Shown: piece by piece, positions 1-64,000 of the stretch
Layout: each line of letters starts with the position of its first letter
Numbering within the stretch: position 1 is the stretch's first letter
DNA from: Buchnera aphidicola (Cinara splendens)
Lineage (GTDB): Bacteria > Pseudomonadota > Gammaproteobacteria > Enterobacterales > Enterobacteriaceae
Length of the DNA stretch: 64,000 nucleotides
NCBI RefSeq assembly: GCF_900698975.1
Contig: NZ_LR217722.1
Coordinates: forward strand, 62,001 to 126,000
Direction of reading: 5' to 3'
Notes under the pieces: generated by a model
What the model was told of the DNA's origin: nothing
What the model saw: only the letters and a program-made list of their open reading frames with translations
Database searches by the model: none
Program-made: the position numbers and the translations under genes

Positions 1-1
1 T

Positions 2-1249
2 GAGATAAAAAAAACATACTGTATTTCTATATCTAGTAGATATGGTACTATAGATGATATTGAATCATCTAATTGTACGAATCATGTAGTTACAGTTTAT
101 AATAATTGTCGTCGGTCTTCTGTTTTTTCTAATGATATATCTATTTCAGGAATTTGTAAATCTATTGATAAATCAGTTGTTATGTCTAAATATATAGATG
201 TTGATAAATATCTAATATTTCCAGATATAAATTTATTATATAAGAATAATAAAACAATCAGTACATTTTTTCCCAAGTTATTCAGTCTAAAGGAAATTAA
301 GAATTTAGTCAATATTACTGATTTTTATGCTTTAAATTTTGATTCTAAAATTACTAGTACTGAAGGATCTGTTTTTGAATATTTTGTTGATTTAAAAATT
401 TTAGGTAATAGTTGTGATTGGATTGGAACAAAAATGTCTACACGATATTACTTATCTAGTTGTGTTGTTGCCAGTAGTCAAGGTTGTATGGAAAGAGATT
501 TTAGTTACACCACTGCAAGAGATTTTAAGGATTTAGACAAACCAGAGCAGATTGGAAAGAGTAGTGCTCAAAAAAGTATTGCAAAATTAAATTCAAAAAA
601 AATTGCAACACAAATTTCTCCTATTATTATTAAATCAGATATTTCATATGAGTTATTTATTGATTTGAAGCGTGCTATTAATGGATATGCAGTATATAAA
701 AAATCAACATTTTTATTAAATTATATGGATAAACAAATTTTTCCTACCTGGTTAAACGTCTTTGAAAATCCATTTTTAGATAAGGGTTTAGCATCTAATT
801 TGTTTGATAATGAAGGTATAGCTACTATTTCTAGAAAAATTATTGATAATGGAGTGTTAAAAACTTGGTTATTAGATACATATTCAGCTAATCGTTTAAA
901 TATGCTAACTACTGGACATTCTGGAGGAATATATAATTGGTTGATATCAACTAAAAGAAAGGTTATTCAATCATTCAATCAAATTCTAGATTTAATGCAT
1001 ACAGGTTTTTTGGTAACAGAGTTATTTGGAGATGGTGTAAATATAGTAACTGGAGATTATTCTAGAGGTGCGTGTGGTTTTTGGATAGATCATGGAAAAA
1101 TAAAATATCCAGTGCATGGTGTTACTATTTCTGGTAATTTGTTAAATATGTGGAATAACATGATAACTTTAGCAAATGATATTAATTCAAATAACTCAAT
1201 TCAGTGTGCATCAATATTAATTGATAAAGTACAAATTTCAGGTTTTTGA
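2..1249 (+). CDS. pmbA: PmbA/TldE metalloprotease subunit, 5' truncated by window
   Basis: The reading frame is open from base 2 and runs to a stop at 1249. The start lies outside the window, so about 415 C-terminal residues are present (the family is about 450). The N-terminal part reads SISSRYGTIDDIE, the usual PmbA strand region, and the C-terminal part contains GDYSRGACGFWIDHGKI and PVHGVTISGNL, typical of the family's C-terminal domain. TldE pairs with TldD, which carries the zinc site; TldE itself has no HExxH, and none is seen here. In E. coli the pair processes modified peptides and CcdA antitoxin; its role in a Buchnera-like symbiont is unknown. An internal ATG at 182 is not the start, because homology continues upstream of it. 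Codon use matches the rest of the window. Confidence 0.9.
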   Translation, partial: EIKKTYCISISSRYGTIDDIESSNCTNHVVTVYNNCRRSSVFSNDISISGICKSIDKSVVMSKYIDVDKYLIFPDINLLYKNNKTISTFFPKLFSLKEIKNLVNITDFYALNFDSKITSTEGSVFEYFVDLKILGNSCDWIGTKMSTRYYLSSCVVASSQGCMERDFSYTTARDFKDLDKPEQIGKSSAQKSIAKLNSKKIATQISPIIIKSDISYELFIDLKRAINGYAVYKKSTFLLNYMDKQIFPTWLNVFENPFLDKGLASNLFDNEGIATISRKIIDNGVLKTWLLDTYSANRLNMLTTGHSGGIYNWLISTKRKVIQSFNQILDLMHTGFLVTELFGDGVNIVTGDYSRGACGFWIDHGKIKYPVHGVTISGNLLNMWNNMITLANDINSNNSIQCASILIDKVQISGF

Positions 1250-1272
1250 GAAACAAATATGTATTTTTGCAT

Positions 1273-1654
1273 GAAGTTGATTTATAAGCCGGGTTCTGTT
1301 AAAAACAGTCATTTATCTAGATTAATAATTTCTTATTAATTCAAAAGCAGTCTACCCGAAGTAATGTGCGGGTCGCACTCTTCTACTTGACCTTGCTCCT
1401 GGTGGAAGTTTACCGAGCCAAAATTGTTACCAATTTTGCGGTGCGCTTTTACCGCACCATTTCACCTGTACCTATTTTAAATATTTTAAAAATATTTAAT
1501 ATTTATATAATATTTTTATATTTGGTAGTTTTTTTTCTGTTGCACTGGTCGTAAGATCACTCTTCCCAGGTGTTACCTGGCACCATACCCTAAGGAGCCC
1601 GGACTTTCCTCTGTTAATTATGTAAGCTTAAACAGCGACTGTTCAATCAACTTC
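1273..1654 (-). ncRNA. rnpB: RNase P RNA (M1 RNA)
   Basis: Catalytic RNA of ribonuclease P, which removes 5' leaders from pre-tRNAs. Read on the minus strand it begins GAAGUUGAUUGAACAGUCGC, contains the conserved AGGAAAGUCCGGGCUCC core (plus-strand 1596-1612) and the GGUGCCAGGUAAC segment, and ends with ACAGAACCCGGCUUAU (1284-1299) before a 3' strand complementary to the 5' end (helix P1). Length is about 382 nt against 377 for E. coli. The helix around 1474-1535 has become almost pure A/U, while the catalytic core stays GC-rich, a sharp contrast with surrounding DNA. The 5' end overlaps the last about 12 bases of rsmI on the same strand, so rnpB may be processed from a shared transcript or use a promoter inside rsmI. 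The exact ends are inferred from P1 pairing. A small open frame lying across this region on the plus strand is not a gene. Confidence 0.95.
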
Positions 1655-2479
1655 ATGTAATTTTTTTTTGATAATAGTATTATATAAAATATTTTTATTA
1701 AATCCACATATTTTTGCAGTAATTTTTATTGCCGTACTTTTCTGCATGATTTTTTCTAGAATGTAAAATGTTTTAAATACTCTTTTTGATATAATATTAG
1801 ATATTATAGGATTTGATCCATTAATAATAATAGTAATCTCTCCCTTTTTCCAATTTATTTCATTTTTAATTTTAGGTAACAATTTTTTAACAGTACCACG
1901 TTGAATATTTTCCCATGTTTTTGTCATTTCTTTAGCAATTGTAATTTTTCGATGTTCACCCATGATTTTTTTTATTAATTTCATAGTTTTTATTAATCTT
2001 TTTGGAGATTCGTATAAAATAATTGTTCTTTTTTCATGACATAAAGAAGATAATTTTTTTTTACACGCAATTTTTGTGTTAGGTAAAAAACCTTCATAAC
2101 AAAATTGATGAGTTTTAAATCCTGATGCACTAAGAGCTGTAATAGCTGCACAGGCTCCAGGTAATGGTACTACACGAATTTTTTGATGATAAGATTCTTT
2201 TATTAACAAATATCCAGGATCATTAATAACAGGGGTTCCTGCTTTAGATACTAGTGCAACGTTATTACCAGATTTTAACATGCTTATATATTTTTTAGTT
2301 TTTTCGTTTTCGTTGCATGTATTTAATGATAATAAAATTTTTATGATTGAAAATTTTTTTAATAATATTGATGTATGTTTTATATTTTCTGTAATAATAT
2401 AATCTACTTTTTTTAATATATTAATAGAACGATATGTAATATCTAGCAAATTTCCAATAGGTGTCGGTACAATGTACAA
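1643..2479 (-). CDS. rsmI: 16S rRNA (cytidine-1402 2'-O) methyltransferase RsmI
   Basis: SAM-dependent methyltransferase that 2'-O-methylates C1402 in the decoding centre of 16S rRNA. The N-terminus MYIVPTPIGNLLDIT, the NDPGYLL segment, the VVPLPGACAAITALSASGF loop and the YESPKRL motif are diagnostic of the tetrapyrrole-methylase fold used by RsmI. Length is 278 residues against 286 in E. coli. The start is a TTG at 2479, with no ATG in frame upstream; an ACAGG stretch lies just before it. Two motif positions differ from the E. coli protein: the usual SDAGTP reads SKAGTP near residue 78, and the AEDTRHT equivalent reads TENIKHT. The stop codon lies inside the 5' end of rnpB. Confidence 0.93.
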   Translation of the reverse strand: MYIVPTPIGNLLDITYRSINILKKVDYIITENIKHTSILLKKFSIIKILLSLNTCNENEKTKKYISMLKSGNNVALVSKAGTPVINDPGYLLIKESYHQKIRVVPLPGACAAITALSASGFKTHQFCYEGFLPNTKIACKKKLSSLCHEKRTIILYESPKRLIKTMKLIKKIMGEHRKITIAKEMTKTWENIQRGTVKKLLPKIKNEINWKKGEITIIINGSNPIISNIISKRVFKTFYILEKIMQKSTAIKITAKICGFNKNILYNTIIKKKLHEVD

Positions 2480-2811
2480 TAAACCTGTTTTGTTTTTTTT
2501 TTATACATATTGGTATTTTTCTCTTGTTATATGTTTTTGATTTTTTTACATGCAACTGAGTATTATTTTTAAATAAAAATAAATATTATTTTTAGATTAT
2601 AATTATTTATATTATAATTGTAATTTATTAATTATATTTTTATTATATAATAATATCATGATTTATTACAAATAAAAATTTTATTAATTGAATTATATAT
2701 ATTTTAATATTTTAAATAATTTATTTGAATAGTTAATTATACCTGTATTTTATATCATAATGATATAGATAGTTTTTTAATTTTTATTAAGTATATTTAA
2801 GGGTTTAACTA
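2480..2811. other. Divergent intergenic region rsmI/fabB
   Basis: About 330 bases of very AT-rich DNA between two divergently transcribed genes. It must hold both promoters, but no box stands out from the background strongly enough to be assigned. I see no open frame, RNA or repeat of note. Confidence 0.6.
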
Positions 2812-4029
2812 TTGAAAAGAACAGTTATTACAGGTTTTGGAATTATTTCAAGTATTGGTACTACAGAACAAGATATTGTGAAATCTTTAAAAAATGGTAT
2901 TTCTGGTATAGTTTTTTCTCAAAAAATGAAACAATTTGGTTTACACAGCACAGTTTGGGGTAATCTCTCTCTAGAGAGAATAAAAGAAATACCTTCTAGG
3001 TGGTTACGATTTATGAATCCTGCGACCATGTATTCTTATTTATCTTTTAAAGATGCTATTGAGGATAGTAATTTATATCCTGAAATATACATGAAAAATC
3101 CTAGAGTAGGTATTATTATAGGATCTGGAAGTGGACCTGCTCAATGTTATACACCTTTATTGAATAAACAAAAAAATAAAACTAGTAAAGTTAGTCCATA
3201 TTTTGCTATTAAAAATATGCCATCTTCTATTTCTGCTTGTTTAGGAGCTCTTTTTAAAATTCACGGTGTTAGTTATTCTGTTAGTTCAGCATGTTCTACT
3301 TCCTCTCATTGTATTGGTCATGCATACGAATTGATTTCTTCTGGTAAACAAGATATGATTTTTGCGGGTGGAGGAGAAGAATTAAGTGTTGAATTAGCAT
3401 GTCAATTTGATTCCATGAGAACTTTATCTACACATTTTAATAACACGCCTGAACGTTCTTCTAGAGCATTTGACAAAAATCGCGATGGATTTGTTATTTC
3501 GGGAGGTAGCGGTATTCTTGTTTTAGAGGAATTAAGTATTGCTTTATCAAGAAATGCTAAAATATATGCTGAAGTAGTCGGATATGGAGCTACTAGTGAC
3601 GGTTATAGTATAGTACTTCCTTCAGGAGAAGGTTTTGTGCGTTGCATGGAATATGCTACACGAGATATTATTAATTCTGTTGATTATATTAATGCTCACG
3701 GTACTTCTACTAAAATTGGTGATAGTACAGAATTACATGCTATAAAAAAAGTTTTTAATATTTCAAAGGTAGATCCATATATATCATCAACTAAGTCTAT
3801 TACAGGTCATTCTTTAGGTGCTTCAGGAGTTCAAGAAATTATTTATACTATATTAATGTTAAAACATAATTTTATTGCTCCTAGTATCAATATAGATGAG
3901 TTAGATTTATCTGCTAACGGCATGAATATAGTAAAAAATGTTATCAATGCTGTTATTAATGTTGCTATGTCTAATAGTTTTGGATTTGGTGGCACTAATG
4001 CTAGTTTAGTGATAAAAAAATATTGTTAA
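2812..4029 (+). CDS. fabB: 3-oxoacyl-ACP synthase I (FabB)
   Basis: Condensing enzyme of fatty acid elongation, joining acyl groups to malonyl-ACP; FabB is also the form needed for unsaturated fatty acids. All three catalytic residues are visible: Cys161 in SSACSTSSHC, His296 in NAHGTSTK and His333 in TGHSLGASG. The C-terminal SNSFGFGGTNASLV glycine-rich loop is intact. Length 405 residues matches E. coli (406). The start is TTG at 2812 (M-K-R-T-V-I-T-G-F-G); the N-terminus aligns exactly with E. coli FabB, and no ATG is available upstream. A weak AAGGG lies at 2799-2803. Retention implies the symbiont still elongates its own fatty acids, though the rest of the pathway is outside the window. 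Confidence 0.97.
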   Translation: MKRTVITGFGIISSIGTTEQDIVKSLKNGISGIVFSQKMKQFGLHSTVWGNLSLERIKEIPSRWLRFMNPATMYSYLSFKDAIEDSNLYPEIYMKNPRVGIIIGSGSGPAQCYTPLLNKQKNKTSKVSPYFAIKNMPSSISACLGALFKIHGVSYSVSSACSTSSHCIGHAYELISSGKQDMIFAGGGEELSVELACQFDSMRTLSTHFNNTPERSSRAFDKNRDGFVISGGSGILVLEELSIALSRNAKIYAEVVGYGATSDGYSIVLPSGEGFVRCMEYATRDIINSVDYINAHGTSTKIGDSTELHAIKKVFNISKVDPYISSTKSITGHSLGASGVQEIIYTILMLKHNFIAPSINIDELDLSANGMNIVKNVINAVINVAMSNSFGFGGTNASLVIKKYC

Positions 4030-4256
4030 AATTTATTTTTTGTTTTATTTAAAAGTTTATTTTAATATTTCTTTATTTTATAATACTATTTTATAGTTTT
4101 AGTAAATTAAGACATTATTATGATATTATATAATTAATATATTTATATTACTTTTATGCACTATAAATTTTATTAAACTTTTATAATAATTATATTATTA
4201 CTTATACTTGTATATATATTATTATTTTTATATGTTTATATTATGAGATTTTATAT

Positions 4257-5213
4257 ATGAATCAATTAGAATGTTTAAAAAGATACTCCACTGTAGTTGT
4301 AGATAGCGGAGATATTGAATGTATTGCTCAATATAGACCGCAAGATGCAACTACTAATCCAACATTAATTTTAAAAAGTGTTTTATCAAAAAAATATGAA
4401 TCTATCGTTAATAAAGCGGTTCAATATGCTAAAGAGATAGGAGGATCACAATCACACCAATTAAAGAATGCTAGTGACATGGTTTCCGTAGGATTTGGTA
4501 AAGAAATTTTAAAATATATTCCAGGATATATATCTACAGAAATTGATGCAAGATTATCATTTAATACTAGTAAATGTGTTACAAGAGCTATTAAATTAAT
4601 CGATTTATATCGAGAACAAAACATTGATACCTCGCGAGTTTTAATTAAACTAGCGGCTACATGGGAATGTATTCAGGCTGCTTATAAATTAAAAAAATTA
4701 GGTATTTTGTGTAATTTGACTCTTTTATTTTCTTTTGCGCAAGCTCGTGCGTGTGCTGATGCTGATGTTTTTTTGATTTCTCCTTTTGTTGGTAGAATTT
4801 ATGATTGGTATCAAAAGAACAACATAGATAATCCATATTTTTCTGATTCTGATCCAGGAGTTTTAGCTGTAAAAAAAATTTTTTTTTACTATAAAAAATA
4901 TATGTATAAAACTATTATTATGAGTGCTAGTTTCAGAAAAGTAGAACAGATTTTAGAATTATCAGGATGTGATCGTATTACGATATCTCCTGATTTGTTG
5001 AATGTGTTAAAAAATCAAACATGTAAATTTAATAGAAAATTAGATATTAATAAAATTTCTACTATTTCATCTAAGCCAATACCTTTATCAGAGTCTGAAT
5101 TTAGATTCTTACATAATCAAGATGCCATGGCTGTAGAAAAATTATCTGAAGGCATTCGACAATTTAGTTATGATCAAATAGCATTAGAGAAATTTTTGTT
5201 AAGTGTTTTTTAA
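4257..5213 (+). CDS. talA: Transaldolase
   Basis: Moves a dihydroxyacetone unit between sugar phosphates (sedoheptulose-7-P + glyceraldehyde-3-P to erythrose-4-P + fructose-6-P) in the non-oxidative pentose phosphate pathway. The Schiff-base lysine is Lys131 in [10 protein letters not shown]; Asp16 and Glu95 (STEIDARLS) match the other active-site residues of E. coli Tal[15 protein letters not shown] and [13 protein letters not shown] are family signatures. It is 318 residues, full length. It lies about 75 bases before transketolase on the same strand, so the two enzymes of the branch probably form one transcription unit supplying erythrose-4-P for aroH and ribose-5-P for his biosynthesis. 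The symbol follows common Buchnera usage; A and B isoforms cannot be told apart here. Confidence 0.96.
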
Positions 5214-5289
5214 TTTTCTTGTTTTTTATTAAAAAAATGATTTTTTGATATTTTTATATTTTAAAAAATATATCTTAAAAGGAATATAC

Positions 5290-7287
5290 ATGTTATCACG
5301 AAAAGAATTATCGAATGCAATACGAATTTTGAGTATTGATGCTATTCAAAAAGCACAATCTGGTCATCCTGGAGCTCCTATGGGAATGGCAGACATTGCT
5401 GAAGTTTTATGGCGTGATTTTTTAAAACACAATCCTAATAATCCCTTGTGGGAAAATAGAGATAGATTTGTGTTATCCAATGGTCATGCTTCTATGTTAT
5501 TATATAGTTTATTACATTTATCAGGATATAATATTTCTATAGATGATTTAAAAAATTTTAGACAATGTTTTTCTAAAACACCTGGTCATCCAGAAATATA
5601 TTGTACTCCAGGAGTAGAAGTTACTACTGGTCCTCTAGGACAAGGATTAGCTATGGGTATTGGTATGGCCCTTGCTGAAAAATTATTAGCACAATATTTT
5701 AATAGAGAAACATTTAATATTGTAGATCATTTTACATGGATTTTTGTTGGAGATGGGTGTCTTATGGAGGGTATTTCTCATGAGGCATGTTCATTAGCAG
5801 GTACTTTAAAGTTAGGTAAATTAATTGTATTTTATGATAAAAATGGTATCTCTATTGATGGTGAAACATCTGAATGGTTCACGGATAATACAAAAAAACG
5901 TTTTTTGTCATATAACTGGCATGTTATAGAAATAAACGGTCATGATTCAGAAGAAATTATTTACTCAATAAAAAATGCTAAAAAAAATACTATTCAGCCA
6001 TCATTAATTATTTGTAATACAATTATTGGATTTGGCTCTCCTAATAAATCTGGCAAGTCAAGTGTACATGGAGCCCCTTTGGGAGATGAAGAGACTTCTT
6101 TAACTCGTACATATTTAAATTGGTCTTATGATCCTTTCTATATTCCTCAGCATATATATTCTGCTTGGAATGCTGTCAAATCAGGAAATTTGGCTGAAAA
6201 ATCATGGAAAAATATATTAAAAAATTATTCCATAAAGTATCCAGAATTATATATAGAGTATAAACGTCGTATAAAACAAAAATTACCATATGATTTAAAT
6301 GTTTTTTTGCAAAAATTTTTGTTAAAAATGAATAGTTTACCTAAAGATATTTCTACTCGTGAAGCTTCGCAAAAAACTCTAGAATATTTCGGTCCTTTTT
6401 TACCTGAATTAATAGGCGGTTCTGCTGATTTAGCTCCTAGTAATTTAACTATTTGGTCAGGATCTAGGTCTGTAAATAAAAATAATACTGGTAATTATAT
6501 TCATTATGGTGTCAGAGAATTTGGTATGACAGCAATAGCTAACGGAATTTATCATCATGGTGGTTTTATTCCATATACGGGTACTTTTTTAGTTTTTGCA
6601 GATTATGCGCGTAGTGCAGTTCGCATGGCAGCTTTAATGAAAACACGACAAATTTTTGTTTATACTCATGATTCTATTGGTTTAGGAGAAGACGGACCAA
6701 CCCATCAACCTATTGAACATATCGCTATGTTAAGAGGAATACCTAATTTAAGTGTGTGGAGACCTTGTGATTCTCTAGAAACAGCAACTGCTTGGTTTTA
6801 TGGTTTAAATAGAAAAGAAGGTCCTACTGCTTTAATATTATCGCGTCAAAATATAACACAATTTACAAGAACAAAGAATCAAATAAAAAATATATTTAAA
6901 GGTGGATATATTTTAAGAGAATTTGGTGATAAAATTAGTATCATTATTATTTCTACTGGTTCAGAGATACCTTTGTCTATTGGTGTTGCTAAAAAAATGT
7001 ATACTTTAGGTTATCATGTTAGGGTAGTATCTATGGTTTCTACGGATTGTTTTGATAATCAAGATACAATGTATCGTGAATCAGTATTACCTAAAAAAAT
7101 TATACATCGAGTATCTATTGAGGCAGGAATTAGTACTTATTGGTATAAATATGTAGGAATAGAAGGTTTAAAAATAGGTATTGATAAGTTTGGAGAATCA
7201 GGACCAGGTACCCATGTATTTGATATATTTGGTTTTACAGTCAATAAAATAGTAGATCGAATTAAAGAGAATTTTTTTGTTTCATAA
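5290..7287 (+). CDS. tkt: Transketolase
   Basis: Thiamine-diphosphate enzyme that transfers two-carbon units in the pentose phosphate pathway. The N-terminus contains [20 protein letters not shown]; the TPP/Mg motif [12 protein letters not shown] is followed by [10 protein letters not shown] with its Asn; [12 protein letters not shown] carries the cofactor-activating Glu, and [11 protein letters not shown] is the substrate loop. The start is ATG at 5290, preceded by AAAAGGA at 5277-5283; the frame is open further upstream but that part has no homology. The resulting 665 residues agree with E. coli TktA (663). It follows the transaldolase gene closely. Whether it descends from tktA or tktB cannot be decided from the sequence. 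Confidence 0.96.
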
Positions 7288-7396
7288 GATTAATTTTTTT
7301 ATTTATTTTTGATACTTTTATATTGTTATGTTAATGATAATTTTTTTTTGAGAATTTTAAAATGTTTTATTATATAAAATCATATTAGGATATGGT

Positions 7397-8527
7397 ATGT
7401 GTACCAAAGTACTTAATCTTGCTCAACAATTAATAAATATACCTTCGATTAGTCCGCGGGATCTTGGCTGTCAAGAAATATTAATACAGAGATTACAATC
7501 ATATGGTTTTTTTATTGAAAAAATGAACTTTAATGATACGAATAATTTTTGGGCATGGAAAGGTTTTGGAAAATCTATTACCTTCTTGGGACATACAGAT
7601 GTTGTACCTGCTGGAAATTTATTGAATTGGACAACTCCTCCTTTTGTGTCTACCATAAAAAATGGTGTGTTGTTTGGTAGAGGATCAGTAGATATGAAAG
7701 GTTCAATTGCCGCTATGTTAATAGCAGTAGAAAATTTCTTAAATAAGAATCCTAATCATAATGGTCGTATATCTTTTTTAATCACTTCTGATGAAGAATC
7801 AACAGGTAAAAATGGAATTAAGAAAGTTGCTGCAATATTAAAACAAAGAAATGAAAGAATTAATTATTGTTTAGTTGGAGAACCTACGAGCGAAAAAGTT
7901 TTAGGAGATTGTATAAAAAATGGTCGTCGAGGTTCTTTATCAGCTGAATTAAAAATATATGGTAAGCAAGGTCATGTAGCTTATCCTAATTTAGCCTATA
8001 ACCCTATCCACTACTCTGCTTTGTTTTTAGCAGAACTATCTACTTTATCCTTTGACAAAGGAAATGATTTTTTTGAACCGACTAAACTTCAAATTTCAAA
8101 AATATTTTCAGGAAAAAATTATACTACTAACATGATACCAGGAGAATTGAACGTATTTTTTAACATACGGTTTAGTCCTTTAGTAGACGAAAAAACAATC
8201 ATAAACATAATTAATAAATTACTTATTAAACATTCACTGCAACATTCTATTTCTTGGAAATGTTATGCTAAACCTTTTCTTTCTGTACCCAATAATTTAT
8301 GCCGTATTTTAATGACTAGTATATACAATAATACTGGGATTACTCCTGTTATTAAAACAAATGGGGGCACTTCAGATGGTAGATTTCTTTTTGATTTATC
8401 TGATGAAATAGTAGAATTTGGTTTATTAAGTTCTACCATCCATCAAATAAATGAATGTGTAAATATTTTGGATTTATTACAATTACAAAATATTTATTAT
8501 GATGTTTTAAATGCTTTGTTTTTATAA
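7397..8527 (+). CDS. dapE: Succinyl-diaminopimelate desuccinylase
   Basis: Zinc hydrolase of the M20 family that releases LL-diaminopimelate from its N-succinyl form, a late step of lysine and peptidoglycan precursor synthesis. Metal and catalytic residues are all at their expected positions: His66 (GHTDVVP), Asp99 (GSVDMKG), the catalytic glutamate pair 133-134 (SDEE), Glu162 (GEPTSE) and His349 (TIHQINE). The usual RGAADMKG reads RGSVDMKG. Length 376 matches E. coli (375). ATG at 7397 has AGGA at 7387-7390. With dapA and dapB in this window it shows the lysine route, which provides an essential amino acid for the host. Confidence 0.96.
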   Translation: MCTKVLNLAQQLINIPSISPRDLGCQEILIQRLQSYGFFIEKMNFNDTNNFWAWKGFGKSITFLGHTDVVPAGNLLNWTTPPFVSTIKNGVLFGRGSVDMKGSIAAMLIAVENFLNKNPNHNGRISFLITSDEESTGKNGIKKVAAILKQRNERINYCLVGEPTSEKVLGDCIKNGRRGSLSAELKIYGKQGHVAYPNLAYNPIHYSALFLAELSTLSFDKGNDFFEPTKLQISKIFSGKNYTTNMIPGELNVFFNIRFSPLVDEKTIINIINKLLIKHSLQHSISWKCYAKPFLSVPNNLCRILMTSIYNNTGITPVIKTNGGTSDGRFLFDLSDEIVEFGLLSSTIHQINECVNILDLLQLQNIYYDVLNALFL

Positions 8528-8611
8528 TTTTTTATATTAAAACAATATATACATTATATATATTTTTGTAATTAAAGATTGTTATTTATTTTTACAAAAT
8601 AATTTTATATA

Positions 8612-8652
8612 ATTTATGCAATGATAAATATGAATTTTATCATTGCATAAAT
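8612..8652. terminator. 17-bp perfect hairpin between convergent dapE and dapA
   Basis: Bases 8612-8628 and 8636-8652 are perfect reverse complements of 17 bases, with a 7-base loop. The hairpin lies 85 bases past the dapE stop and 131 bases past the dapA stop, between two convergent genes. That position suggests a bidirectional terminator or mRNA 3'-end protector. The T-run after the stem is poor on both strands, so the function is inferred. Confidence 0.5.
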
Positions 8653-8782
8653 GCACATACAATATATTTTATATATAATAGTATTCTTTTATATGTTTAT
8701 TGATATTTTAGTATCATATGTCATTTAAATTAAGTAAGATTTTTGTGGTATCAGTTTAATGATTTTGATATATTTTTTATGT

Positions 8783-9658
8783 TTATAAAAGTATTGATTG
8801 AATAGCTTTTTTTAAAATTTTTTTATTTTCCTGTAACAAGGTTGTCATAGGTAATCTTAATGAATTATATTCTATTAAACCAATATATTTAGCGGCCCAT
8901 TTTATGGGTATAGGGTTTGTTTCTTGAAATAATAAATGATGTAAAATATTTAATCTAGAATTTATTTTTCTAGCATTTGTAAAATCGCCTTGTAAAGCTA
9001 GTTTGCACATCTTATACATATATTCTGCTGCAATATTAGCGGTTACAGAAATTACTCCTATTCCTCCTAATTGAATAAAATCTAATGCAGTTGCATCGTC
9101 TCCACTAATTAAAAGAAAATCATTTTTAACTAGTTGTTTAATCATACTGACTCTAGATAAATCTCCCGAAGCATCTTTTAATCCAATTATGTTTTTTAAT
9201 TTCGATAATTGAGCAATTGTTTGTGGTAATAAGTCGCATCCTGTACGATTTGGTACATTATATAATATTTGAGGTAAATAGGTACTTTCTGAAATTGCTT
9301 TAAAGTGAAGGTATAATCCTTGCTGTGTAGGTCGATTATAATAAGGCGTAACATTTAAACATCCAGAAATACCTGATTTTTCAAGTTTTTTAGTTAATAT
9401 GATGCTTTCTGCGGTAGCATTTGATCCTGTTCCGGCTATTATAGGTATTTTTTCATCTGCAAATTCTAAAGTATTCATAATAACATTTGTATGCTCATTT
9501 TTATTCAGTGTAGCCGATTCTCCTGTTGTGCCCACTGAAACTATTGCATTAGTTTTATTTTTAATATGATACTGAATTAATTTTTTTAAACTTTTTTTAC
9601 AGATATTTCCTTTATCATCCATAGGTGTAATAAGAGCAACAATACTTCCTTTAAACAT
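8783..9658 (-). CDS. dapA: 4-hydroxy-tetrahydrodipicolinate synthase
   Basis: Condenses aspartate semialdehyde with pyruvate at the first committed step of lysine/diaminopimelate synthesis. The Schiff-base lysine is Lys161 ([10 protein letters not shown]), with Tyr133 (YNVPNRTG), Thr44 and Thr45 (VGTTGES) and Tyr107 of the catalytic triad set all present. It is 291 residues against 292 in E. coli. The ATG at 9658 gives the exact E. coli N-terminus [13 protein letters not shown], and an AGGAA lies just upstream on the minus strand. It is on the same strand as aroC but 391 bases away, so it probably has its own promoter. Confidence 0.97.
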
Positions 9659-10049
9659 GTTATGATTCCTTGTTAAAACAAGAATATGTGTATTTTAATA
9701 CGGTTATGATGATTGATTAACGTGAATAATATTTTTATATTTTAATTGTTAAAGAAAATAATATTTTAAAGTAATATATGGTACGAAAATATAAGTATTT
9801 TATACAAATAAGAATATTAAATATTTTTTATGATTTTTTTTGAGTTATTATTCATAATATCTTTTTAGACAAAAGTAGTAACAAAAATTGTAGTATTTTT
9901 GTATATATTAAATGATATATTTTGTCTAACTTTAATGTATATATTTTTTATCTGTTTTAAACATCATGCAATTATATAATTTTAATCAATAAAAGTATAA
10001 TTTTATTATGGATAATTAGTATTTTTCTATTTTTTTATATCAATAAATC
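9659..10049. other. Gene-free gap between aroC and dapA
   Basis: 391 AT-rich bases. The only structure noted is a 9-bp inverted repeat, TAGACAAAA at 9866-9874 and its complement at 9920-9928, with a loop of about 45 bases. No gene or RNA is recognised. It presumably holds the dapA promoter. Confidence 0.5.
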
Positions 10050-11111
10050 TTATTTACCACATTGAGCACGAAAGCGTAAAACATGATCCATTAATGTAAT
10101 AGCAAGCATAGCTTCTGCAATAGGAACAGCTCGTATACCTACACAAGGATCATGTCTGCCTTTTGTTATAATAGAAGTTTCTTTTCCTTGGATATTAATA
10201 GTTTTTCCAGGTATTCTAATGCTTGATGTTGGCTTGAATGCTGCTTGAATTATGATTTTATCTCCGTTGCTAATTCCTCCTAAAATTCCTCCTGAATGGT
10301 TACTAGTAAATCCATTTGGTAAAATTTCGTCTCGATGCATATCTCCTGTTTGTTCAACTACTTGAATACCATCTCCTATTTCAACTGATTTAGCCGCATT
10401 GATACTCATGATAGCATGCGCAATGTCTGCATCTAATCGATCAAAAACAGGTTCTCCTAAACCAATGGGAACATTTTCGGCAATAATCATAATTTTAGCT
10501 CCAATAGAATTTCCAGATTTTTTTAATTCTTTCATATACTGGATTAGTTCATTTGTTTTTCGAGAATTACTACAAAAAAAAGAATTATTTTCTACTTCTT
10601 TCCATGAATCAAAAGGGCAATGAATAGGTCCTAATTGAGATAAATATCCTCGAATAATTATATTATACTTTAGTTTTAAATATTTTTTTGCAATTGCTCC
10701 TGCTGCTACACGAATAACTGTTTCTCGTGCAGATGATCTACCTCCTCCTCTATAATCTCTAATTCCGTATTTTTTATCATATGTAAAATCGGCATGGTTA
10801 GGACGATATATGTTCTTAATATCAGAATAATCTTGTGATCGAGTATCTGTATTTTTTATTGCTATTCCAATACTAGTTCCAGTTGTTTTTCCTTGGAAAA
10901 TACCTGAAAAAATTTCAATTATGTCATTTTCTCGACGTTGTGTAGTAAAAGGAGAGAAACCCGGTCTTCTTCTATTTAGTTCGTACTGTATATCACTATT
11001 TTTTAAAGAAAATCCTGGAGGAACGCCGTCAATAATTCCAGCTAACATCGGTCCATGTGATTCTCCGCAAGTTGTAACTGTAAATAATTTTCCGATTGTG
11101 TTTCCAGCCAT
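10050..11111 (-). CDS. aroC: Chorismate synthase
   Basis: Converts 5-enolpyruvylshikimate-3-phosphate to chorismate with reduced FMN as catalyst, the last shikimate step before the aromatic amino acids. The N-terminus [20 protein letters not shown], the central [20 protein letters not shown] motif region and the C-terminal [20 protein letters not shown] region are the three family signatures. The active-site His of GESHG is residue 19. Length is 353 against 361 in E. coli; the difference is a shorter C-terminal tail after LRFRAQCGK. Transcribed divergently from smrB. Together with aroH in this window it serves phenylalanine and tryptophan supply. Confidence 0.97.
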
Positions 11112-11398
11112 GTAAACCTCGTATTTTATAAAAGAAAATGGATTTTTTAATGTATATAATTGTTTTATAAAAATATTTTTTTAAAATAAATATATAACTA
11201 GTAATATTATGTATTGTGCGAGATAGTTAAATGATTTTTTTTAGGATTAATAATTATTAAAAGAAATTAATGTATAAACTATCATTTTTAAAAAACTATA
11301 TATTTTATTTAATTATTATTAAATGATATCATTATTTTATATAATTATATAGATTTCAGTATCTATTAGTATAATTAAATATTATAGAAGGTATGGTT

Positions 11399-11944
11399 AT
11401 GAAAAAAAATAATATAACTAATGTAAACGAAAAAGAAACTTTTTTATATTACATGAAAGGCGTAAAAAAAATTATACAAGATAAAATCTATCACGTAAAT
11501 GTACAAGATGATAATAAATACAATTTATATATTAAAGATATTGTAACACAAGATGCACATAGTTATTATTTTAGACATGTAGTTGATGATGAAAATTCAT
11601 GTTGTTCTGTAACCAATGATCCTATTTGTTTTGTTCGCAATATCAGCTATAATTTGGATCTTAAAAAATTAAAAAGAGGAGAATATCGACCTGAAATTAC
11701 TTTGGATTTGCATGGTATGAATTTATATCAAGCGAAAAAAGAATTAGGAGTATTAATTGCAATTTGTCATCAAAAAAAATTTTTTTGCGCCAGTATACTT
11801 CACGGATATGGTAAAAAAATATTAAAAAAGAATATACCTTTTTGGTTATCAAAACATCCTGACGTACTGGCTTTTCATCAAGCTCCTAGATTTTTTGGAC
11901 ATGATGCTGCTATCTTAATTTTTATCAAGAATGATTGTGAATAG
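11399..11944 (+). CDS. smrB: SmrB-type Smr-domain endonuclease
   Basis: In E. coli SmrB (formerly YfcN) cleaves mRNA between collided ribosomes, starting ribosome rescue. The Smr domain is clear in the C-terminal half: LDLHGMNLYQAKKELG, the ILHGYGKKILK loop and AFHQAPRFFGHDAAILI. The N-terminal extension, with HYF-like SHYYF and LKRGEY segments, aligns with E. coli SmrB, so this is the long SmrB and not a bare Smr protein. I chose ATG at 11399 (181 residues; E. coli 183) over ATG 11393 because the AGAAGG at 11386-11391 sits 7 bases before it. It keeps the E. coli neighbourhood next to aroC. Retaining a quality-control nuclease in a reduced genome is notable. Confidence 0.88.
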   Translation: MKKNNITNVNEKETFLYYMKGVKKIIQDKIYHVNVQDDNKYNLYIKDIVTQDAHSYYFRHVVDDENSCCSVTNDPICFVRNISYNLDLKKLKRGEYRPEITLDLHGMNLYQAKKELGVLIAICHQKKFFCASILHGYGKKILKKNIPFWLSKHPDVLAFHQAPRFFGHDAAILIFIKNDCE

Positions 11945-12310
11945 TAAATATGGAATTTATATTATGATTATTATATAATTATAAATATAAGTAAAATTAT
12001 AAAACTTTTATGTTATATAATTTTATATATATTTTTATAAATTTGAAATTATATATTATATTTTTGATAATTTTATTTTTGCATAGACATTAAAACAATT
12101 ATTTTTTATATGATAAAATACTTTTATAAATAAATGTAGTGGATTTTATAAATTTGTTAAGATTTGATTTTTATACAAAAAATTAACTTGTAAGTACAAG
12201 TACATATTTTGGATGTTAATTATATTATACCAAAATTAATAAATATTTTTTATATAAATAGATTTTTCTTTTTATTATAAATAATATTAATAACAAATAA
12301 GGTAATAAAA
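11945..12310. other. Upstream region of the his operon
   Basis: 366 gene-free bases. No histidine-rich leader peptide and no attenuator like that of enteric his operons is visible. The only small structure is ACTTGT-AAGT-ACAAGT (12186-12201), a 6-bp stem that could be an operator or chance. A promoter must lie here but cannot be pinned down in this base composition. Confidence 0.5.
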
Positions 12311-13210
12311 TTGAATAAAAATCGTGTACGTTTAGCTATACAAAAATCTGGTAGATTAAGTTATGATTCGCATAAATTGCTAAAAAGTTGCGGTATAAAA
12401 ATTAATTTACAAAAATCTAGCTTACTTGCTTTTGCTGAAAATATGCCAATTGATATTCTTCTGGTACGAGATGATGATATTCCAGGTTTAATTATGGATG
12501 GAGTAGTAGAATTAGGTATTATTGGTTCTAATGTTTTAGAAGAACAATCTTTAACTAGATTACTAGTTAAAGAATCTGTTCCATATACTATATTACATAA
12601 GTTAGATTTTGGTGTTTGTCGTCTTTCTGTATCAGTTCCATTAGACATGAAATATTCAGGAATATCTTGTTTACAGAATCTTCGTATTGCCACATCATAT
12701 CCCAATTTATTAAAAAGGTATTTTGATAAACAAAATGTTTCTTTTAAGCCGTTTATTTTAAATGGTTCGGTAGAAGTAGCATATAATTCGGGATTAGCAG
12801 ATGTAATATGTGATTTAGTATCTACTGGAGCTACTTTAGATGCAAATGGATTAAGAGAAGTAGAAACCGTTTATCATTCTTGCGCTTGTTTAATTTCTCA
12901 AAAAATAAAATCTTTAGTTCCGGAAAAAAAAATATTTATTAAAAAGCTTTTAAATCGCATTAAAGGGGTAATTAAAGCACGAGAATCTAAATATATTATG
13001 TTACATATTGAAAAAAATAAATTAAATGCAGTTACAAATTTATTACGGGGAGCAGAACGCCCTACTATTTTAGAATTGTTTGGGAACAAAAATAAAGTAG
13101 CTTTGCATATGGTAAGTAGTGAAAATATTTTTTGGGAAACTATGGAACAATTGAAGTTATTAGGAGCGAGTTCTATCCTAGTTCTTCCTATAGAAAAAAT
13201 GATGGAATGA
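12311..13210 (+). CDS. hisG: ATP phosphoribosyltransferase
   Basis: First, committed step of histidine synthesis: couples ATP with PRPP. The sequence follows E. coli HisG (299 residues, same length) throughout: [49 protein letters not shown] (the PRPP loop) and the C-terminal regulatory domain ending [16 protein letters not shown]. The start is TTG at 12311 with AAGG at 12299-12302, eight bases away. The histidine-binding C-terminal domain appears intact, so feedback inhibition may persist even though no attenuator is seen upstream. First gene of the his operon. Confidence 0.97.
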
Positions 13211-13217
13211 AATAATT

Positions 13218-14549
13218 ATGTTAAATATAAGTAAAAATATTTTTTATTGGGATAATTTATCTGAAAAAGAGAAAAGTTCTTTGCTATTAAGACCTAAATT
13301 GCAAGTTAACAATAGTTTAAAATCCTCTGTTTCAGAGATTCTTGAAAATGTAAAAAAAAATGGTGATACTGCTTTACATACTTATAATCTACAGTTTGAT
13401 AAAATTAAATTAGATTTTTTTTATGTTAAGAAAAAACAAATAAATACTGCTTCTTCTTTGGTTTCTAAATCATTTAAGGAAGCTGTATTAATAGCAGAAA
13501 AAAATATTAGAAAGTTTCATTCTAAACAAATTTTTGCTGATTTAGATGTATGTACGTATCCAGGAGTTCGATGTCAACATATTAGTAGACCAATAAATTC
13601 AGTAGGTTTGTATGTTCCGAAAGGTCTGTATCCATTAGTTTCTACTGTTTTAATGTTATCAATACCTGCTAAGTTAGCAGGATGTCCAAATATAGTTTTG
13701 TGTTCTCCTCCTCCTGTTAGTAATGAAATATTATATATTGCAAAGATATGTGGAATTAAACGAGTAATTCAATTAGGTGGAGCGCATGCAATTGCAGCCC
13801 TAGCTTTTGGGACTAAAAGTATACAAAAAGTTGATAAAATTTTTGGACCGGGAAATATTTTTGTAACAGAAGCTAAATTACAAGTTAGTCAATTAATAGA
13901 TCCTTGTGTTTCGATTGATATGTTAGCGGGTCCTTCTGAAATGCTAATTATTGCTGATAAGTATTCTAATCCTGAATTTATTGCTTCTGATTTATTGGCT
14001 CAATTAGAACATGATAATAATTCTCAGGTAATGCTAGTTAGCACTAGTGAGAATTTAGCTAACCATGTAGTTTCAGAAATTAAAAAACAAATACCGTTTT
14101 TAATAAAAAAAAATATTATTTTACATTCGTGGAAAAATAGTAAAATTATTGTAACTACATCTATATTAAAGTGTTTTGAAATATCAAACTTATATTCTCC
14201 TGAACATTTAATATTACATATTAAAAATTCTAGAAATTTTCTATCGCATATAAAGAATGCTGGATCAGTTTTTTTAGGTTCATGGACACCAGGTGCTGCA
14301 GGTGATTATATTACTGGAGCCAATCATGTTTTACCTACATATGGATGTTCTAATACATATTCTTCTTTATGTGTTTCTGATTTTAAAAAAATAATTACAA
14401 TTCAATCTATGACAAGGAAATCTCTGCAACAATTATCTGAAAGTATTATGGTTTTATCTGAAACAGAAGGTATGGATGCTCATGGTAAATCAGTAAGTGC
14501 TAGAATTAATTATTTAGACACCATTATTACAAAAAATGAGTCAATATAG
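13218..14549 (+). CDS. hisD: Histidinol dehydrogenase
   Basis: NAD- and zinc-dependent enzyme that oxidises histidinol to histidine in two steps, the end of the pathway. Zinc ligands are recognisable: Gln and His in LLAQLEHDNN, Asp in GAAGDYITGANHVLPTYG and His in GMDAHGKSVSAR. The catalytic Glu-His pair is in YSPEHLIL. KIFGPGNIFVTEAK is the NAD-site signature. It is 443 residues (E. coli 434). It starts 8 bases after hisG and its 3' end overlaps hisC by 14 bases, indicating translational coupling. Confidence 0.97.
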   Translation: MLNISKNIFYWDNLSEKEKSSLLLRPKLQVNNSLKSSVSEILENVKKNGDTALHTYNLQFDKIKLDFFYVKKKQINTASSLVSKSFKEAVLIAEKNIRKFHSKQIFADLDVCTYPGVRCQHISRPINSVGLYVPKGLYPLVSTVLMLSIPAKLAGCPNIVLCSPPPVSNEILYIAKICGIKRVIQLGGAHAIAALAFGTKSIQKVDKIFGPGNIFVTEAKLQVSQLIDPCVSIDMLAGPSEMLIIADKYSNPEFIASDLLAQLEHDNNSQVMLVSTSENLANHVVSEIKKQIPFLIKKNIILHSWKNSKIIVTTSILKCFEISNLYSPEHLILHIKNSRNFLSHIKNAGSVFLGSWTPGAAGDYITGANHVLPTYGCSNTYSSLCVSDFKKIITIQSMTRKSLQQLSESIMVLSETEGMDAHGKSVSARINYLDTIITKNESI

Positions 14550-15615
14550 TATGAAACGTCTAATTCCGCATCATATATATGCTTTACAACCGTATCAATC
14601 TGCACGTCGAATTGGTTTGACTGGTCGCGTTTATTTAAATGCTAATGAATCTCCTTGGAATAATATTATTAAATATCAACATACTAATTTGAACCGATAT
14701 CCAGAATTTCAATCATCTGTTTTATTAAATAAATATGCTCAGTATTCTAATATATCTATTGATAATATATTGATTACTAGAGGAGCAGATGAAGGAATAG
14801 AATTATTGGTTCGTGCTTTTTGTATGCCAAAAAATGATAAAATTATGTTTTTTCCACCAACATATGATATGTATGCAGTAATAGCGAATATGTATAATAT
14901 TAAAAAAAAAATAATTCCAATACTATCTAGTTTTCAACTAGACTTGATAAATATAAAAAAGCATATTAATGATGTTAAATTAATTTATATTTGTAATCCA
15001 AATAATCCTACTGGAAATTTTTTTTTAAAAAGTGATATTATTAGTATTCTTGATATTATTCCATTAAAAACTTTATTAATAATTGATGAAGCGTATATTG
15101 ATTTTTCTGTTAAAAATAGTTTTGTTTCAAAAATACATAAGTATGCTAATTTAGTTATTTTAAGGACTTTATCCAAAGCTTTTGGTTTATCTGCCTTAAG
15201 ATGTGGTTTTGTTTTGTCTAATTCTAATATTATTAATGTTCTTAAAAAAGTATCAGCTCCTTATCCCATTGCCACTCCTGTTTCAGATCTTGCTATACAA
15301 TCTCTACAATTAGAGAATATTAAATATGTTCAAGAAAACATTTTGCAAGTTGTATTTAATAAAGATTTTTTAGTTAAAAAATTACAGTCTTTTTCATGTG
15401 TAGATTATGTATTTCCTAGTAAAACTAATTTTGTTCTTGTTAGATTTTTTAAGTCTGATATTATTTTTCAACATTTGTTGTTACATGGAATTGTAGTTCG
15501 TGATCAATCATATAAAACAGGTTTAAATAATTGTTTAAGAATATCTATCGGAACTATGAAGGAATGTCAAGACATAATTCAAGCTTTATGTATGTTGGAA
15601 GGAAAAAAACTATAA
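14536..15615 (+). CDS. hisC: Histidinol-phosphate aminotransferase
   Basis: PLP-dependent aminotransferase making histidinol phosphate from imidazole acetol phosphate and glutamate. The PLP lysine is in TLSKAFGLSALRCGF; CNPNNPTGNF, IDEAYIDF and LRISIGT are class-II aminotransferase signatures. The ATG at 14536, inside the end of hisD, puts LQPYQSARR at the same distance from the start as in E. coli; ATG 14551 directly after the hisD stop is the alternative. It is 359 residues (E. coli 356). In Buchnera this enzyme may also help with other transaminations; that is inference. Confidence 0.96.
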   Translation: MSQYSMKRLIPHHIYALQPYQSARRIGLTGRVYLNANESPWNNIIKYQHTNLNRYPEFQSSVLLNKYAQYSNISIDNILITRGADEGIELLVRAFCMPKNDKIMFFPPTYDMYAVIANMYNIKKKIIPILSSFQLDLINIKKHINDVKLIYICNPNNPTGNFFLKSDIISILDIIPLKTLLIIDEAYIDFSVKNSFVSKIHKYANLVILRTLSKAFGLSALRCGFVLSNSNIINVLKKVSAPYPIATPVSDLAIQSLQLENIKYVQENILQVVFNKDFLVKKLQSFSCVDYVFPSKTNFVLVRFFKSDIIFQHLLLHGIVVRDQSYKTGLNNCLRISIGTMKECQDIIQALCMLEGKKL

Positions 15616-15616
15616 G

Positions 15617-16684
15617 ATGAAAAAAAAATTTTTATTTATTGATCGTGATGGTACATTAATTCATGAACCTAAAAAAACACTACAAATTGATAGTTTTAGT
15701 AAATTTTTTTTAGAAAAAGATGTGATTGTTTCTTTATTACAATTAATAAAACTTGATTATAAATTAGTTTTAATTACTAACCAAGATGGTTTAGGTAGTG
15801 CTTCTTTTCCTTTAAATAAATTTAGTAAAATACATAATTTAATGTTAAGTATTTTTTCTTCACAAAAAATTTTTTTTGACAGTGTTTTGATTTGTCCGCA
15901 TTTTTTTCGAGATAAATGTAATTGTCGTAAACCAAATACTACTTTATTAAAACACTGGATTAGTGATAATAAGTTTGATAAAAAAAATAGTTATGTTATT
16001 GGAGATAGGGATACAGATATTCAATTAGCTAATAATATGGGTATAAAGAGTTTTTTGTATAATTCTAGTCTTTTTTCATGGAAGAATATAGTTGATTGTT
16101 TACAACGTCCTAATCGGTTTTCAGAAATGTCACGAAATACTTTTGAAACAAAAATATTTATAAAAATTAGCCTGGATATTCCTATTGACAACTATATAAA
16201 TACTGGTATTCACTTTTTAAATCATATGTTAGATCAATTTAGAATTCATAGCGGTATTTACATGTACATTGATGTTGTGGGAGATTTATGGATTGATGAT
16301 CACCATACAATTGAAGACATTGGAATTACACTAGGATCTGCTTTAAGACATGCTTTGGGAAATAAAGTTGGGATTTCTAGGTATGGATTTACATTACCAA
16401 TGGACGAAAGTATTTGTTCATGTGCTATCGATGTATCTGGTCGTTCTTTTTTAGAATTTTATGCTGTTTTTAATAATAAATATATTGGCGATTTAAATGC
16501 TTGTATGATAGAACATTTTTTTTATTCAATTAGTCAATCTATGAAAATTACTATTCATTTGCATGCTTGCGGTAAAAATGATCATCATTGCGCTGAAAGT
16601 TTATTTAAAGCGTTTGGTAGAACTTTGAAACAAGCTATTTGTTTGGATGGTTTTAGTTTACCTACTTCAAAAGGTGTTTTATAA
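15617..16684 (+). CDS. hisB: Bifunctional histidinol-phosphatase / imidazoleglycerol-phosphate dehydratase
   Basis: Two-domain enzyme as in enteric bacteria. The N-terminal HAD phosphatase (about 1-165) has IDRDGTLIHEP with both aspartates, TNQDGLG, a zinc-binding CPH...CNCRKP cluster and GDRDTDIQLA. The C-terminal dehydratase (about 166-355) has the manganese-binding motifs DDHHTIEDIG and KNDHHCAESLFKAFGRTLKQA and ends LPTSKGVL. Full length (355; E. coli 355). One residue of the dehydratase entrance differs: the usual FDHMLDQ reads LNHMLDQ. It begins one base after the hisC stop, and its stop overlaps the hisH start by one base. Confidence 0.97.
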   Translation: MKKKFLFIDRDGTLIHEPKKTLQIDSFSKFFLEKDVIVSLLQLIKLDYKLVLITNQDGLGSASFPLNKFSKIHNLMLSIFSSQKIFFDSVLICPHFFRDKCNCRKPNTTLLKHWISDNKFDKKNSYVIGDRDTDIQLANNMGIKSFLYNSSLFSWKNIVDCLQRPNRFSEMSRNTFETKIFIKISLDIPIDNYINTGIHFLNHMLDQFRIHSGIYMYIDVVGDLWIDDHHTIEDIGITLGSALRHALGNKVGISRYGFTLPMDESICSCAIDVSGRSFLEFYAVFNNKYIGDLNACMIEHFFYSISQSMKITIHLHACGKNDHHCAESLFKAFGRTLKQAICLDGFSLPTSKGVL

Positions 16685-17274
16685 TGTCAATTGTAATTAT
16701 TAATACCGGTTTTTCTAATTTATACTCTATTAGGAGTGCCATACGCAGGGTAGGATATACATCAAGTATTACTAATTCAATTCATGATATTAAAGTAGCT
16801 GATAAAATATTTTTGCCAGGTATAGGTACTGCTTCTTCTGCAATAAAAATGCTAACACAAAATCATTTATTATCATTTATAAAAAAGACAAATCAACCAA
16901 TTTTAGGGATTTGTTTAGGTATGCAGTTGTTAGGAAAATATAGTTATGAAGGAAAAAAATGTATTTTATTAAATAAAATATCTAGTTCAATAAAAAAACT
17001 ACCGAATAAACACTATTCTGTTCCACATATTGGTTGGAATACTGTACATTATACAAATTCTCATATTTTGTTTAAAAATATAGATAATAATACTCGATTT
17101 TATTTTTTACACAGTTATTATATGGATATTAATCCATATACTATTTCTACATCAATACACGGTCTTCAGTTTTGTTCTTCAGTTGCAGTACAAAATTTTT
17201 TTGGAGTACAATTTCATCCAGAAAAATCAGGATGTGCTGGAGAACAGTTAATTAAAAATTTTTTAGAGATATAA
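16684..17274 (+). CDS. hisH: Imidazole glycerol phosphate synthase, glutaminase subunit
   Basis: Class-I glutamine amidotransferase that feeds ammonia to HisF. The nucleophile cysteine is in LGICLGMQLLG; His and Glu of the triad are in VQFHPEKSG near the C-terminus. It is 196 residues, as in E. coli. The ATG overlaps the hisB stop (TAATG), a coupled junction. Complex with HisF is expected from family knowledge. Confidence 0.97.
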   Translation: MSIVIINTGFSNLYSIRSAIRRVGYTSSITNSIHDIKVADKIFLPGIGTASSAIKMLTQNHLLSFIKKTNQPILGICLGMQLLGKYSYEGKKCILLNKISSSIKKLPNKHYSVPHIGWNTVHYTNSHILFKNIDNNTRFYFLHSYYMDINPYTISTSIHGLQFCSSVAVQNFFGVQFHPEKSGCAGEQLIKNFLEI

Positions 17275-17279
17275 TACAT

Positions 17280-18020
17280 ATGATTATTCCATCCTTAGAT
17301 TTTATTAATGGTAGAATTGTACGACTATATCAAGGTAACTATAGTAATAAAACGTTATATGATATTGATATTTTCAAATATATAGACCAATGTATTAATG
17401 AAGGTTTAACACATATACATTTAGTAGATTTAGATGGATGTAATAATCCCAAAAATCGTCAGAAACATATTTTAAAAATTATTTCTTATTATCGTAATAA
17501 AATTACTTTTCAGGTAGGTGGAGGAATTCGTTTTATACGTGATGTAGAAGATTTATTAAACATGGGAGTTTCAAAAATCGTAATAGGCACTATTGCTATT
17601 GATAAACCTGATCAATTTAAAAAATGGCTATGTAAATATGGTAGTGATAAATTTATATTAGCTACAGATGTATATATCACCGATAATAATGACAGTAAAC
17701 TTGCTATTCATGGCTGGAAAACTATTACTGATATTAACTTAGAAAGTATACTTGATAAGTTTATTCCTTATGGATTAAAGAATATTTTATGTACAGATAT
17801 ATCAAGAGATGGAACGTTTTTAGGTCCTAATGTAGTTTTATATAAAAATTTAAAAAAACAATTTCCAAATATAATGTTACAAGCTTCAGGAGGAATTAAT
17901 TCTCTTTCAGATGTATGTCTTTTAAAAAAATGTAATGTAGATCATGTTATTGTTGGACGAGCTTTATTAGAGAAAAATTTTACTTTTTCGGAGGCTCAAC
18001 AATGCTGGCAAAAAGAATAA
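17280..18020 (+). CDS. hisA: ProFAR isomerase (phosphoribosylformimino-AICAR-P isomerase)
   Basis: TIM-barrel isomerase of histidine synthesis. Catalytic Asp7 (PSLDFING) and the second aspartate in LATDVYITD are present, as are the phosphate-binding loops [21 protein letters not shown] and ASGGINS. It is 246 residues (E. coli 245). It lies 5 bases after hisH, and its last 19 bases overlap the start of hisF, the same arrangement as in E. coli. Confidence 0.97.
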
Positions 18021-18778
18021 TAGCATGTTTGGATGTTAATAATGGACTGGTAGTAAAGGGTATTAAATTTAATAATCATGTAATTATTGGTAATATACTT
18101 GAACTAGCAAAATATTATTCACAAGAAGGAATCGATGAATTAGTTTTTTACGATATATCAGCTTCTCCCAGGAAAAAATTGCTAGACATTCAGTGGATTG
18201 CTCGTATTGCAGATGTTATTAATATTCCTTTTTCAGTAGCAGGTGGAATTTCTTCTGTAGAGGATGCGAGATTGATTTTATCTTTAGGAGCAGACAAAAT
18301 ATCTATTAATTCTCCAGCTTTACATAATCCTTCATTAATTAGCCGGTTAGCAGATTGTTTCGGGGTACAGTGTATTGTGGTTGGAATTGATTCGTGGTAC
18401 GATAAAAATAGTAAAAAATATCATGTTTTTCAATACACCGGTCAACAAAGTAAATCTTGTTCTACATTGTGGCAGACTGTTGATTGGGTTCAGAAAGTAC
18501 AACAATTAGGTGCAGGTGAGATTGTTTTGAACACCATGAATACAGATGGTATGAAAAATGGATATGATATTGTACAGTTACAGGGAATTCGAGATATTTG
18601 CTCAATACCGCTAATAGCGTCTGGTGGAGCTGGTAATATGTATGACTTTTTAAATGTATTTAATTATGCACATGTTGATGGAGCTTTAGCTGCTTCTATA
18701 TTTCACGATAAAACAGTTTCCATTATAGATTTAAAAAATTTTCTATCTGATAAAGGAGTGATAATCAGAAAATGTTAA
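18002..18778 (+). CDS. hisF: Imidazole glycerol phosphate synthase, cyclase subunit
   Basis: TIM-barrel cyclase that uses ammonia from HisH to make imidazole glycerol phosphate and AICAR, the latter returning to purine synthesis. Catalytic Asp11 ([10 protein letters not shown]) and Asp130 (VVGIDSWYD) are both present, with [21 protein letters not shown] and LIASGGAG phosphate loops. It is 258 residues, as in E. coli. It overlaps hisA by 19 bases and hisI by 7, giving an unbroken coupled run. Confidence 0.97.
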
Positions 18779-19386
18779 CCTATGATGATATAAAAAACTT
18801 AAATTGGAAGAAGTCTAAAAATATGATACCTGCAATTGCTCAACATTATATTTCAGGAGAAATATTAATGTTTGGGTACATGAATCAATCTGCGTGTATG
18901 CATACTTTTAAAAATAAGTTATTTACTTTGTATTCTCGAAAAAAAAAACGTTTATGGGTTAAGGGAGAAACTTCTAAAAATTTTTTGTATGTAAAAAAAT
19001 TAATAACCGATTGTGATCGTGATGTTATTTTAGTACAGGTTAAACCAGCAGGAAATACTTGTCATTTAAATAGATTCAGTTGCTTTAAATCTTCACAACC
19101 AATATATTCTTTTCTTTTAAAATTAGAAAATATTATTAAATTAAGAAAAAAAAATATTACTTATAAATCTTATGTGAATAATTTATTTTCTTCTGGTAAA
19201 CATAGAATTGCCCAGAAAGTTGGTGAAGAATCAATTGAAGTAATTATAGCTTTTTTAGAAAAAAATTCTGTTGATGTTGTTAATGAATCATCTGATTTAT
19301 TGTTTCATTTATTAATTTTGTTACAATATCTAGATATAGATTTTCAATTAATTATCAAAAATTTAAAGTGTAGGTCTAACAAATAA
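18772..19386 (+). CDS. hisI: Bifunctional phosphoribosyl-AMP cyclohydrolase / phosphoribosyl-ATP pyrophosphatase
   Basis: Fusion enzyme for steps 2 and 3 of histidine synthesis. The N-terminal cyclohydrolase has [15 protein letters not shown] and the metal-binding DCDRD followed by [11 protein letters not shown]. The C-terminal pyrophosphatase has [18 protein letters not shown] and [14 protein letters not shown]. It is 204 residues (E. coli HisIE 203). Last gene of the his operon; a 14-bp hairpin follows before gnd. Confidence 0.96.
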
Positions 19387-19414
19387 TATTTAATATTTTT
19401 AAGCAATATTAACT

Positions 19415-19450
19415 ATTTATAAAAAATTATGAATAAAATTTTTTATAAAT
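19415..19450 (+). terminator. 14-bp A/T hairpin between hisI and gnd
   Basis: Bases 19415-19428 and 19437-19450 are perfect complements of 14 bases with an 8-base loop. The structure sits between the his operon and gnd, and its 3' arm includes a six-T run. It may end the his transcript or cap its 3' end. It is made only of A/T pairs, so its strength is limited and the function is inferred. Confidence 0.4.
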
Positions 19451-19468
19451 TTACTTTTGAGGATATAT

Positions 19469-20875
19469 ATGTCTAATCATGATATTGGTGTTATTGGAAT
19501 GGGGGTTATGGGAAAAAATTTAGCGTATAATATTGCTAGTACTGGATATACAGTGTCGGTATTTAATCGATCTAATAACATTATTATGAAATCTTTATTA
19601 GAAAAACCTATTAAAAAAGTGTTTCCGTATTTGTCTATAAAAGAATTTGTAAATTCTGTTCGTAAACCCCGATGCATCTTGCTAATGATTCAATCCGGAC
19701 CTCCTGTAGACGAAATAATAAAAATTTTATTATCTTATATACAATCTGATGATATAATTATTGATGGTGGAAATTCATTTTATGTTGACACTATCAGAAG
19801 ATTTAATTTTTTAAAACAAAAATCTATTCAATTTTTAGGTGTTGGAATATCAGGTGGTGAAGAAGGAGCTCTGTATGGTCCTTCGATTATGCCTGGAGGA
19901 AGTAGAGAAGCATATGATTTGGTAGCTCCAATTTTTGAAAATATTTCTGCTAAATATAAAAAAGAAGCATGTGTACAGTATATTGGTCCAGATGGATCTG
20001 GACATTACGTAAAAATGGTTCATAATGGTATTGAGTATAGTGACATGCAATTAATTGCAGAAACATATTCTTTGCTAAAAAATTTAATTGGTATGAATAA
20101 TGTTGATATATCTAATATATTTAAGAAATGGAATAAGGGAGAATTATGTAGTTATTTGATAGAAATTACAGAAAAAATTTTGTGTAAAAAAGATATAGAT
20201 GGAAATTTTATTTTAGATTCTATTTTAGATTCTGCTTCCAGTAAAGGTACAGGAACATGGACAGCTAAAAGTGCTTTAGAATTATATGCTCCTTGTTCTG
20301 TAATTGCAGAATCTGTTTTTTCTAGATATTTATCTATTATGAAAGTTAACAGGATGATTGCATCGACAATTTTGTTTGGACCTAAAATATCTTTAGATAG
20401 ATCTTTTAACACAGAAGCATTTATTAGTGATCTTGGAAAAGCTTTGTATTTAGGAAAAATTATTTCATATGCACAAGGTTTCTTTTTAATGAAGATAGCT
20501 TCTCAGCATCATCATTGGAATTTACAATTTTATAATATTGCTAAAATTTTTCGTGCTGGATGTATTATTAGAGCAGATTTATTGAATAATATTGTAACAT
20601 CATATAATGAAAATAATGATTTAATTGATTTATTATTTTCCCCTATCTTTCAGGAGATTAGCAATGCTTATCATGTATCTTTGCGCAATATCATTTCTGT
20701 AGCAGTACAGAATGGAATATCTATACCAGTTTTTTCCAGTGCGTTATCATATTACGATGGATATCGTACTGTAAATTCTTCTGCTAATTTAATACAGGCA
20801 CAGAGAGATTATTTTGGATCTCATACATACCAAAGAATTGATCAATCTGGCACATTTCACACTAATTGGTCTTAG
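19469..20875 (+). CDS. gnd: 6-phosphogluconate dehydrogenase (decarboxylating)
   Basis: Oxidative pentose phosphate enzyme producing ribulose-5-P and NADPH. The Rossmann motif GVIGMGVMGKNLA, the GVGISGGEEGALYGPSIMPGG signature, the catalytic region GAGHYVKMVHNGIEY-like GSGHYVKMVHNGIEY (Lys and Glu) and the C-terminal AQRDYFGSHTYQRID are all present. The start is ATG at 19469, giving 468 residues exactly like E. coli; the preceding TTGAGG at 19457-19462 is the ribosome-binding site, not a start codon. It is adjacent to the his operon, as in Buchnera and near the E. coli order, and supplies ribose phosphate for PRPP used by HisG. Confidence 0.97.
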   Translation: MSNHDIGVIGMGVMGKNLAYNIASTGYTVSVFNRSNNIIMKSLLEKPIKKVFPYLSIKEFVNSVRKPRCILLMIQSGPPVDEIIKILLSYIQSDDIIIDGGNSFYVDTIRRFNFLKQKSIQFLGVGISGGEEGALYGPSIMPGGSREAYDLVAPIFENISAKYKKEACVQYIGPDGSGHYVKMVHNGIEYSDMQLIAETYSLLKNLIGMNNVDISNIFKKWNKGELCSYLIEITEKILCKKDIDGNFILDSILDSASSKGTGTWTAKSALELYAPCSVIAESVFSRYLSIMKVNRMIASTILFGPKISLDRSFNTEAFISDLGKALYLGKIISYAQGFFLMKIASQHHHWNLQFYNIAKIFRAGCIIRADLLNNIVTSYNENNDLIDLLFSPIFQEISNAYHVSLRNIISVAVQNGISIPVFSSALSYYDGYRTVNSSANLIQAQRDYFGSHTYQRIDQSGTFHTNWS

Positions 20876-21155
20876 ATTGTTAGTCTAATTATTATATAAT
20901 TTATCATGCTATATTTTAGAAATATAAATATTAATTTTTATATTTTTTATTGTATATCAGTATAAAATTAGATTTTTTGTAAAGAAAGTTTATAGTTATT
21001 TAGTTTTAGAATGAATATGATATACAGTATGTATACAATTATATGTTTATGTCTATAGTTATAGGCATAAATTTTTTTAGAAATTACAGGGTTCTTCATT
21101 ATTCTATAGTTTTTATATGATATTGATTTATCTTATTTTATCATTATGGTTATTT

Positions 21156-22796
21156 ATGAAATCTTCTATTAATAAAATGTTAGTAACATGTGCTTTTCCA
21201 TATGCTAATGGAGATATACATTTAGGACATTTATTAGAACAAATTCAAGCAGACATTTGGGTTCGATATTTTCGTATGAAAAATCGTTCAGTCATTTTTA
21301 TTTGTTCAGATGATACACATGGTACAGCAATTATGTTACAAGCAAAAAAATTGCAGATTAGTCCTGATCAATTAATTAATGATGTACAAAAAAAACATAA
21401 AAAAGATTTTTTGCAGTTTTCTATAGTTCATGATAATTATTCATCTACCCATAGTAGAACTAATAAAAATTTTTGTATAAAAATATATAATCATTTATTA
21501 AAAAAAAATTTTATTAAAGAAAAGAAAATTATTCAATTATATGATACACATTTTCAGATGTTTTTATCGGATCGATTCATTAAAGGTACATGTCCACAAT
21601 GTAAATCTAAAAATCAATATGGTGATAATTGTGATGTTTGTGGGTCTATTTATGATGCAACTGAATTATTAAATGCTACTTCCGAGTTATCGCATTCACC
21701 TTTGAAAAAAAAATCTTCTAATCATTTATTTTTTAAATTATCCTCTTTTTCAAGTTTTTTAAAAAAATGGATTAATTCTGATGTTTTGCAAGTATCTGTT
21801 TATAACAAAATTAATGAATGGTTGTCTGGTAATTTAAATTCTTGGAATATATCTAGAGATAAACCATATTTTGGTTTTTCAATTCCTAACCATACTGATA
21901 AGTTTTTTTATGTATGGATGGATGCTCCTATTGGATATATTAGTTGTTTTAAAGAATTATGTGATATGAATCAAGATATAAACTTTTATGATTATTGGTC
22001 AATAAATTCTAAACATGAACTGTACCATTTTATTGGTAAAGACATTATTTATTTTCATGCTTTGTTTTGGCCGGCCATATTGGAGGGATGTGGTTATAGA
22101 AAACCTACAAAAATATTTGCACATGGTTATTTGACATTTAAAGGATTAAAATTATCTAAGTCAAAAGGATCAATGATAACTGCCAGTAAGTGGTTATCCT
22201 ATTTTGATTCTGATTCTTTGCGATATTATTTTTCCTCAAAATTATCTGATACGATTCAAGATATAGAAATGAATTTATATGATTATGCACGTAAAATCAA
22301 CTCTGATATTGTAAATAGTATAATTAATTTAGCTTCGCGTAACGCTTCTTTTTTAGAAAAATATTTTTATAACATTTTATCTAACGATATAATTACATCA
22401 GCAGTATATAAAAAATTTATTAATTCTTCATTAGATATTGAGAAATTATTTGAACATAGAAAATTTTCTTTAGTAGTACAAAAGATTAGATATTTATCTG
22501 ATTTAGCCAATAAATATATTACTGATAAAAAACCATGGATATTAATAAAAAACATACTTAATAAACAGAAAGTTCATAAAATTTGTTCTTTAGGGATTAA
22601 TTTATTTAGAATATTGATTATTTTTTTAAAACCTATTATGCCTATTTTAGCTGATAATGTAGAATATTTTTTAAATACATCATTGATGTGGAAAAACATC
22701 CGCAAACCTCTTATGAACCATGAAATTAATAAATTTTCTTGTTTATATAAACGTATTAAAATGAGTAGTATTGATAATTTTTTGTCACAAATATAG
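21156..22796 (+). CDS. metG: Methionyl-tRNA synthetase, short form
   Basis: Class-I aminoacyl-tRNA synthetase charging tRNA-Met. HIGH motif appears as HLGH at residues 22-25 after AFPYANGD; the KMSKS loop reads KLSKSKGSM. A zinc-knuckle CPQCKSKNQYGDNCDVC follows the first half. The gene ends at 547 residues, whereas E. coli MetG (677) carries an extra C-terminal EMAP/dimerisation domain; the catalytic and anticodon-binding domains are complete, so this looks like domain loss and not a broken gene. ATG 21156 is chosen because homology starts at about residue 7; the frame is open for 13 codons upstream. It converges on tilS with only 7 bases between stops. Confidence 0.95.
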   Translation: MKSSINKMLVTCAFPYANGDIHLGHLLEQIQADIWVRYFRMKNRSVIFICSDDTHGTAIMLQAKKLQISPDQLINDVQKKHKKDFLQFSIVHDNYSSTHSRTNKNFCIKIYNHLLKKNFIKEKKIIQLYDTHFQMFLSDRFIKGTCPQCKSKNQYGDNCDVCGSIYDATELLNATSELSHSPLKKKSSNHLFFKLSSFSSFLKKWINSDVLQVSVYNKINEWLSGNLNSWNISRDKPYFGFSIPNHTDKFFYVWMDAPIGYISCFKELCDMNQDINFYDYWSINSKHELYHFIGKDIIYFHALFWPAILEGCGYRKPTKIFAHGYLTFKGLKLSKSKGSMITASKWLSYFDSDSLRYYFSSKLSDTIQDIEMNLYDYARKINSDIVNSIINLASRNASFLEKYFYNILSNDIITSAVYKKFINSSLDIEKLFEHRKFSLVVQKIRYLSDLANKYITDKKPWILIKNILNKQKVHKICSLGINLFRILIIFLKPIMPILADNVEYFLNTSLMWKNIRKPLMNHEINKFSCLYKRIKMSSIDNFLSQI

Positions 22797-22803
22797 TTAA
22801 AAT

Positions 22804-24135
22804 TTAAAAAATATGATTAATCCATATAATTTTTATATATTTTAAAGAGTTAATAGACACATGTTGAATTGTAAATACTCCAATAGCAGCAATTAATTCA
22901 TCATTATAAAACAATAAAGGTATTGTATTTCTTAACCAAGGAGGTATTTTATATTTTTGCCAGATTTTTTTTATGCTGATTTTTTTGTTTTTTTTATCAC
23001 TTATGTAGTTTTTTTTGACATGGAAACGAATACTAACTAATACATTTTTTGGAGGATAAGGAATTTTATAAATATCTTGTTTGTGTTTTTGTTTTTTTTT
23101 CTTAAAAGGTATTAAGATTCCTAAATTTTGTGGTAATTTTAAAATTTTATTTATTTTTTTCCAATAAAGTATTTTATTTTTAATATTTTTATCAGGATAA
23201 ATGTAATAAATTGTATTTTTGAATCGTCTTATTTCAGAATTATAAAAAATTATTTTTTTATTGTAATAGTTTTTATTATGAATAATTTCTTTATATATTC
23301 TATGTAATACATGATATGTAGATTGGTTAGTACTATTTTGATTAAACCACTGTTTTAAAATAGAATATTGAGCTTCTTTTGTAAGATTTTTAAAATTTAA
23401 TAATGATAATGATCCATCAGAAAAAATGTTTTTTTTTAAAAAATATAAAATAAAAAAATTTAAAGATTTTTGATCTTTGGTAAGTATTTGCATACTTGTA
23501 GTACAATTTTTTAGAAAACTTGGCCATTTTTTATATATTTTTGATAGAATTTTTTTTCTTAAAAAATTTCTATCGTATTGTATAAGTTTATTAGATTGAT
23601 CTTCTATCCATAGTAGATTTTTTTTTTTTGCCCAAGATATAATTTTTTTTTTTGGTGTAAAAATTAAAGGTCTTACTATTTTTATTCCATTATACACAGA
23701 ACTGTATTTCATTCCTGATAAACCATTTATACTGCTTTTTCTTTTAAAAGATAAAAAAAGATTCTCACATTGATCATTGAGATTATGTGCTATTAATAAA
23801 ATTTCTTTTAATAATATATGTTTTTTGAAAATTTCAAGTCTTTTTATTCTTGAATAACCCTCAATTCCATACTTGTTATGTTTTGGTATATGGATGTTAT
23901 CTATAATTATGTGTATTTTTTTTTTTTTGCAAATATTTTCGCAATGTTTTTGTGAGTATAAAGAGTGTGAGTATAAATTATGATTTATATGTATAGCGCG
24001 GATTTTTATGTATTTAAAGTGTTTTTTATATTTTAATAGTTGATGTAATAATACGATAGAATCAACTCCTCCACTCAAAGCTAACAAAAAATGTTTTTGT
24101 TGGGGATATTTTAAGAATAATTTTTTTATAAACAT
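22804..24135 (-). CDS. tilS: tRNA(Ile)-lysidine synthase
   Basis: N-type ATP pyrophosphatase that converts C34 of tRNA-Ile(CAU) to lysidine, making it read AUA, a very frequent codon in this AT-rich genome. The PP-loop LALSGGVDSIVLLHQLL is intact; the downstream motif usually AHHLDDQAE reads AHNLNDQCE; GYSRIKRLEIF and WIEDQSN are also family-like. About 443 residues (E. coli 432), very Lys/Ile-rich. I take ATG 24135 as start; an in-frame TTG at 24147 gives four more residues and nothing decides between them. The 5' end is close to tRNA-Val on the same strand, so both may be on one transcript. Confidence 0.92.
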   Translation of the reverse strand: MFIKKLFLKYPQQKHFLLALSGGVDSIVLLHQLLKYKKHFKYIKIRAIHINHNLYSHSLYSQKHCENICKKKKIHIIIDNIHIPKHNKYGIEGYSRIKRLEIFKKHILLKEILLIAHNLNDQCENLFLSFKRKSSINGLSGMKYSSVYNGIKIVRPLIFTPKKKIISWAKKKNLLWIEDQSNKLIQYDRNFLRKKILSKIYKKWPSFLKNCTTSMQILTKDQKSLNFFILYFLKKNIFSDGSLSLLNFKNLTKEAQYSILKQWFNQNSTNQSTYHVLHRIYKEIIHNKNYYNKKIIFYNSEIRRFKNTIYYIYPDKNIKNKILYWKKINKILKLPQNLGILIPFKKKKQKHKQDIYKIPYPPKNVLVSIRFHVKKNYISDKKNKKISIKKIWQKYKIPPWLRNTIPLLFYNDELIAAIGVFTIQHVSINSLKYIKIIWINHIF

Positions 24136-24155
24136 ATTTAATATCAACGTTATTT

Positions 24156-24228
24156 TACGTTCGAGTGGATTTGAACCACTAACTTCTACTATGTCATAGT
24201 AGCACTCTAACCATTGAGTTACGAACGT
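24156..24228 (-). tRNA. tRNA-Val(GAC)
   Basis: 73-nt cloverleaf on the minus strand. Acceptor ACGUUCG pairs perfectly with CGAACGU; D-stem ACUC/GAGU; anticodon stem CUACU/AGUAG with loop AUGACAU, giving anticodon GAC (valine, GUC and GUU codons); 5-nt variable loop; T-stem AGUGG/CCACU with loop UUCAAAU. The discriminator base is A. The 3' CCA is not encoded, so the terminal CCA must be added by a nucleotidyltransferase. It lies 20 bases upstream of tilS, the enzyme that modifies another tRNA. Confidence 0.96.
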
Positions 24229-24423
24229 ATATAATACATATTATAGTACATCAAATAAATGTGTAAAAAAATATACTAAATTATATAATAATTAAATATA
24301 ATAATGATATCATAAATTGATACAATAATATATATATAAAATATATATAATTACATTGATTTTATAATTTTGAAACATTTCATAAATAATTTAGGTGAAA
24401 ATATTTAAAATATTTTTTAGAAT

Positions 24424-25059
24424 ATGAATAAAAATAAACGTTTAATTATTTTAAAAAAGTTTGAACAATATTATTTAAACCCAACAATTAAATTGAAGTA
24501 CAAAACATATTTTGAATTATTAATTTCTATTATTTTATCTGCTAAATCATCTGATGCACAAGTTAATAAAGTTACTAAAAAATTATTTTTGTATGTGCAT
24601 AAACCATCAGATATTCTAGATTTAGGTTATGATCAGTTAAAAGTAATTATTCAATCAGTGGGATTATTTAATAAAAAAGCTTTAGCAATTATTAAAACTT
24701 GTCGAATTTTAAAGAATATATATAATGAAGATATACCTATGAATAAAGACAAATTATTGCTACTACCTGGAGTAGGGAGAAAAACTGCAAATTTATTTTT
24801 AAATATTGTTTTAAAAAAAAATTTTATTGCTGTAGATACACATGTTTTTAGAGTATCTAATCGTACTAATTTTGTGAATGGTATATCGTCTTATCATGTA
24901 GAAAATAAATTGTATCAGTGTGTTCCTATTAAATTTCAATCTCGTCTTCATAGTTGGTTTGGATCACATGGACGATATTTTTGTCGATCCTTATCTCCAA
25001 AATGTTCAATATGTATTATTAAGATATGGTGTGAATATCCTTATAAAATTATCAAATAA
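24424..25059 (+). CDS. nth: Endonuclease III
   Basis: Base-excision-repair glycosylase/AP lyase for oxidised pyrimidines. Residue numbering is identical to E. coli Nth (211 residues): the helix-hairpin-helix LPGVGRKTAN with catalytic Lys120, Asp138 in VDTHVFRV, and four cysteines of the [4Fe-4S] loop at 187, 194, 197 and 203. One departure: the usual QATD segment at 41-44 reads KSSD, so Gln41, which enters the DNA helix in the E. coli enzyme, is a lysine. In E. coli nth follows the rsx/rnf electron-transfer operon; no rnf gene is present here. With nfo in the same window it indicates a minimal base-excision repair route. Confidence 0.95.
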   Translation: MNKNKRLIILKKFEQYYLNPTIKLKYKTYFELLISIILSAKSSDAQVNKVTKKLFLYVHKPSDILDLGYDQLKVIIQSVGLFNKKALAIIKTCRILKNIYNEDIPMNKDKLLLLPGVGRKTANLFLNIVLKKNFIAVDTHVFRVSNRTNFVNGISSYHVENKLYQCVPIKFQSRLHSWFGSHGRYFCRSLSPKCSICIIKIWCEYPYKIIK

Positions 25060-25237
25060 TTAAATATTATAGAAAATGTATAGTATTACATACTATTATA
25101 TGCTTTTATATAATAATTTATGAGTATGATTGTAATACGATATATGATTATTATTATTATGGCTTGATTTTTATTTTTTATATTTTGTATATAAATGATA
25201 TTTATTATTAATATTCAATATTTTACAGGTTATTAGG

Positions 25238-26524
25238 ATGATAAAAAAAAGTAATATTTTAGATTTTTTAAATGAAAAAGGTTTTTTTTCTCAAATTTTT
25301 AGTAAAGAAAATTTATATAAGCATATACAACAAAAAAATATTCGTTTATATTGTGGATTTGATCCTACTGCCAGTAGCCTACATATAGGTCATTTATTAC
25401 CAATTTTATGTTTAAAATATTTTCAAGAATTTGGTCATACCCCTGTTATTTTAATTGGAGGTGCTACAGGTGTAGTAGGGGACCCAAGTTTTAGGACAAG
25501 TAAACGACCAAAATATTCTCGAGATTTTTTACAATTTAATCAGATGTGTTTAGAAAAACAGTTGTTGTTTTTTTTTAATAACAATAATTGTATTAATAAT
25601 AAAGTTATTATATTAAATAATTATTCTTGGTTTAAGGATATTTCGGTATTGTTTTTTTTGAGAAAAATTGGTATACATTTTTCTGTTAATAATATGATTC
25701 ATAAAGAATCAGTAAAGAAAAGGTTAATAAAAGAAAAAATTGGTATGTCTTTTACAGAATTTTCATATAGTTTATTGCAGGCATATGATTTTTCTTTTTT
25801 GTACAAAAAATATGGTGTTACTGTGCAAATCGGCGGATCAGATCAATGGGGAAACATTTTATCTGGTATAAGATTGGTTAAAAAGTTATATCAAAAAGAA
25901 GTATTTGGTATAACTAACCCATTGTTAACTACATTTAATGGGGAAAAAATTGGAAAAACAGGTAATCATACTATTTGGTTAGATTCTAGAAAAACTAGTC
26001 CATATAAGTTCTATCAATTTTGGATTAATGTTTCAGATAATGATATAAATAATTTTATTAATCTATTTACTTCTATTAATTTTAAAAAATTAAATATAAT
26101 GTTTAGTAATACTAATGATATTAATAATTTAAGAAATAAAAAAATTTTTTTGGCAGAATTTCTAACTAAATTTGTGCATGGAAAAAACGCTTTAAAATCT
26201 GTTCAACGTATTACATATTTTTTGTTTGGTCAAGGGTCTAAACAGGATATTACAGAAAATGATTGTGAACAACTTATTCAAGATGGTATTCCGTCTATTA
26301 TTTGTAATAATTATTTAGATTTACCACATGCTTTAGTTAAAGCAAATTTATCTACTTCTTTAAATCAAGCTCGTAATATGATACTTTCAGGTGCCATTCG
26401 TATAAATGGAAAAGTACAAAATAAAAAAGATTATTTTTTTGTTAAATTAGATTTTTTATTTGATAAATATACATTTTTATGTAGAGGAAAAAAAAATTAT
26501 GTTTTGATTTTTTGGGAAATATGA
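25238..26524 (+). CDS. tyrS: Tyrosyl-tRNA synthetase
   Basis: Class-I synthetase charging tRNA-Tyr. LYCGFDPTASSLHIGHLLPI carries HIGH at 49-52; the second signature reads KIGKTGNHTIWLD, matching KFGKT of E. coli. YSLLQAYDF and QIGGSDQWGNI are the tyrosine-binding segments. A C-terminal S4-like RNA-binding domain (LSTSLNQARNMILSGAIRIN) is present. It is 428 residues (E. coli 424). A GG-containing TACAGG precedes the ATG. It converges on the SufA-like gene with 45 bases between stops. Confidence 0.97.
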   Translation: MIKKSNILDFLNEKGFFSQIFSKENLYKHIQQKNIRLYCGFDPTASSLHIGHLLPILCLKYFQEFGHTPVILIGGATGVVGDPSFRTSKRPKYSRDFLQFNQMCLEKQLLFFFNNNNCINNKVIILNNYSWFKDISVLFFLRKIGIHFSVNNMIHKESVKKRLIKEKIGMSFTEFSYSLLQAYDFSFLYKKYGVTVQIGGSDQWGNILSGIRLVKKLYQKEVFGITNPLLTTFNGEKIGKTGNHTIWLDSRKTSPYKFYQFWINVSDNDINNFINLFTSINFKKLNIMFSNTNDINNLRNKKIFLAEFLTKFVHGKNALKSVQRITYFLFGQGSKQDITENDCEQLIQDGIPSIICNNYLDLPHALVKANLSTSLNQARNMILSGAIRINGKVQNKKDYFFVKLDFLFDKYTFLCRGKKNYVLIFWEI

Positions 26525-26554
26525 TTTTATATATTATAAAAATCTTTATAAAAT
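26524..26554. terminator. Possible weak hairpin between convergent tyrS and sufA
   Basis: An 8-bp inverted repeat (26524-26531 with 26547-26554) of only A/T pairs lies in the 45-base gap between the two convergent stops. It could be a bidirectional terminator, but repeats like this are common by chance in such AT-rich sequence. Confidence 0.2.
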
Positions 26555-26569
26555 TTAAGTTTCAATATT

Positions 26570-26929
26570 TTAGATATTAAAACTTTCTCCACAACCACAT
26601 ATAGTAGTGTGCTTGCTATTTTTAAAGGTAAAAGAAGAATTTAATTCTGTTTTAGAAAAATCTATTACAGTAGTATATAACTGTGATATTATTTTTTTAG
26701 GAATAAAAAACTTAATGGATTTTATTATATAAATATAATCTGAATTATTTATTTTTTTTTCTAATTTTAAGATATATTTAAATCCAGCGCATCCTGATTT
26801 TTTTAATTCTATTTTAATACCGTAACTATTTTTACTTTTTTTTAATAAAAATAATATTTGTTTTTTTGCTCGTTTAGTTAACTGAATCGGTACAATTGTT
26901 TTTGTATTTTTTCGTATTGTGATGTTCAT
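26570..26929 (-). CDS. sufA: A-type iron-sulfur carrier (SufA-like)
   Basis: HesB/IscA-family scaffold that passes Fe-S clusters to apoproteins. Three cluster cysteines are visible: Cys47 in KKSGCAGFKY and Cys111/Cys113 in the C-terminal CGCGESF. The GCAGF context and the CGCGESF tail fit SufA better than ErpA, which has GCSGF and CGCGSSF. It is 119 residues. Position next to aroH also recalls the E. coli suf-aroH neighbourhood. Likely clients in this window include Nth and the Fe-S subunits of complex I (inference). Confidence 0.82.
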   Translation of the reverse strand: MNITIRKNTKTIVPIQLTKRAKKQILFLLKKSKNSYGIKIELKKSGCAGFKYILKLEKKINNSDYIYIIKSIKFFIPKKIISQLYTTVIDFSKTELNSSFTFKNSKHTTICGCGESFNI

Positions 26930-27575
26930 TATTATGTTTTTTCCTGAAAGAATTTATTTTAAAAATTAATATAATTTTTATTTTTTTTTAAAATAAATTA
27001 TGATTATATTATTTTTGTGTAAATATGTAAATAGTAATTTAAATTATGCATTTATAAATATTAAATAAAAAGTGTGTTAAATTATTTTTGATACAATAAT
27101 TATTTTTTTAAATATATAGTTAAATAATTATTTATTTTTAAATAAATAGTGCATATGTTTTAAAAATTTTTTTGAATTTTTTTATTTATTTGGTAAATAG
27201 CTAATTATATTTTATAATAAATCTTTATTTAAAAGATAATAATATTTATTTAATTACATACCACTATTTTATAGTGAAATAATTATTTGTTTTTTTATGA
27301 TATATACATACTAGTAATATTAAAAATTTATAATTTAAGACTATTTAGTTTTATTAATTTTTTATTACACGATTTGAATATGGTATTATATAGCTATTTG
27401 AAATACAATATTCTTATCAATAATTTTTATATATATGGTAACTCTTATTAATATATGTTATTTATAATATTTTATTTTTAAATATATTAAATTTATTAAA
27501 TATATTTTATAAATATTACAATGAATTATTTATTAATATAAATCTGAATTTTTGTTAAATTATATCGAGAATAAG
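26930..27575. other. Gene-free region between sufA and aroH
   Basis: About 645 bases of extreme A/T content between divergent genes. No open frame with homology, no tRNA-like fold and no GC-rich stem was found. It may be decayed genes beyond recognition plus the aroH and sufA promoters. Confidence 0.55.
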
Positions 27576-28628
27576 ATGAAAAAAAAAAATGAATTAGTTA
27601 ATGCAAAAAGTAATGGATTTCTAATTACTCCATTAGTTTTGTTTGATCGTTATTCTATCACACCAGATGTACATGATTTAATTCGATCTACACGTAATAA
27701 TATAAAAAATATTCTATTAGGTAATGATAAACGCTTATTGGTAATTATAGGCCCGTGTTCTATTCACGATCCTGTTTCTGCTATTGAATATGCAAAAAAA
27801 ATACAAATATTACGTAAAAAATATTCTAAATTTTTAGAAATAGTAATGAGAACATATTTTGAAAAACCACGAACTGTATTAGGTTGGACTGGTTTAATTT
27901 CTGATCCTAATTTAGATGGTAGTTTAAATGTAAATGAAGGTTTAGCCATAGCTAGGAAATTATTATTAGAAATTAATAAATTAGGTGTACCAACTGCTAC
28001 AGAATTTTTAGATTCTACCGTTAGTCAGTTTATTTTCGATTTAATTAGTTGGGGTGCTATTGGAGCTCGTACTACAGAAAGTCAAGTTCATAGAGAATTA
28101 GCTTCTTATTTACCATGCCCTATAGGTTTTAAAAATGGAACAGATGGAAATATTTTAATTGCAGTAGATGCAATTCGTTCGGCTACTGCTAGTCACTTAT
28201 TTTTATCTCCGAATCAACAAGGAAAAACTGTAATTTATCATACTACTGGAAATTCTTGTGCTCACATTATTATGCGTGGAGGAAGAGTACCTAACTATCA
28301 TAAAGTAGATATTGAACATGCTATTAAAAAATTAAAAATGTTTAATCTTCCGGAACATTTAATAATAGATTTTAGCCATGCTAATTCTCTGAAAAAACAT
28401 CAACAACAATTAGTAGTTTCAGATTCTGTTTCACGCCAAATTTATAATGGATCTACTGCTATATCAGGTGTTATGATTGAAAGTTTTTTAGAAGAAGGTT
28501 CTCAAAATTTGAGTGATATAAAAAATTTAAAATTTGGTCAATCCATAACAGATTCTTGTTTAGGCTGGGATGATAGTGTGTTATTAGTACAACAATTATT
28601 TAAATCTGTTGCAATTCGTTTTAAATAA
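27576..28628 (+). CDS. aroH: DAHP synthase (3-deoxy-D-arabino-heptulosonate-7-P synthase)
   Basis: First shikimate-pathway step: condenses phosphoenolpyruvate with erythrose-4-P. Conserved stretches LLVIIGPCSIHDP, MRTYFEKPRTVLGW, ARTTESQVHRELAS, GFKNGTDGN and DFSHANS (metal site) are present, and LGWDDS ends the protein. ATG 27576, with GAG at 27567-27569 upstream, gives 350 residues; the frame is open to a TTG at 27552 without homology. Over its length it agrees slightly better with E. coli AroH (Trp-sensitive) and has that name in Buchnera; the isozyme and its feedback sensitivity are not certain from sequence. It uses erythrose-4-P made by the tal/tkt pair. Confidence 0.93.
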   Translation: MKKKNELVNAKSNGFLITPLVLFDRYSITPDVHDLIRSTRNNIKNILLGNDKRLLVIIGPCSIHDPVSAIEYAKKIQILRKKYSKFLEIVMRTYFEKPRTVLGWTGLISDPNLDGSLNVNEGLAIARKLLLEINKLGVPTATEFLDSTVSQFIFDLISWGAIGARTTESQVHRELASYLPCPIGFKNGTDGNILIAVDAIRSATASHLFLSPNQQGKTVIYHTTGNSCAHIIMRGGRVPNYHKVDIEHAIKKLKMFNLPEHLIIDFSHANSLKKHQQQLVVSDSVSRQIYNGSTAISGVMIESFLEEGSQNLSDIKNLKFGQSITDSCLGWDDSVLLVQQLFKSVAIRFK

Positions 28629-28789
28629 TTTTCCATGTATATGATATAGTATATTATAGATATTTTTCTGATTGTTTTTTTTAATTCACACAAAATATAG
28701 ATATTATTTAGAATATTGTAGATTTACACAATATTTATTTTAAATAAATATATATTATTGATATAATATGAATTTTATAAGGATTGAAT

Positions 28790-30724
28790 ATGCCGATTGT
28801 TATATCGTGCAACGGAGTTGATAAAAGTTATACTAAGATAGTTACTGTAAAAAAAATTCTGGAAGATTTTTATCCTATACATACATCAAATTTTGTAGCA
28901 GGTTTAGTAAATAATAAATTAGTTACTTTAAATACAATTATATCTAAAAATTCAACAATTGTGATGATTGATGACAGTAATCAAAATTTTCTGTCTCAAG
29001 TAAAAAGGTCTTGTATTCAATTGTTAAACCGTGTATTAAAAGATATATGGTTAGACGTTAAAATAGCTAATTCATGTATAAATGAATTTGGATTTCACTG
29101 TGACATTGATATGTCATATGTACTAAAAAAAAAGGATTTACATGAAATTTCTAAACGAATGTTAAAAAAAATTTCTACTGCTTATAAAATATTTGTTAAA
29201 CGTGTTGATATATCATATTTTTTAGATTTTTTACAAAAAAATAATGAAACTTATCAGATTGATATTATTCGTAAAAAATACAGTAGTAAAAATACTATTG
29301 ATGTTTGTTATCATGAAGATTATTGTGAATTTTATGATCATGCTCAAGTTTCTAATATTAAGTTTTGTGAACATTTTCTTTTACAAGATGTATCAGGAGC
29401 TTATTGGAATAGTAATAAAAATAATAAAATGTTACAAAGAATTCATGTAATAATTTGTACATCAAAATATCAATTATTAAAGTTTTTATCTATTTCAAAA
29501 GAAATAAAAAAAAGAGATCACCGTAAAATTGCAAAATTATTAGATTTATATCATATTCAAAAAGAATCACCGGGTATGATATTTTGGCATAAAAATGGAT
29601 ATGTTATTTTTAGACAATTAGAACAGTTTATTCGTGATCACTTATCTAAACATCATTATGAAGAAGTTAAAAGCCCTGTTATTATTGATAAATCTTTATG
29701 GGAAAAAAGCGGTCATTGGAAATATTATAATACATCTATTTTTATAACTAAATCTGAAAATAGAGAATATTGTATTAAGCCTATGAATTGTCCAGCTCAT
29801 GTTCAAATTTTTAAAAGTAAATTGCAGTCTTATAAAGATTTACCGATACGTATCTCTGAATTTGGAAGTTGTCATAGACAAGAATCATCTGGTTCATTAC
29901 ATGGATTAATGCGAGTACGTGGATTTACTCAAGATGATGCTCATATTTTTTGTACTCCAGAACAAATAAAAAAAGAGTTAAATGATTGTATTCATTTATT
30001 ACTTAATTTGTATAATACTTTTGGTTTTAAAAAAATTTTTATAAAATTTTCTACTCGCCCTATAAAAAGGATTGGTAGTGAAAAAATGTGGAATCAAGCA
30101 GAAGAAGATTTAGAATATGTGCTAAAAAAAAATAATTTATCATTTCAATATCAAAGAGGAGAAGGAGCTTTTTATGGCCCTAAAATTGAAATATCTTTAG
30201 AAGATAATTTACAAAGAATATGGCAATGTGGAACTATTCAATTAGATTTTTATTTAGCGCGACAGTTAAATGCTTATTATATTGACAAAAATAATGTAAA
30301 AAAAAACCCCATTATTATTCATAGGGCTTTATTAGGTTCGATAGAAAGATTTATAGGTATTTTACTTGAAGAATTTAAAGGAAAATTACCGATATGGTTG
30401 TGTCCTATTCAAGTGAATGTAATTAGTGTTTCTATATTACATTCATTATATGTACAAAAAATAGTGCAAAAATTATTATTACATGATATTCGAGTTATTT
30501 TTGATATAACTAATACTAGCGTTGGATTTAAAATTCGTTCTTCTATTGTGCAAAATATACCATATATTTTAATATGTGGAGATAAAGAAATACAAAATAA
30601 GTATATTACAATAAGAAATAGATTTAGTAATAAACAATACAAATCTACAATTGATATTTTTATTAACAATATTACAAATAATATTAAAAATCGTAATCTT
30701 CAGGATTTTATAATGGAGGGTTAG
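28790..30724 (+). CDS. thrS: Threonyl-tRNA synthetase with degenerate editing site
   Basis: Class-II synthetase charging tRNA-Thr. Domain order is TGS-like N1 (1-61), N2 editing domain (62-225), catalytic core (about 242-535) and anticodon-binding domain. Core zinc ligands Cys334 (MNCPAH), His385 (DDAHIF) and His511 (IIIHRAL) are at E. coli positions, and the class-II motifs RVRGFTQDDAH and GSIERFIG are intact. The editing site is not: the E. coli residues His73, His77, Cys182 and His186 are Arg, Gln, Tyr and Gln here. ATG 28790 follows AAGGA (28779-28783); it gives 644 residues (E. coli 642). The infC ribosome-binding site is embedded in its last codons. Confidence 0.96.
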   Translation: MPIVISCNGVDKSYTKIVTVKKILEDFYPIHTSNFVAGLVNNKLVTLNTIISKNSTIVMIDDSNQNFLSQVKRSCIQLLNRVLKDIWLDVKIANSCINEFGFHCDIDMSYVLKKKDLHEISKRMLKKISTAYKIFVKRVDISYFLDFLQKNNETYQIDIIRKKYSSKNTIDVCYHEDYCEFYDHAQVSNIKFCEHFLLQDVSGAYWNSNKNNKMLQRIHVIICTSKYQLLKFLSISKEIKKRDHRKIAKLLDLYHIQKESPGMIFWHKNGYVIFRQLEQFIRDHLSKHHYEEVKSPVIIDKSLWEKSGHWKYYNTSIFITKSENREYCIKPMNCPAHVQIFKSKLQSYKDLPIRISEFGSCHRQESSGSLHGLMRVRGFTQDDAHIFCTPEQIKKELNDCIHLLLNLYNTFGFKKIFIKFSTRPIKRIGSEKMWNQAEEDLEYVLKKNNLSFQYQRGEGAFYGPKIEISLEDNLQRIWQCGTIQLDFYLARQLNAYYIDKNNVKKNPIIIHRALLGSIERFIGILLEEFKGKLPIWLCPIQVNVISVSILHSLYVQKIVQKLLLHDIRVIFDITNTSVGFKIRSSIVQNIPYILICGDKEIQNKYITIRNRFSNKQYKSTIDIFINNITNNIKNRNLQDFIMEG

Positions 30725-30727
30725 AGT

Positions 30728-31264
30728 ATTAAAGTCGGAAAAAAAAATCAATTATCTCGTTCGTATCGCGTTAATTATGAAATTCGTTCTATTGAAGTGC
30801 GATTAACGGGTTTACAGGGCGAATCATTAGGGATTGTTAGTGTTCATCAAGCGCTGGAAAAAGCTAAAATAGATGGTTTTGATTTAGTTGAGATCAGTCC
30901 AAATTCTAAGCCTCCTGTATGTCGTATTATGAATTATGGTAAATTCTTATACGAAAAAAACAAAGCTTTAAAAAAACAAAAAAAAAAACAAAGGATTGTT
31001 CAAATAAAAGAAATAAAATTTCGTCCCAATACTGATGAAGGTGATTATCAAGTTAAATTAAGAAATTTAATACGATTTTTAAAGGATGGTAATAAAATAA
31101 AGATTACCTTGAGATTTAGAGGTAGAGAGATGACTCATAAGGATATTGGTATAAATATGTTAAATCGTTTAAAAAATGATTTATCTACTCTAACTTATGT
31201 TGAATCTTTTCCTACCAGAATTGAAGGTCGACAAATGATCATGATGTTATCTCCAAAAAGATAA
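30728..31264 (+). CDS. infC: Translation initiation factor IF-3, AUU start
   Basis: Binds the 30S subunit, blocks 50S joining and proofreads start codon-initiator tRNA pairing. The frame extends upstream of the first GTG (30797) to ATT at 30728, giving N-terminus M-K-V-G-K-K-N-Q and 178 residues, aligning from residue 1 with E. coli IF-3 (180). GGAGG at 30715-30719, eight bases upstream and inside the end of thrS, supports this start. In E. coli the same AUU start is the basis of IF-3 autoregulation, so that loop is probably kept. [30 protein letters not shown] and [11 protein letters not shown] are family signatures. The gene is three bases after the thrS stop. Confidence 0.95.
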
Positions 31265-31323
31265 ATTATATTGCTAATTGGTATATATTTTTATTAAAAA
31301 TATATTTTTATTTTGGAATTTTT

Positions 31324-31521
31324 ATGCCTAAACTTAAAACATTGCGTAGCGCTGCTAAAAGATTTAAAAAAACTGCTTCAGGTCAATTTAAACGTAAACA
31401 AGCAAATTTACGTCATATTTTAACTAAAAAAAGTACTAACAAAAAGCGTAATCTTCGTAAAAAAATTGTTCTTTCTTCATCGGATTATGCAAGGGTTACT
31501 AATTTTCTTCCTTATTTATAA
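31324..31521 (+). CDS. rpmI: 50S ribosomal protein L35
   Basis: Small basic protein of the large ribosomal subunit. [20 protein letters not shown] and the following lysine/arginine-rich stretch are typical, and 65 residues matches E. coli exactly. It lies between infC and rplT in the standard infC-rpmI-rplT order. Confidence 0.97.
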
Positions 31522-31569
31522 TTCTAAAAGAGTGATTTTTACAGATTATATGTATATAGGAGATTTTTG

Positions 31570-31929
31570 ATGGCACGTGTTAAAAGAGGTGTTATTGCAC
31601 ACGCTCGTCATAAAAAAATAATTAATTTAGCAAAAGGATATTATGGAGCACGTTCCCGGGTGTATCGTGTTGCAAAACAAGCAGTTATTAAAGCTGGACA
31701 ATATGCTTATAGGGATAGGCGTAATAAAAAAAGAAATTTTCGTAAATTATGGATTATTAGAATTAATGCAGCTGCACAGAATTATAATTTATCATACAGT
31801 AAATTTATTCATGGATTAAAAATATCTTCCGTGAATATTAATCGAAAAATGTTAGCAGAAACAGCAATATATGATAAAGTTGCATTTGAAGCATTAATAA
31901 AATGTTCAAAAAGTTCTATACATTTATAA
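31570..31929 (+). CDS. rplT: 50S ribosomal protein L20
   Basis: Early-assembly 23S rRNA-binding protein; in E. coli it also represses rpmI-rplT translation. [18 protein letters not shown] and [17 protein letters not shown] are L20 signatures. The ATG at 31570 follows AGGAG (31558-31562); 119 residues (E. coli 118). A 7-bp hairpin follows the gene. Confidence 0.97.
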
Positions 31930-31961
31930 TAAATTAATAAAAAATTTTATAAAATTATCAG

Positions 31962-31983
31962 AGGGAGAATCATTAATCTCCCT
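31962..31983 (+). terminator. Hairpin between rplT and pheS
   Basis: AGGGAGA (31962-31968) and TCTCCCT (31977-31983) form a perfect 7-bp stem with an 8-base loop, the most GC-rich structure in this gap. It occupies the place of the E. coli pheST attenuator. A T-rich run begins only about 12 bases later, so it may be a weak terminator, an attenuator relic or a processing site. No phenylalanine-rich leader peptide is seen. Confidence 0.5.
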
Positions 31984-32045
31984 GTGTACATTAAAAATTT
32001 TTATTTTTTGTATGTATTTTATACAATAAATATATTGGTATACAC

Positions 32046-33065
32046 GTGAAACTACAACAAGAAATATATAAATCGATACAAAAAATCTTATATCATGCTA
32101 TGTACGAAATAAAAAAAATAGATGATATTACATCACTTAACAATTTTAAATCAAAATATTTAGGAAAAAATAGTGTTTTATATTTTTATCTTTCTAAATT
32201 AATTACTCTGGAAGTTTCAGAACGCATACAGTGTAGTGTTTTTTTGAATAGTTGTAAAAAAAAAATTCAAGATAAAATTAATTATAAAAAAAAGAAGTTA
32301 CAGGATAATCAATTAAATCAACAAAAAAACAAACATTTTTTAGATTGTACTTTGCCGGGTAGAAAAATTGAAAAAGGTAATTTACATCCTCTTACTATTA
32401 TTATTAATGAGATCAAAAAATTTTTTAATTATTTGGGTTTTAAAACATTTTATGGTCCAGAAATAGAGAGTACATATTATAACTTCGATGCTTTAAATAT
32501 ACCAAATGATCATCCAACTAAAAGTATGAATGATACTTTTTGGTTTGATATAAATCATGTATTACGAACACAGACATCTAGTGTACAAATTAGAATTTTA
32601 GAGAAATATTCTATTCCTATACGTGCAATTGTTCCTGGAAAAGTATATCGTCGTGATTATGACCACACGCATACACCTATGTTTCATCAGGTCGAAGGTT
32701 TAATTGTGGATACTTCAATTTCTTTTTCACACTTAAAATGGATTTTAGAGAATTTTATTATTAAAATTTTAAATAAAAATGTAAAGGTACGTTTTCGCAA
32801 TTCATATTTTCCCTTTACTTGTCCTTCAGCTGAAATGGATATTCAAGATAAATATGGAAGATGGTTAGAAATACTAGGATGTGGTATGGTTCATCCAAAT
32901 GTTTTAAAATACTGTAATATTGATAGTAATACGTATTTAGCCTGTGCTTTTGGTATTGGTGTAGAAAGAATAGCTATGTTAAAATATTCAGTTTCTGATA
33001 TTCGTTGTTTTTTTGAAAACGATATACGATTTTTAAAACAATTTTATAATAGTGAGAAATATTAA
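32046..33065 (+). CDS. pheS: Phenylalanyl-tRNA synthetase alpha subunit
   Basis: Catalytic subunit of the (alpha-beta)2 class-II enzyme. LDCTLPGRKIEKGNLHPLT, FYGPEIES-type segment, RTQTSSVQIR, YRRDYDHTHTPMFHQVEGL (motif 2) and the motif-3 region FGIGVERIAMLKYSVSDIR are intact. N-terminal about 90 residues form the coiled-coil tRNA-binding arm. It is 339 residues (E. coli 327). The start appears to be GTG at 32046; no ATG is available before the homologous region. Its stop overlaps the pheT ATG by one base (TAATG), so translation is coupled and gives equal subunits. Confidence 0.96.
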   Translation: MKLQQEIYKSIQKILYHAMYEIKKIDDITSLNNFKSKYLGKNSVLYFYLSKLITLEVSERIQCSVFLNSCKKKIQDKINYKKKKLQDNQLNQQKNKHFLDCTLPGRKIEKGNLHPLTIIINEIKKFFNYLGFKTFYGPEIESTYYNFDALNIPNDHPTKSMNDTFWFDINHVLRTQTSSVQIRILEKYSIPIRAIVPGKVYRRDYDHTHTPMFHQVEGLIVDTSISFSHLKWILENFIIKILNKNVKVRFRNSYFPFTCPSAEMDIQDKYGRWLEILGCGMVHPNVLKYCNIDSNTYLACAFGIGVERIAMLKYSVSDIRCFFENDIRFLKQFYNSEKY

Positions 33066-35470
33066 TGAAGTTTGGAGAAGAATGGTTATATAATTGGATT
33101 GATCCGTCTGTTTCAAGTACACGGATATGTGAGCAATTAACAAATTTTGGTTGTGAAGCGGAATGTATTCCTCATAAACAGATTTATGTAAAGAATACCA
33201 TTATTGGTCAAATTATTTGCAAACAATTGTGTTCTACTAATAAAACATTAATAAGATATACAGTACGTATACATTATGATAAAAAAATTTATATTGTCTT
33301 TAAAGATAAAAAATATTTATTAGTAGGGTCTAAAATATCAATTATTTTACCTAACTTGATTTTAAAAGAAAATAAACATTTTATATCATCAAATATTAAA
33401 AAAGATAGATTAGATTGTACTTTTGGTTCGTATCATTTATTAGGAATAGAACAAAATAATCACGATATTGTTATTTTTACAGATAATGCTTTAATTGGAT
33501 TAAATTATAATTACTATATGCGTATAAATAAATATATAATGAAATTTTTTATTCCATTTAATAGAGTAGATTTGCGTTCTATTTGGGGTTTATCTCGTGA
33601 AATAGCTTTGTTAAATAACTTGCCTATACCTAAATTGAAATATCAAGATGTATTATTACGTTCTCATTCTTGTAAAAATAGCATAGATGTTACTGTTAAG
33701 CATGATTATATACAATATATTTTTTGTGAAATACACTCTGTACAGGTCTGTTCTATTTTGCCAATTTACATTCAAGAAAGATTAAGACATGCAAGTATGC
33801 TTACAGATAATATAATTATAAACATTATTAATTATATATTTATTGAAACGGGTCATTGGTTTCATATATTTGATTTAGATAAATTAAATAATAAATTAAA
33901 TAATAAATTAAATATATATAGTTTAGAAAAAAAAGAATTTATTAGTAATATTCATGATCAAAAAATTTGTTTACAAGAAGGTACTGTTGTTTTATCAGAT
34001 TCTAAAAATATTTTATCTTTTGAAGATATGGAATATTCTAGATATTGTAAAGTTAGTCGTTATACAAAAAATTTATTTTTAGGGTCTATATGTTTTGATC
34101 CTATATTTATACAACAACGATGTTTATTAGTACCTTCGATTGATAGACAACTCGAATACTCTAAGTATAACATATATCCTTCTTTGCAAAAAAATATTTT
34201 TCAGTATGCACAAAAATTAATAACAAGTATATGTAGAGCAAAATCTTCTGTTTTTAAAGAGTATCATATGAAAAATTGTATTAATAAGTCTACTGTATTG
34301 TTATTAAAACTTGAAAGGTTAAATAAAATTACTGGAATTTCTTTTTTTAAAGAAGATGTACTATCTATTTTAAAGATTTGTCGTTTTTCTTTTCATGAAG
34401 AGAAAAATATTTTTTATGTTATACCGCCTTTTTGGCGTACTGATATTAAAATTGCTGAAGATGTGGTTAGTGAAATTATTCGAGTTTATGGTTATAAAAA
34501 AATTGTATCCAAACCACCTACAGAATATATGAATGTTATGTTGAATAAACATAAGAACATCTCATTATCACGAATTAAATTATTTCTGATAGATCGTGGA
34601 TATTTTGAAATTATTTCATATAGTTTTATAAATCCTATGACACATAAATATTTTCTTTCAGACAATAATACTATTAAAATATGCAATCCTATTTCTAATG
34701 ATATGTCAGAAATGAGGTCATCAATATGGATTAATTTATTGAATTGTATTTCCTACAATCAAAAACGTCAACAAGAATCTATTCGTATTTTTGAAACTGG
34801 ATTATGTTTTTTTGCGAGTAAAAATAATTGTGCTTCTATAATTCAACACGAATATTTATCTGCTGCAATAAGCGGTTTTGTTAGTCGTCGTGAATGGTAC
34901 TTAAAAAATAGAAAAGTTGATTTCTATGATTTGAAAGGTGATATTGAATCTATTTTAAATATTTGTGGTAAATTAAATCATGTAGAATTTATTTCAGAAA
35001 AATATATTGGGTTATGTTCTAGACAAAGCGCAGGAATTTATTTATATGGTCAGTTAGTTGGTAGAATTGGTGTTTTAGATGCTTCTCTTCATCGAATTTT
35101 TGATTTAAAGGATTCAGTTGTTTTATTTGAAATTATGTGGGAAAAAATTAATAGCTATTCAGTTATTAAGAAAAAATCTATATCTTTATTACCAAACAGC
35201 AAAAGAGATATTTCTATTATAGTATCTGATACTATTTTAAGTAAAGATATTTTAAATATATGTCACGATAGTATTAGTATCCATACTTCAGATATATATA
35301 TATATGACATATATACTGGATCAAATATTCCTTTTAAAAAAAAGAGTGTATCTATTTGTTTTATTTTTCAAAGTACTGATATCATGTTACATGAATCAAA
35401 AATTAACTCTAATATTTTAAAGTGTATAGAGGAATTAAAAAATAAACTAGGAGCAGTTTTAAGAAATTAA
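33065..35470 (+). CDS. pheT: Phenylalanyl-tRNA synthetase beta subunit, degenerate editing domain
   Basis: Non-catalytic partner of PheS, needed for tRNA binding and, normally, hydrolysis of Tyr-tRNA-Phe. Length is 801 residues (E. coli 795). The C-terminal core-like and anticodon-binding (FDX) parts are well conserved: FWRTDIKIAEDVVSEIIRVYGY, NRQQ-like KRQQESIRIFETGLCF, VDFYDLKGDIES, LLPNSKRDISII. The EMAP-like N-terminal domain is poorly conserved and the B3/B4 editing region (about 210-370) is badly diverged: the GG-FGG loop and the HTDAS-RYERG motif of E. coli are gone, and the editing Glu334 equivalent is lost, though a His267 remains. A 12-bp tandem repeat lies inside this domain. In frame throughout, so function in aminoacylation is probably kept. 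Confidence 0.94.
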   Translation: MKFGEEWLYNWIDPSVSSTRICEQLTNFGCEAECIPHKQIYVKNTIIGQIICKQLCSTNKTLIRYTVRIHYDKKIYIVFKDKKYLLVGSKISIILPNLILKENKHFISSNIKKDRLDCTFGSYHLLGIEQNNHDIVIFTDNALIGLNYNYYMRINKYIMKFFIPFNRVDLRSIWGLSREIALLNNLPIPKLKYQDVLLRSHSCKNSIDVTVKHDYIQYIFCEIHSVQVCSILPIYIQERLRHASMLTDNIIINIINYIFIETGHWFHIFDLDKLNNKLNNKLNIYSLEKKEFISNIHDQKICLQEGTVVLSDSKNILSFEDMEYSRYCKVSRYTKNLFLGSICFDPIFIQQRCLLVPSIDRQLEYSKYNIYPSLQKNIFQYAQKLITSICRAKSSVFKEYHMKNCINKSTVLLLKLERLNKITGISFFKEDVLSILKICRFSFHEEKNIFYVIPPFWRTDIKIAEDVVSEIIRVYGYKKIVSKPPTEYMNVMLNKHKNISLSRIKLFLIDRGYFEIISYSFINPMTHKYFLSDNNTIKICNPISNDMSEMRSSIWINLLNCISYNQKRQQESIRIFETGLCFFASKNNCASIIQHEYLSAAISGFVSRREWYLKNRKVDFYDLKGDIESILNICGKLNHVEFISEKYIGLCSRQSAGIYLYGQLVGRIGVLDASLHRIFDLKDSVVLFEIMWEKINSYSVIKKKSISLLPNSKRDISIIVSDTILSKDILNICHDSISIHTSDIYIYDIYTGSNIPFKKKSVSICFIFQSTDIMLHESKINSNILKCIEELKNKLGAVLRN
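33881..33913 (+). repeat. 12-bp in-frame tandem repeat in pheT
   Basis: The unit AAATTAAATAAT occurs 2.75 times (33881-33913), encoding the Leu-Asn-Asn-Lys repeat LNNKLNNKLN at about residues 274-283 of the PheT editing domain. It is a multiple of three, so the frame survives. Confidence 0.9.
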
Positions 35471-35558
35471 ATTTTTATTATTATAAATAATACATAAATT
35501 TTAGATTATTTATTTAAAAACAATTAAGTACATCAAATATAAGAAATATGATAGAAAT

Positions 35559-35723
35559 TTTTGTACAAAGATAAGTGAATATTTAAAGAGTAAGTAAAAA
35601 ATGGTTTAATTTTATAAATTTCATTTGAAAAATAAAAAATAATAATTAAAAAGAATTTTAAAAAATGACAAAAATTTTACTTCCGATAAAAGAATAGTTT
35701 TTAAATCTTTTTTAAAATTTTAA
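35559..35723 (+). pseudogene. ihfA: Probable eroded ihfA (IHF alpha subunit)
   Basis: One frame, interrupted by several stops and starting 88 bases after pheT, still resembles IHF-alpha. It reads TK-ISEYL (35565-35585; E. coli LTKAEMSEYL), then after an apparent internal deletion FYKFHLKNKK (35610-35639; E. coli FGNFDLRDKN), then SDKRIVFKS (35682-35708; E. coli TARRVVTFRP). All three blocks are in the same frame and the correct order. In E. coli ihfA follows pheT directly. IHF alpha and beta bend DNA and shape the nucleoid. Block matches are short, so this is a suggestion, not a certainty. Confidence 0.45.
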
Positions 35724-35996
35724 TATGATAGAAAATTTTTATAATGTATTGTTTATTAATATATTTATATATTTTATATGTACTAAATGTGATATTTTTT
35801 ATTAAAAATTTCTATAAAATTAAAACAATTGTTTGATTTTTTGGATTTTTATTTAATTTTAAGTATCATTTTTTTTGAAAATAGATATTTATATAAATAA
35901 TTTTAGATTTTTTTTAGTAAGAAATTTTATTATATAGTAAATGTACAAGTCTATATTTTTATATAGTGAATATTAGTATTTTTATATATATTATAG

Positions 35997-36026
35997 CTAG
36001 CGCTAGATAGCGTGCATAATTTTTTT
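35997..36026. terminator. GC-rich palindrome followed by T-run
   Basis: CTAGCGCTAG (35997-36006) is a perfect 10-bp palindrome and overlaps a CGCTA-GA-TAGCG hairpin (36001-36012). A run of eight T follows at about 36020 on the plus strand. It stands out in nearly pure A/T surroundings and may be a terminator or protein-binding site between convergent pheT and glyS. Confidence 0.3.
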
Positions 36027-36163
36027 TGTAATTATAATACCTAAATTATACACGTAATTTCAGAATTTTTTATATTTTTTTTATATATTGAAATTTAGTA
36101 TATAAAAATTTTTTGTATGTATATAAAATATTTTATAGTCATTTTTTATATATATGATTTTTT

Positions 36164-38245
36164 TTATAAATTAGAAAAATTAGTAATATATAAAAATATT
36201 TCTTGTATATTCTGTAGTATAAAAATACGATGTGAACGTATTTCTATATTTAAATCATATACAAAAGATTTTTGAAAAAATATTTCTATAGGTTTACATA
36301 ATTTTTTAATACATTTTAATACATATAAATAATTTATGTGTTTATTTTTATAGAGTATTATTTTTATGGATTGAATATGCTTAATTAATTGGTTTTCATG
36401 TTTTAAAAAATTTTTAGTACAATTTAAGTAATGTGAATTCAGTTTTATGAGTTTTGTTTTTTTTGGTATTTTAGAAATAATGTTGTTAATTCTTTTATAG
36501 GTATTAAGAATTTTTTCAAAGTTATATTTTTTTTTGAAATCGGTAAGCGCATTGATTCGTGCGTTAATATCACAAAGATTAGATAATTGTAACGATAAAA
36601 CTGATAAAATTATTTTTTTTTTATGTTTTGTTGTATATAATGATATGTATTTAGAATATATAAAATTCAAAATTAATATTTTTATTTTTTTTGTGTTTTG
36701 TATATGAGGGTATAAATTAATAGATTTTTTAATTATTTTTAAAAGATTAATATTTATTTTTTTTTCAATTATAATCCGAATAATTCCTATAGCTGCTCTA
36801 CGTAAAGCAAATGGGTCTTTTTTGTTGGTGGGTTTTTTTCCTATACTGAAAATTCCAATAATAGTATCTATTTTATCTGCAATACTTAATACACAAGATA
36901 TTTTTTGAGTTGGTATATTGGATTGTGAAAAACTTGGTAAATAATGTTCTTTAATGGCAAGTGCTACTTTTTTATTTTCTTGGTGGTATAAAGAGTAATA
37001 CATACCAATAGTTCCTTGAAGAGCAGAAAATTCTGTTACAATATTAGTAGTTAGATCGCACTTGGAAAGAATAGCAGCTCTTTGTGTTAATAAAATATTA
37101 GTTTTAATTTTATGAGCGATATATTGACTTAATTTACTTATTCTTAAAGTTTTTTCATATAGTGATCCTAATTTTTTATGAAAAGATATGTTTTTTAATA
37201 ATGTTAATCTTTTTGCAAATGTTATTTTTTGATCTGTATTAATAAAAAAATTTACGTTACTTAATTTTGAATGTAATATTTGCTCATTTTCTTGAACTAT
37301 TTTTTTATAATTTAAAGTATCAACGTTGCTAATAAAAATAAAATTATTCGTTATAATATTTGTTGTTTTGTTATATAGTGGAAAATATTTTTGATTATTT
37401 TCCATAGTATATACTAACATTTCTTCAGGTATTTTTAAGTATTTTTTTTTAAATTTAGCTAAATGTGCTACCGGCCATTCTACTGAAGCTGTAACTTCTT
37501 CTAGTAATTTTTCATTTATATTTATTGAATTTTTAGATTTTTTAGATAAATATTGTATTTGATTAAATATTTTTTTTTTTCTTTCTTCATGATCAATAAG
37601 AATATATTTTTTTTTAAATAATTCAGTTGTATATTGATTTGCATGAGTAAAAATTATTTTTTCAGGCATCATTAAAAAATGTCCATGAGAAATATTTTTA
37701 TAAGTAATGCCTGGTATATTTAATGAAATATTTTTGTCATCCAACAATATCATAATATTACGTATTGGACGAGAAAATCGTATAGAAGTAGTATTCCATA
37801 TCATAGATTTTTTAAAAGGTATTTTTTTTATTGTATAAGAAATGATATATATTAAAGTTTTTTTTAATGAAACTGTTTTCTTTGAATTAGAATATGTAAG
37901 ATGTTTAGTTTTTTTAATGCATTGATTTTCAGTCTTTTGTATAGGTATTCTATGTTTTTTTGATGACAGTATTGCTATGGGAGTAATTTTATTGTTGGAA
38001 TTAAATGATTCTTGTGCAGAAGGATTTGTTTTTCTTATATGTGTATATTTGTTGGAACATAATAAAGAAAAAATTTTTACAGTTATTTTTTTAGAAGTAT
38101 AGTATAAAAATATAGATTCGTATCTAATTTTACTTTTTTGAAGTTCTTTTTGTATAGTTACATAAAAAAATTGGGCTATAGTAGTTAGCTCTTTACTAGG
38201 TAAATCTTCTGTTTGTATTTCTATTAATAATATTTTTTTTTTCAT
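36164..38245 (-). CDS. glyS: Glycyl-tRNA synthetase beta subunit
   Basis: Large subunit of the bacterial alpha2beta2 GlyRS, providing tRNA binding. MKKKILLIEIQTEDLPSKEL, SVEWPVAHLAKFKKKYLKIP, ENNQKYFPLY and the DKIDTIIGIFSIGKKPTNKKDPFALRR-type region are recognisable, the last holding the GxxPTxxxDPFALRR signature. It is 693 residues (E. coli 689). It starts 3 bases after glyQ on the minus strand. Very rich in Lys and Ile; the C-terminal anticodon-binding domain is the most diverged part. Confidence 0.95.
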   Translation of the reverse strand: MKKKILLIEIQTEDLPSKELTTIAQFFYVTIQKELQKSKIRYESIFLYYTSKKITVKIFSLLCSNKYTHIRKTNPSAQESFNSNNKITPIAILSSKKHRIPIQKTENQCIKKTKHLTYSNSKKTVSLKKTLIYIISYTIKKIPFKKSMIWNTTSIRFSRPIRNIMILLDDKNISLNIPGITYKNISHGHFLMMPEKIIFTHANQYTTELFKKKYILIDHEERKKKIFNQIQYLSKKSKNSININEKLLEEVTASVEWPVAHLAKFKKKYLKIPEEMLVYTMENNQKYFPLYNKTTNIITNNFIFISNVDTLNYKKIVQENEQILHSKLSNVNFFINTDQKITFAKRLTLLKNISFHKKLGSLYEKTLRISKLSQYIAHKIKTNILLTQRAAILSKCDLTTNIVTEFSALQGTIGMYYSLYHQENKKVALAIKEHYLPSFSQSNIPTQKISCVLSIADKIDTIIGIFSIGKKPTNKKDPFALRRAAIGIIRIIIEKKININLLKIIKKSINLYPHIQNTKKIKILILNFIYSKYISLYTTKHKKKIILSVLSLQLSNLCDINARINALTDFKKKYNFEKILNTYKRINNIISKIPKKTKLIKLNSHYLNCTKNFLKHENQLIKHIQSIKIILYKNKHINYLYVLKCIKKLCKPIEIFFQKSFVYDLNIEIRSHRIFILQNIQEIFLYITNFSNL

Positions 38246-38248
38246 TTT

Positions 38249-39130
38249 TTACTCTTTACTTTGATTATAAATATATTGTATAGCAATTTTTTTTATTTGT
38301 TTTCGTATATTCAAAATATGTTCAGTTCGATCTGTTGTAGATAATATTTTTTTACAATCTAATAAATTAAAATAATGAATAGCATGTAACATTTGTTCAT
38401 ATGCTGGAATGGACAATGGAATAGTGAGATTTATGAGTCTATTTGCTTCTTGTATATGTAGTGTAAATAATTGTAATATTTGTTGTGTATCAGAAAATTC
38501 AAAATTATATGATGAATTTTCTTGCTCTTGATGTAAAAATATATCTGAATATTTTATTTTAGTTGCATTTCTAGTATCCCATAAAATATCATAGATATTA
38601 TCTATATTTTGTAGGTGCATAGAAATTCTTTCTAAACCATACGTAACTTCAACTGTTGGTTGATTACAATTAATACCACCCATTTGTTGAAAGTATGTAA
38701 TTTGAGTAATTTCCATCCCATTTAACCATACTTCCCACCCTAAACCAGAAGCTCCGAGTGTAGGATTTTCCCAATTATCTTCCATAAATCTAATATCGTT
38801 ATTCTTGATATCTATTCCAATTTTTTTTAAAGATGATAAATATAGTTGTTGAATATTTTTTGGAGCAGGTTTCATAATTACTTGAAATTGAAAATAATGT
38901 TGTAATCGATTAGGATGGTTGGTATACCGTCCATCTAATGGTCTTCTAGAAGGTTGTAAGTAGGCTATTAAAGAAGGTTTTTTTTTAAGAATGTTAAAAA
39001 AAGTATGATGATGGAATGTAGCCGCTCCTATAGAGATATCTAATGGTTGTAGAATAATACAGTTATGTTTACGCCAAAATTTTTGTAGTATATGAATTGT
39101 TTGATAAAACGTATTGTAATGAATAGACAT
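38249..39130 (-). CDS. glyQ: Glycyl-tRNA synthetase alpha subunit
   Basis: Catalytic subunit of heterotetrameric GlyRS. LQPLDISIGAATFHHHTF, YLQPSRRPLDGRYTNHPNRL, GASGLGWEVWLNGMEITQ and EVTYGLERISMHLQ are the class-II core motifs, all intact. It is 293 residues (E. coli 303), shortened at the C-terminus. The glyQ-glyS pair is transcribed on the minus strand with a 3-base gap. Confidence 0.97.
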   Translation of the reverse strand: MSIHYNTFYQTIHILQKFWRKHNCIILQPLDISIGAATFHHHTFFNILKKKPSLIAYLQPSRRPLDGRYTNHPNRLQHYFQFQVIMKPAPKNIQQLYLSSLKKIGIDIKNNDIRFMEDNWENPTLGASGLGWEVWLNGMEITQITYFQQMGGINCNQPTVEVTYGLERISMHLQNIDNIYDILWDTRNATKIKYSDIFLHQEQENSSYNFEFSDTQQILQLFTLHIQEANRLINLTIPLSIPAYEQMLHAIHYFNLLDCKKILSTTDRTEHILNIRKQIKKIAIQYIYNQSKE

Positions 39131-39417
39131 AATTTTTCTTTTTTTAATAGTTTTAGAAATATGTACAATATATATTGTAATATTATTTTGATAACATTTT
39201 TATGTTATTTTGATCATAGTGTTTATATACAAATGTGATGTTTATTGTATAAATATTAAAAGATCAATAATGTTTTTTATCACTTGTATAAGCAAAATAC
39301 AATCAAGATTATAAGTATTTTATGATATTTATATATTAATTATAATCAAACTAGTATTCTGATACTAGATTTATTTTTTATTAGATATCAATTTTAAATA
39401 GGAATGATTAATTATAT

Positions 39418-40287
39418 ATGAAATATATAGGTGCACATGTAAGTACTAAAGGGGGTTTAGAAAATTCTGTATTACGAGCATATCAATTAGGAGCAACAGC
39501 TTTTTCTATTTTTGTATATAATCCATTGCGATGGATAAATCCTCCCTTACAGAGAAATATTATATATAATTTTAGAGAATCTTGTAAAATATATCATTAT
39601 TCTCCCTCGCAAATTTTGCCGCATAGTAGTTATTTAATTAATTTAGGTCATCCTCAAAAAGAATTGAATAGAAAATCGTGTGAAACTTTTATTAAGGAAA
39701 TTAAATGTTGTTATGAATTAGGTTTAACAATGATTAATATTCATCCTGGTAGTCATTTATATCAGATTACAGAAAAACAATGTTTAGAAAATGTTTCTAA
39801 TTCCATAAATTTTGTATTGAGTAAAACACGTAAAATCATTATTGTTTTAGAAAATACTGCTGGTCAAGGAAGTAATATTGGGTATTGTTTCGAACATTTA
39901 TCATTTATTATTAATAAAATTGAAGATAAATCTCGTATTGGTATATGTTTAGATACTTGTCATTTATTTGCTTCAGGATATCAATTAAATGATAAAAATA
40001 ATTTTTTAAAAACATTTAAAAAATTTGATAGTTTAATTGGTTTTCAATATTTATTAGGAATTCATATTAATGATTCTCAAGGAATTTTTAATAGTCGATT
40101 GGATCGTCATCATAATTTAGGATATGGAAAAATAAAAAAGAATGTTTTTTCATGGATCGTTCAAATCATTGAATTTAAAAAAATTCCAATGATTTTAGAA
40201 ACTAAAGATACAAGTATGCAGAAAAATGAAATTTGTTGGTTAAAAAAACAGTCTATATTGAATTCTAGAAAAATTTTAAACGTATAA
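39418..40287 (+). CDS. nfo: Endonuclease IV
   Basis: AP endonuclease of base-excision repair with a trinuclear zinc site. All nine metal ligands known from E. coli Nfo sit at identical residue numbers: His69, His109, Glu145, Asp179, His182, His216, Asp229, His231 and Glu261. Signatures: GAHVSTKGG, INIHPGSH, VLENTAGQGSNIG, CLDTCHLFASGY, DRHHNLG. It is 289 residues (E. coli 285). It provides the step after Nth. The downstream neighbour rplY is 78 bases away on the same strand. Confidence 0.97.
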   Translation: MKYIGAHVSTKGGLENSVLRAYQLGATAFSIFVYNPLRWINPPLQRNIIYNFRESCKIYHYSPSQILPHSSYLINLGHPQKELNRKSCETFIKEIKCCYELGLTMINIHPGSHLYQITEKQCLENVSNSINFVLSKTRKIIIVLENTAGQGSNIGYCFEHLSFIINKIEDKSRIGICLDTCHLFASGYQLNDKNNFLKTFKKFDSLIGFQYLLGIHINDSQGIFNSRLDRHHNLGYGKIKKNVFSWIVQIIEFKKIPMILETKDTSMQKNEICWLKKQSILNSRKILNV

Positions 40288-40365
40288 AATATTATCTTAT
40301 GTTATATTGATATTTAAATAATATGATTTATTAATTGGATTTTTTTACTGTTTGGAGTTGTTCAC

Positions 40366-40683
40366 ATGATAACATTACACGCAATTTTTCGTGATAAACG
40401 AGGTACTAGCAATAGCCGCTATATACGTAAAATATATCGTCGTGTTCCAGGAGTAATATATGGTAAAAAAAAATTAAATCAAGAACTATGGATTTCTTTA
40501 GAACATGATTTAATTTTTAATTTACAAAAAAATATTGAATTTTGTTCACAAACGATTGCAATTATTTTAGAAAAGAAAAAATTTTTCGTTATTGTCAAAG
40601 ATATTCAATATCATGCTTTTAAATCCATGTTATTACACATAGATTTTTTTTGTGTTGACATAGAAAATAAGATAATAATTTAA
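40366..40683 (+). CDS. rplY: 50S ribosomal protein L25
   Basis: Binds 5S rRNA. ITLHAIFRDKRGTSNSRYIRK and VPGVIYGKKK at the N-terminus and KDIQYHAFKSMLLHIDFF near the end match L25 (the E. coli signature is VQRHPFKPKLTHIDFVR-like). It is 105 residues against 94 in E. coli, with a short extension at the C-terminus. The ATG follows a GGAG at about 40354-40357. Confidence 0.93.
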   Translation: MITLHAIFRDKRGTSNSRYIRKIYRRVPGVIYGKKKLNQELWISLEHDLIFNLQKNIEFCSQTIAIILEKKKFFVIVKDIQYHAFKSMLLHIDFFCVDIENKIII

Positions 40684-41837
40684 TATTTTTATATGTTTAA
40701 TTTTTATAAAATAAAACTATTGTAGTATATGACATTTAATAATTTATTTTTTTAATATTATGTATCGGCACGTTTTTATATTAATACAATTTATAGAATT
40801 GTTTTTTATGAAATTTTTCGTGCCGATTATTTTTATCTTAATTTTAATTTTTGAAGTTCAAATTATTTTATTTATCAAACTCTTATAATAATATAAAAAT
40901 ATTTTTTTAAAAATTAAATTTTTATATTTTGTTTTAAATATATATACAATAATAGTTAAATATTACAAAATTTTTAACTATAATTAACATTTTTATGTAG
41001 ATGTATTTATGAAGAGTATATTAAAATTATATTTTAAATATTAATTTTTGAATGCACAGCGTATTTTATTAAATTTGATAATAGGAATATGTAAAAATAT
41101 AATTTAAATATTTATAATTTTAATAAAATAAGTTTTTAATAAATTAAAAATTGTTAATACTTTAATAATAAAAATATACATATTTACATTTTTTAAAAAT
41201 TAGATAAATTTAATTAAGAAAAATTTTTTATCTAAATAACTAATAGTATTATGTATATATATTTGATTATATATCAAATAAACAATAGTTTTCTGATAGT
41301 TAAACATTACCGTGACATTTTTTTTGCTATGTTAGTTAATTATTATAAATAATTTTAAAAAATAAAGTAACTTTGATATAAAATATCTAACATTTTTTAT
41401 ATATATAAATATAAATTAATTTAAAAATTATTTTTAATAAAGATACTATTTTTGGTATAGTATTTTCAATATATTATGTTGATGTATAATATGTAAATAT
41501 TGTTATTATTTTAATAAATCTGAATTTTATCTATAAATAAGATTGTTTTAAGATAAGTATTTTTTATATCAAAATATAATTTTATAAAATAATGTGATAT
41601 AGGTGAATGTACATAAAAATATATATAAATGTTTGGTTGATCTTTTTGAGATATATGATAAATATTATTATTAATAATATGATTAGTTAGTTTTTTTACT
41701 TATCATTATATTTAATGGTACCATGCGAAGGTATTTTATAAATAACGTTTTTCTTGTGGATGATTCTATAAATTTAACAATAATCAATTAATTTTTAATT
41801 ACATAGAGATAGTGAAAAAATTTAATGTGGTAAATAT
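40684..41837. other. 1.15-kb non-coding stretch between rplY and rsmA
   Basis: The longest gene-free stretch of the window. It contains a strong 9-bp inverted repeat near its left end (annotated separately) and a palindromic GGTACC at about 41718. No homologous open frame, tRNA or known RNA is recognised. In E. coli rsmA is preceded by surA-pdxA, so the region may contain the remains of lost genes; I could not recover any of them. Confidence 0.6.
40764..40827 (+). other. Structured element with 9-bp GC-rich outer stem
   Basis: ATCGGCACG (40764-40772) and CGTGCCGAT (40819-40827) are perfect complements. Between them lies a second, inner stem ACAATT/AATTGT (40786-40791 with 40797-40802). The outer stem has six G/C pairs in a region that is otherwise nearly all A/T. 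It lies 80 bases past rplY and is followed by a broken T-run. It could be the rplY terminator, or a small structured RNA. Confidence 0.4.
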
Positions 41838-42656
41838 ATGAATAGATTTATGTATAAAAAACACATTCCTGTAAAAAGATTTGGTCAAAATTTTTTAAAA
41901 AATGAAATTATTATAAAAAAAATTGTACAAAGTATGAATTTAAATAGTTTCGATAATGTTATAGAAATTGGTCCTGGTTTAGGTGCATTAACATTTCCTA
42001 TATGTGAAATTGTAGATAAAATTACTGTACTTGAAATAGATGAAAATATAATATTTTTTTTGTTATGTCATCAGTATAATAAAAAAATGAATATTATTTT
42101 AACTGATGTTATGAAATTTGATTTTCGATATTTTTTTTCTTTGAAAAAAGATGTTTTGTACAGATTAGTAGGTAATTTGCCTTATAATATTTCCGTTTGT
42201 TTTTTTTTGAAAATGATTTTGTATAATGTACATATTTATGATATGCATTTTATGTTTCAAAAAGAAGTAGCGTATCGATTATTAGCTAATCCTGGAAGTA
42301 AAGAGTATGGAAAATTAAGTGTTATAGCTCAATTTTTTTATAGAATTACGCTTATTACCCCAGTAGATAAATTTAATTTTTTTCCTAAACCAAAAATAAA
42401 TTCTGTTTTTTTGCGATTTATTCCATATAATAAGAAATATGATGACTATAGTATAAAACAGAATTTTTTTGCTTTAGAATTGATTACTCGCGCTGCTTTT
42501 CAACATCGACGTAAATTATTAAAGAGTAATTTATCAAATATGTTTTCTGAAAAACTTTTATTAAAGTTAGATATCCATTCATTTTTTCGTGCTGAAAATG
42601 TTTCTGTATATCAGTATTCATTATTAGTAAGAAATTTTTTAGAATCACATATTTGA
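41838..42656 (+). CDS. rsmA: 16S rRNA (A1518/A1519-N6) dimethyltransferase
   Basis: KsgA: SAM-dependent dimethylation of two adenines in helix 45, a late checkpoint of 30S assembly. KRFGQNFLKN at the N-terminus, SAM motif VIEIGPGLGALT (42-53), VLEIDEN, and the catalytic NLPYNIS at 113-119 are all present; HFMFQKEVAYRL and FQHRRKLLKSNL complete the pattern. It is 272 residues (E. coli 273). ATG 41838 or 41850 are both possible; the longer form fits the E. coli length. Confidence 0.96.
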   Translation: MNRFMYKKHIPVKRFGQNFLKNEIIIKKIVQSMNLNSFDNVIEIGPGLGALTFPICEIVDKITVLEIDENIIFFLLCHQYNKKMNIILTDVMKFDFRYFFSLKKDVLYRLVGNLPYNISVCFFLKMILYNVHIYDMHFMFQKEVAYRLLANPGSKEYGKLSVIAQFFYRITLITPVDKFNFFPKPKINSVFLRFIPYNKKYDDYSIKQNFFALELITRAAFQHRRKLLKSNLSNMFSEKLLLKLDIHSFFRAENVSVYQYSLLVRNFLESHI

Positions 42657-43104
42657 TTATACATATTATACATATAATAAATAAAATATTTTTTTGTGAA
42701 ATAGTCTTTTTATAAATTTTTATTTTATAAATGCATGTAGATACTTTTATTGTAATGGTATTTATATGACTTTTTTATATCTGTATATTTATACTAGATT
42801 ATATTCTGTAATAGCGGATTATGTTTTTATAAAAGTAGAGTTTATTTAATTACATAGTTATATAACTATGTATCTATATAATTTTATAGTTATATAGTTA
42901 TATAGTTATATAATAATTTTATTAAGAGTGTTTTATTTGAATAATATTAGTTTTTATATTAAATATTTTATTTTATATTAAAAAATAAAATATAATTATC
43001 AATTTTTTTTTTAGATTTTAATATAAAACAATTTATATAATTTTAATTATATTTATGTAAATAAAGATATTTATATAAATATTTAATAACAATTATAGTT
43101 TTAA
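42657..43104. other. Gene-free region between convergent rsmA and carB
   Basis: 448 bases, A/T-rich, with a 22-bp palindrome and a short tandem repeat in the middle (annotated separately). In E. coli apaG, apaH and folA lie beyond rsmA; none is present. Confidence 0.6.
42851..42912. repeat. 22-bp perfect palindrome plus 8-bp tandem repeat
   Basis: 42851-42872 is a perfect 22-bp palindrome (TACATAGTTAT and its complement). It is followed at 42885-42912 by three and a half copies of the 8-bp unit TATAGTTA, which resembles half of the palindrome. Between convergent rsmA and carB it may work as a two-way terminator; the repeat may come from slippage. Confidence 0.6.
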
Positions 43105-46100
43105 CTAAAATTTATTGTGATGTATGTCCTGTAAACACAGTATTTCTTTTTCCCCAATGTATTTTAGTGCGGAGATAGTAGCAAATGCTCCATTTAACGT
43201 AGAATCATAATGTATTTTATATTTTAGAGCCATATTGCGTATTTTGCGTGTTTCTATATTTTTTTTGTTATCTATAGCAGTATTTATAATATATATATAT
43301 TTTTTATTTTTTATGAAATCTTGAATGTTTGGTCGTCCTTCGTAGATCTTATTAACTAATTTTGCTTTAATTCCTGTAGATTTTAATTTTAAATATGTAC
43401 CTCTCGTTGCTTCTATATTGAATTTTAGTTTTCTTAATTGTACGGCAATATCTATAATAGAATTCTTATCTTTTTTTTGTACAGATAATAGTATTATTCC
43501 CTTTTTTTTTAAGTGTATAGATATTCCTAACATAGCTTTATAGAAAGCTAACGCAAAGTTTTTTCCTAAGCCCATCACTTCTCCGGTAGATCGCATTTCT
43601 GGTCCTAACATAGGATTAGTTTCTGGAAATTTATTAAATGGTAAAACAACTTCTTTTACAGAATAATGTTTTAGTTTAATTCTTTCGATGTATTTTTGTT
43701 GTGATAAAGTGTTTCCACAAATTACACGCATCGCTATTTTAGCCAAGGGAATACCTAGAGCTTTTGAAACAAAAGGAATGGTTCGTGAAGCTCTTGGGTT
43801 TACTTCTAAAATAAATATTTTTTTGTTTTTAACGGCAAATTGAATATTGATTAATCCAAGTACTTTTAATTCAATAGCTAAAATTTTCGTTTGTTTTTCT
43901 ATTTCTTTTTCAGTTTTTTTATCTAGAGTATAAACAGGTAGAGTACATGCTGAATCTCCAGAGTGTATTCCTGCTTGTTCTATATGTTCCATAATTCCTG
44001 CTACAAAAACTTTTTTTCTGTCGCAAATTGCATCTACATCTATTTCAGTGGCATCATCTAAATATTGATCTAACAAAATTGTTTGTTTTTTTGATTTTTT
44101 ATCGCGATTTTGAAAATATTCAATGAGATGGTTATTGCTATAGATTATTTCCATTTCTCGACCACCTAGAACATATGAAGGGCGAACAATAATTGGATAT
44201 CCTATTTTATTAGATTTTTTTAGTGCGTCCTGTATATTATTAGAAGTGTAATTTTTAGGTTGTTTTAATTTTAATCGATTGATAATTTTTTGAAATTTTT
44301 TTCTATTTTCAGCTATATCAATATATTTTGGCTGGGTACCTAATATTTTTATTTTTTCTTTTTGAAGTTTTTTAGCTAATTTTAAGGGTGTTTGACCGCC
44401 ATATTGAATAATAATACCCATGGGTTTTTCTATGCGTATAATTTCTAAAATTTCTTCTAATCCAATAGGTTCAAAATATAATCTATCAGAGATATCATAA
44501 TCAGTAGATACAGTTTCTGGATTACAATTGATCATAATTGTTTCATAATTATCTTTTTTTAGTATTTGAGATGCATGAACACAACAATAATCAAATTCAA
44601 TTCCTTGACCAATTCGATTAGGACCGCTACCTAATATAATTATTTTTTTTGGATTTTTTGTAGGTAGTGATTCACATTCATCTTCCCAAGTAGAATACAT
44701 ATATGCTGTTTCCGTAGAAAATTCAGCTGCACAAGTATCTATGCGTTTATATGTAGGATGGAGTTGTAATTCATATCTTTTCTGACGTACATCACTTTCC
44801 TGTACATTTATTAACTGAGAAATTCGTAAATCTGAAAAACCTTTAGATTTTAAATATTTTAGATTTATATAATTTAAATCAGATAATTTTTTCTGTACAG
44901 TGTTTTTTTCTACTAAAATTAAATCTTGTATATTATTTAAAAACCAAGGATCTATATGTGTAAGTTGGTATATTTTTTTTACACTCCATTTTAAGCGAAA
45001 TGCTTCTCCTATATACCATAATCTTTCTGGACCGGCTTCTTGAAGTTCATGATATATTTTTTTTTTTAATAAAACAAGATTATTTATTTTATTTGCTTTG
45101 ATATTAATATCAAATCCTGTAGATCCAATCTCTAAACTTCTCATTGCTTTTTGTAATGATTCTTGGAATGTTCGGCCAATAGCCATAACTTCTCCGATAG
45201 ATTTCATTTGAGTAGTTAGTCTATCATTACATTCATGGAATTTTTTAAAATCAAATCTAGGTATTTTAGTTACAACATAGTCTATAGATGGTTCAAAAGC
45301 AGCTGGAGTATTATTTCCTGTAATATTATTTTTAAGTTCATCCAAAGTATATCCTATAGATAGCTTAGTAGAAATTCGTGCTATAGGAAAACCAGTAGCT
45401 TTAGAAGCTAAAGCTGATGACCGAGATACTCTAGGATTCATTTCAATAACTATCATTTTTCCGTTTTTTGGATTTATTGCGAATTGAACATTAGATCCTC
45501 CACTAGTTACTCCAATTTTTTTTAATATCATAATTGCAGCATTACGCATATTTTGATATTCTTTATCGCTTAATGTTTGAGCTGGAGCAATAGTTATAGA
45601 GTCTCCTGTATGTATCCCCATCGGATCTATATTTTCAATAGTACATACGACAATAAAATTACCAGACATATCTCTGATTACTTCTAGTTCATATTCTTTC
45701 CAGCCTATTAATGATTCATCAATTAACAATTCAGATATTGGAGATATTTCTAGACCAAGCATGCAGATATTTTTAAATTCTTCATAATTATATGCAATGC
45801 CACCACCACTACCTCCCATGGTAAATGAAGGTCGAATGATACAAGGAAAACCGATAGACTCAATTACTTTATTTGCTTCTTCAAAATTATGTGCAATACC
45901 ACATTTTGCTGTATTTAAGTTAATAGCTTTCATAGATTTTTCAAAAGAAGACCTATTTTCTGCTTTTTGAATAGACTTAATAGTAACTCCGATTAATTCT
46001 ACTTTATATTTTTTTAGTATCCCTTTTTTGTGTAATTTTAAAACACAATTTAAAGCAGTTTGTCCACCCATGGTAGGTAAAATGGCATCAGGTTTTTCTT

Positions 46101-46338
46101 TTTTTATAATTTCAGTAATAATCTTTACGTCAATAGGTTCAATATATGTTCTATCAGATATATCAGGATCAGTCATAATAGTTGCTGGATTTGAGTTTAT
46201 TAGTATGACTCTATACCCTTCTTCTTTTAGAGCTGTACAAGCTTGAACTCCAGAATAATCAAATTCGCATGCTTGTCCAATTATAATAGGTCCTGAACCT
46301 ATAATTAAAATAGAATGTATATCATTTCTTTTAGGCAT
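43105..46338 (-). CDS. carB: Carbamoyl-phosphate synthase large subunit
   Basis: Makes carbamoyl phosphate from bicarbonate, ATP and ammonia passed from CarA; the product feeds arginine and pyrimidine synthesis. Two homologous ATP-grasp halves are visible: [20 protein letters not shown] (1-20) with [11 protein letters not shown], and [20 protein letters not shown] with [11 protein letters not shown]. Both halves keep [20 protein letters not shown]. An MGS-like allosteric domain ends the protein. It is 1077 residues (E. coli 1073). The start is ATG at 46338, 8 bases inside the end of carA; upstream in-frame codons belong to carA in another frame. Transcribed carA-carB. Confidence 0.97.
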
Positions 46339-47458
46339 TTTTGAGTTCCTGATTTTGCATGTTTTTAATGAATTTATCAAATAATGTATGAGTATCATGG
46401 GTACCCGGAGTAGATTCAGGATGTCCTTGAAAACTAAAAGATGGATGATTTTTTACAGTAATACCTTGAATAGTGTTATCAAATAAAGATACGTACGTAA
46501 CAGTTATATGTTCTGGTATTGAGAATTTATCAATGGTGAAGTTGTGATTTTGTGTAGTTATAAAAACTTTTTTGGTATATATATTTTGAATTGGATGATT
46601 AGATCCATGGTGCCCAAATTTCATTTTGGTGATTTTTGCTCCTAATGACAAAGCTAATATTTGATGTCCTAGACAAATTCCAAAAATAGGAATTGGTAAA
46701 TTTAGTAATTTTTTTGTTTCTTTAATAGCTGTAGTATACAATCTAGGGTCTCCGGGACCATTAGATAATAATATTCCTGATGGTCTTAAGGAAACTACTT
46801 TTTCTACAGAAGTAGTTGGTGATATTAGTGTAATTTTACAGTTTTTTTCATATAAAATATTTAATATACTAGTTTTAACTCCAAAATCATATACAACAAC
46901 ATGAAATTTTTTTTTTTGATATATATTATGTATTGATTTCTTTGGTATCCATTCTTGAATATTTTTTACTCCAATTGATATATTTTTTTTGTTTTTTTTT
47001 ATTTTTTTATAATGTAGAATTTTTTTGATAGCTTTTTTTTTATTCATATATAGTTCTGATTGTATACATCCATATTGCGAACCATTTTTTCGTAAAATAT
47101 GAGTAAGTTTTCTAGTATCAATATTTGATATTGCAATAATTTTTTTTTTTTTTATATATTCTGATAAATTTTGTGTGCTACGAAAATTGCTACTTATTGA
47201 TGATATTGACTTAGTTATAATTCCTTTAGCAAAAATTCTTTTAGATTCTTCATCGTGTTTGTTAGTTCCAATATTGCCGATGTGAGGATTAGTAAATGAT
47301 ATTATTTGGCCGTAATATGAAGGATCTGTTATGATTTCTTGATATCCAGTCATAGCAGTATTAAAAACTATTTCTCCAATTGTTTCACCTTCAATACCTT
47401 CAGAAATTCCGTAAAAAATAGTTCCATTTTCTAAAATCAAGTGTGCTAATTTTTTCAT
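46331..47458 (-). CDS. carA: Carbamoyl-phosphate synthase small (glutaminase) subunit
   Basis: Hydrolyses glutamine and channels ammonia to CarB. Catalytic triad: Cys262 in [15 protein letters not shown], His346 and Glu348 in [13 protein letters not shown]. The N-terminal [20 protein letters not shown] region is the CarA-specific domain. It is 375 residues (E. coli 382). AGGA lies 12-15 bases before the ATG on the minus strand. The stop overlaps the carB start, so subunits are translationally coupled. No PyrR, ArgR or other operator could be identified upstream. Confidence 0.97.
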
Positions 47459-47544
47459 AAATTTTTCCTGATATACATTTTATAGATATGTAAAGAAATA
47501 TTCGTTTTTTAGTAACTGATATTTTATATTTATATTGTATATTA

Positions 47545-48378
47545 TTATGAAATAATAATACTTTTGATAATATTATTTATGTTATATAAACCTTTCTTTT
47601 TATCATGTATCCAAATAGCTGCCTGTATAGCTCCCTTTGCAAAAACAGAACGATGAGTAGCTGTATGGTTAATGGAAATTTTTTCATATTTATTTGCAAA
47701 TAATACCGTATGTTCTCCTATCGTATTACCTTCTCTAATCACTGAAAAACCAATTTTGTTTTTCTTTCTTATCCCCACATGTCCGTATCTTGAAAATATA
47801 GCTGATTCAGAAAATTTCCAATTCATAGATTTAGAAATAATTTTTCCTAATTGTAATGCAGTTCCTGACGGAGCATCTATTTTATTCCTATGATGAGATT
47901 CTATAATTTCTATATCAGTAGTTTTTCCTAATATTTTAGATATGTATTGTATTATTGTATGCATTATATTGATACCAATACTAAAATTAGGTGAATATAA
48001 TATTGGAATTATTTTAGATGCTTTTTTTATAGTTTTCATCTGTATAGAAGTAAATCCAGTAGTACCAATAATTATTTTTTTTTTATTTTTAACACAATAC
48101 TCTACTATTTTTAGTGTTACATTTGGTTTACTAAAATCAATTATTGTATCAAATGGTAAAGTATGTTTATTTTTCTTTAGTTTTTTTAAAGTAGTAAAAA
48201 AAATTTTTTTATCTAAATATTTTTCTTTGTTATAACTAGCACATGTATTTATGTTTTTTTCTTTAATTAATGCGTAGATTAATCTGATATTTTTTTGCTT
48301 TATTGTTTCTTTAATTAACATTTTTCCCATTCTACCTAATGCTCCAGATATAACTATACTAGTATTTATGTTTTTCAT
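47545..48378 (-). CDS. dapB: 4-hydroxy-tetrahydrodipicolinate reductase
   Basis: Second specific lysine-pathway step, reducing the DapA product with NAD(P)H. The Rossmann motif SGALGRMGKMLIK, the ESHHRNKIDAPSGTALQLG active-site region (His-His and Lys) and the C-terminal HTATHRSVFAKGAIQAAIWI are diagnostic. It is 277 residues (E. coli 273). It is 86 bases upstream of carA on the same strand, the E. coli order dapB-carA-carB. In E. coli lspA, fkpB and ispH lie between ileS and dapB; they are missing here. Confidence 0.97.
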   Translation of the reverse strand: MKNINTSIVISGALGRMGKMLIKETIKQKNIRLIYALIKEKNINTCASYNKEKYLDKKIFFTTLKKLKKNKHTLPFDTIIDFSKPNVTLKIVEYCVKNKKKIIIGTTGFTSIQMKTIKKASKIIPILYSPNFSIGINIMHTIIQYISKILGKTTDIEIIESHHRNKIDAPSGTALQLGKIISKSMNWKFSESAIFSRYGHVGIRKKNKIGFSVIREGNTIGEHTVLFANKYEKISINHTATHRSVFAKGAIQAAIWIHDKKKGLYNINNIIKSIIIS

Positions 48379-48647
48379 TTTTATATCTTACCTTTATTAA
48401 TACAATAAATAATGATTTTTAAAAAATATACTGTATGTGTGTAAATAATTTGTTTTAGAATTCTGTTTTTGTATAAACAAAAAATCTACGTTTATTATTA
48501 CATAACATTGTTTTTTATATAAATAAATATTCATCGACATGATAAGAATATGTAAAATGAATATTTTTGAAATAGAATTTCATGTTAAATAACTTCTGTA
48601 GATATATTTTTTAAAATATATTTTTATAGATTCATTTTTTTAGTTTT

Positions 48648-51485
48648 TTATAAAAAAATATGTTGATTTTCTTTTTTATTAATATTTTCTAGACATCTAT
48701 AACAAGGGTTCATAATATTTTTGATAAATCTGTTTTTCTTTGAATAATGCCAACATCTTGGACATTTTATTTTATTGCTTTTTTTTATCGTAATCTTTAA
48801 ATTTTTTATAGAATTACTTTTATAAGCTATTTTAGGTGCATGAGAATATCTACATAATTGCGTCTCAGATACTAAAAATATAAATTTTAATTCGGTGTTA
48901 AAAGATAACAGTATTTTAAACAAATTTTTATCTACATATAAAATTAATATTATTTCAAGTGAATTGCATATATACTTAGTTGCTTTTTCTTGTTCTATAA
49001 ATTTATTAACTTCATTTCTTATAGTAAATATTTTTTTCCAAAAAAAAGTGTTATGATGAATTTTTTTTAAAGGAAGTTGTATTTTTTTAAACCATGTTTC
49101 TGTAAATATAGATATTTTTGTATTCTCTTTAAAATAATTCCACGCTTCTTCTGCTGTAAATGACAATATTGGAGCAATCCATCGTATAAGATAATGTAAA
49201 ATATAAAATATAGCTGTTTGCCCACTTCTTCTTGCTATACTGTCACTATATGTAGTGTATAATCTATCTTTAATTAATTCTAAATAACAAGATCCTAGTT
49301 TGACAGAACAAAAATTGATAATTTTTTGTACTACGTCATGAAAGTGATAAATTGAATAATTTTTAATAATTTTTTTTTGGTAACTATATGTTGTTTTTAA
49401 AATCCATTGATCTAATAACAATAGATTTTTATTGTTTACGATATGGATAGATGAGTTAAAATCAAAAAGATTAGAAAATAAAAATCGTATTGTATTTCTA
49501 ATTCTTCTATAATGTTCAGATATTTGTTGTAAGATTTTATGAGATATAGATATATCGTTAGTGTAATTTGTATATGCTGTCCATAATCTTAAAATATCTG
49601 CTCCCCATTTTTGGATAATATCTTTTGGTTTTTGGTTATTTTTCAAAGACTTAGACATTTTTTGACCATATTCATTAATAACAAATCCATGAGTTAAAAC
49701 GGTTTTATATGGAGCATTATTTTGTACGATTACTGATGTAATTAAAGATGACATAAACCAACCACGGTGTTGATCTGATCCTTCTAAATATAAGTCAGCT
49801 ATATGATTAGATGCTTGATAAGTGTTGTTTTTATATATTTTTAATTGATGGCTTGCTCCAGATTCAAACCATACATCAAGTACATCATTAATTTTTTCGT
49901 ACATATCAGCATTTTCTTTTAACCATGTTTGTGTTGTAGACTGCCACCATATAATATAACCATATAATTGAATTTTTTTTTCTATTTTTTTCATAATACG
50001 TATTGTATCAGGATGTAATTGTCCTGTTTTTTTATGTATAAATAATGGAATTGGAATACCCCAAGTTCTTTGTCTCGAAATACACCAATCAGGTCTATTT
50101 TTTAACATTTTTTTCATCTTGGTTTTTCCCCATTTTGGAATCCAATTGACCTGTTTAATTTTTTTTAATATTTTATTTTTTAATGTGAGATTAGATATTT
50201 TAATAAACCATTGCGGTGTAGCTCTATAAATAACTGGTTTTTTGTGACGCCAACAATGCGGATAAGAATGTTCAATAATTTCGGAAAAAAAAATTTTTCT
50301 TTTATTTTCTAATAATTTTAAAATTATATTTTCTGCTTTAAAGATATGAAGATTATTTAATATGCTAAATAAAGGAGTGTTATATAAACCACGTGCATTA
50401 ACAGTTTGATTAGGTTTTATGTTGTATTTTTTACATGCAACAAAATCTTCATATCCATGATCTGGAGACATATGTACAGCTCCAGTACCTAATTCATTAG
50501 ATACGTGACTAGATAGTATTATAGGAACGACAATATTTAAAAAAGGGTGTATACAGTTTAAATTTTTTAGATTTTTTCCTTTTATGTAACCCTTTATTTT
50601 CCAATTTTGTATGTTATTTATTTTGAATAAACGTATTGCTGATTTTTCTTCACAAAGATAATATTTTTTTTTTATTTTTATTAGTTGATAGTATAAATTT
50701 GGATTAATGGCAATAGCTTGACATGTTGGAAGTGTCCATGGTGTAGTAGTAAAAATAATTATTGAAATATTAGTGCATTTTTTTTTTTTTTTACTTTTTT
50801 CTGTAAAGAATTTATTTTTTAAGAAAGTTTTATCTTGTATGCTAAACAAAACGTAAATAGAACATGAATTTTTTGTTTGATATTCTATTTCAGCTTCAGC
50901 AAGTGAAGACTGACATTGAAAACACCAATAAATAGGTTTTAGATCTCTATATATATATCCTTTTTTAATAATTTGAGATAGAACATGTATTGTGTTTGCT
51001 TGATTGTGATAATCCATCGTTAAGTTTATATTTTTCCAATCAGCTAAGACTCCCAATCTCATAAAATCTTTTTTCTGTCTATAAACTTGTTTTAACACAT
51101 ATTTATGACATTCTATACGAAATTTTTTTTTGTTTTCTTCAATCGATTTTTTTTTAAATATTTGTTCGACTTTTTGCTCAATAGGTAGTCCATGACAATC
51201 CCAGCAAGGAACATATGGAGCAAAAAATCCTGACATACGTTTGGATTTTAAAATGATATCCTTTAATATTTTATTAACAGCATGACCAATATGAATATCT
51301 CCGTTAGCATATGGTGGTCCATCATATAAAAAAAAACATTTATTTTTTTTATTTCTTGAGTTTATATGATCATATAATTTATTTTTTTTCCATTTTTTAA
51401 GTATTTTTGTTTCTTTTACAGATAAGTTTGCTTGCATAGAAAATTTTGTTTGAGGTAAGTTTAAAGATGTTTTTATTTTTTTCAT
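48648..51485 (-). CDS. ileS: Isoleucyl-tRNA synthetase
   Basis: Class-I synthetase charging tRNA-Ile. HIGH reads HIGH in GPPYANGDIHIGHAVNKILK; KMSKS is intact in GQKMSKSLKNN; the C-terminal zinc finger CPRCW...CYRC is present. The CP1 editing domain keeps TTPWTLP, GTGAVH with its His and the aspartate of HGYEDF, but the position equivalent to E. coli Asn250 is Cys (LPTCQAI against LPANRAI). It is 945 residues from ATG 51485 (E. coli 938); the frame is open 15 codons further but homology starts at MKKIKTSLNLPQTKF. In E. coli ribF lies upstream; it is not present here. Confidence 0.96.
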   Translation of the reverse strand: MKKIKTSLNLPQTKFSMQANLSVKETKILKKWKKNKLYDHINSRNKKNKCFFLYDGPPYANGDIHIGHAVNKILKDIILKSKRMSGFFAPYVPCWDCHGLPIEQKVEQIFKKKSIEENKKKFRIECHKYVLKQVYRQKKDFMRLGVLADWKNINLTMDYHNQANTIHVLSQIIKKGYIYRDLKPIYWCFQCQSSLAEAEIEYQTKNSCSIYVLFSIQDKTFLKNKFFTEKSKKKKKCTNISIIIFTTTPWTLPTCQAIAINPNLYYQLIKIKKKYYLCEEKSAIRLFKINNIQNWKIKGYIKGKNLKNLNCIHPFLNIVVPIILSSHVSNELGTGAVHMSPDHGYEDFVACKKYNIKPNQTVNARGLYNTPLFSILNNLHIFKAENIILKLLENKRKIFFSEIIEHSYPHCWRHKKPVIYRATPQWFIKISNLTLKNKILKKIKQVNWIPKWGKTKMKKMLKNRPDWCISRQRTWGIPIPLFIHKKTGQLHPDTIRIMKKIEKKIQLYGYIIWWQSTTQTWLKENADMYEKINDVLDVWFESGASHQLKIYKNNTYQASNHIADLYLEGSDQHRGWFMSSLITSVIVQNNAPYKTVLTHGFVINEYGQKMSKSLKNNQKPKDIIQKWGADILRLWTAYTNYTNDISISHKILQQISEHYRRIRNTIRFLFSNLFDFNSSIHIVNNKNLLLLDQWILKTTYSYQKKIIKNYSIYHFHDVVQKIINFCSVKLGSCYLELIKDRLYTTYSDSIARRSGQTAIFYILHYLIRWIAPILSFTAEEAWNYFKENTKISIFTETWFKKIQLPLKKIHHNTFFWKKIFTIRNEVNKFIEQEKATKYICNSLEIILILYVDKNLFKILLSFNTELKFIFLVSETQLCRYSHAPKIAYKSNSIKNLKITIKKSNKIKCPRCWHYSKKNRFIKNIMNPCYRCLENINKKENQHIFL

Positions 51486-51958
51486 GTATAATTTCCAGCA
51501 ATTATTAATTTGAATTTGTTTACAATACATAAATATATTAATATTGTTGATATGTTTTTTTTAGTGGTTTTTTAAAATAAACATTTTGTAAAAATTAATG
51601 TTTATTAACGATATAAATTAAGTATAGTAATAATTAAAACTATGTATTATATACAGTATTTTGATATTTATTATTTAATAAATAAAATTTTTTATGTTTT
51701 TTATGTGTTAAATTAGCATGTATAAAGGTACATTTTATACTTCTTAGTTGATATTATTGATTGTAAAATATATAGTAATATTATATTACCATGAATCATC
51801 TAATTTATTGTATATAATAGTGTTATATGTAAATATATAATATAGATTTAAATAATATATATTTATTCAGTGATATTAATATAGTTTATTTAAAATTGTT
51901 AAAATTAGCATATATACTATTTATTTTTAATATTTTTATTTCAGGAGTTATAATTATT
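51486..51958. other. Divergent gap between ileS and rpsT
   Basis: 473 gene-free bases. In E. coli ribF lies between rpsT and ileS. I see no ribF-like frame or recognisable fragment, only A/T-rich sequence that should include both promoters. Confidence 0.5.
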
Positions 51959-52219
51959 TTGGCAAATATAAAATCATCTAAAAAAAATGCTGTTCTTTCA
52001 GAAAAACGTAGAAAATGTAATGCGAGTAAGCGGTCTATTATTAAAACATTTATGAAAAAAGTATATTTTTTTATTAAAGAAAAAGAAAAGAAAAAAGCTT
52101 ATAAAGAATTTTGTGTATTTCAATCTATTGTTGATAAATATGCTATTAAAGGAATTATACATACGAATAAAGCCGCTAGATATAAATCTATATTAATTAA
52201 AAATATTAAACAAATTTAA
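51959..52219 (+). CDS. rpsT: 30S ribosomal protein S20, UUG start
   Basis: Primary 16S rRNA-binding protein. From TTG 51959 it reads M-A-N-I-K-S-S-K-K-N-A and then NASKRSIIKTFMKKVY and KGIIHTNKAARYKS, matching E. coli S20 (87 residues) over its 86. AGGAG at 51943-51947 is upstream with an 11-base gap. The frame is open upstream without homology. E. coli rpsT also begins with UUG, and that start is involved in autoregulation, so it seems kept. A T-run terminator follows. Confidence 0.95.
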   Translation: MANIKSSKKNAVLSEKRRKCNASKRSIIKTFMKKVYFFIKEKEKKKAYKEFCVFQSIVDKYAIKGIIHTNKAARYKSILIKNIKQI

Positions 52220-52256
52220 TATATTTTATATTAAATTATGTAATTTTATAACACAA

Positions 52257-52306
52257 GTATTGCATCTATTATATTGCTACATAGATAGCAATACCCTCTT
52301 TTTTTT
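52257..52306 (+). terminator. Rho-independent terminator of rpsT
   Basis: GTATTGCATCTAT (52257-52269) pairs with ATAGATAGCAATAC (52281-52294) with one bulge and an 11-base loop, then comes a long T-run (52299-52306). Stem plus T-run on the plus strand fits termination of rpsT. It runs into the end of the convergent dnaJ. Confidence 0.65.
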
Positions 52307-53444
52307 ATTGAGTTAGATTTTCAAAAAATCTTTTTACACTATCAAAAAATCTTTTAGACTTAGGGCTATTATTTTCTCCTTTAAAATCACCAAAACTTTT
52401 TCCTAATTGATGTAATAGATTTTTTTGAAATTTATTTAGATTTACTGGTGTCTCTACTATTATTTTACATAATAAATCTCCTGGATATCTTTTTCTTACT
52501 GACTTAACTCCCTTTCCTCGTATTCGAAGTAATTTACCGGATTGTGTTTCAGAGGGTATTTTAAGTTTTAATCTACCCTGTAAAGTAGGTACTTCTATTT
52601 CTCCTCCCAAAGAAGCAGTAACAAAATTAATAGGTACTTCACAATGTAAATGATTGTCTTCTCTAGTAAAGATTGGATGTTTTTTTACATTTATTTGTAT
52701 ATACAAATCTCCTGACTGAGCTCCATATTGACCAGATTCTCCTTCATTATTTAATCGAATACGATCATTAGTATCTACTCCAGAAGGAATTTTAACGGAT
52801 AATTTTTTAGATACTTTAATTCGACCTTGTCCATAGCATATTTTGCATGGATTTTTTATGACTGTTCCTGTACCATGACAGGTTGGACAAGTTTGCTGAA
52901 CACTAAAAAATCCTTTTCTCATATGTATTTGTCCATGTCCATGACAATACGTGCATGTCTGAGATTTTTTTCCATGTGCTGTTCCTTTTCCAGAACATGA
53001 ATGGCATGTACTTAATGTAGGAATTTTTATTTCTTTTGTAGTTCCCTGAACAGCTTCTTCTAACGTAAGATTAATGTTATATTGTAAATCTGATCCTTTT
53101 TCTGTGTTTTTCTTTCTGTTATTTCCGAATATATCACCAAAAACATCACCGAATATATCATTTAAATCAGATGTAGAAGTAGTAAAACTACTATGAAAAT
53201 CTCCATTATTTCCATTTTGTTCAAATGCTGAATGCCCGTATTGATCATAAGCAGTTCTTTTCTTTTTATCACTTAAAACTTCATATGCTTGTTTTATTTT
53301 TTTGAACTGTTCTTCAGCAGTTTTATTTCCTTGGTTACGATCAGGATGATATTTTATAGCTAGCCTTTTGTAAGCTTGCTTTATTTCGCGTTCACTGGCA
53401 GTGTTAGAAACTTTTAAAATTGTATAGTAATCTTGTTCTGTCAT
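52305..53444 (-). CDS. dnaJ: Chaperone DnaJ (Hsp40)
   Basis: Co-chaperone that stimulates DnaK ATPase and hands over substrates. J-domain (1-70) with IKYHPDRNQ (HPD motif); Gly/Phe-rich linker around 72-110; four zinc-binding repeats [24 protein letters not shown] and CKICYGQG; C-terminal substrate-binding domains ending [15 protein letters not shown]. It is 379 residues (E. coli 376). It follows dnaK on the minus strand with 141 bases between, and a hairpin lies in that gap. Confidence 0.98.
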
Positions 53445-53480
53445 GATTGATTATGATTCCGAATAAAATTTATATAATAT

Positions 53481-53506
53481 GGGTGCAGAGAAAATTTTCT
53501 ACACCC
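53481..53506 (-). terminator. Intercistronic hairpin between dnaK and dnaJ
   Basis: GGGTG (53481-53485) and CACCC (53502-53506) close a stem that continues after one mismatch through AGA/TCT. It lies 80 bases past the dnaK stop and 37 before dnaJ. No strong T-run follows on the minus strand, so it may lower dnaJ expression relative to dnaK or mark a processing site. Confidence 0.45.
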
Positions 53507-53585
53507 TTAACATAAAATTAGATATATTTTTAGTATATTTAATATAAATGTAATCAAATTTTGTTAATAAAAATATTTTGTTTTT

Positions 53586-55502
53586 TTATTTTTTTTCTTT
53601 GTCTTTAATTTCTTCAAATTCAGCGTCAACTACATTTTCATTTTTTTGTATATTGTCACTTTTCTCGGAAGGATTATTTGGAGTTGATTCTTTTTTTAAC
53701 AACTCTGTTAATTTTAAACTTTGTTGTAAAACTGTCTGTATATTTTTATTAATCTCTTCTTTATTTTCTCCTTTTAGAGATAATTCTAATTCTTGAAGAG
53801 ATTTTTCAATATTCGATTTTGTTTCGGGATTAATTTTTTCTTGACATTCAGATAGTTGTTTTCTTGTGCTATGAGAAATTTGATCACCTTGATTTCTAAC
53901 TTTTATTAGTTCTTCAAATTGTAAGTCTTTTTCAGAATTTTCTTGTGCATCATTGATCATTTTTTTGATTTCATCTTGATTTAATCCAGATGAAGATTGT
54001 ATAGTGATTTTTTGTTCTTTTCCTGTTTTTTTATCTTGCGCGGAAACATGTAAAATACCATCTGCATCAATATCAAAAGTTACTTCAATCTGAGGGATTC
54101 CTCTAGGAGCCGCTTGAATACCATCTAAGTTAAATTGTCCTAAAGATTTGTTATCCAAAGCACGTTTTCTTTCACCTTGTAATACGTGTATGGTTACTGC
54201 AGATTGGTTATCTTCAGCTGTTGAAAAAGTTTGGCTATGTTTAGTTGGTATAGTTGTATTTTTGTTAATTAATGGAGTCATAATACCACCCATTGTTTCA
54301 ATTCCTAACGATAATGGGGTTACATCAAGTAATAATACATCTTTTACTGCTCCGGATAAAACGCCACCTTGAACAGCAGCACCAATAGCTACAGCTTCAT
54401 CTGGATTTACATCTTTTCTTGGTTTTTTTCCAAAAAATTCCGCTACTTTTTGTTGTACTAACGGCATACGAGTTTGACCACCAACTAAAATAATGTCATG
54501 AATATCTGATATTTTTAATTTAGCATCTTTTAATGCTACTTTTAATGGTTCTATAGATCTAATAATTAAGTCTTCTACTAATGATTCTAATTTTGCTCTA
54601 GTAACTTTAATATTTAGGTGTTTAGGTCCAGTAGAATTTGCTGTGATGTATGGTAAATTTACATCTGTTTGTTTAGCAGAAGATAGTTCTATTTTTGCTT
54701 TTTCAGCTGCTTCTTTTAATCTCTGCATAGCTAAAGGATCATTACTTAAATCCATTCCATTTTCTTTTTGGAATTCTGATACTAAAAAATGAATTAGTCG
54801 ATTATCAAAATCTTCTCCACCTAAATGCGTATCTCCGTTAGTTGATAGAACTTCAAATGTTTTTTCTTTGTCAACTTCATCAATTTCAATAATCGAAATA
54901 TCGAAAGTTCCTCCACCTAAATCATATACCGCAATTGTTTTGTTACCCTTACTTTTATCTAGACCATATGCTAAAGCAGCTGCTGTAGGTTCATTGATTA
55001 TTCTTCTCACCTCTAATCCAGCTATTTTTCCTGCATCTTTGGTTGCTTGTCTCTGAGCATCATTAAAATATGCTGGCACAGTAATAACTGCTTCAGTAAC
55101 TGTTCCTCCTAAGTAATCTTCAGCAGTTTTTTTCATTTTTTTTAAAATTTCAGCAGAAATTTGAGGAGGAGCTATGTTTTCTTCTTTTATTTTTATCCAT
55201 GCATCACCATTTTTTGATTGAACAATATTATATGGCATAATTTTAATATCACGTTGTACTTCTTCATCCTTAAACTTTCTTCCCATTAATCTTTTTATTG
55301 CAAATAGTGTATTTTTAGGGTTAGTAATTGATTGTCTTTTCGCAGGTTGACCAACCAAAATTTCTTTTTCGTTAGTATACGCAATTACAGATGGAGTAGT
55401 ACGTTCTCCCTCAGCATTTTCTAATACTTTCGCTTTGTTGTTATCCATAATAGCTACACAAGAATTAGTAGTACCTAAATCTATTCCGATAATATGTCCC
55501 AT
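53586..55502 (-). CDS. dnaK: Chaperone DnaK (Hsp70)
   Basis: ATP-dependent Hsp70. N-terminal ATPase (1-385) with [45 protein letters not shown] and [13 protein letters not shown]; linker [12 protein letters not shown]; substrate-binding domain with [18 protein letters not shown]; acidic C-terminal tail ending EEIKDKEKK in place of the E. coli EEVKDKK. It is 638 residues, as in E. coli. It is much less AT-drifted at protein level than its neighbours. A sigma-32 type promoter is preserved 115-145 bases upstream. Chaperones are known to be abundant in Buchnera, buffering destabilised proteins. Confidence 0.98.
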
Positions 55503-55888
55503 TATAGTGATCCTTTTAATGTAAATTTTGTTATTTTTCTAAAAATAATTTTACTAATTATAAACTAATAATATTTTTTTAATTATTAAAAATCTTATAA
55601 AATAGATAATATTAATTAAATGGGGTCAGTTTGTTCTTCATCAAGGGTAAAAAAAAAATATAATTATATTTATTGTAATAAACGTATAAATAATCGTTAT
55701 AATTATCTGATTAAGTGTTTTTTAATTAAATTTAATATTATAAAATTATAACTTTTTTTATTTATAAAATGATACAATTGTTTTATTAACTCCTAAATAT
55801 TAAATATAGAATATAAAATAATGTATGTGTTCTATATTTATAGATAGGTAATTATTATTAATTGAAATTTTTGAGTTTGTAAATATTT
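55503..55888. other. Divergent region dnaK/nuoA
   Basis: 386 bases between dnaK (minus) and nuoA (plus). It holds the sigma-32 promoter of dnaK and presumably the nuo operon promoter, which I cannot pin down. Nothing else is recognised. Confidence 0.6.
55617..55647 (-). promoter_or_regulatory. Sigma-32 (heat-shock) promoter of dnaK
   Basis: On the minus strand a -35 element CCCTTGA (55647-55641) and a -10 element ACCCCATTTA (55626-55617) are separated by 14 bases. This is the sigma-32 consensus, and almost the same as the main E. coli dnaK heat-shock promoter, including TTGATGA and GACCCCATTTA. It lies 115 bases before the dnaK ATG. The GC-rich boxes are conspicuous in this A/T background. 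Confidence 0.85.
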
Positions 55889-56260
55889 ATGAATATTAAT
55901 GATCAATATGTAAGTTTTATATATTTTATAGTATTTGGACTTTTGATGTGTATATCAATGTTATTATTTGGATATATATTAGGAGGTAGATCGTATTTTT
56001 ATAAAATTCCACATCCATTTGAATCAGGTATTATTTCAGTTGGTAGTGCTCGATTAAGGGTACCTATTAAGTTTTCTTTGCTTGCTATTTTGTTTGTTTT
56101 ATTTGATGCAGAAATATTATATTTATATACTTGGTCGATTTGTGTACGAGAGTTAGGGTGGATTGGTTTATTGAAGATTTGTTTTTTTATTAATACTTTG
56201 TTTATAGCTTTGTTTTATTTAGTAACAAATAATATATTTGAATGGATAGTTTCAAAATAA
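55889..56260 (+). CDS. nuoA: NADH-quinone oxidoreductase subunit A
   Basis: Membrane subunit of complex I near the quinone site. Three transmembrane segments are apparent (about 8-32, 62-85, 90-115). Between the first two lies the conserved loop PFESGIISVGSARLRVPIKF, and FVLFDAEILYLYTW carries the acidic residues of TM2. It is 123 residues against 147 in E. coli, shorter at both ends. First gene of the nuo operon. Confidence 0.95.
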   Translation: MNINDQYVSFIYFIVFGLLMCISMLLFGYILGGRSYFYKIPHPFESGIISVGSARLRVPIKFSLLAILFVLFDAEILYLYTWSICVRELGWIGLLKICFFINTLFIALFYLVTNNIFEWIVSK

Positions 56261-56387
56261 AGTATATACATTTTTATAGATACACTAAAATTATAAAAAT
56301 AATATGTTATATAAATATAAATAATTTTTTAACATAAAAATATTAATTAAATATAATATTTTTAATAATTATAAAGGATTTCAATAT

Positions 56388-57065
56388 ATGAAATATACTT
56401 TAACGCGTGTTAATACAACTAATGATGCATCTAAAAAATATCCATTGAATACAGTAAATACTGTATTTGATCCAATGATACAACAAATAAAGAATAATGT
56501 TTTTTTTGGAAAAATTTCTAATTTTTTTCATAATATTGTAAACTGGGGTCGAAAAAATTCTTTATGGCCATATAACTTTGGTTTGTCATGTTGTTATGTG
56601 GAAATGGTTACTTCATTTACTTCTATTCACGATGTTTCTCGATTTGGTGCAGAGGTATTACGTACATCACCAAGACAGGCTGATTTTATGGTAATTGCAG
56701 GAACGCCGTTTATTAAAATGGCTCCTGTAATACAACGATTGTATGATCAGATGTTAGAACCTAAATGGGTAATTTCTATGGGATCATGTGCAAATTCTGG
56801 AGGAATGTATGATGTATATTCTGTAGTACAAGGTGTTGATAAATTTCTTCCGGTAGATATTTATATACCTGGATGTCCTCCTAGACCAGAAGCATATATG
56901 CACGCATTAACTTTGCTACAAAAATCTATTTCTAAAGAACGTCGTCCTTTATCATGGATGATTGGCGATCAAGGAATTTATAAGCCTAAAATGGTATCTG
57001 AAAAAGAAAGAAAAAACAAAAATAGAATTGCAGTTACTAATATTAAATGCGAAGATGTTGTATAG
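56388..57065 (+). CDS. nuoB: NADH-quinone oxidoreductase subunit B
   Basis: Carries the N2 [4Fe-4S] cluster that reduces quinone. Ligands: the tandem cysteines of [11 protein letters not shown], the cysteine of MGSCANSGG and that of PGCPPRPEA. It is 225 residues (E. coli 220). AAAGGA lies at 56373-56378 before the ATG. Confidence 0.96.
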
Positions 57066-57182
57066 TAGATTCCAAAATTATGTACATTATTAATTATTTA
57101 TTGAGCTAAATATATATGTATGTGATTTTATAAACATACTATACAAAAATTAAATGTTTTTATAGAGATTAAATTATGTCTG

Positions 57183-58985
57183 ATGTCTATTTTCAAAAAA
57201 ATTTTTTTTTTGAATGTCAAAAATAAACAGATCTGTGATACAAATCCTGTCCTTATTTCATTAATTAGCATGTTTGGAGATAAAAATTTTTTCATGCAAC
57301 ATACATGTTTTCCGTGTCCAGTTGTGTGGGTGAATAGTTCAATTTTAATTCAGGTTATTAATTTTTTAAAAAAAAATACTATTTGTTCATATAACATGTT
57401 ATTTGATTTACACGGTATTGATGAACGTTTAAGAAATAATGTCGATAATATGCCTAATTCTGATTTTACAGTTTTTTATCATTTTTTATCAATTGATGAT
57501 AATTGTGATATTGTTTTAAAAGTAGCTGTATTAAAAAAAAAATTGCGATTACCTTCTATTACTTCTATTTTTTTAAATGCAAATTGGTATGAACGTGAAA
57601 CATGGGAAATGTTTGGCATAGAATTCTCAGGGCATCCTTTTCTTACTCGTATTTTAATGCCTCAGAACTGGGTTGGACATCCACTACGAAAAGATTATCC
57701 ATCACATGCAACAGAATTAGATAGTTTTTTTTTCACGAAACAAAAAGAAGATGTAGCAATGGATGCGTTACTTTTTCGTCCTGAATCATGGGGATTACAA
57801 TCTAATAAACTAGATGGTTCAGAATATATGTTTTTGAATTTTGGGCCAAATCATCCTTCATCGCATGGTGCTTTTCGTATTATACTTCAATTAAGTGGAG
57901 AAAAAATAGTAAATTGTGTTCCGGACATTGGTTATCACCATCGTGGTGCCGAAAAAATTGCTGAAAGACAATCCTGGCATAGTTATATCCCGTACACTGA
58001 CCGCATAGAATATTTAGGTGGATGTATTAATGAAATGCCATATATCTTAGCTATAGAAAAATTAGCAGGTATTAAAGTATCAGATCGTGTTCAAGTAATT
58101 AGAATTTTATTGTCTGAATTATTTAGAATTAATAGTCATTTACTATTTATTTCTACATTTATTCAAGATGTAGGTAGTATGAGTTCTGTTTTTTTAGCTT
58201 TTACTGATCGTCAAAAAATTTATGATATAATTGAATCTATAACAGGTGCTCGCATGCATCCTGCTTGGTTTCGTATTGGGGGAGTAGCTAAAGATTTGCC
58301 AACTAATTGGCATTATTTATTAAAAGAATTTTTAGAATGGATGCCGAAAAGATTAAATTTTTATATCAAAGTAGCTTTGAAAAATAGCATTTTAATTTCT
58401 CGATCTAGTGGTGTAGCATCGTATGGAAAAAAAGAGGCTTTATTATGGGGAATAACGGGTTCTGGTTTAAGAGCGACAGGCGTTGACTTTGATGTTAGAA
58501 AAAAAAGACCTTATTCCGGTTATCAAAATTTTGATTTTGAAGTCCCTGTAGGAAATAAAATTAGTGATGCTTATACACGAGTATTACTGAAAGTGGAAGA
58601 AATTCGACAAAGTTTAAAAATATTACATCAATGTTTATCTAACATGCCACATGGTTCGTATAAATCTGAACATCCACTTACTACTCCGCCTATTAAAAAT
58701 AAATCTTTATTTCATATTGAAAGTATGATCACACATTTTTTGCAAATGTCTTGGGGACCTGTATTACCTGTTAATGAAAGTTTTCAGATGGTTGAAGCAA
58801 CTAAAGGAATTAATAGTTATTACATAATTAGTGATGGTAGTTCAACAAGTTATCGAACTCGTATTCGTACTCCTAGCTTTGCTCACTTACAGCAAATTCC
58901 ATCAGTTATACGTGGACATTTAATATCTGATTTAATTGTTTATCTTGGAAGCATTGATTTTGTTATGTCTGATGTAGATCGTTAA
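57183..58985 (+). CDS. nuoC: NADH-quinone oxidoreductase fused subunit C/D
   Basis: Fused NuoCD as in enterobacteria: 30-kDa domain (about 1-190; [29 protein letters not shown]) and 49-kDa domain (about 210-600; [31 protein letters not shown], the quinone-site region) ending [12 protein letters not shown], identical to the E. coli end. From ATG 57183 it is 600 residues, the E. coli length. A second ATG at 57176, better placed relative to GAGA (57165-57168), opens a different frame that stops after 16 codons unless one base is lost in an A7T10 run. The first 15 residues are therefore uncertain. Confidence 0.95.
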
Positions 58986-58999
58986 AATATGTTTAATAT

Positions 59000-59491
59000 A
59001 TGAAAAACAGGAAAAAAAATGTGTTTTATTTAAGTAAAGTTGAAATTTCTGAGATTTTATCAAAGAAAAAATGTTATATGGATTCACAAGCAGTATGTAT
59101 TGAGGCTTTAAAAATTGTTCAGAAATATAGAAAATGGATATGTATAGATGCAATTGTAGATATTGCTAAAATTTTATCTATTCCAGTATGTGATGTAGAA
59201 GGCGTAGCAACTTTTTATTGCCATATTTTTCGAAAACCAGTAGGTCGTAATGTAATTAGATACTGTGATAGTGTAGTTTGTTTTATTAACGGTTATAGCA
59301 ATATTGAAAATCAATTAATACGTAGTTTGGGTATTCAACCAGGAGAAACTACTAGTGATTATCAATTTACGGTATTACCTACTTGTTGTTTAGGAGCCTG
59401 TGATAAAGGCCCTGTTATGTTGATAAATGAAAATTTATATACTAATCTTACTTCTAAAGTAGTATTGGATTTATTGGATAAATATAAATGA
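59000..59491 (+). CDS. nuoE: NADH-quinone oxidoreductase subunit E
   Basis: Holds the N1a [2Fe-2S] cluster of the NADH-input module. The ligands are in YCDSVVC and [31 protein letters not shown] is the family signature. It is 163 residues (E. coli 166). The start is 14 bases past nuoCD; the stop overlaps the nuoF start (ATGA). Confidence 0.96.
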
Positions 59492-60813
59492 AACATATAT
59501 TAAAAATACCGGAAACTCATCCGTTAACGTGGCGTTTAAAAGAACCATTTAAAACTATCTATATGGCTGAATATTGTAGTACCGAGGGATACAAATCTTT
59601 AAAAATATCTTTAAAAAATTTTAGTTCTGAACAAATAACTATGTTAGTTAAAAAATCTGGATTACAAGGGAGAGGAGGCGCTGGTTTTCCTACTGGTAAT
59701 AAATGGAGTTTAATGCCAAAAAGTTTAATTGGGGAAAATAGATATTTAATTTGTAATGCTGATGAAATGGAACCTGGAACTTATAAAGACAGATTTTTAA
59801 TAGAATATTTTCCGCATCAATTAATAGAGGGAATTATCATAAGTGCTTTTGCCTTGCAAGCTACTTGTGGGTATATTTTTTTACGAGGCGATTATTATTT
59901 ATCAGAGAAAATTTTAAATCAAGCAATTTTAGAAGCATATGAGATGGGATTTTTAGGGAACAATATTTTAAGTAGCGAATTTACGTTTGATTTATTTTTA
60001 CATACAGGAGCTGGACGTTATATTTGCGGAGAAGAGACTGCTTTAATTAATTCATTAGAAGGTAAGAGAGCTAATCCTAGATATAAGCCACCTTTTCCTT
60101 CTGTTCATGGTCTTTGGGGTAAACCTACATGTATAAATAATGTTGAAACATTATCTAATATTCCAGCAATTATTTTACATGGACCAGATTGGTATTCAAA
60201 TTTATCTCAAGGTATGGATCCTGGTACTAAAATGCTTGGTTTTTCAGGAAGGGTAAAAAAACCTGGTTTGTGGGAGTTGCCTCTTGGTATTTCAGCTAGA
60301 GAAGTTTTAGAAAAGTATGCAGGTGGTATGCAAGAAAATTTAATGTTAAAAGCATGGCAACCAGGTGGAGCAGGAACTAGCCTTCTATCTTCTCAAGATA
60401 TTGATATAAATATGGATTTTACTAGTTTACAAAAAATTGGTAGTCGATTGGGAACGGGTATTTCTATGGCAATAGATCATAAAATAAATATCGTATCTTT
60501 GTTAAAGAATATTGAAACATTTTTTTCTAGAGAATCATGTGGATTTTGTACACCATGCAGAGAAGGATTGCCTTGGATAGTTAAAATATTACAAAATTTA
60601 GATAAAAAAAAAGGACATAAAGAAGATATTCCTCTTTTAGAGGAATTATGCGGATATTTGGAACCAGGAAAAACCTTTTGTGCTCATGCTCCCGGAGCAA
60701 TTTCACCACTTAAAAGTGCAATAAAGTTGTTTCGTAATGAATTTGAACAAGGTATTAAAAAAAATAAGATTACTACAAAAGAAAAAAATATAAATATTAT
60801 ATCGTTAATTTAA
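59488..60813 (+). CDS. nuoF: NADH-quinone oxidoreductase subunit F
   Basis: NADH- and FMN-binding subunit. [20 protein letters not shown] is the NADH/FMN loop, [15 protein letters not shown] the FMN site, [19 protein letters not shown] follows, and [12 protein letters not shown] holds three of the four ligands of the N3 [4Fe-4S] cluster, the fourth being in [10 protein letters not shown]. It is 441 residues (E. coli 445). It overlaps nuoE by four bases. Confidence 0.97.
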
Positions 60814-60926
60814 TAAAATATAAAATTAACTATATATTCGTGTATATGTGGTATTTTATTAATTTTATTTAAAATTCAATTATTGTATATAATATTATAG
60901 ATAATATTTTAAAGTGAGTGTTTATA

Positions 60927-63662
60927 ATGATTAAAATTTATATTGACGAAAAAGTTTTTTTTGTTAAATCATTGGACAATATGCTACAAACATGTTTATC
61001 AGTAGGTATTAATCTTCCCTTTTTTTGTTGGCACCCTGCTTTAGGTAGTATTGGTTCTTGTCGACAATGTGCTATAAAAATATACAATAACGATAATGAT
61101 CAAACAGGATCTATTGTTATGGCATGTATGTTAGAAGTTAAAGATGGTATGAGAATATCAACTATACATCCTGATGTAAAAAAATTTCAAAAAAGTATTA
61201 CTGAATTTATGATGTTGAATCATCCCCATGATTGTCCAGTTTGTGCAGAAGGAGGTAACTGTCATTTACAAGATATGACCGTATTAAATCAACATCATAT
61301 TCGACGTTATAAATTTAAAAAACGTATTTTTAAGAATCAGTATTTAGGACCTTTTGTATCTCATTCTATGAATAGATGTATTACATGCTATCGATGTGTT
61401 CGCTATTACAAAGATTATTCTGGTGGTAAGGATTTTGGAGTATACGGTGCAAATAATAAAATTTATTTTGGTCGTTTTATAGAGGGTATGTTAGAAAGTG
61501 AATATTCTGGAAACTTGATTGATGTATGTCCAACGGGTGTCTTTACAGATAAAAGTAATATTTATAATTTTCATCGTAAATGGGATTTACAATATTCTCC
61601 TAGTATATGTCATAATTGTAGTATTGGATGTAATACTAGTGTAGGAGAACGTTTAGGTAAATTATGTCGTATTGATAATCGATATAATATACATATTAAT
61701 AAATATTTTTTGTGTGATTTAGGTAGATTTGGTTGTAATTATGTAAATTTTAATGCTGTCACGAAACCTTACAGAATTAAAAATGGTAATACTAAATTTT
61801 TAAATTATTCTACTGTAATTCAATTAATCAATAATATTTTTAAAAAAAAACCAAATCGAATTTTGGGTATTGGTTCTGCAAGAGCTAGTATTGAAAGTAA
61901 TATGGCTTTATTTAATTTAGTGGGATATGAAAATTTTTCTAATGGTATGTTACCTGAATTAGATCAATGTGTTAGCTTAATTACAGATATTGTTAAGAAA
62001 GGTAACATACATATTCCTTCTATTTCAGAAATTGAAACATATGATACAATTTTAATAATAAGTGAAGATATCACACAAACTGCATCTTTAGCGGCATTGT
62101 CAGTAAGACAAGCAATTCAAGGTGTATATTCTTCTATTGCGAAAAATTATAAAATTCCAATATGGCATATTAATGCCATAAAAAATATTGCTCAACGTCA
62201 GAAGAATTCATTGTTTATTATTAACGGTAGTGAAACGAAATTAGATGACATTAGTGATATTTGTTATTATGGTTCTGTACAAAAACAGTTACAATTTAGT
62301 GCGTTGATATTACAGTATATTAATACTGATATAAATTCTGTAGATATTAATAATGAAAATATAAATATAAAGGCTAGTACAATTGCTAAAGCATTATGTA
62401 ATTCAAAAAAACCATTGATTATTTCAGGCGCTTCGTACAATAATGTAGATTTTATTAAAATATCATTTAATATTGCTCAAGCATTACAAAAAAAAAGTTT
62501 ATCGGTTGGTTTAGCTTTATTTCCTCCATCGGCTAATAGTATTGGAGTATCTTTAATTCCAAGCATTTCTTTACAAAAAATATTAAATCAAGTTTATATA
62601 GAAAAAATTGATGTTTTAATTGTTTTGGAAAATAATTTATATCGATTATATGAATCAAAATATATTAATAATTTTTTAAAAAAAATTAATACAATTATTG
62701 TTATTGATCATCAGCGTACTAAGATGGTGAAAAAATCTAATATTTTTCTTCCATGTACTAATTTTTTTGAAAGTTCAGGAAATATTGTTAATTATGAAGC
62801 TCGTGTACAACGATTTTTTCGTACACACGATCCTAATTTTTATAATAATAAAATATGTAAATTAGACAGCTGGAGATGGATATATGCTATTCAAAACAAT
62901 ATCTGTTCATTCTCTTCAATAAATTTATTTACAATTGATAAAATGATACGATTATGTGCTACATGGAATACTATTTTTAAAAGATTATCGCATTCTTCTT
63001 TACCTTCCTCATTCAGGTTGCATGGTCAAAAAATTGCGAGATCACCTATACGGTTTAGTGGTCGATCTTCTATTACAGTTGATAAAAATATACATGAACT
63101 AAAATCTCCAGAGGATGTAGATAGTATGTTTTCTTTTTCTATGGAAGGAATTCAAAAAACAGAAAATAATTTTTCTCACATTCCTTTTGCATGGTCTCCG
63201 AATTGGAATTCTAATCAATCATTATATAAATCATCTGTAGAGTTAAATAGTCAATCTAATTATTCATACGATGGTGTATTATTGTTTAAAAAATATAAAA
63301 AAAATTTTTTTTTAAATTTTTTTATTAAAAAATATTCTAAATTAGAACAAGTAAATCCATTACGTTTTAAAATTATTCCATATTATAAATTACTAGGTAG
63401 TGAAGAAATGAGTCATAATTATTTTTTAAAAATAATGAAAACAAACTTTACTTATGTTCTTCTTTGTCACAAAGATGCTGATAGAATACAAGTTGATAAC
63501 GGCGATATATTACAATTTCAAGTCAATGATCTTGTTTTTAAATTTCCTGTACAGTTATCTAAAAAAATTAGCTTATTTCATATAGGTTTACCATTAGGAT
63601 ATAAAAAATTACCAACTATTTTTTTTAAAAAATTTGCTATAAATTTAATAAAATATAATTAA
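60927..63662 (+). CDS. nuoG: NADH-quinone oxidoreductase subunit G
   Basis: Large iron-sulfur subunit of complex I. The N-terminal [2Fe-2S] domain has cysteines in FFCWHPALGSIGSCRQC; then HDCPVCAEGGNCHLQD (His-ligated N5), CITCYRCVRY (N4), and the enterobacterial N7 site CHNCSIGCNTSVGER with the fourth Cys in YFLCDLGRFG. The rest is a molybdopterin-oxidoreductase-like fold without cofactor. It is 911 residues from ATG 60927 (E. coli 908). A GTG at 60918 is less likely. The C-terminal third is the most diverged. Confidence 0.95.
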   Translation: MIKIYIDEKVFFVKSLDNMLQTCLSVGINLPFFCWHPALGSIGSCRQCAIKIYNNDNDQTGSIVMACMLEVKDGMRISTIHPDVKKFQKSITEFMMLNHPHDCPVCAEGGNCHLQDMTVLNQHHIRRYKFKKRIFKNQYLGPFVSHSMNRCITCYRCVRYYKDYSGGKDFGVYGANNKIYFGRFIEGMLESEYSGNLIDVCPTGVFTDKSNIYNFHRKWDLQYSPSICHNCSIGCNTSVGERLGKLCRIDNRYNIHINKYFLCDLGRFGCNYVNFNAVTKPYRIKNGNTKFLNYSTVIQLINNIFKKKPNRILGIGSARASIESNMALFNLVGYENFSNGMLPELDQCVSLITDIVKKGNIHIPSISEIETYDTILIISEDITQTASLAALSVRQAIQGVYSSIAKNYKIPIWHINAIKNIAQRQKNSLFIINGSETKLDDISDICYYGSVQKQLQFSALILQYINTDINSVDINNENINIKASTIAKALCNSKKPLIISGASYNNVDFIKISFNIAQALQKKSLSVGLALFPPSANSIGVSLIPSISLQKILNQVYIEKIDVLIVLENNLYRLYESKYINNFLKKINTIIVIDHQRTKMVKKSNIFLPCTNFFESSGNIVNYEARVQRFFRTHDPNFYNNKICKLDSWRWIYAIQNNICSFSSINLFTIDKMIRLCATWNTIFKRLSHSSLPSSFRLHGQKIARSPIRFSGRSSITVDKNIHELKSPEDVDSMFSFSMEGIQKTENNFSHIPFAWSPNWNSNQSLYKSSVELNSQSNYSYDGVLLFKKYKKNFFLNFFIKKYSKLEQVNPLRFKIIPYYKLLGSEEMSHNYFLKIMKTNFTYVLLCHKDADRIQVDNGDILQFQVNDLVFKFPVQLSKKISLFHIGLPLGYKKLPTIFFKKFAINLIKYN

Positions 63663-63694
63663 TAAAATATTTTTTTTAAATTAGACAGGATATT

Positions 63695-64000
63695 ATGAAA
63701 AATAAAATTTTTTTTGTTATTAGCTTTCTTTTATTTAGTGTTTTTGGCGCTAGTTTTTTAAGTTTAATTGAAAGAAAAGTGTTGGGTTTATTGCAAAATC
63801 GATACGGTCCTAATCGAGTTGGTTGGGGAGGATGTATGCAAATATGTGCTGATGGTATTAAATTATTGTTTAAAGAAGACTGGGTTCCTCCTTTTAGTGA
63901 CAAAATATTATTTGTTGTTGCTCCTGTTATTTCTTTTATGTCTTTTTTATGTGTGTTATCGAGTATTCCTATTACTTCGGAGTGTATGATTATTAATTTG
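63695..64000 (+). CDS. nuoH: NADH-quinone oxidoreductase subunit H, 3' truncated by window
   Basis: The first 102 codons of the membrane subunit that forms the quinone channel. After one transmembrane segment comes LSLIERKVLGLLQNRYGPNR and VGWGGCMQICADGIKLLFKED, the NuoH signature. It starts at ATG 63695 with ACAGGA at 63685-63690, and about 15 residues are missing at the N-terminus relative to E. coli. It continues past base 64000. Confidence 0.95.
   Translation, partial: MKNKIFFVISFLLFSVFGASFLSLIERKVLGLLQNRYGPNRVGWGGCMQICADGIKLLFKEDWVPPFSDKILFVVAPVISFMSFLCVLSSIPITSECMIINL

Follow-up and report, generated by a model that had tools for sequence, protein, structure and literature searches.

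Can the threonyl-tRNA synthetase (ThrRS) of Buchnera aphidicola from Cinara splendens still remove serine from tRNA-Thr and, if it cannot, what keeps its editing domain in place? The thrS gene lies at positions 28790..30724 on the + strand of the window, the whole 64,000-nucleotide stretch of DNA that was analysed, and belongs to the reduced genome of a host-bound bacterium (453,957 bases, 3 contigs, 98.57% complete). It was identified by its open reading frame, Pfam and a match to E. coli ThrRS and encodes 644 amino acids plus stop, starting at the ATG at 28790 and ending with the TAG at 30722-30724; the open reading frame listing starts it at a TTG at 28784. Phmmer aligned residues 1-638 of the window protein with residues 1-638 of E. 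coli ThrRS (1qf6_A) at E 4.2e-201; the printed alignment was gapless, and a pairwise MAFFT alignment had its sole gap close to the C-terminal end. Because the alignments are gapless except near that end, residue numbering is identical in the two proteins.

The domain layout was that of a bacterial ThrRS, with a class II core, an anticodon domain, the zinc ligands C334, H385 and H511, and N1 and N2 both at full length by the alignments and by a fold match to 1tje. All four domains are on the + strand. Alignment with E. coli placed the N1 (TGS-like) domain at residues 1-62 (28790..28975) and the N2 editing domain at residues 63-224 (28976..29461), limits that we take to be those of the E. coli domains; the E. 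coli alignments and a fold model agreed on a full-length N2 from which the catalytic residues are gone. The catalytic domain, by comparison with E. coli, covers residues 242-534 (29513..30391) and retains the zinc ligands, and the anticodon-binding domain covers residues 535-644 (30392..30721) by Pfam HGTP_anticodon. In the Pfam search tRNA-synt_2b and HGTP_anticodon were above the cut-off, and tRNA_SAD, the editing family, fell below it (15.5 vs 24 bits).

The alignment put R73 (AGG, 29006-29008) in place of E. coli H73, Q77 (CAA, 29018-29020) in place of H77, Y182 (TAT, 29333-29335) in place of C182 and Q186 (CAA, 29345-29347) in place of H186, all on the + strand. The pocket differed further by E180 (29327-29329) for D180, Q156 for K and C104 for Y, at three positions that presumably line the ThrRS editing pocket. 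An earlier note on this DNA had claimed the shared numbering, the R/Q/Y/Q replacement, the full-length N2 and an untouched synthetic site with C334, H385 and H511 in place, and all of this agreed with the alignments. H73, H77, C182 and H186 are all termed critical for E. coli ThrRS editing in the accessible part of PMC4041444, where the editing kcat is down 7000-fold in H73A, 70-fold in H186A and more than 500-fold in C182A and C182S. Since all four critical residues are changed, post-transfer editing by the window ThrRS would be very unlikely, a loss of activity that we infer from the residues.

The distribution of the loss was read from ThrRS of 225 loci, made up of the genus (Buchnera of Cinara; 16/16 genomes), 80 named relatives and 129 loci of other family genomes. 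The named relatives were the best 80 of 496 found (e.g. Erwinia, Pantoea and Pectobacterium). They include at least three titled insect symbionts (L063, L089, L098), and the rest are mostly free-living. Among these best 80 of 496, H/H/C/H stood at 73/77/182/186 in 80/80, the free-living relatives having intact sites. Within the genus H73, H77 and H186 were absent from 16/16 genomes, with Q at position 77 in all 16 and Q, L and P at position 186 in 14, one and one. C182 was retained in 6/16 and position 73 was also variable. The alignment of Buchnera columns that the earlier note had proposed bore out the loss of three of the residues, and only C182 varied between presence and absence. Its claim that the loss is complete stood for the window, where all four are gone, but not for the genus, and the loss it described, with residues gone, N2 full length and the synthetic site unchanged, is not special to one genome (16/16 in the genus). 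The thrS frame was open and without stops in 16/16, at a mean N2 identity to E. coli of 32%.

The family search covered 392 genomes, and residues were read in 101 genomes from beyond the genus that are smaller than 1 million bases, in 17 family genomes of 1.0 to 2.4 million bases and in 11 larger ones. Residues were tallied in the 115 labelled rows, the genus included, whose N2 was filled in 100 or more of its 162 columns: four residues were kept in 33, three in 13, two in 2, one in 27 and none in 40. The 13 single-loss rows had lost H73 in 10, H77 in 2 and C182 in 1. N2 was absent or broken in 26/152 tree rows, counted as such when fewer than 100 of the 162 columns lay inside the open frame, so that rows with a 5' stop are included; four more rows with in-frame TGA were excluded from the tree. 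On this tree (quick LG+G4, with 49/148 inner branches open and long-branch warnings, so that counts of change are rough) there were at least 10 changes in domain presence or absence and at least 11 between intact and not intact. Separately, the thrS matches of genus g102 (L198, L245, L247, L248; G357, G297, G225, G116) carried 6-7 in-frame TGA codons, as if TGA were an amino acid codon. Those of genus g91 (L116, L120, L124) carried one or two in-frame stops, and their open frame spanned just 181-182 of the first 225 columns.

The timing of the loss was approached through the leu plasmid, which we take to be a Buchnera hallmark. In the thrS genome leuB and leuC sit on contig 2 (6,037 bases), a 2,500-base query from which matched a plasmid from the Buchnera of Cinara pseudotaxifoliae at 88.1% identity over 99% of its length; the plasmid records matched were Buchnera in 12/12. 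A 2,000-base query (L340) from contig 3 of the same genome (G000; 2,704 bases) had no hit in the plasmid collection. A LeuC search of 60 genomes of 22 genera gave matches in 50 genomes of 17 genera, and leuC lay on a second contig at coordinates below 8 kb for one or more genomes each of g1, g73, g18, g110, g92, g30, g52 and g100. In the 36 rows of those eight genera H186 was missing from 36/36 and H73 from 35/35 with the column filled, suggesting that their loss was probably early; H77 persisted in 4 of the 36. Loss would thus predate the ancestor of the genus and probably began with H73 and H186 in an early ancestor of Buchnera; H77 and C182 would have been lost later and separately.

Editing sites of other synthetases in the same cells were compared with E. 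coli as the sole reference, using residues that we take to be the editing residues of IleRS, ValRS, LeuRS and PheRS and, except for C666, of AlaRS. The AlaRS HxxxH and CxxxH motifs were present in 16/16 genomes of the genus, as were ValRS T222, K277 and D286, IleRS T241-T243 and D342, and LeuRS T247, T248 and D345. LeuRS T252 was present in 15/16 and R344 was changed in 16/16; in IleRS, N250 was C or S in 16/16 and H333 was Q in 2. The pheT gene, encoding the PheRS beta subunit (33065..35470, + strand, by open reading frame and alignment with E. coli), had most of these presumed editing residues changed. In the window and 15 relatives (L323-L337) R244, E334, T354 and A356 were all absent in 16/16, G318 was absent in 15/15 genomes with the column filled and H265 was present in 16/16, in an alignment that is loose in places. 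The ProRS insertion (editing) domain was seen in 14/16 genomes (L338, L019-L032) with 12 to 35 of 184 columns identical to E. coli, as compared to 115 to 126 of 223 columns in the part before the insertion. In G009 the ProRS insertion domain was mostly gone, with 35/184 columns filled. As read from these alignments, editing loss appears selective, the ThrRS, PheRS and ProRS domains being degenerate and AlaRS, IleRS, ValRS and LeuRS keeping their core residues.

The AlaRS and ThrRS pattern was also seen beyond the genus, as a comparison of family matches, the AlaRS residues having been read within the genus. In 80 small family genomes tRNA_SAD was above the cut-off outside thrS in 74 and in thrS-length frames in 33, among the matches listed. 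The matches outside thrS were in frames of 857 to 919 amino acids, the length of AlaRS, in 70 genomes and of 263 to 295 amino acids in four; the genomes with none outside thrS were two of g123 and four of g77, the latter 79 to 84% complete. All four ThrRS residues were kept in 11/80. The excerpt of PMC10057733 reports that growth of E. coli suffers little from ThrRS C182A and that mutation of AlaRS C666 inhibits growth of E. coli at elevated temperature, and the keeping of AlaRS and loss of ThrRS editing fits this difference in tolerance. The same excerpt reports a fitness cost of Tyr at Phe codons under oxidative stress; the cost of the error accounts poorly for PheRS, which is degenerate here despite that harm.

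The explanation that we favour, and consider likely overall, is that N2 is dead for editing and kept as a clamp, with some Thr codons read as Ser and with selectivity set by tolerance of error. N2 of Buchnera ThrRS would be unable to hydrolyse Ser-tRNA-Thr, and Thr activation and transfer would proceed at the unchanged zinc site. Serine that slipped through would remain on tRNA-Thr and appear at some Thr codons, so that raised Ser-for-Thr mistranslation, which the earlier note had likewise expected, is predicted from the sequence. N2 would have been retained for the help it still gives in clamping the acceptor arm during aminoacylation. Editing would presumably have been abandoned for an error that does less damage (Ser at Thr codons) and maintained against one that does more (Ser at Ala codons). 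A more specific version, to which we give distinctly less than even weight, is that editing by ThrRS, PheRS and ProRS was selectively dismantled and that by AlaRS, IleRS, ValRS and LeuRS kept in the same cells over a very long time, with N2 becoming a purely structural clamp and recurrent H77Q, Y104C and H186Q changes repacking its former active site.

Mistranslation would not be raised if fidelity were kept in some other way, through pre-transfer editing, better rejection of Ser or a high Thr:Ser ratio in the bacteriocyte, and Buchnera does supply Thr to its host. The synthetic site argued against this. At 18 ThrRS positions that we take to form the active site, 18/18 matched E. coli in 16/16 genomes of the genus, and there is thus no sign of a compensating synthetic site or of a new specificity; an altered synthetic site as compensation was discarded on these 18 unchanged positions. 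The full-length structure model was weak at residues 331-380 (block pLDDT 38-45) and the synthetic site was for that reason not read from it. Pre-transfer editing does occur in yeast mitochondrial ThrRS, which has no editing domain, but on its own it is insufficient in E. coli, yeast cytosolic and yeast mitochondrial ThrRS (available text of PMC4267643), and loss of the editing domain can accompany higher specificity in some ProRSs (excerpt of PMC11415595). A replacement editor acting in trans (AlaX, DTD-like, YbaK/ProX or archaeal ThrRS-ed) was a further candidate, and the earlier note had advised looking for a free-standing editing protein in the genome. A profile search of the thrS genome gave no match to PF02580, PF04073 or PF08915, and PF07973 matched AlaRS and, weakly, ThrRS and nothing further, so that across these four families only the two synthetases themselves were recovered and the candidate was dropped. 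On balance we regard preserved fidelity as unlikely, and Ser at some Thr codons stays the expectation.

Plain neutral decay, with an N2 that serves nothing and is on its way to the deletion already seen in other lineages, would fit the 26/152 rows in which the domain is missing or broken, and these rows also count against our favoured reading, since a clamp is dispensable in those other lineages. The extent of divergence fits decay as well. Eighty-eight N2 columns were 95% conserved in 113 rows with all four residues, and the window differed at 50 of them; four conserved N2 columns picked at random would all have changed with P = 0.10, and for the seven pocket positions, three of them presumed members of the pocket, the corresponding value was P = 0.016. 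With 50/88 conserved columns changed, the four-residue loss is therefore no statistical outlier in itself, and the idea that it is one was set aside; what it shows is that the editing site is no longer protected as it is elsewhere. Across all 16 genomes of the genus 26/88 conserved columns were changed, so N2 has changed widely and not just at its catalytic site. In the 67 rows with 0-1 catalytic residues, 28 of the columns that are 95% conserved in the 113 intact rows stayed at 80% or more and 28 others dropped below 40%.

Selection on N2 spoke against decay. dN/dS was estimated by Nei-Gojobori with a codon bootstrap in 5 disjoint pairs of relatives, with linker 225-241, which reached 1.0 in one single pair, excluded from pooling. 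N2 gave 0.321 (0.255-0.404) and N1 0.377 (0.257-0.564), next to 0.317 (0.236-0.426) in the anticodon domain, and the catalytic domain was lowest at 0.143 (0.114-0.175). The N2 upper bound is well below 1 and its estimate equals that of the anticodon domain, and N2 is therefore conserved like another tRNA-binding domain; the catalytically dead N2 evolves under purifying selection. When -ln identity to E. coli is divided by that of the catalytic domain, the ratio was 2.62 for N2 and 2.65 for the anticodon domain in the genus, and 1.50 and 1.74 in 22 small genomes whose sites are intact. Neither a dN/dS near 1 nor an N2 frameshift was seen in close relatives (5 pairs; 16 genomes), and besides the stop-free frame in 16/16 the fold was confident. 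The N1-N2 model had a mean pLDDT of 92, with 1tje (the E. coli editing domain) and 1qf6 as best matches. Its superposition on 1tje was loose (TM 0.69, rmsd 7.6 over two domains) and side-chain positions were therefore not read from it. Neutral decay thus appears improbable, and retention of N2 for tRNA clamping would be the best reading of these data.

The same selection would also suit a remodelled editing site, in which Cys104, Gln77, Glu180 and others form a different hydrolytic pocket. C104 (29099-29101), Q77 and E180 are fixed in 16/16 genomes of the genus and count against our main explanation, which leaves them unaccounted for. The retention of C182 in 6/16 genomes, the wide change of N2 and the P of 0.10 for the four-residue loss weigh against it too. 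Q77 arose in at least 11, C104 in at least 9 and Q186 in at least 8 changes on the tree and are hence recurrent, by rough counts, and among 7 independent pairs C104 accompanied H77 loss in 3 to 4 and never the reverse, which is not significant. Such a pocket is nonetheless very improbable, as E180 is nearly restricted to the genus and Q156 to the genus and g52, residues 73 and 182 differ between genomes of the genus, one would not expect Gln to serve as the histidine base, and C104 is unlinked to C182 loss (5 independent pairs). Cys104 as a replacement nucleophile was rejected on this missing association, counted on starred branches only.

An editing-dead N2 held as a clamp thus remains our favoured reading, and its general setting is known. 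Melnikov et al. 2018 (PNAS) reportedly surveyed ThrRS in about ten thousand genomes, and at that breadth Buchnera may be included. That loss of proofreading is a trend in host-restricted bacteria, as the earlier note had stated, is reported in the accessible parts of PMC7373986, PMC11020763, PMC10057733 and PMC11415595, which cite Melnikov 2018 for a widespread loss of editing sites. Our literature search found no paper joining threonyl-tRNA synthetase, editing and Buchnera, and Buchnera ThrRS is unmentioned in the excerpt of PMC4014445. Neither purifying selection on a dead N2 nor the contrast with AlaRS was found in print in the literature searched, mostly at listing level; purifying selection on the dead N2 and the selectivity among synthetases are what is added here. 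As a natural and long-lived case, the proofreading sites that were kept may reveal the cost of each translation error, AlaRS and ThrRS, whose editing domains are homologous, form a matched pair for comparing losses, and N2 offers a way to split its tRNA-binding role from its catalytic role.

Compared with known systems, the closest solved structures are those of E. coli ThrRS N1-N2 (1qf6, 1tje), from which the window protein differs in being without H73, H77, C182 and H186. A mitoribosomal large-subunit protein (4ce4 chain c, presumably mL39, and others) also matches the N1-N2 model; it has no synthetase role and is a fold analogy only. Yeast mitochondrial ThrRS MST1 is likewise without post-transfer editing, but there the domain is wholly absent (available text of PMC4267643). 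Mycoplasma resembles Buchnera in carrying natural editing-site mutations in a reduced genome, with defects in LeuRS, PheRS and ThrRS editing (Li et al. 2011, as cited in the excerpts of PMC7373986 and PMC4014445). Mycoplasma loses LeuRS editing whereas Buchnera here keeps LeuRS T247, T248 and D345, and the review excerpts (PMC7373986 / PMC4014445) know of no Mycoplasma with at least three editing enzymes lost, unlike Buchnera here, in which three appear degenerate (ThrRS, PheRS and the ProRS domain). Degenerate editing domains of host-restricted bacteria are alike in the small host-bound genome, the lost editing residues and the retained synthetic site; a difference may be that Buchnera here keeps the editing residues of AlaRS and the core ones of class Ia and holds its dead N2 under purifying selection.
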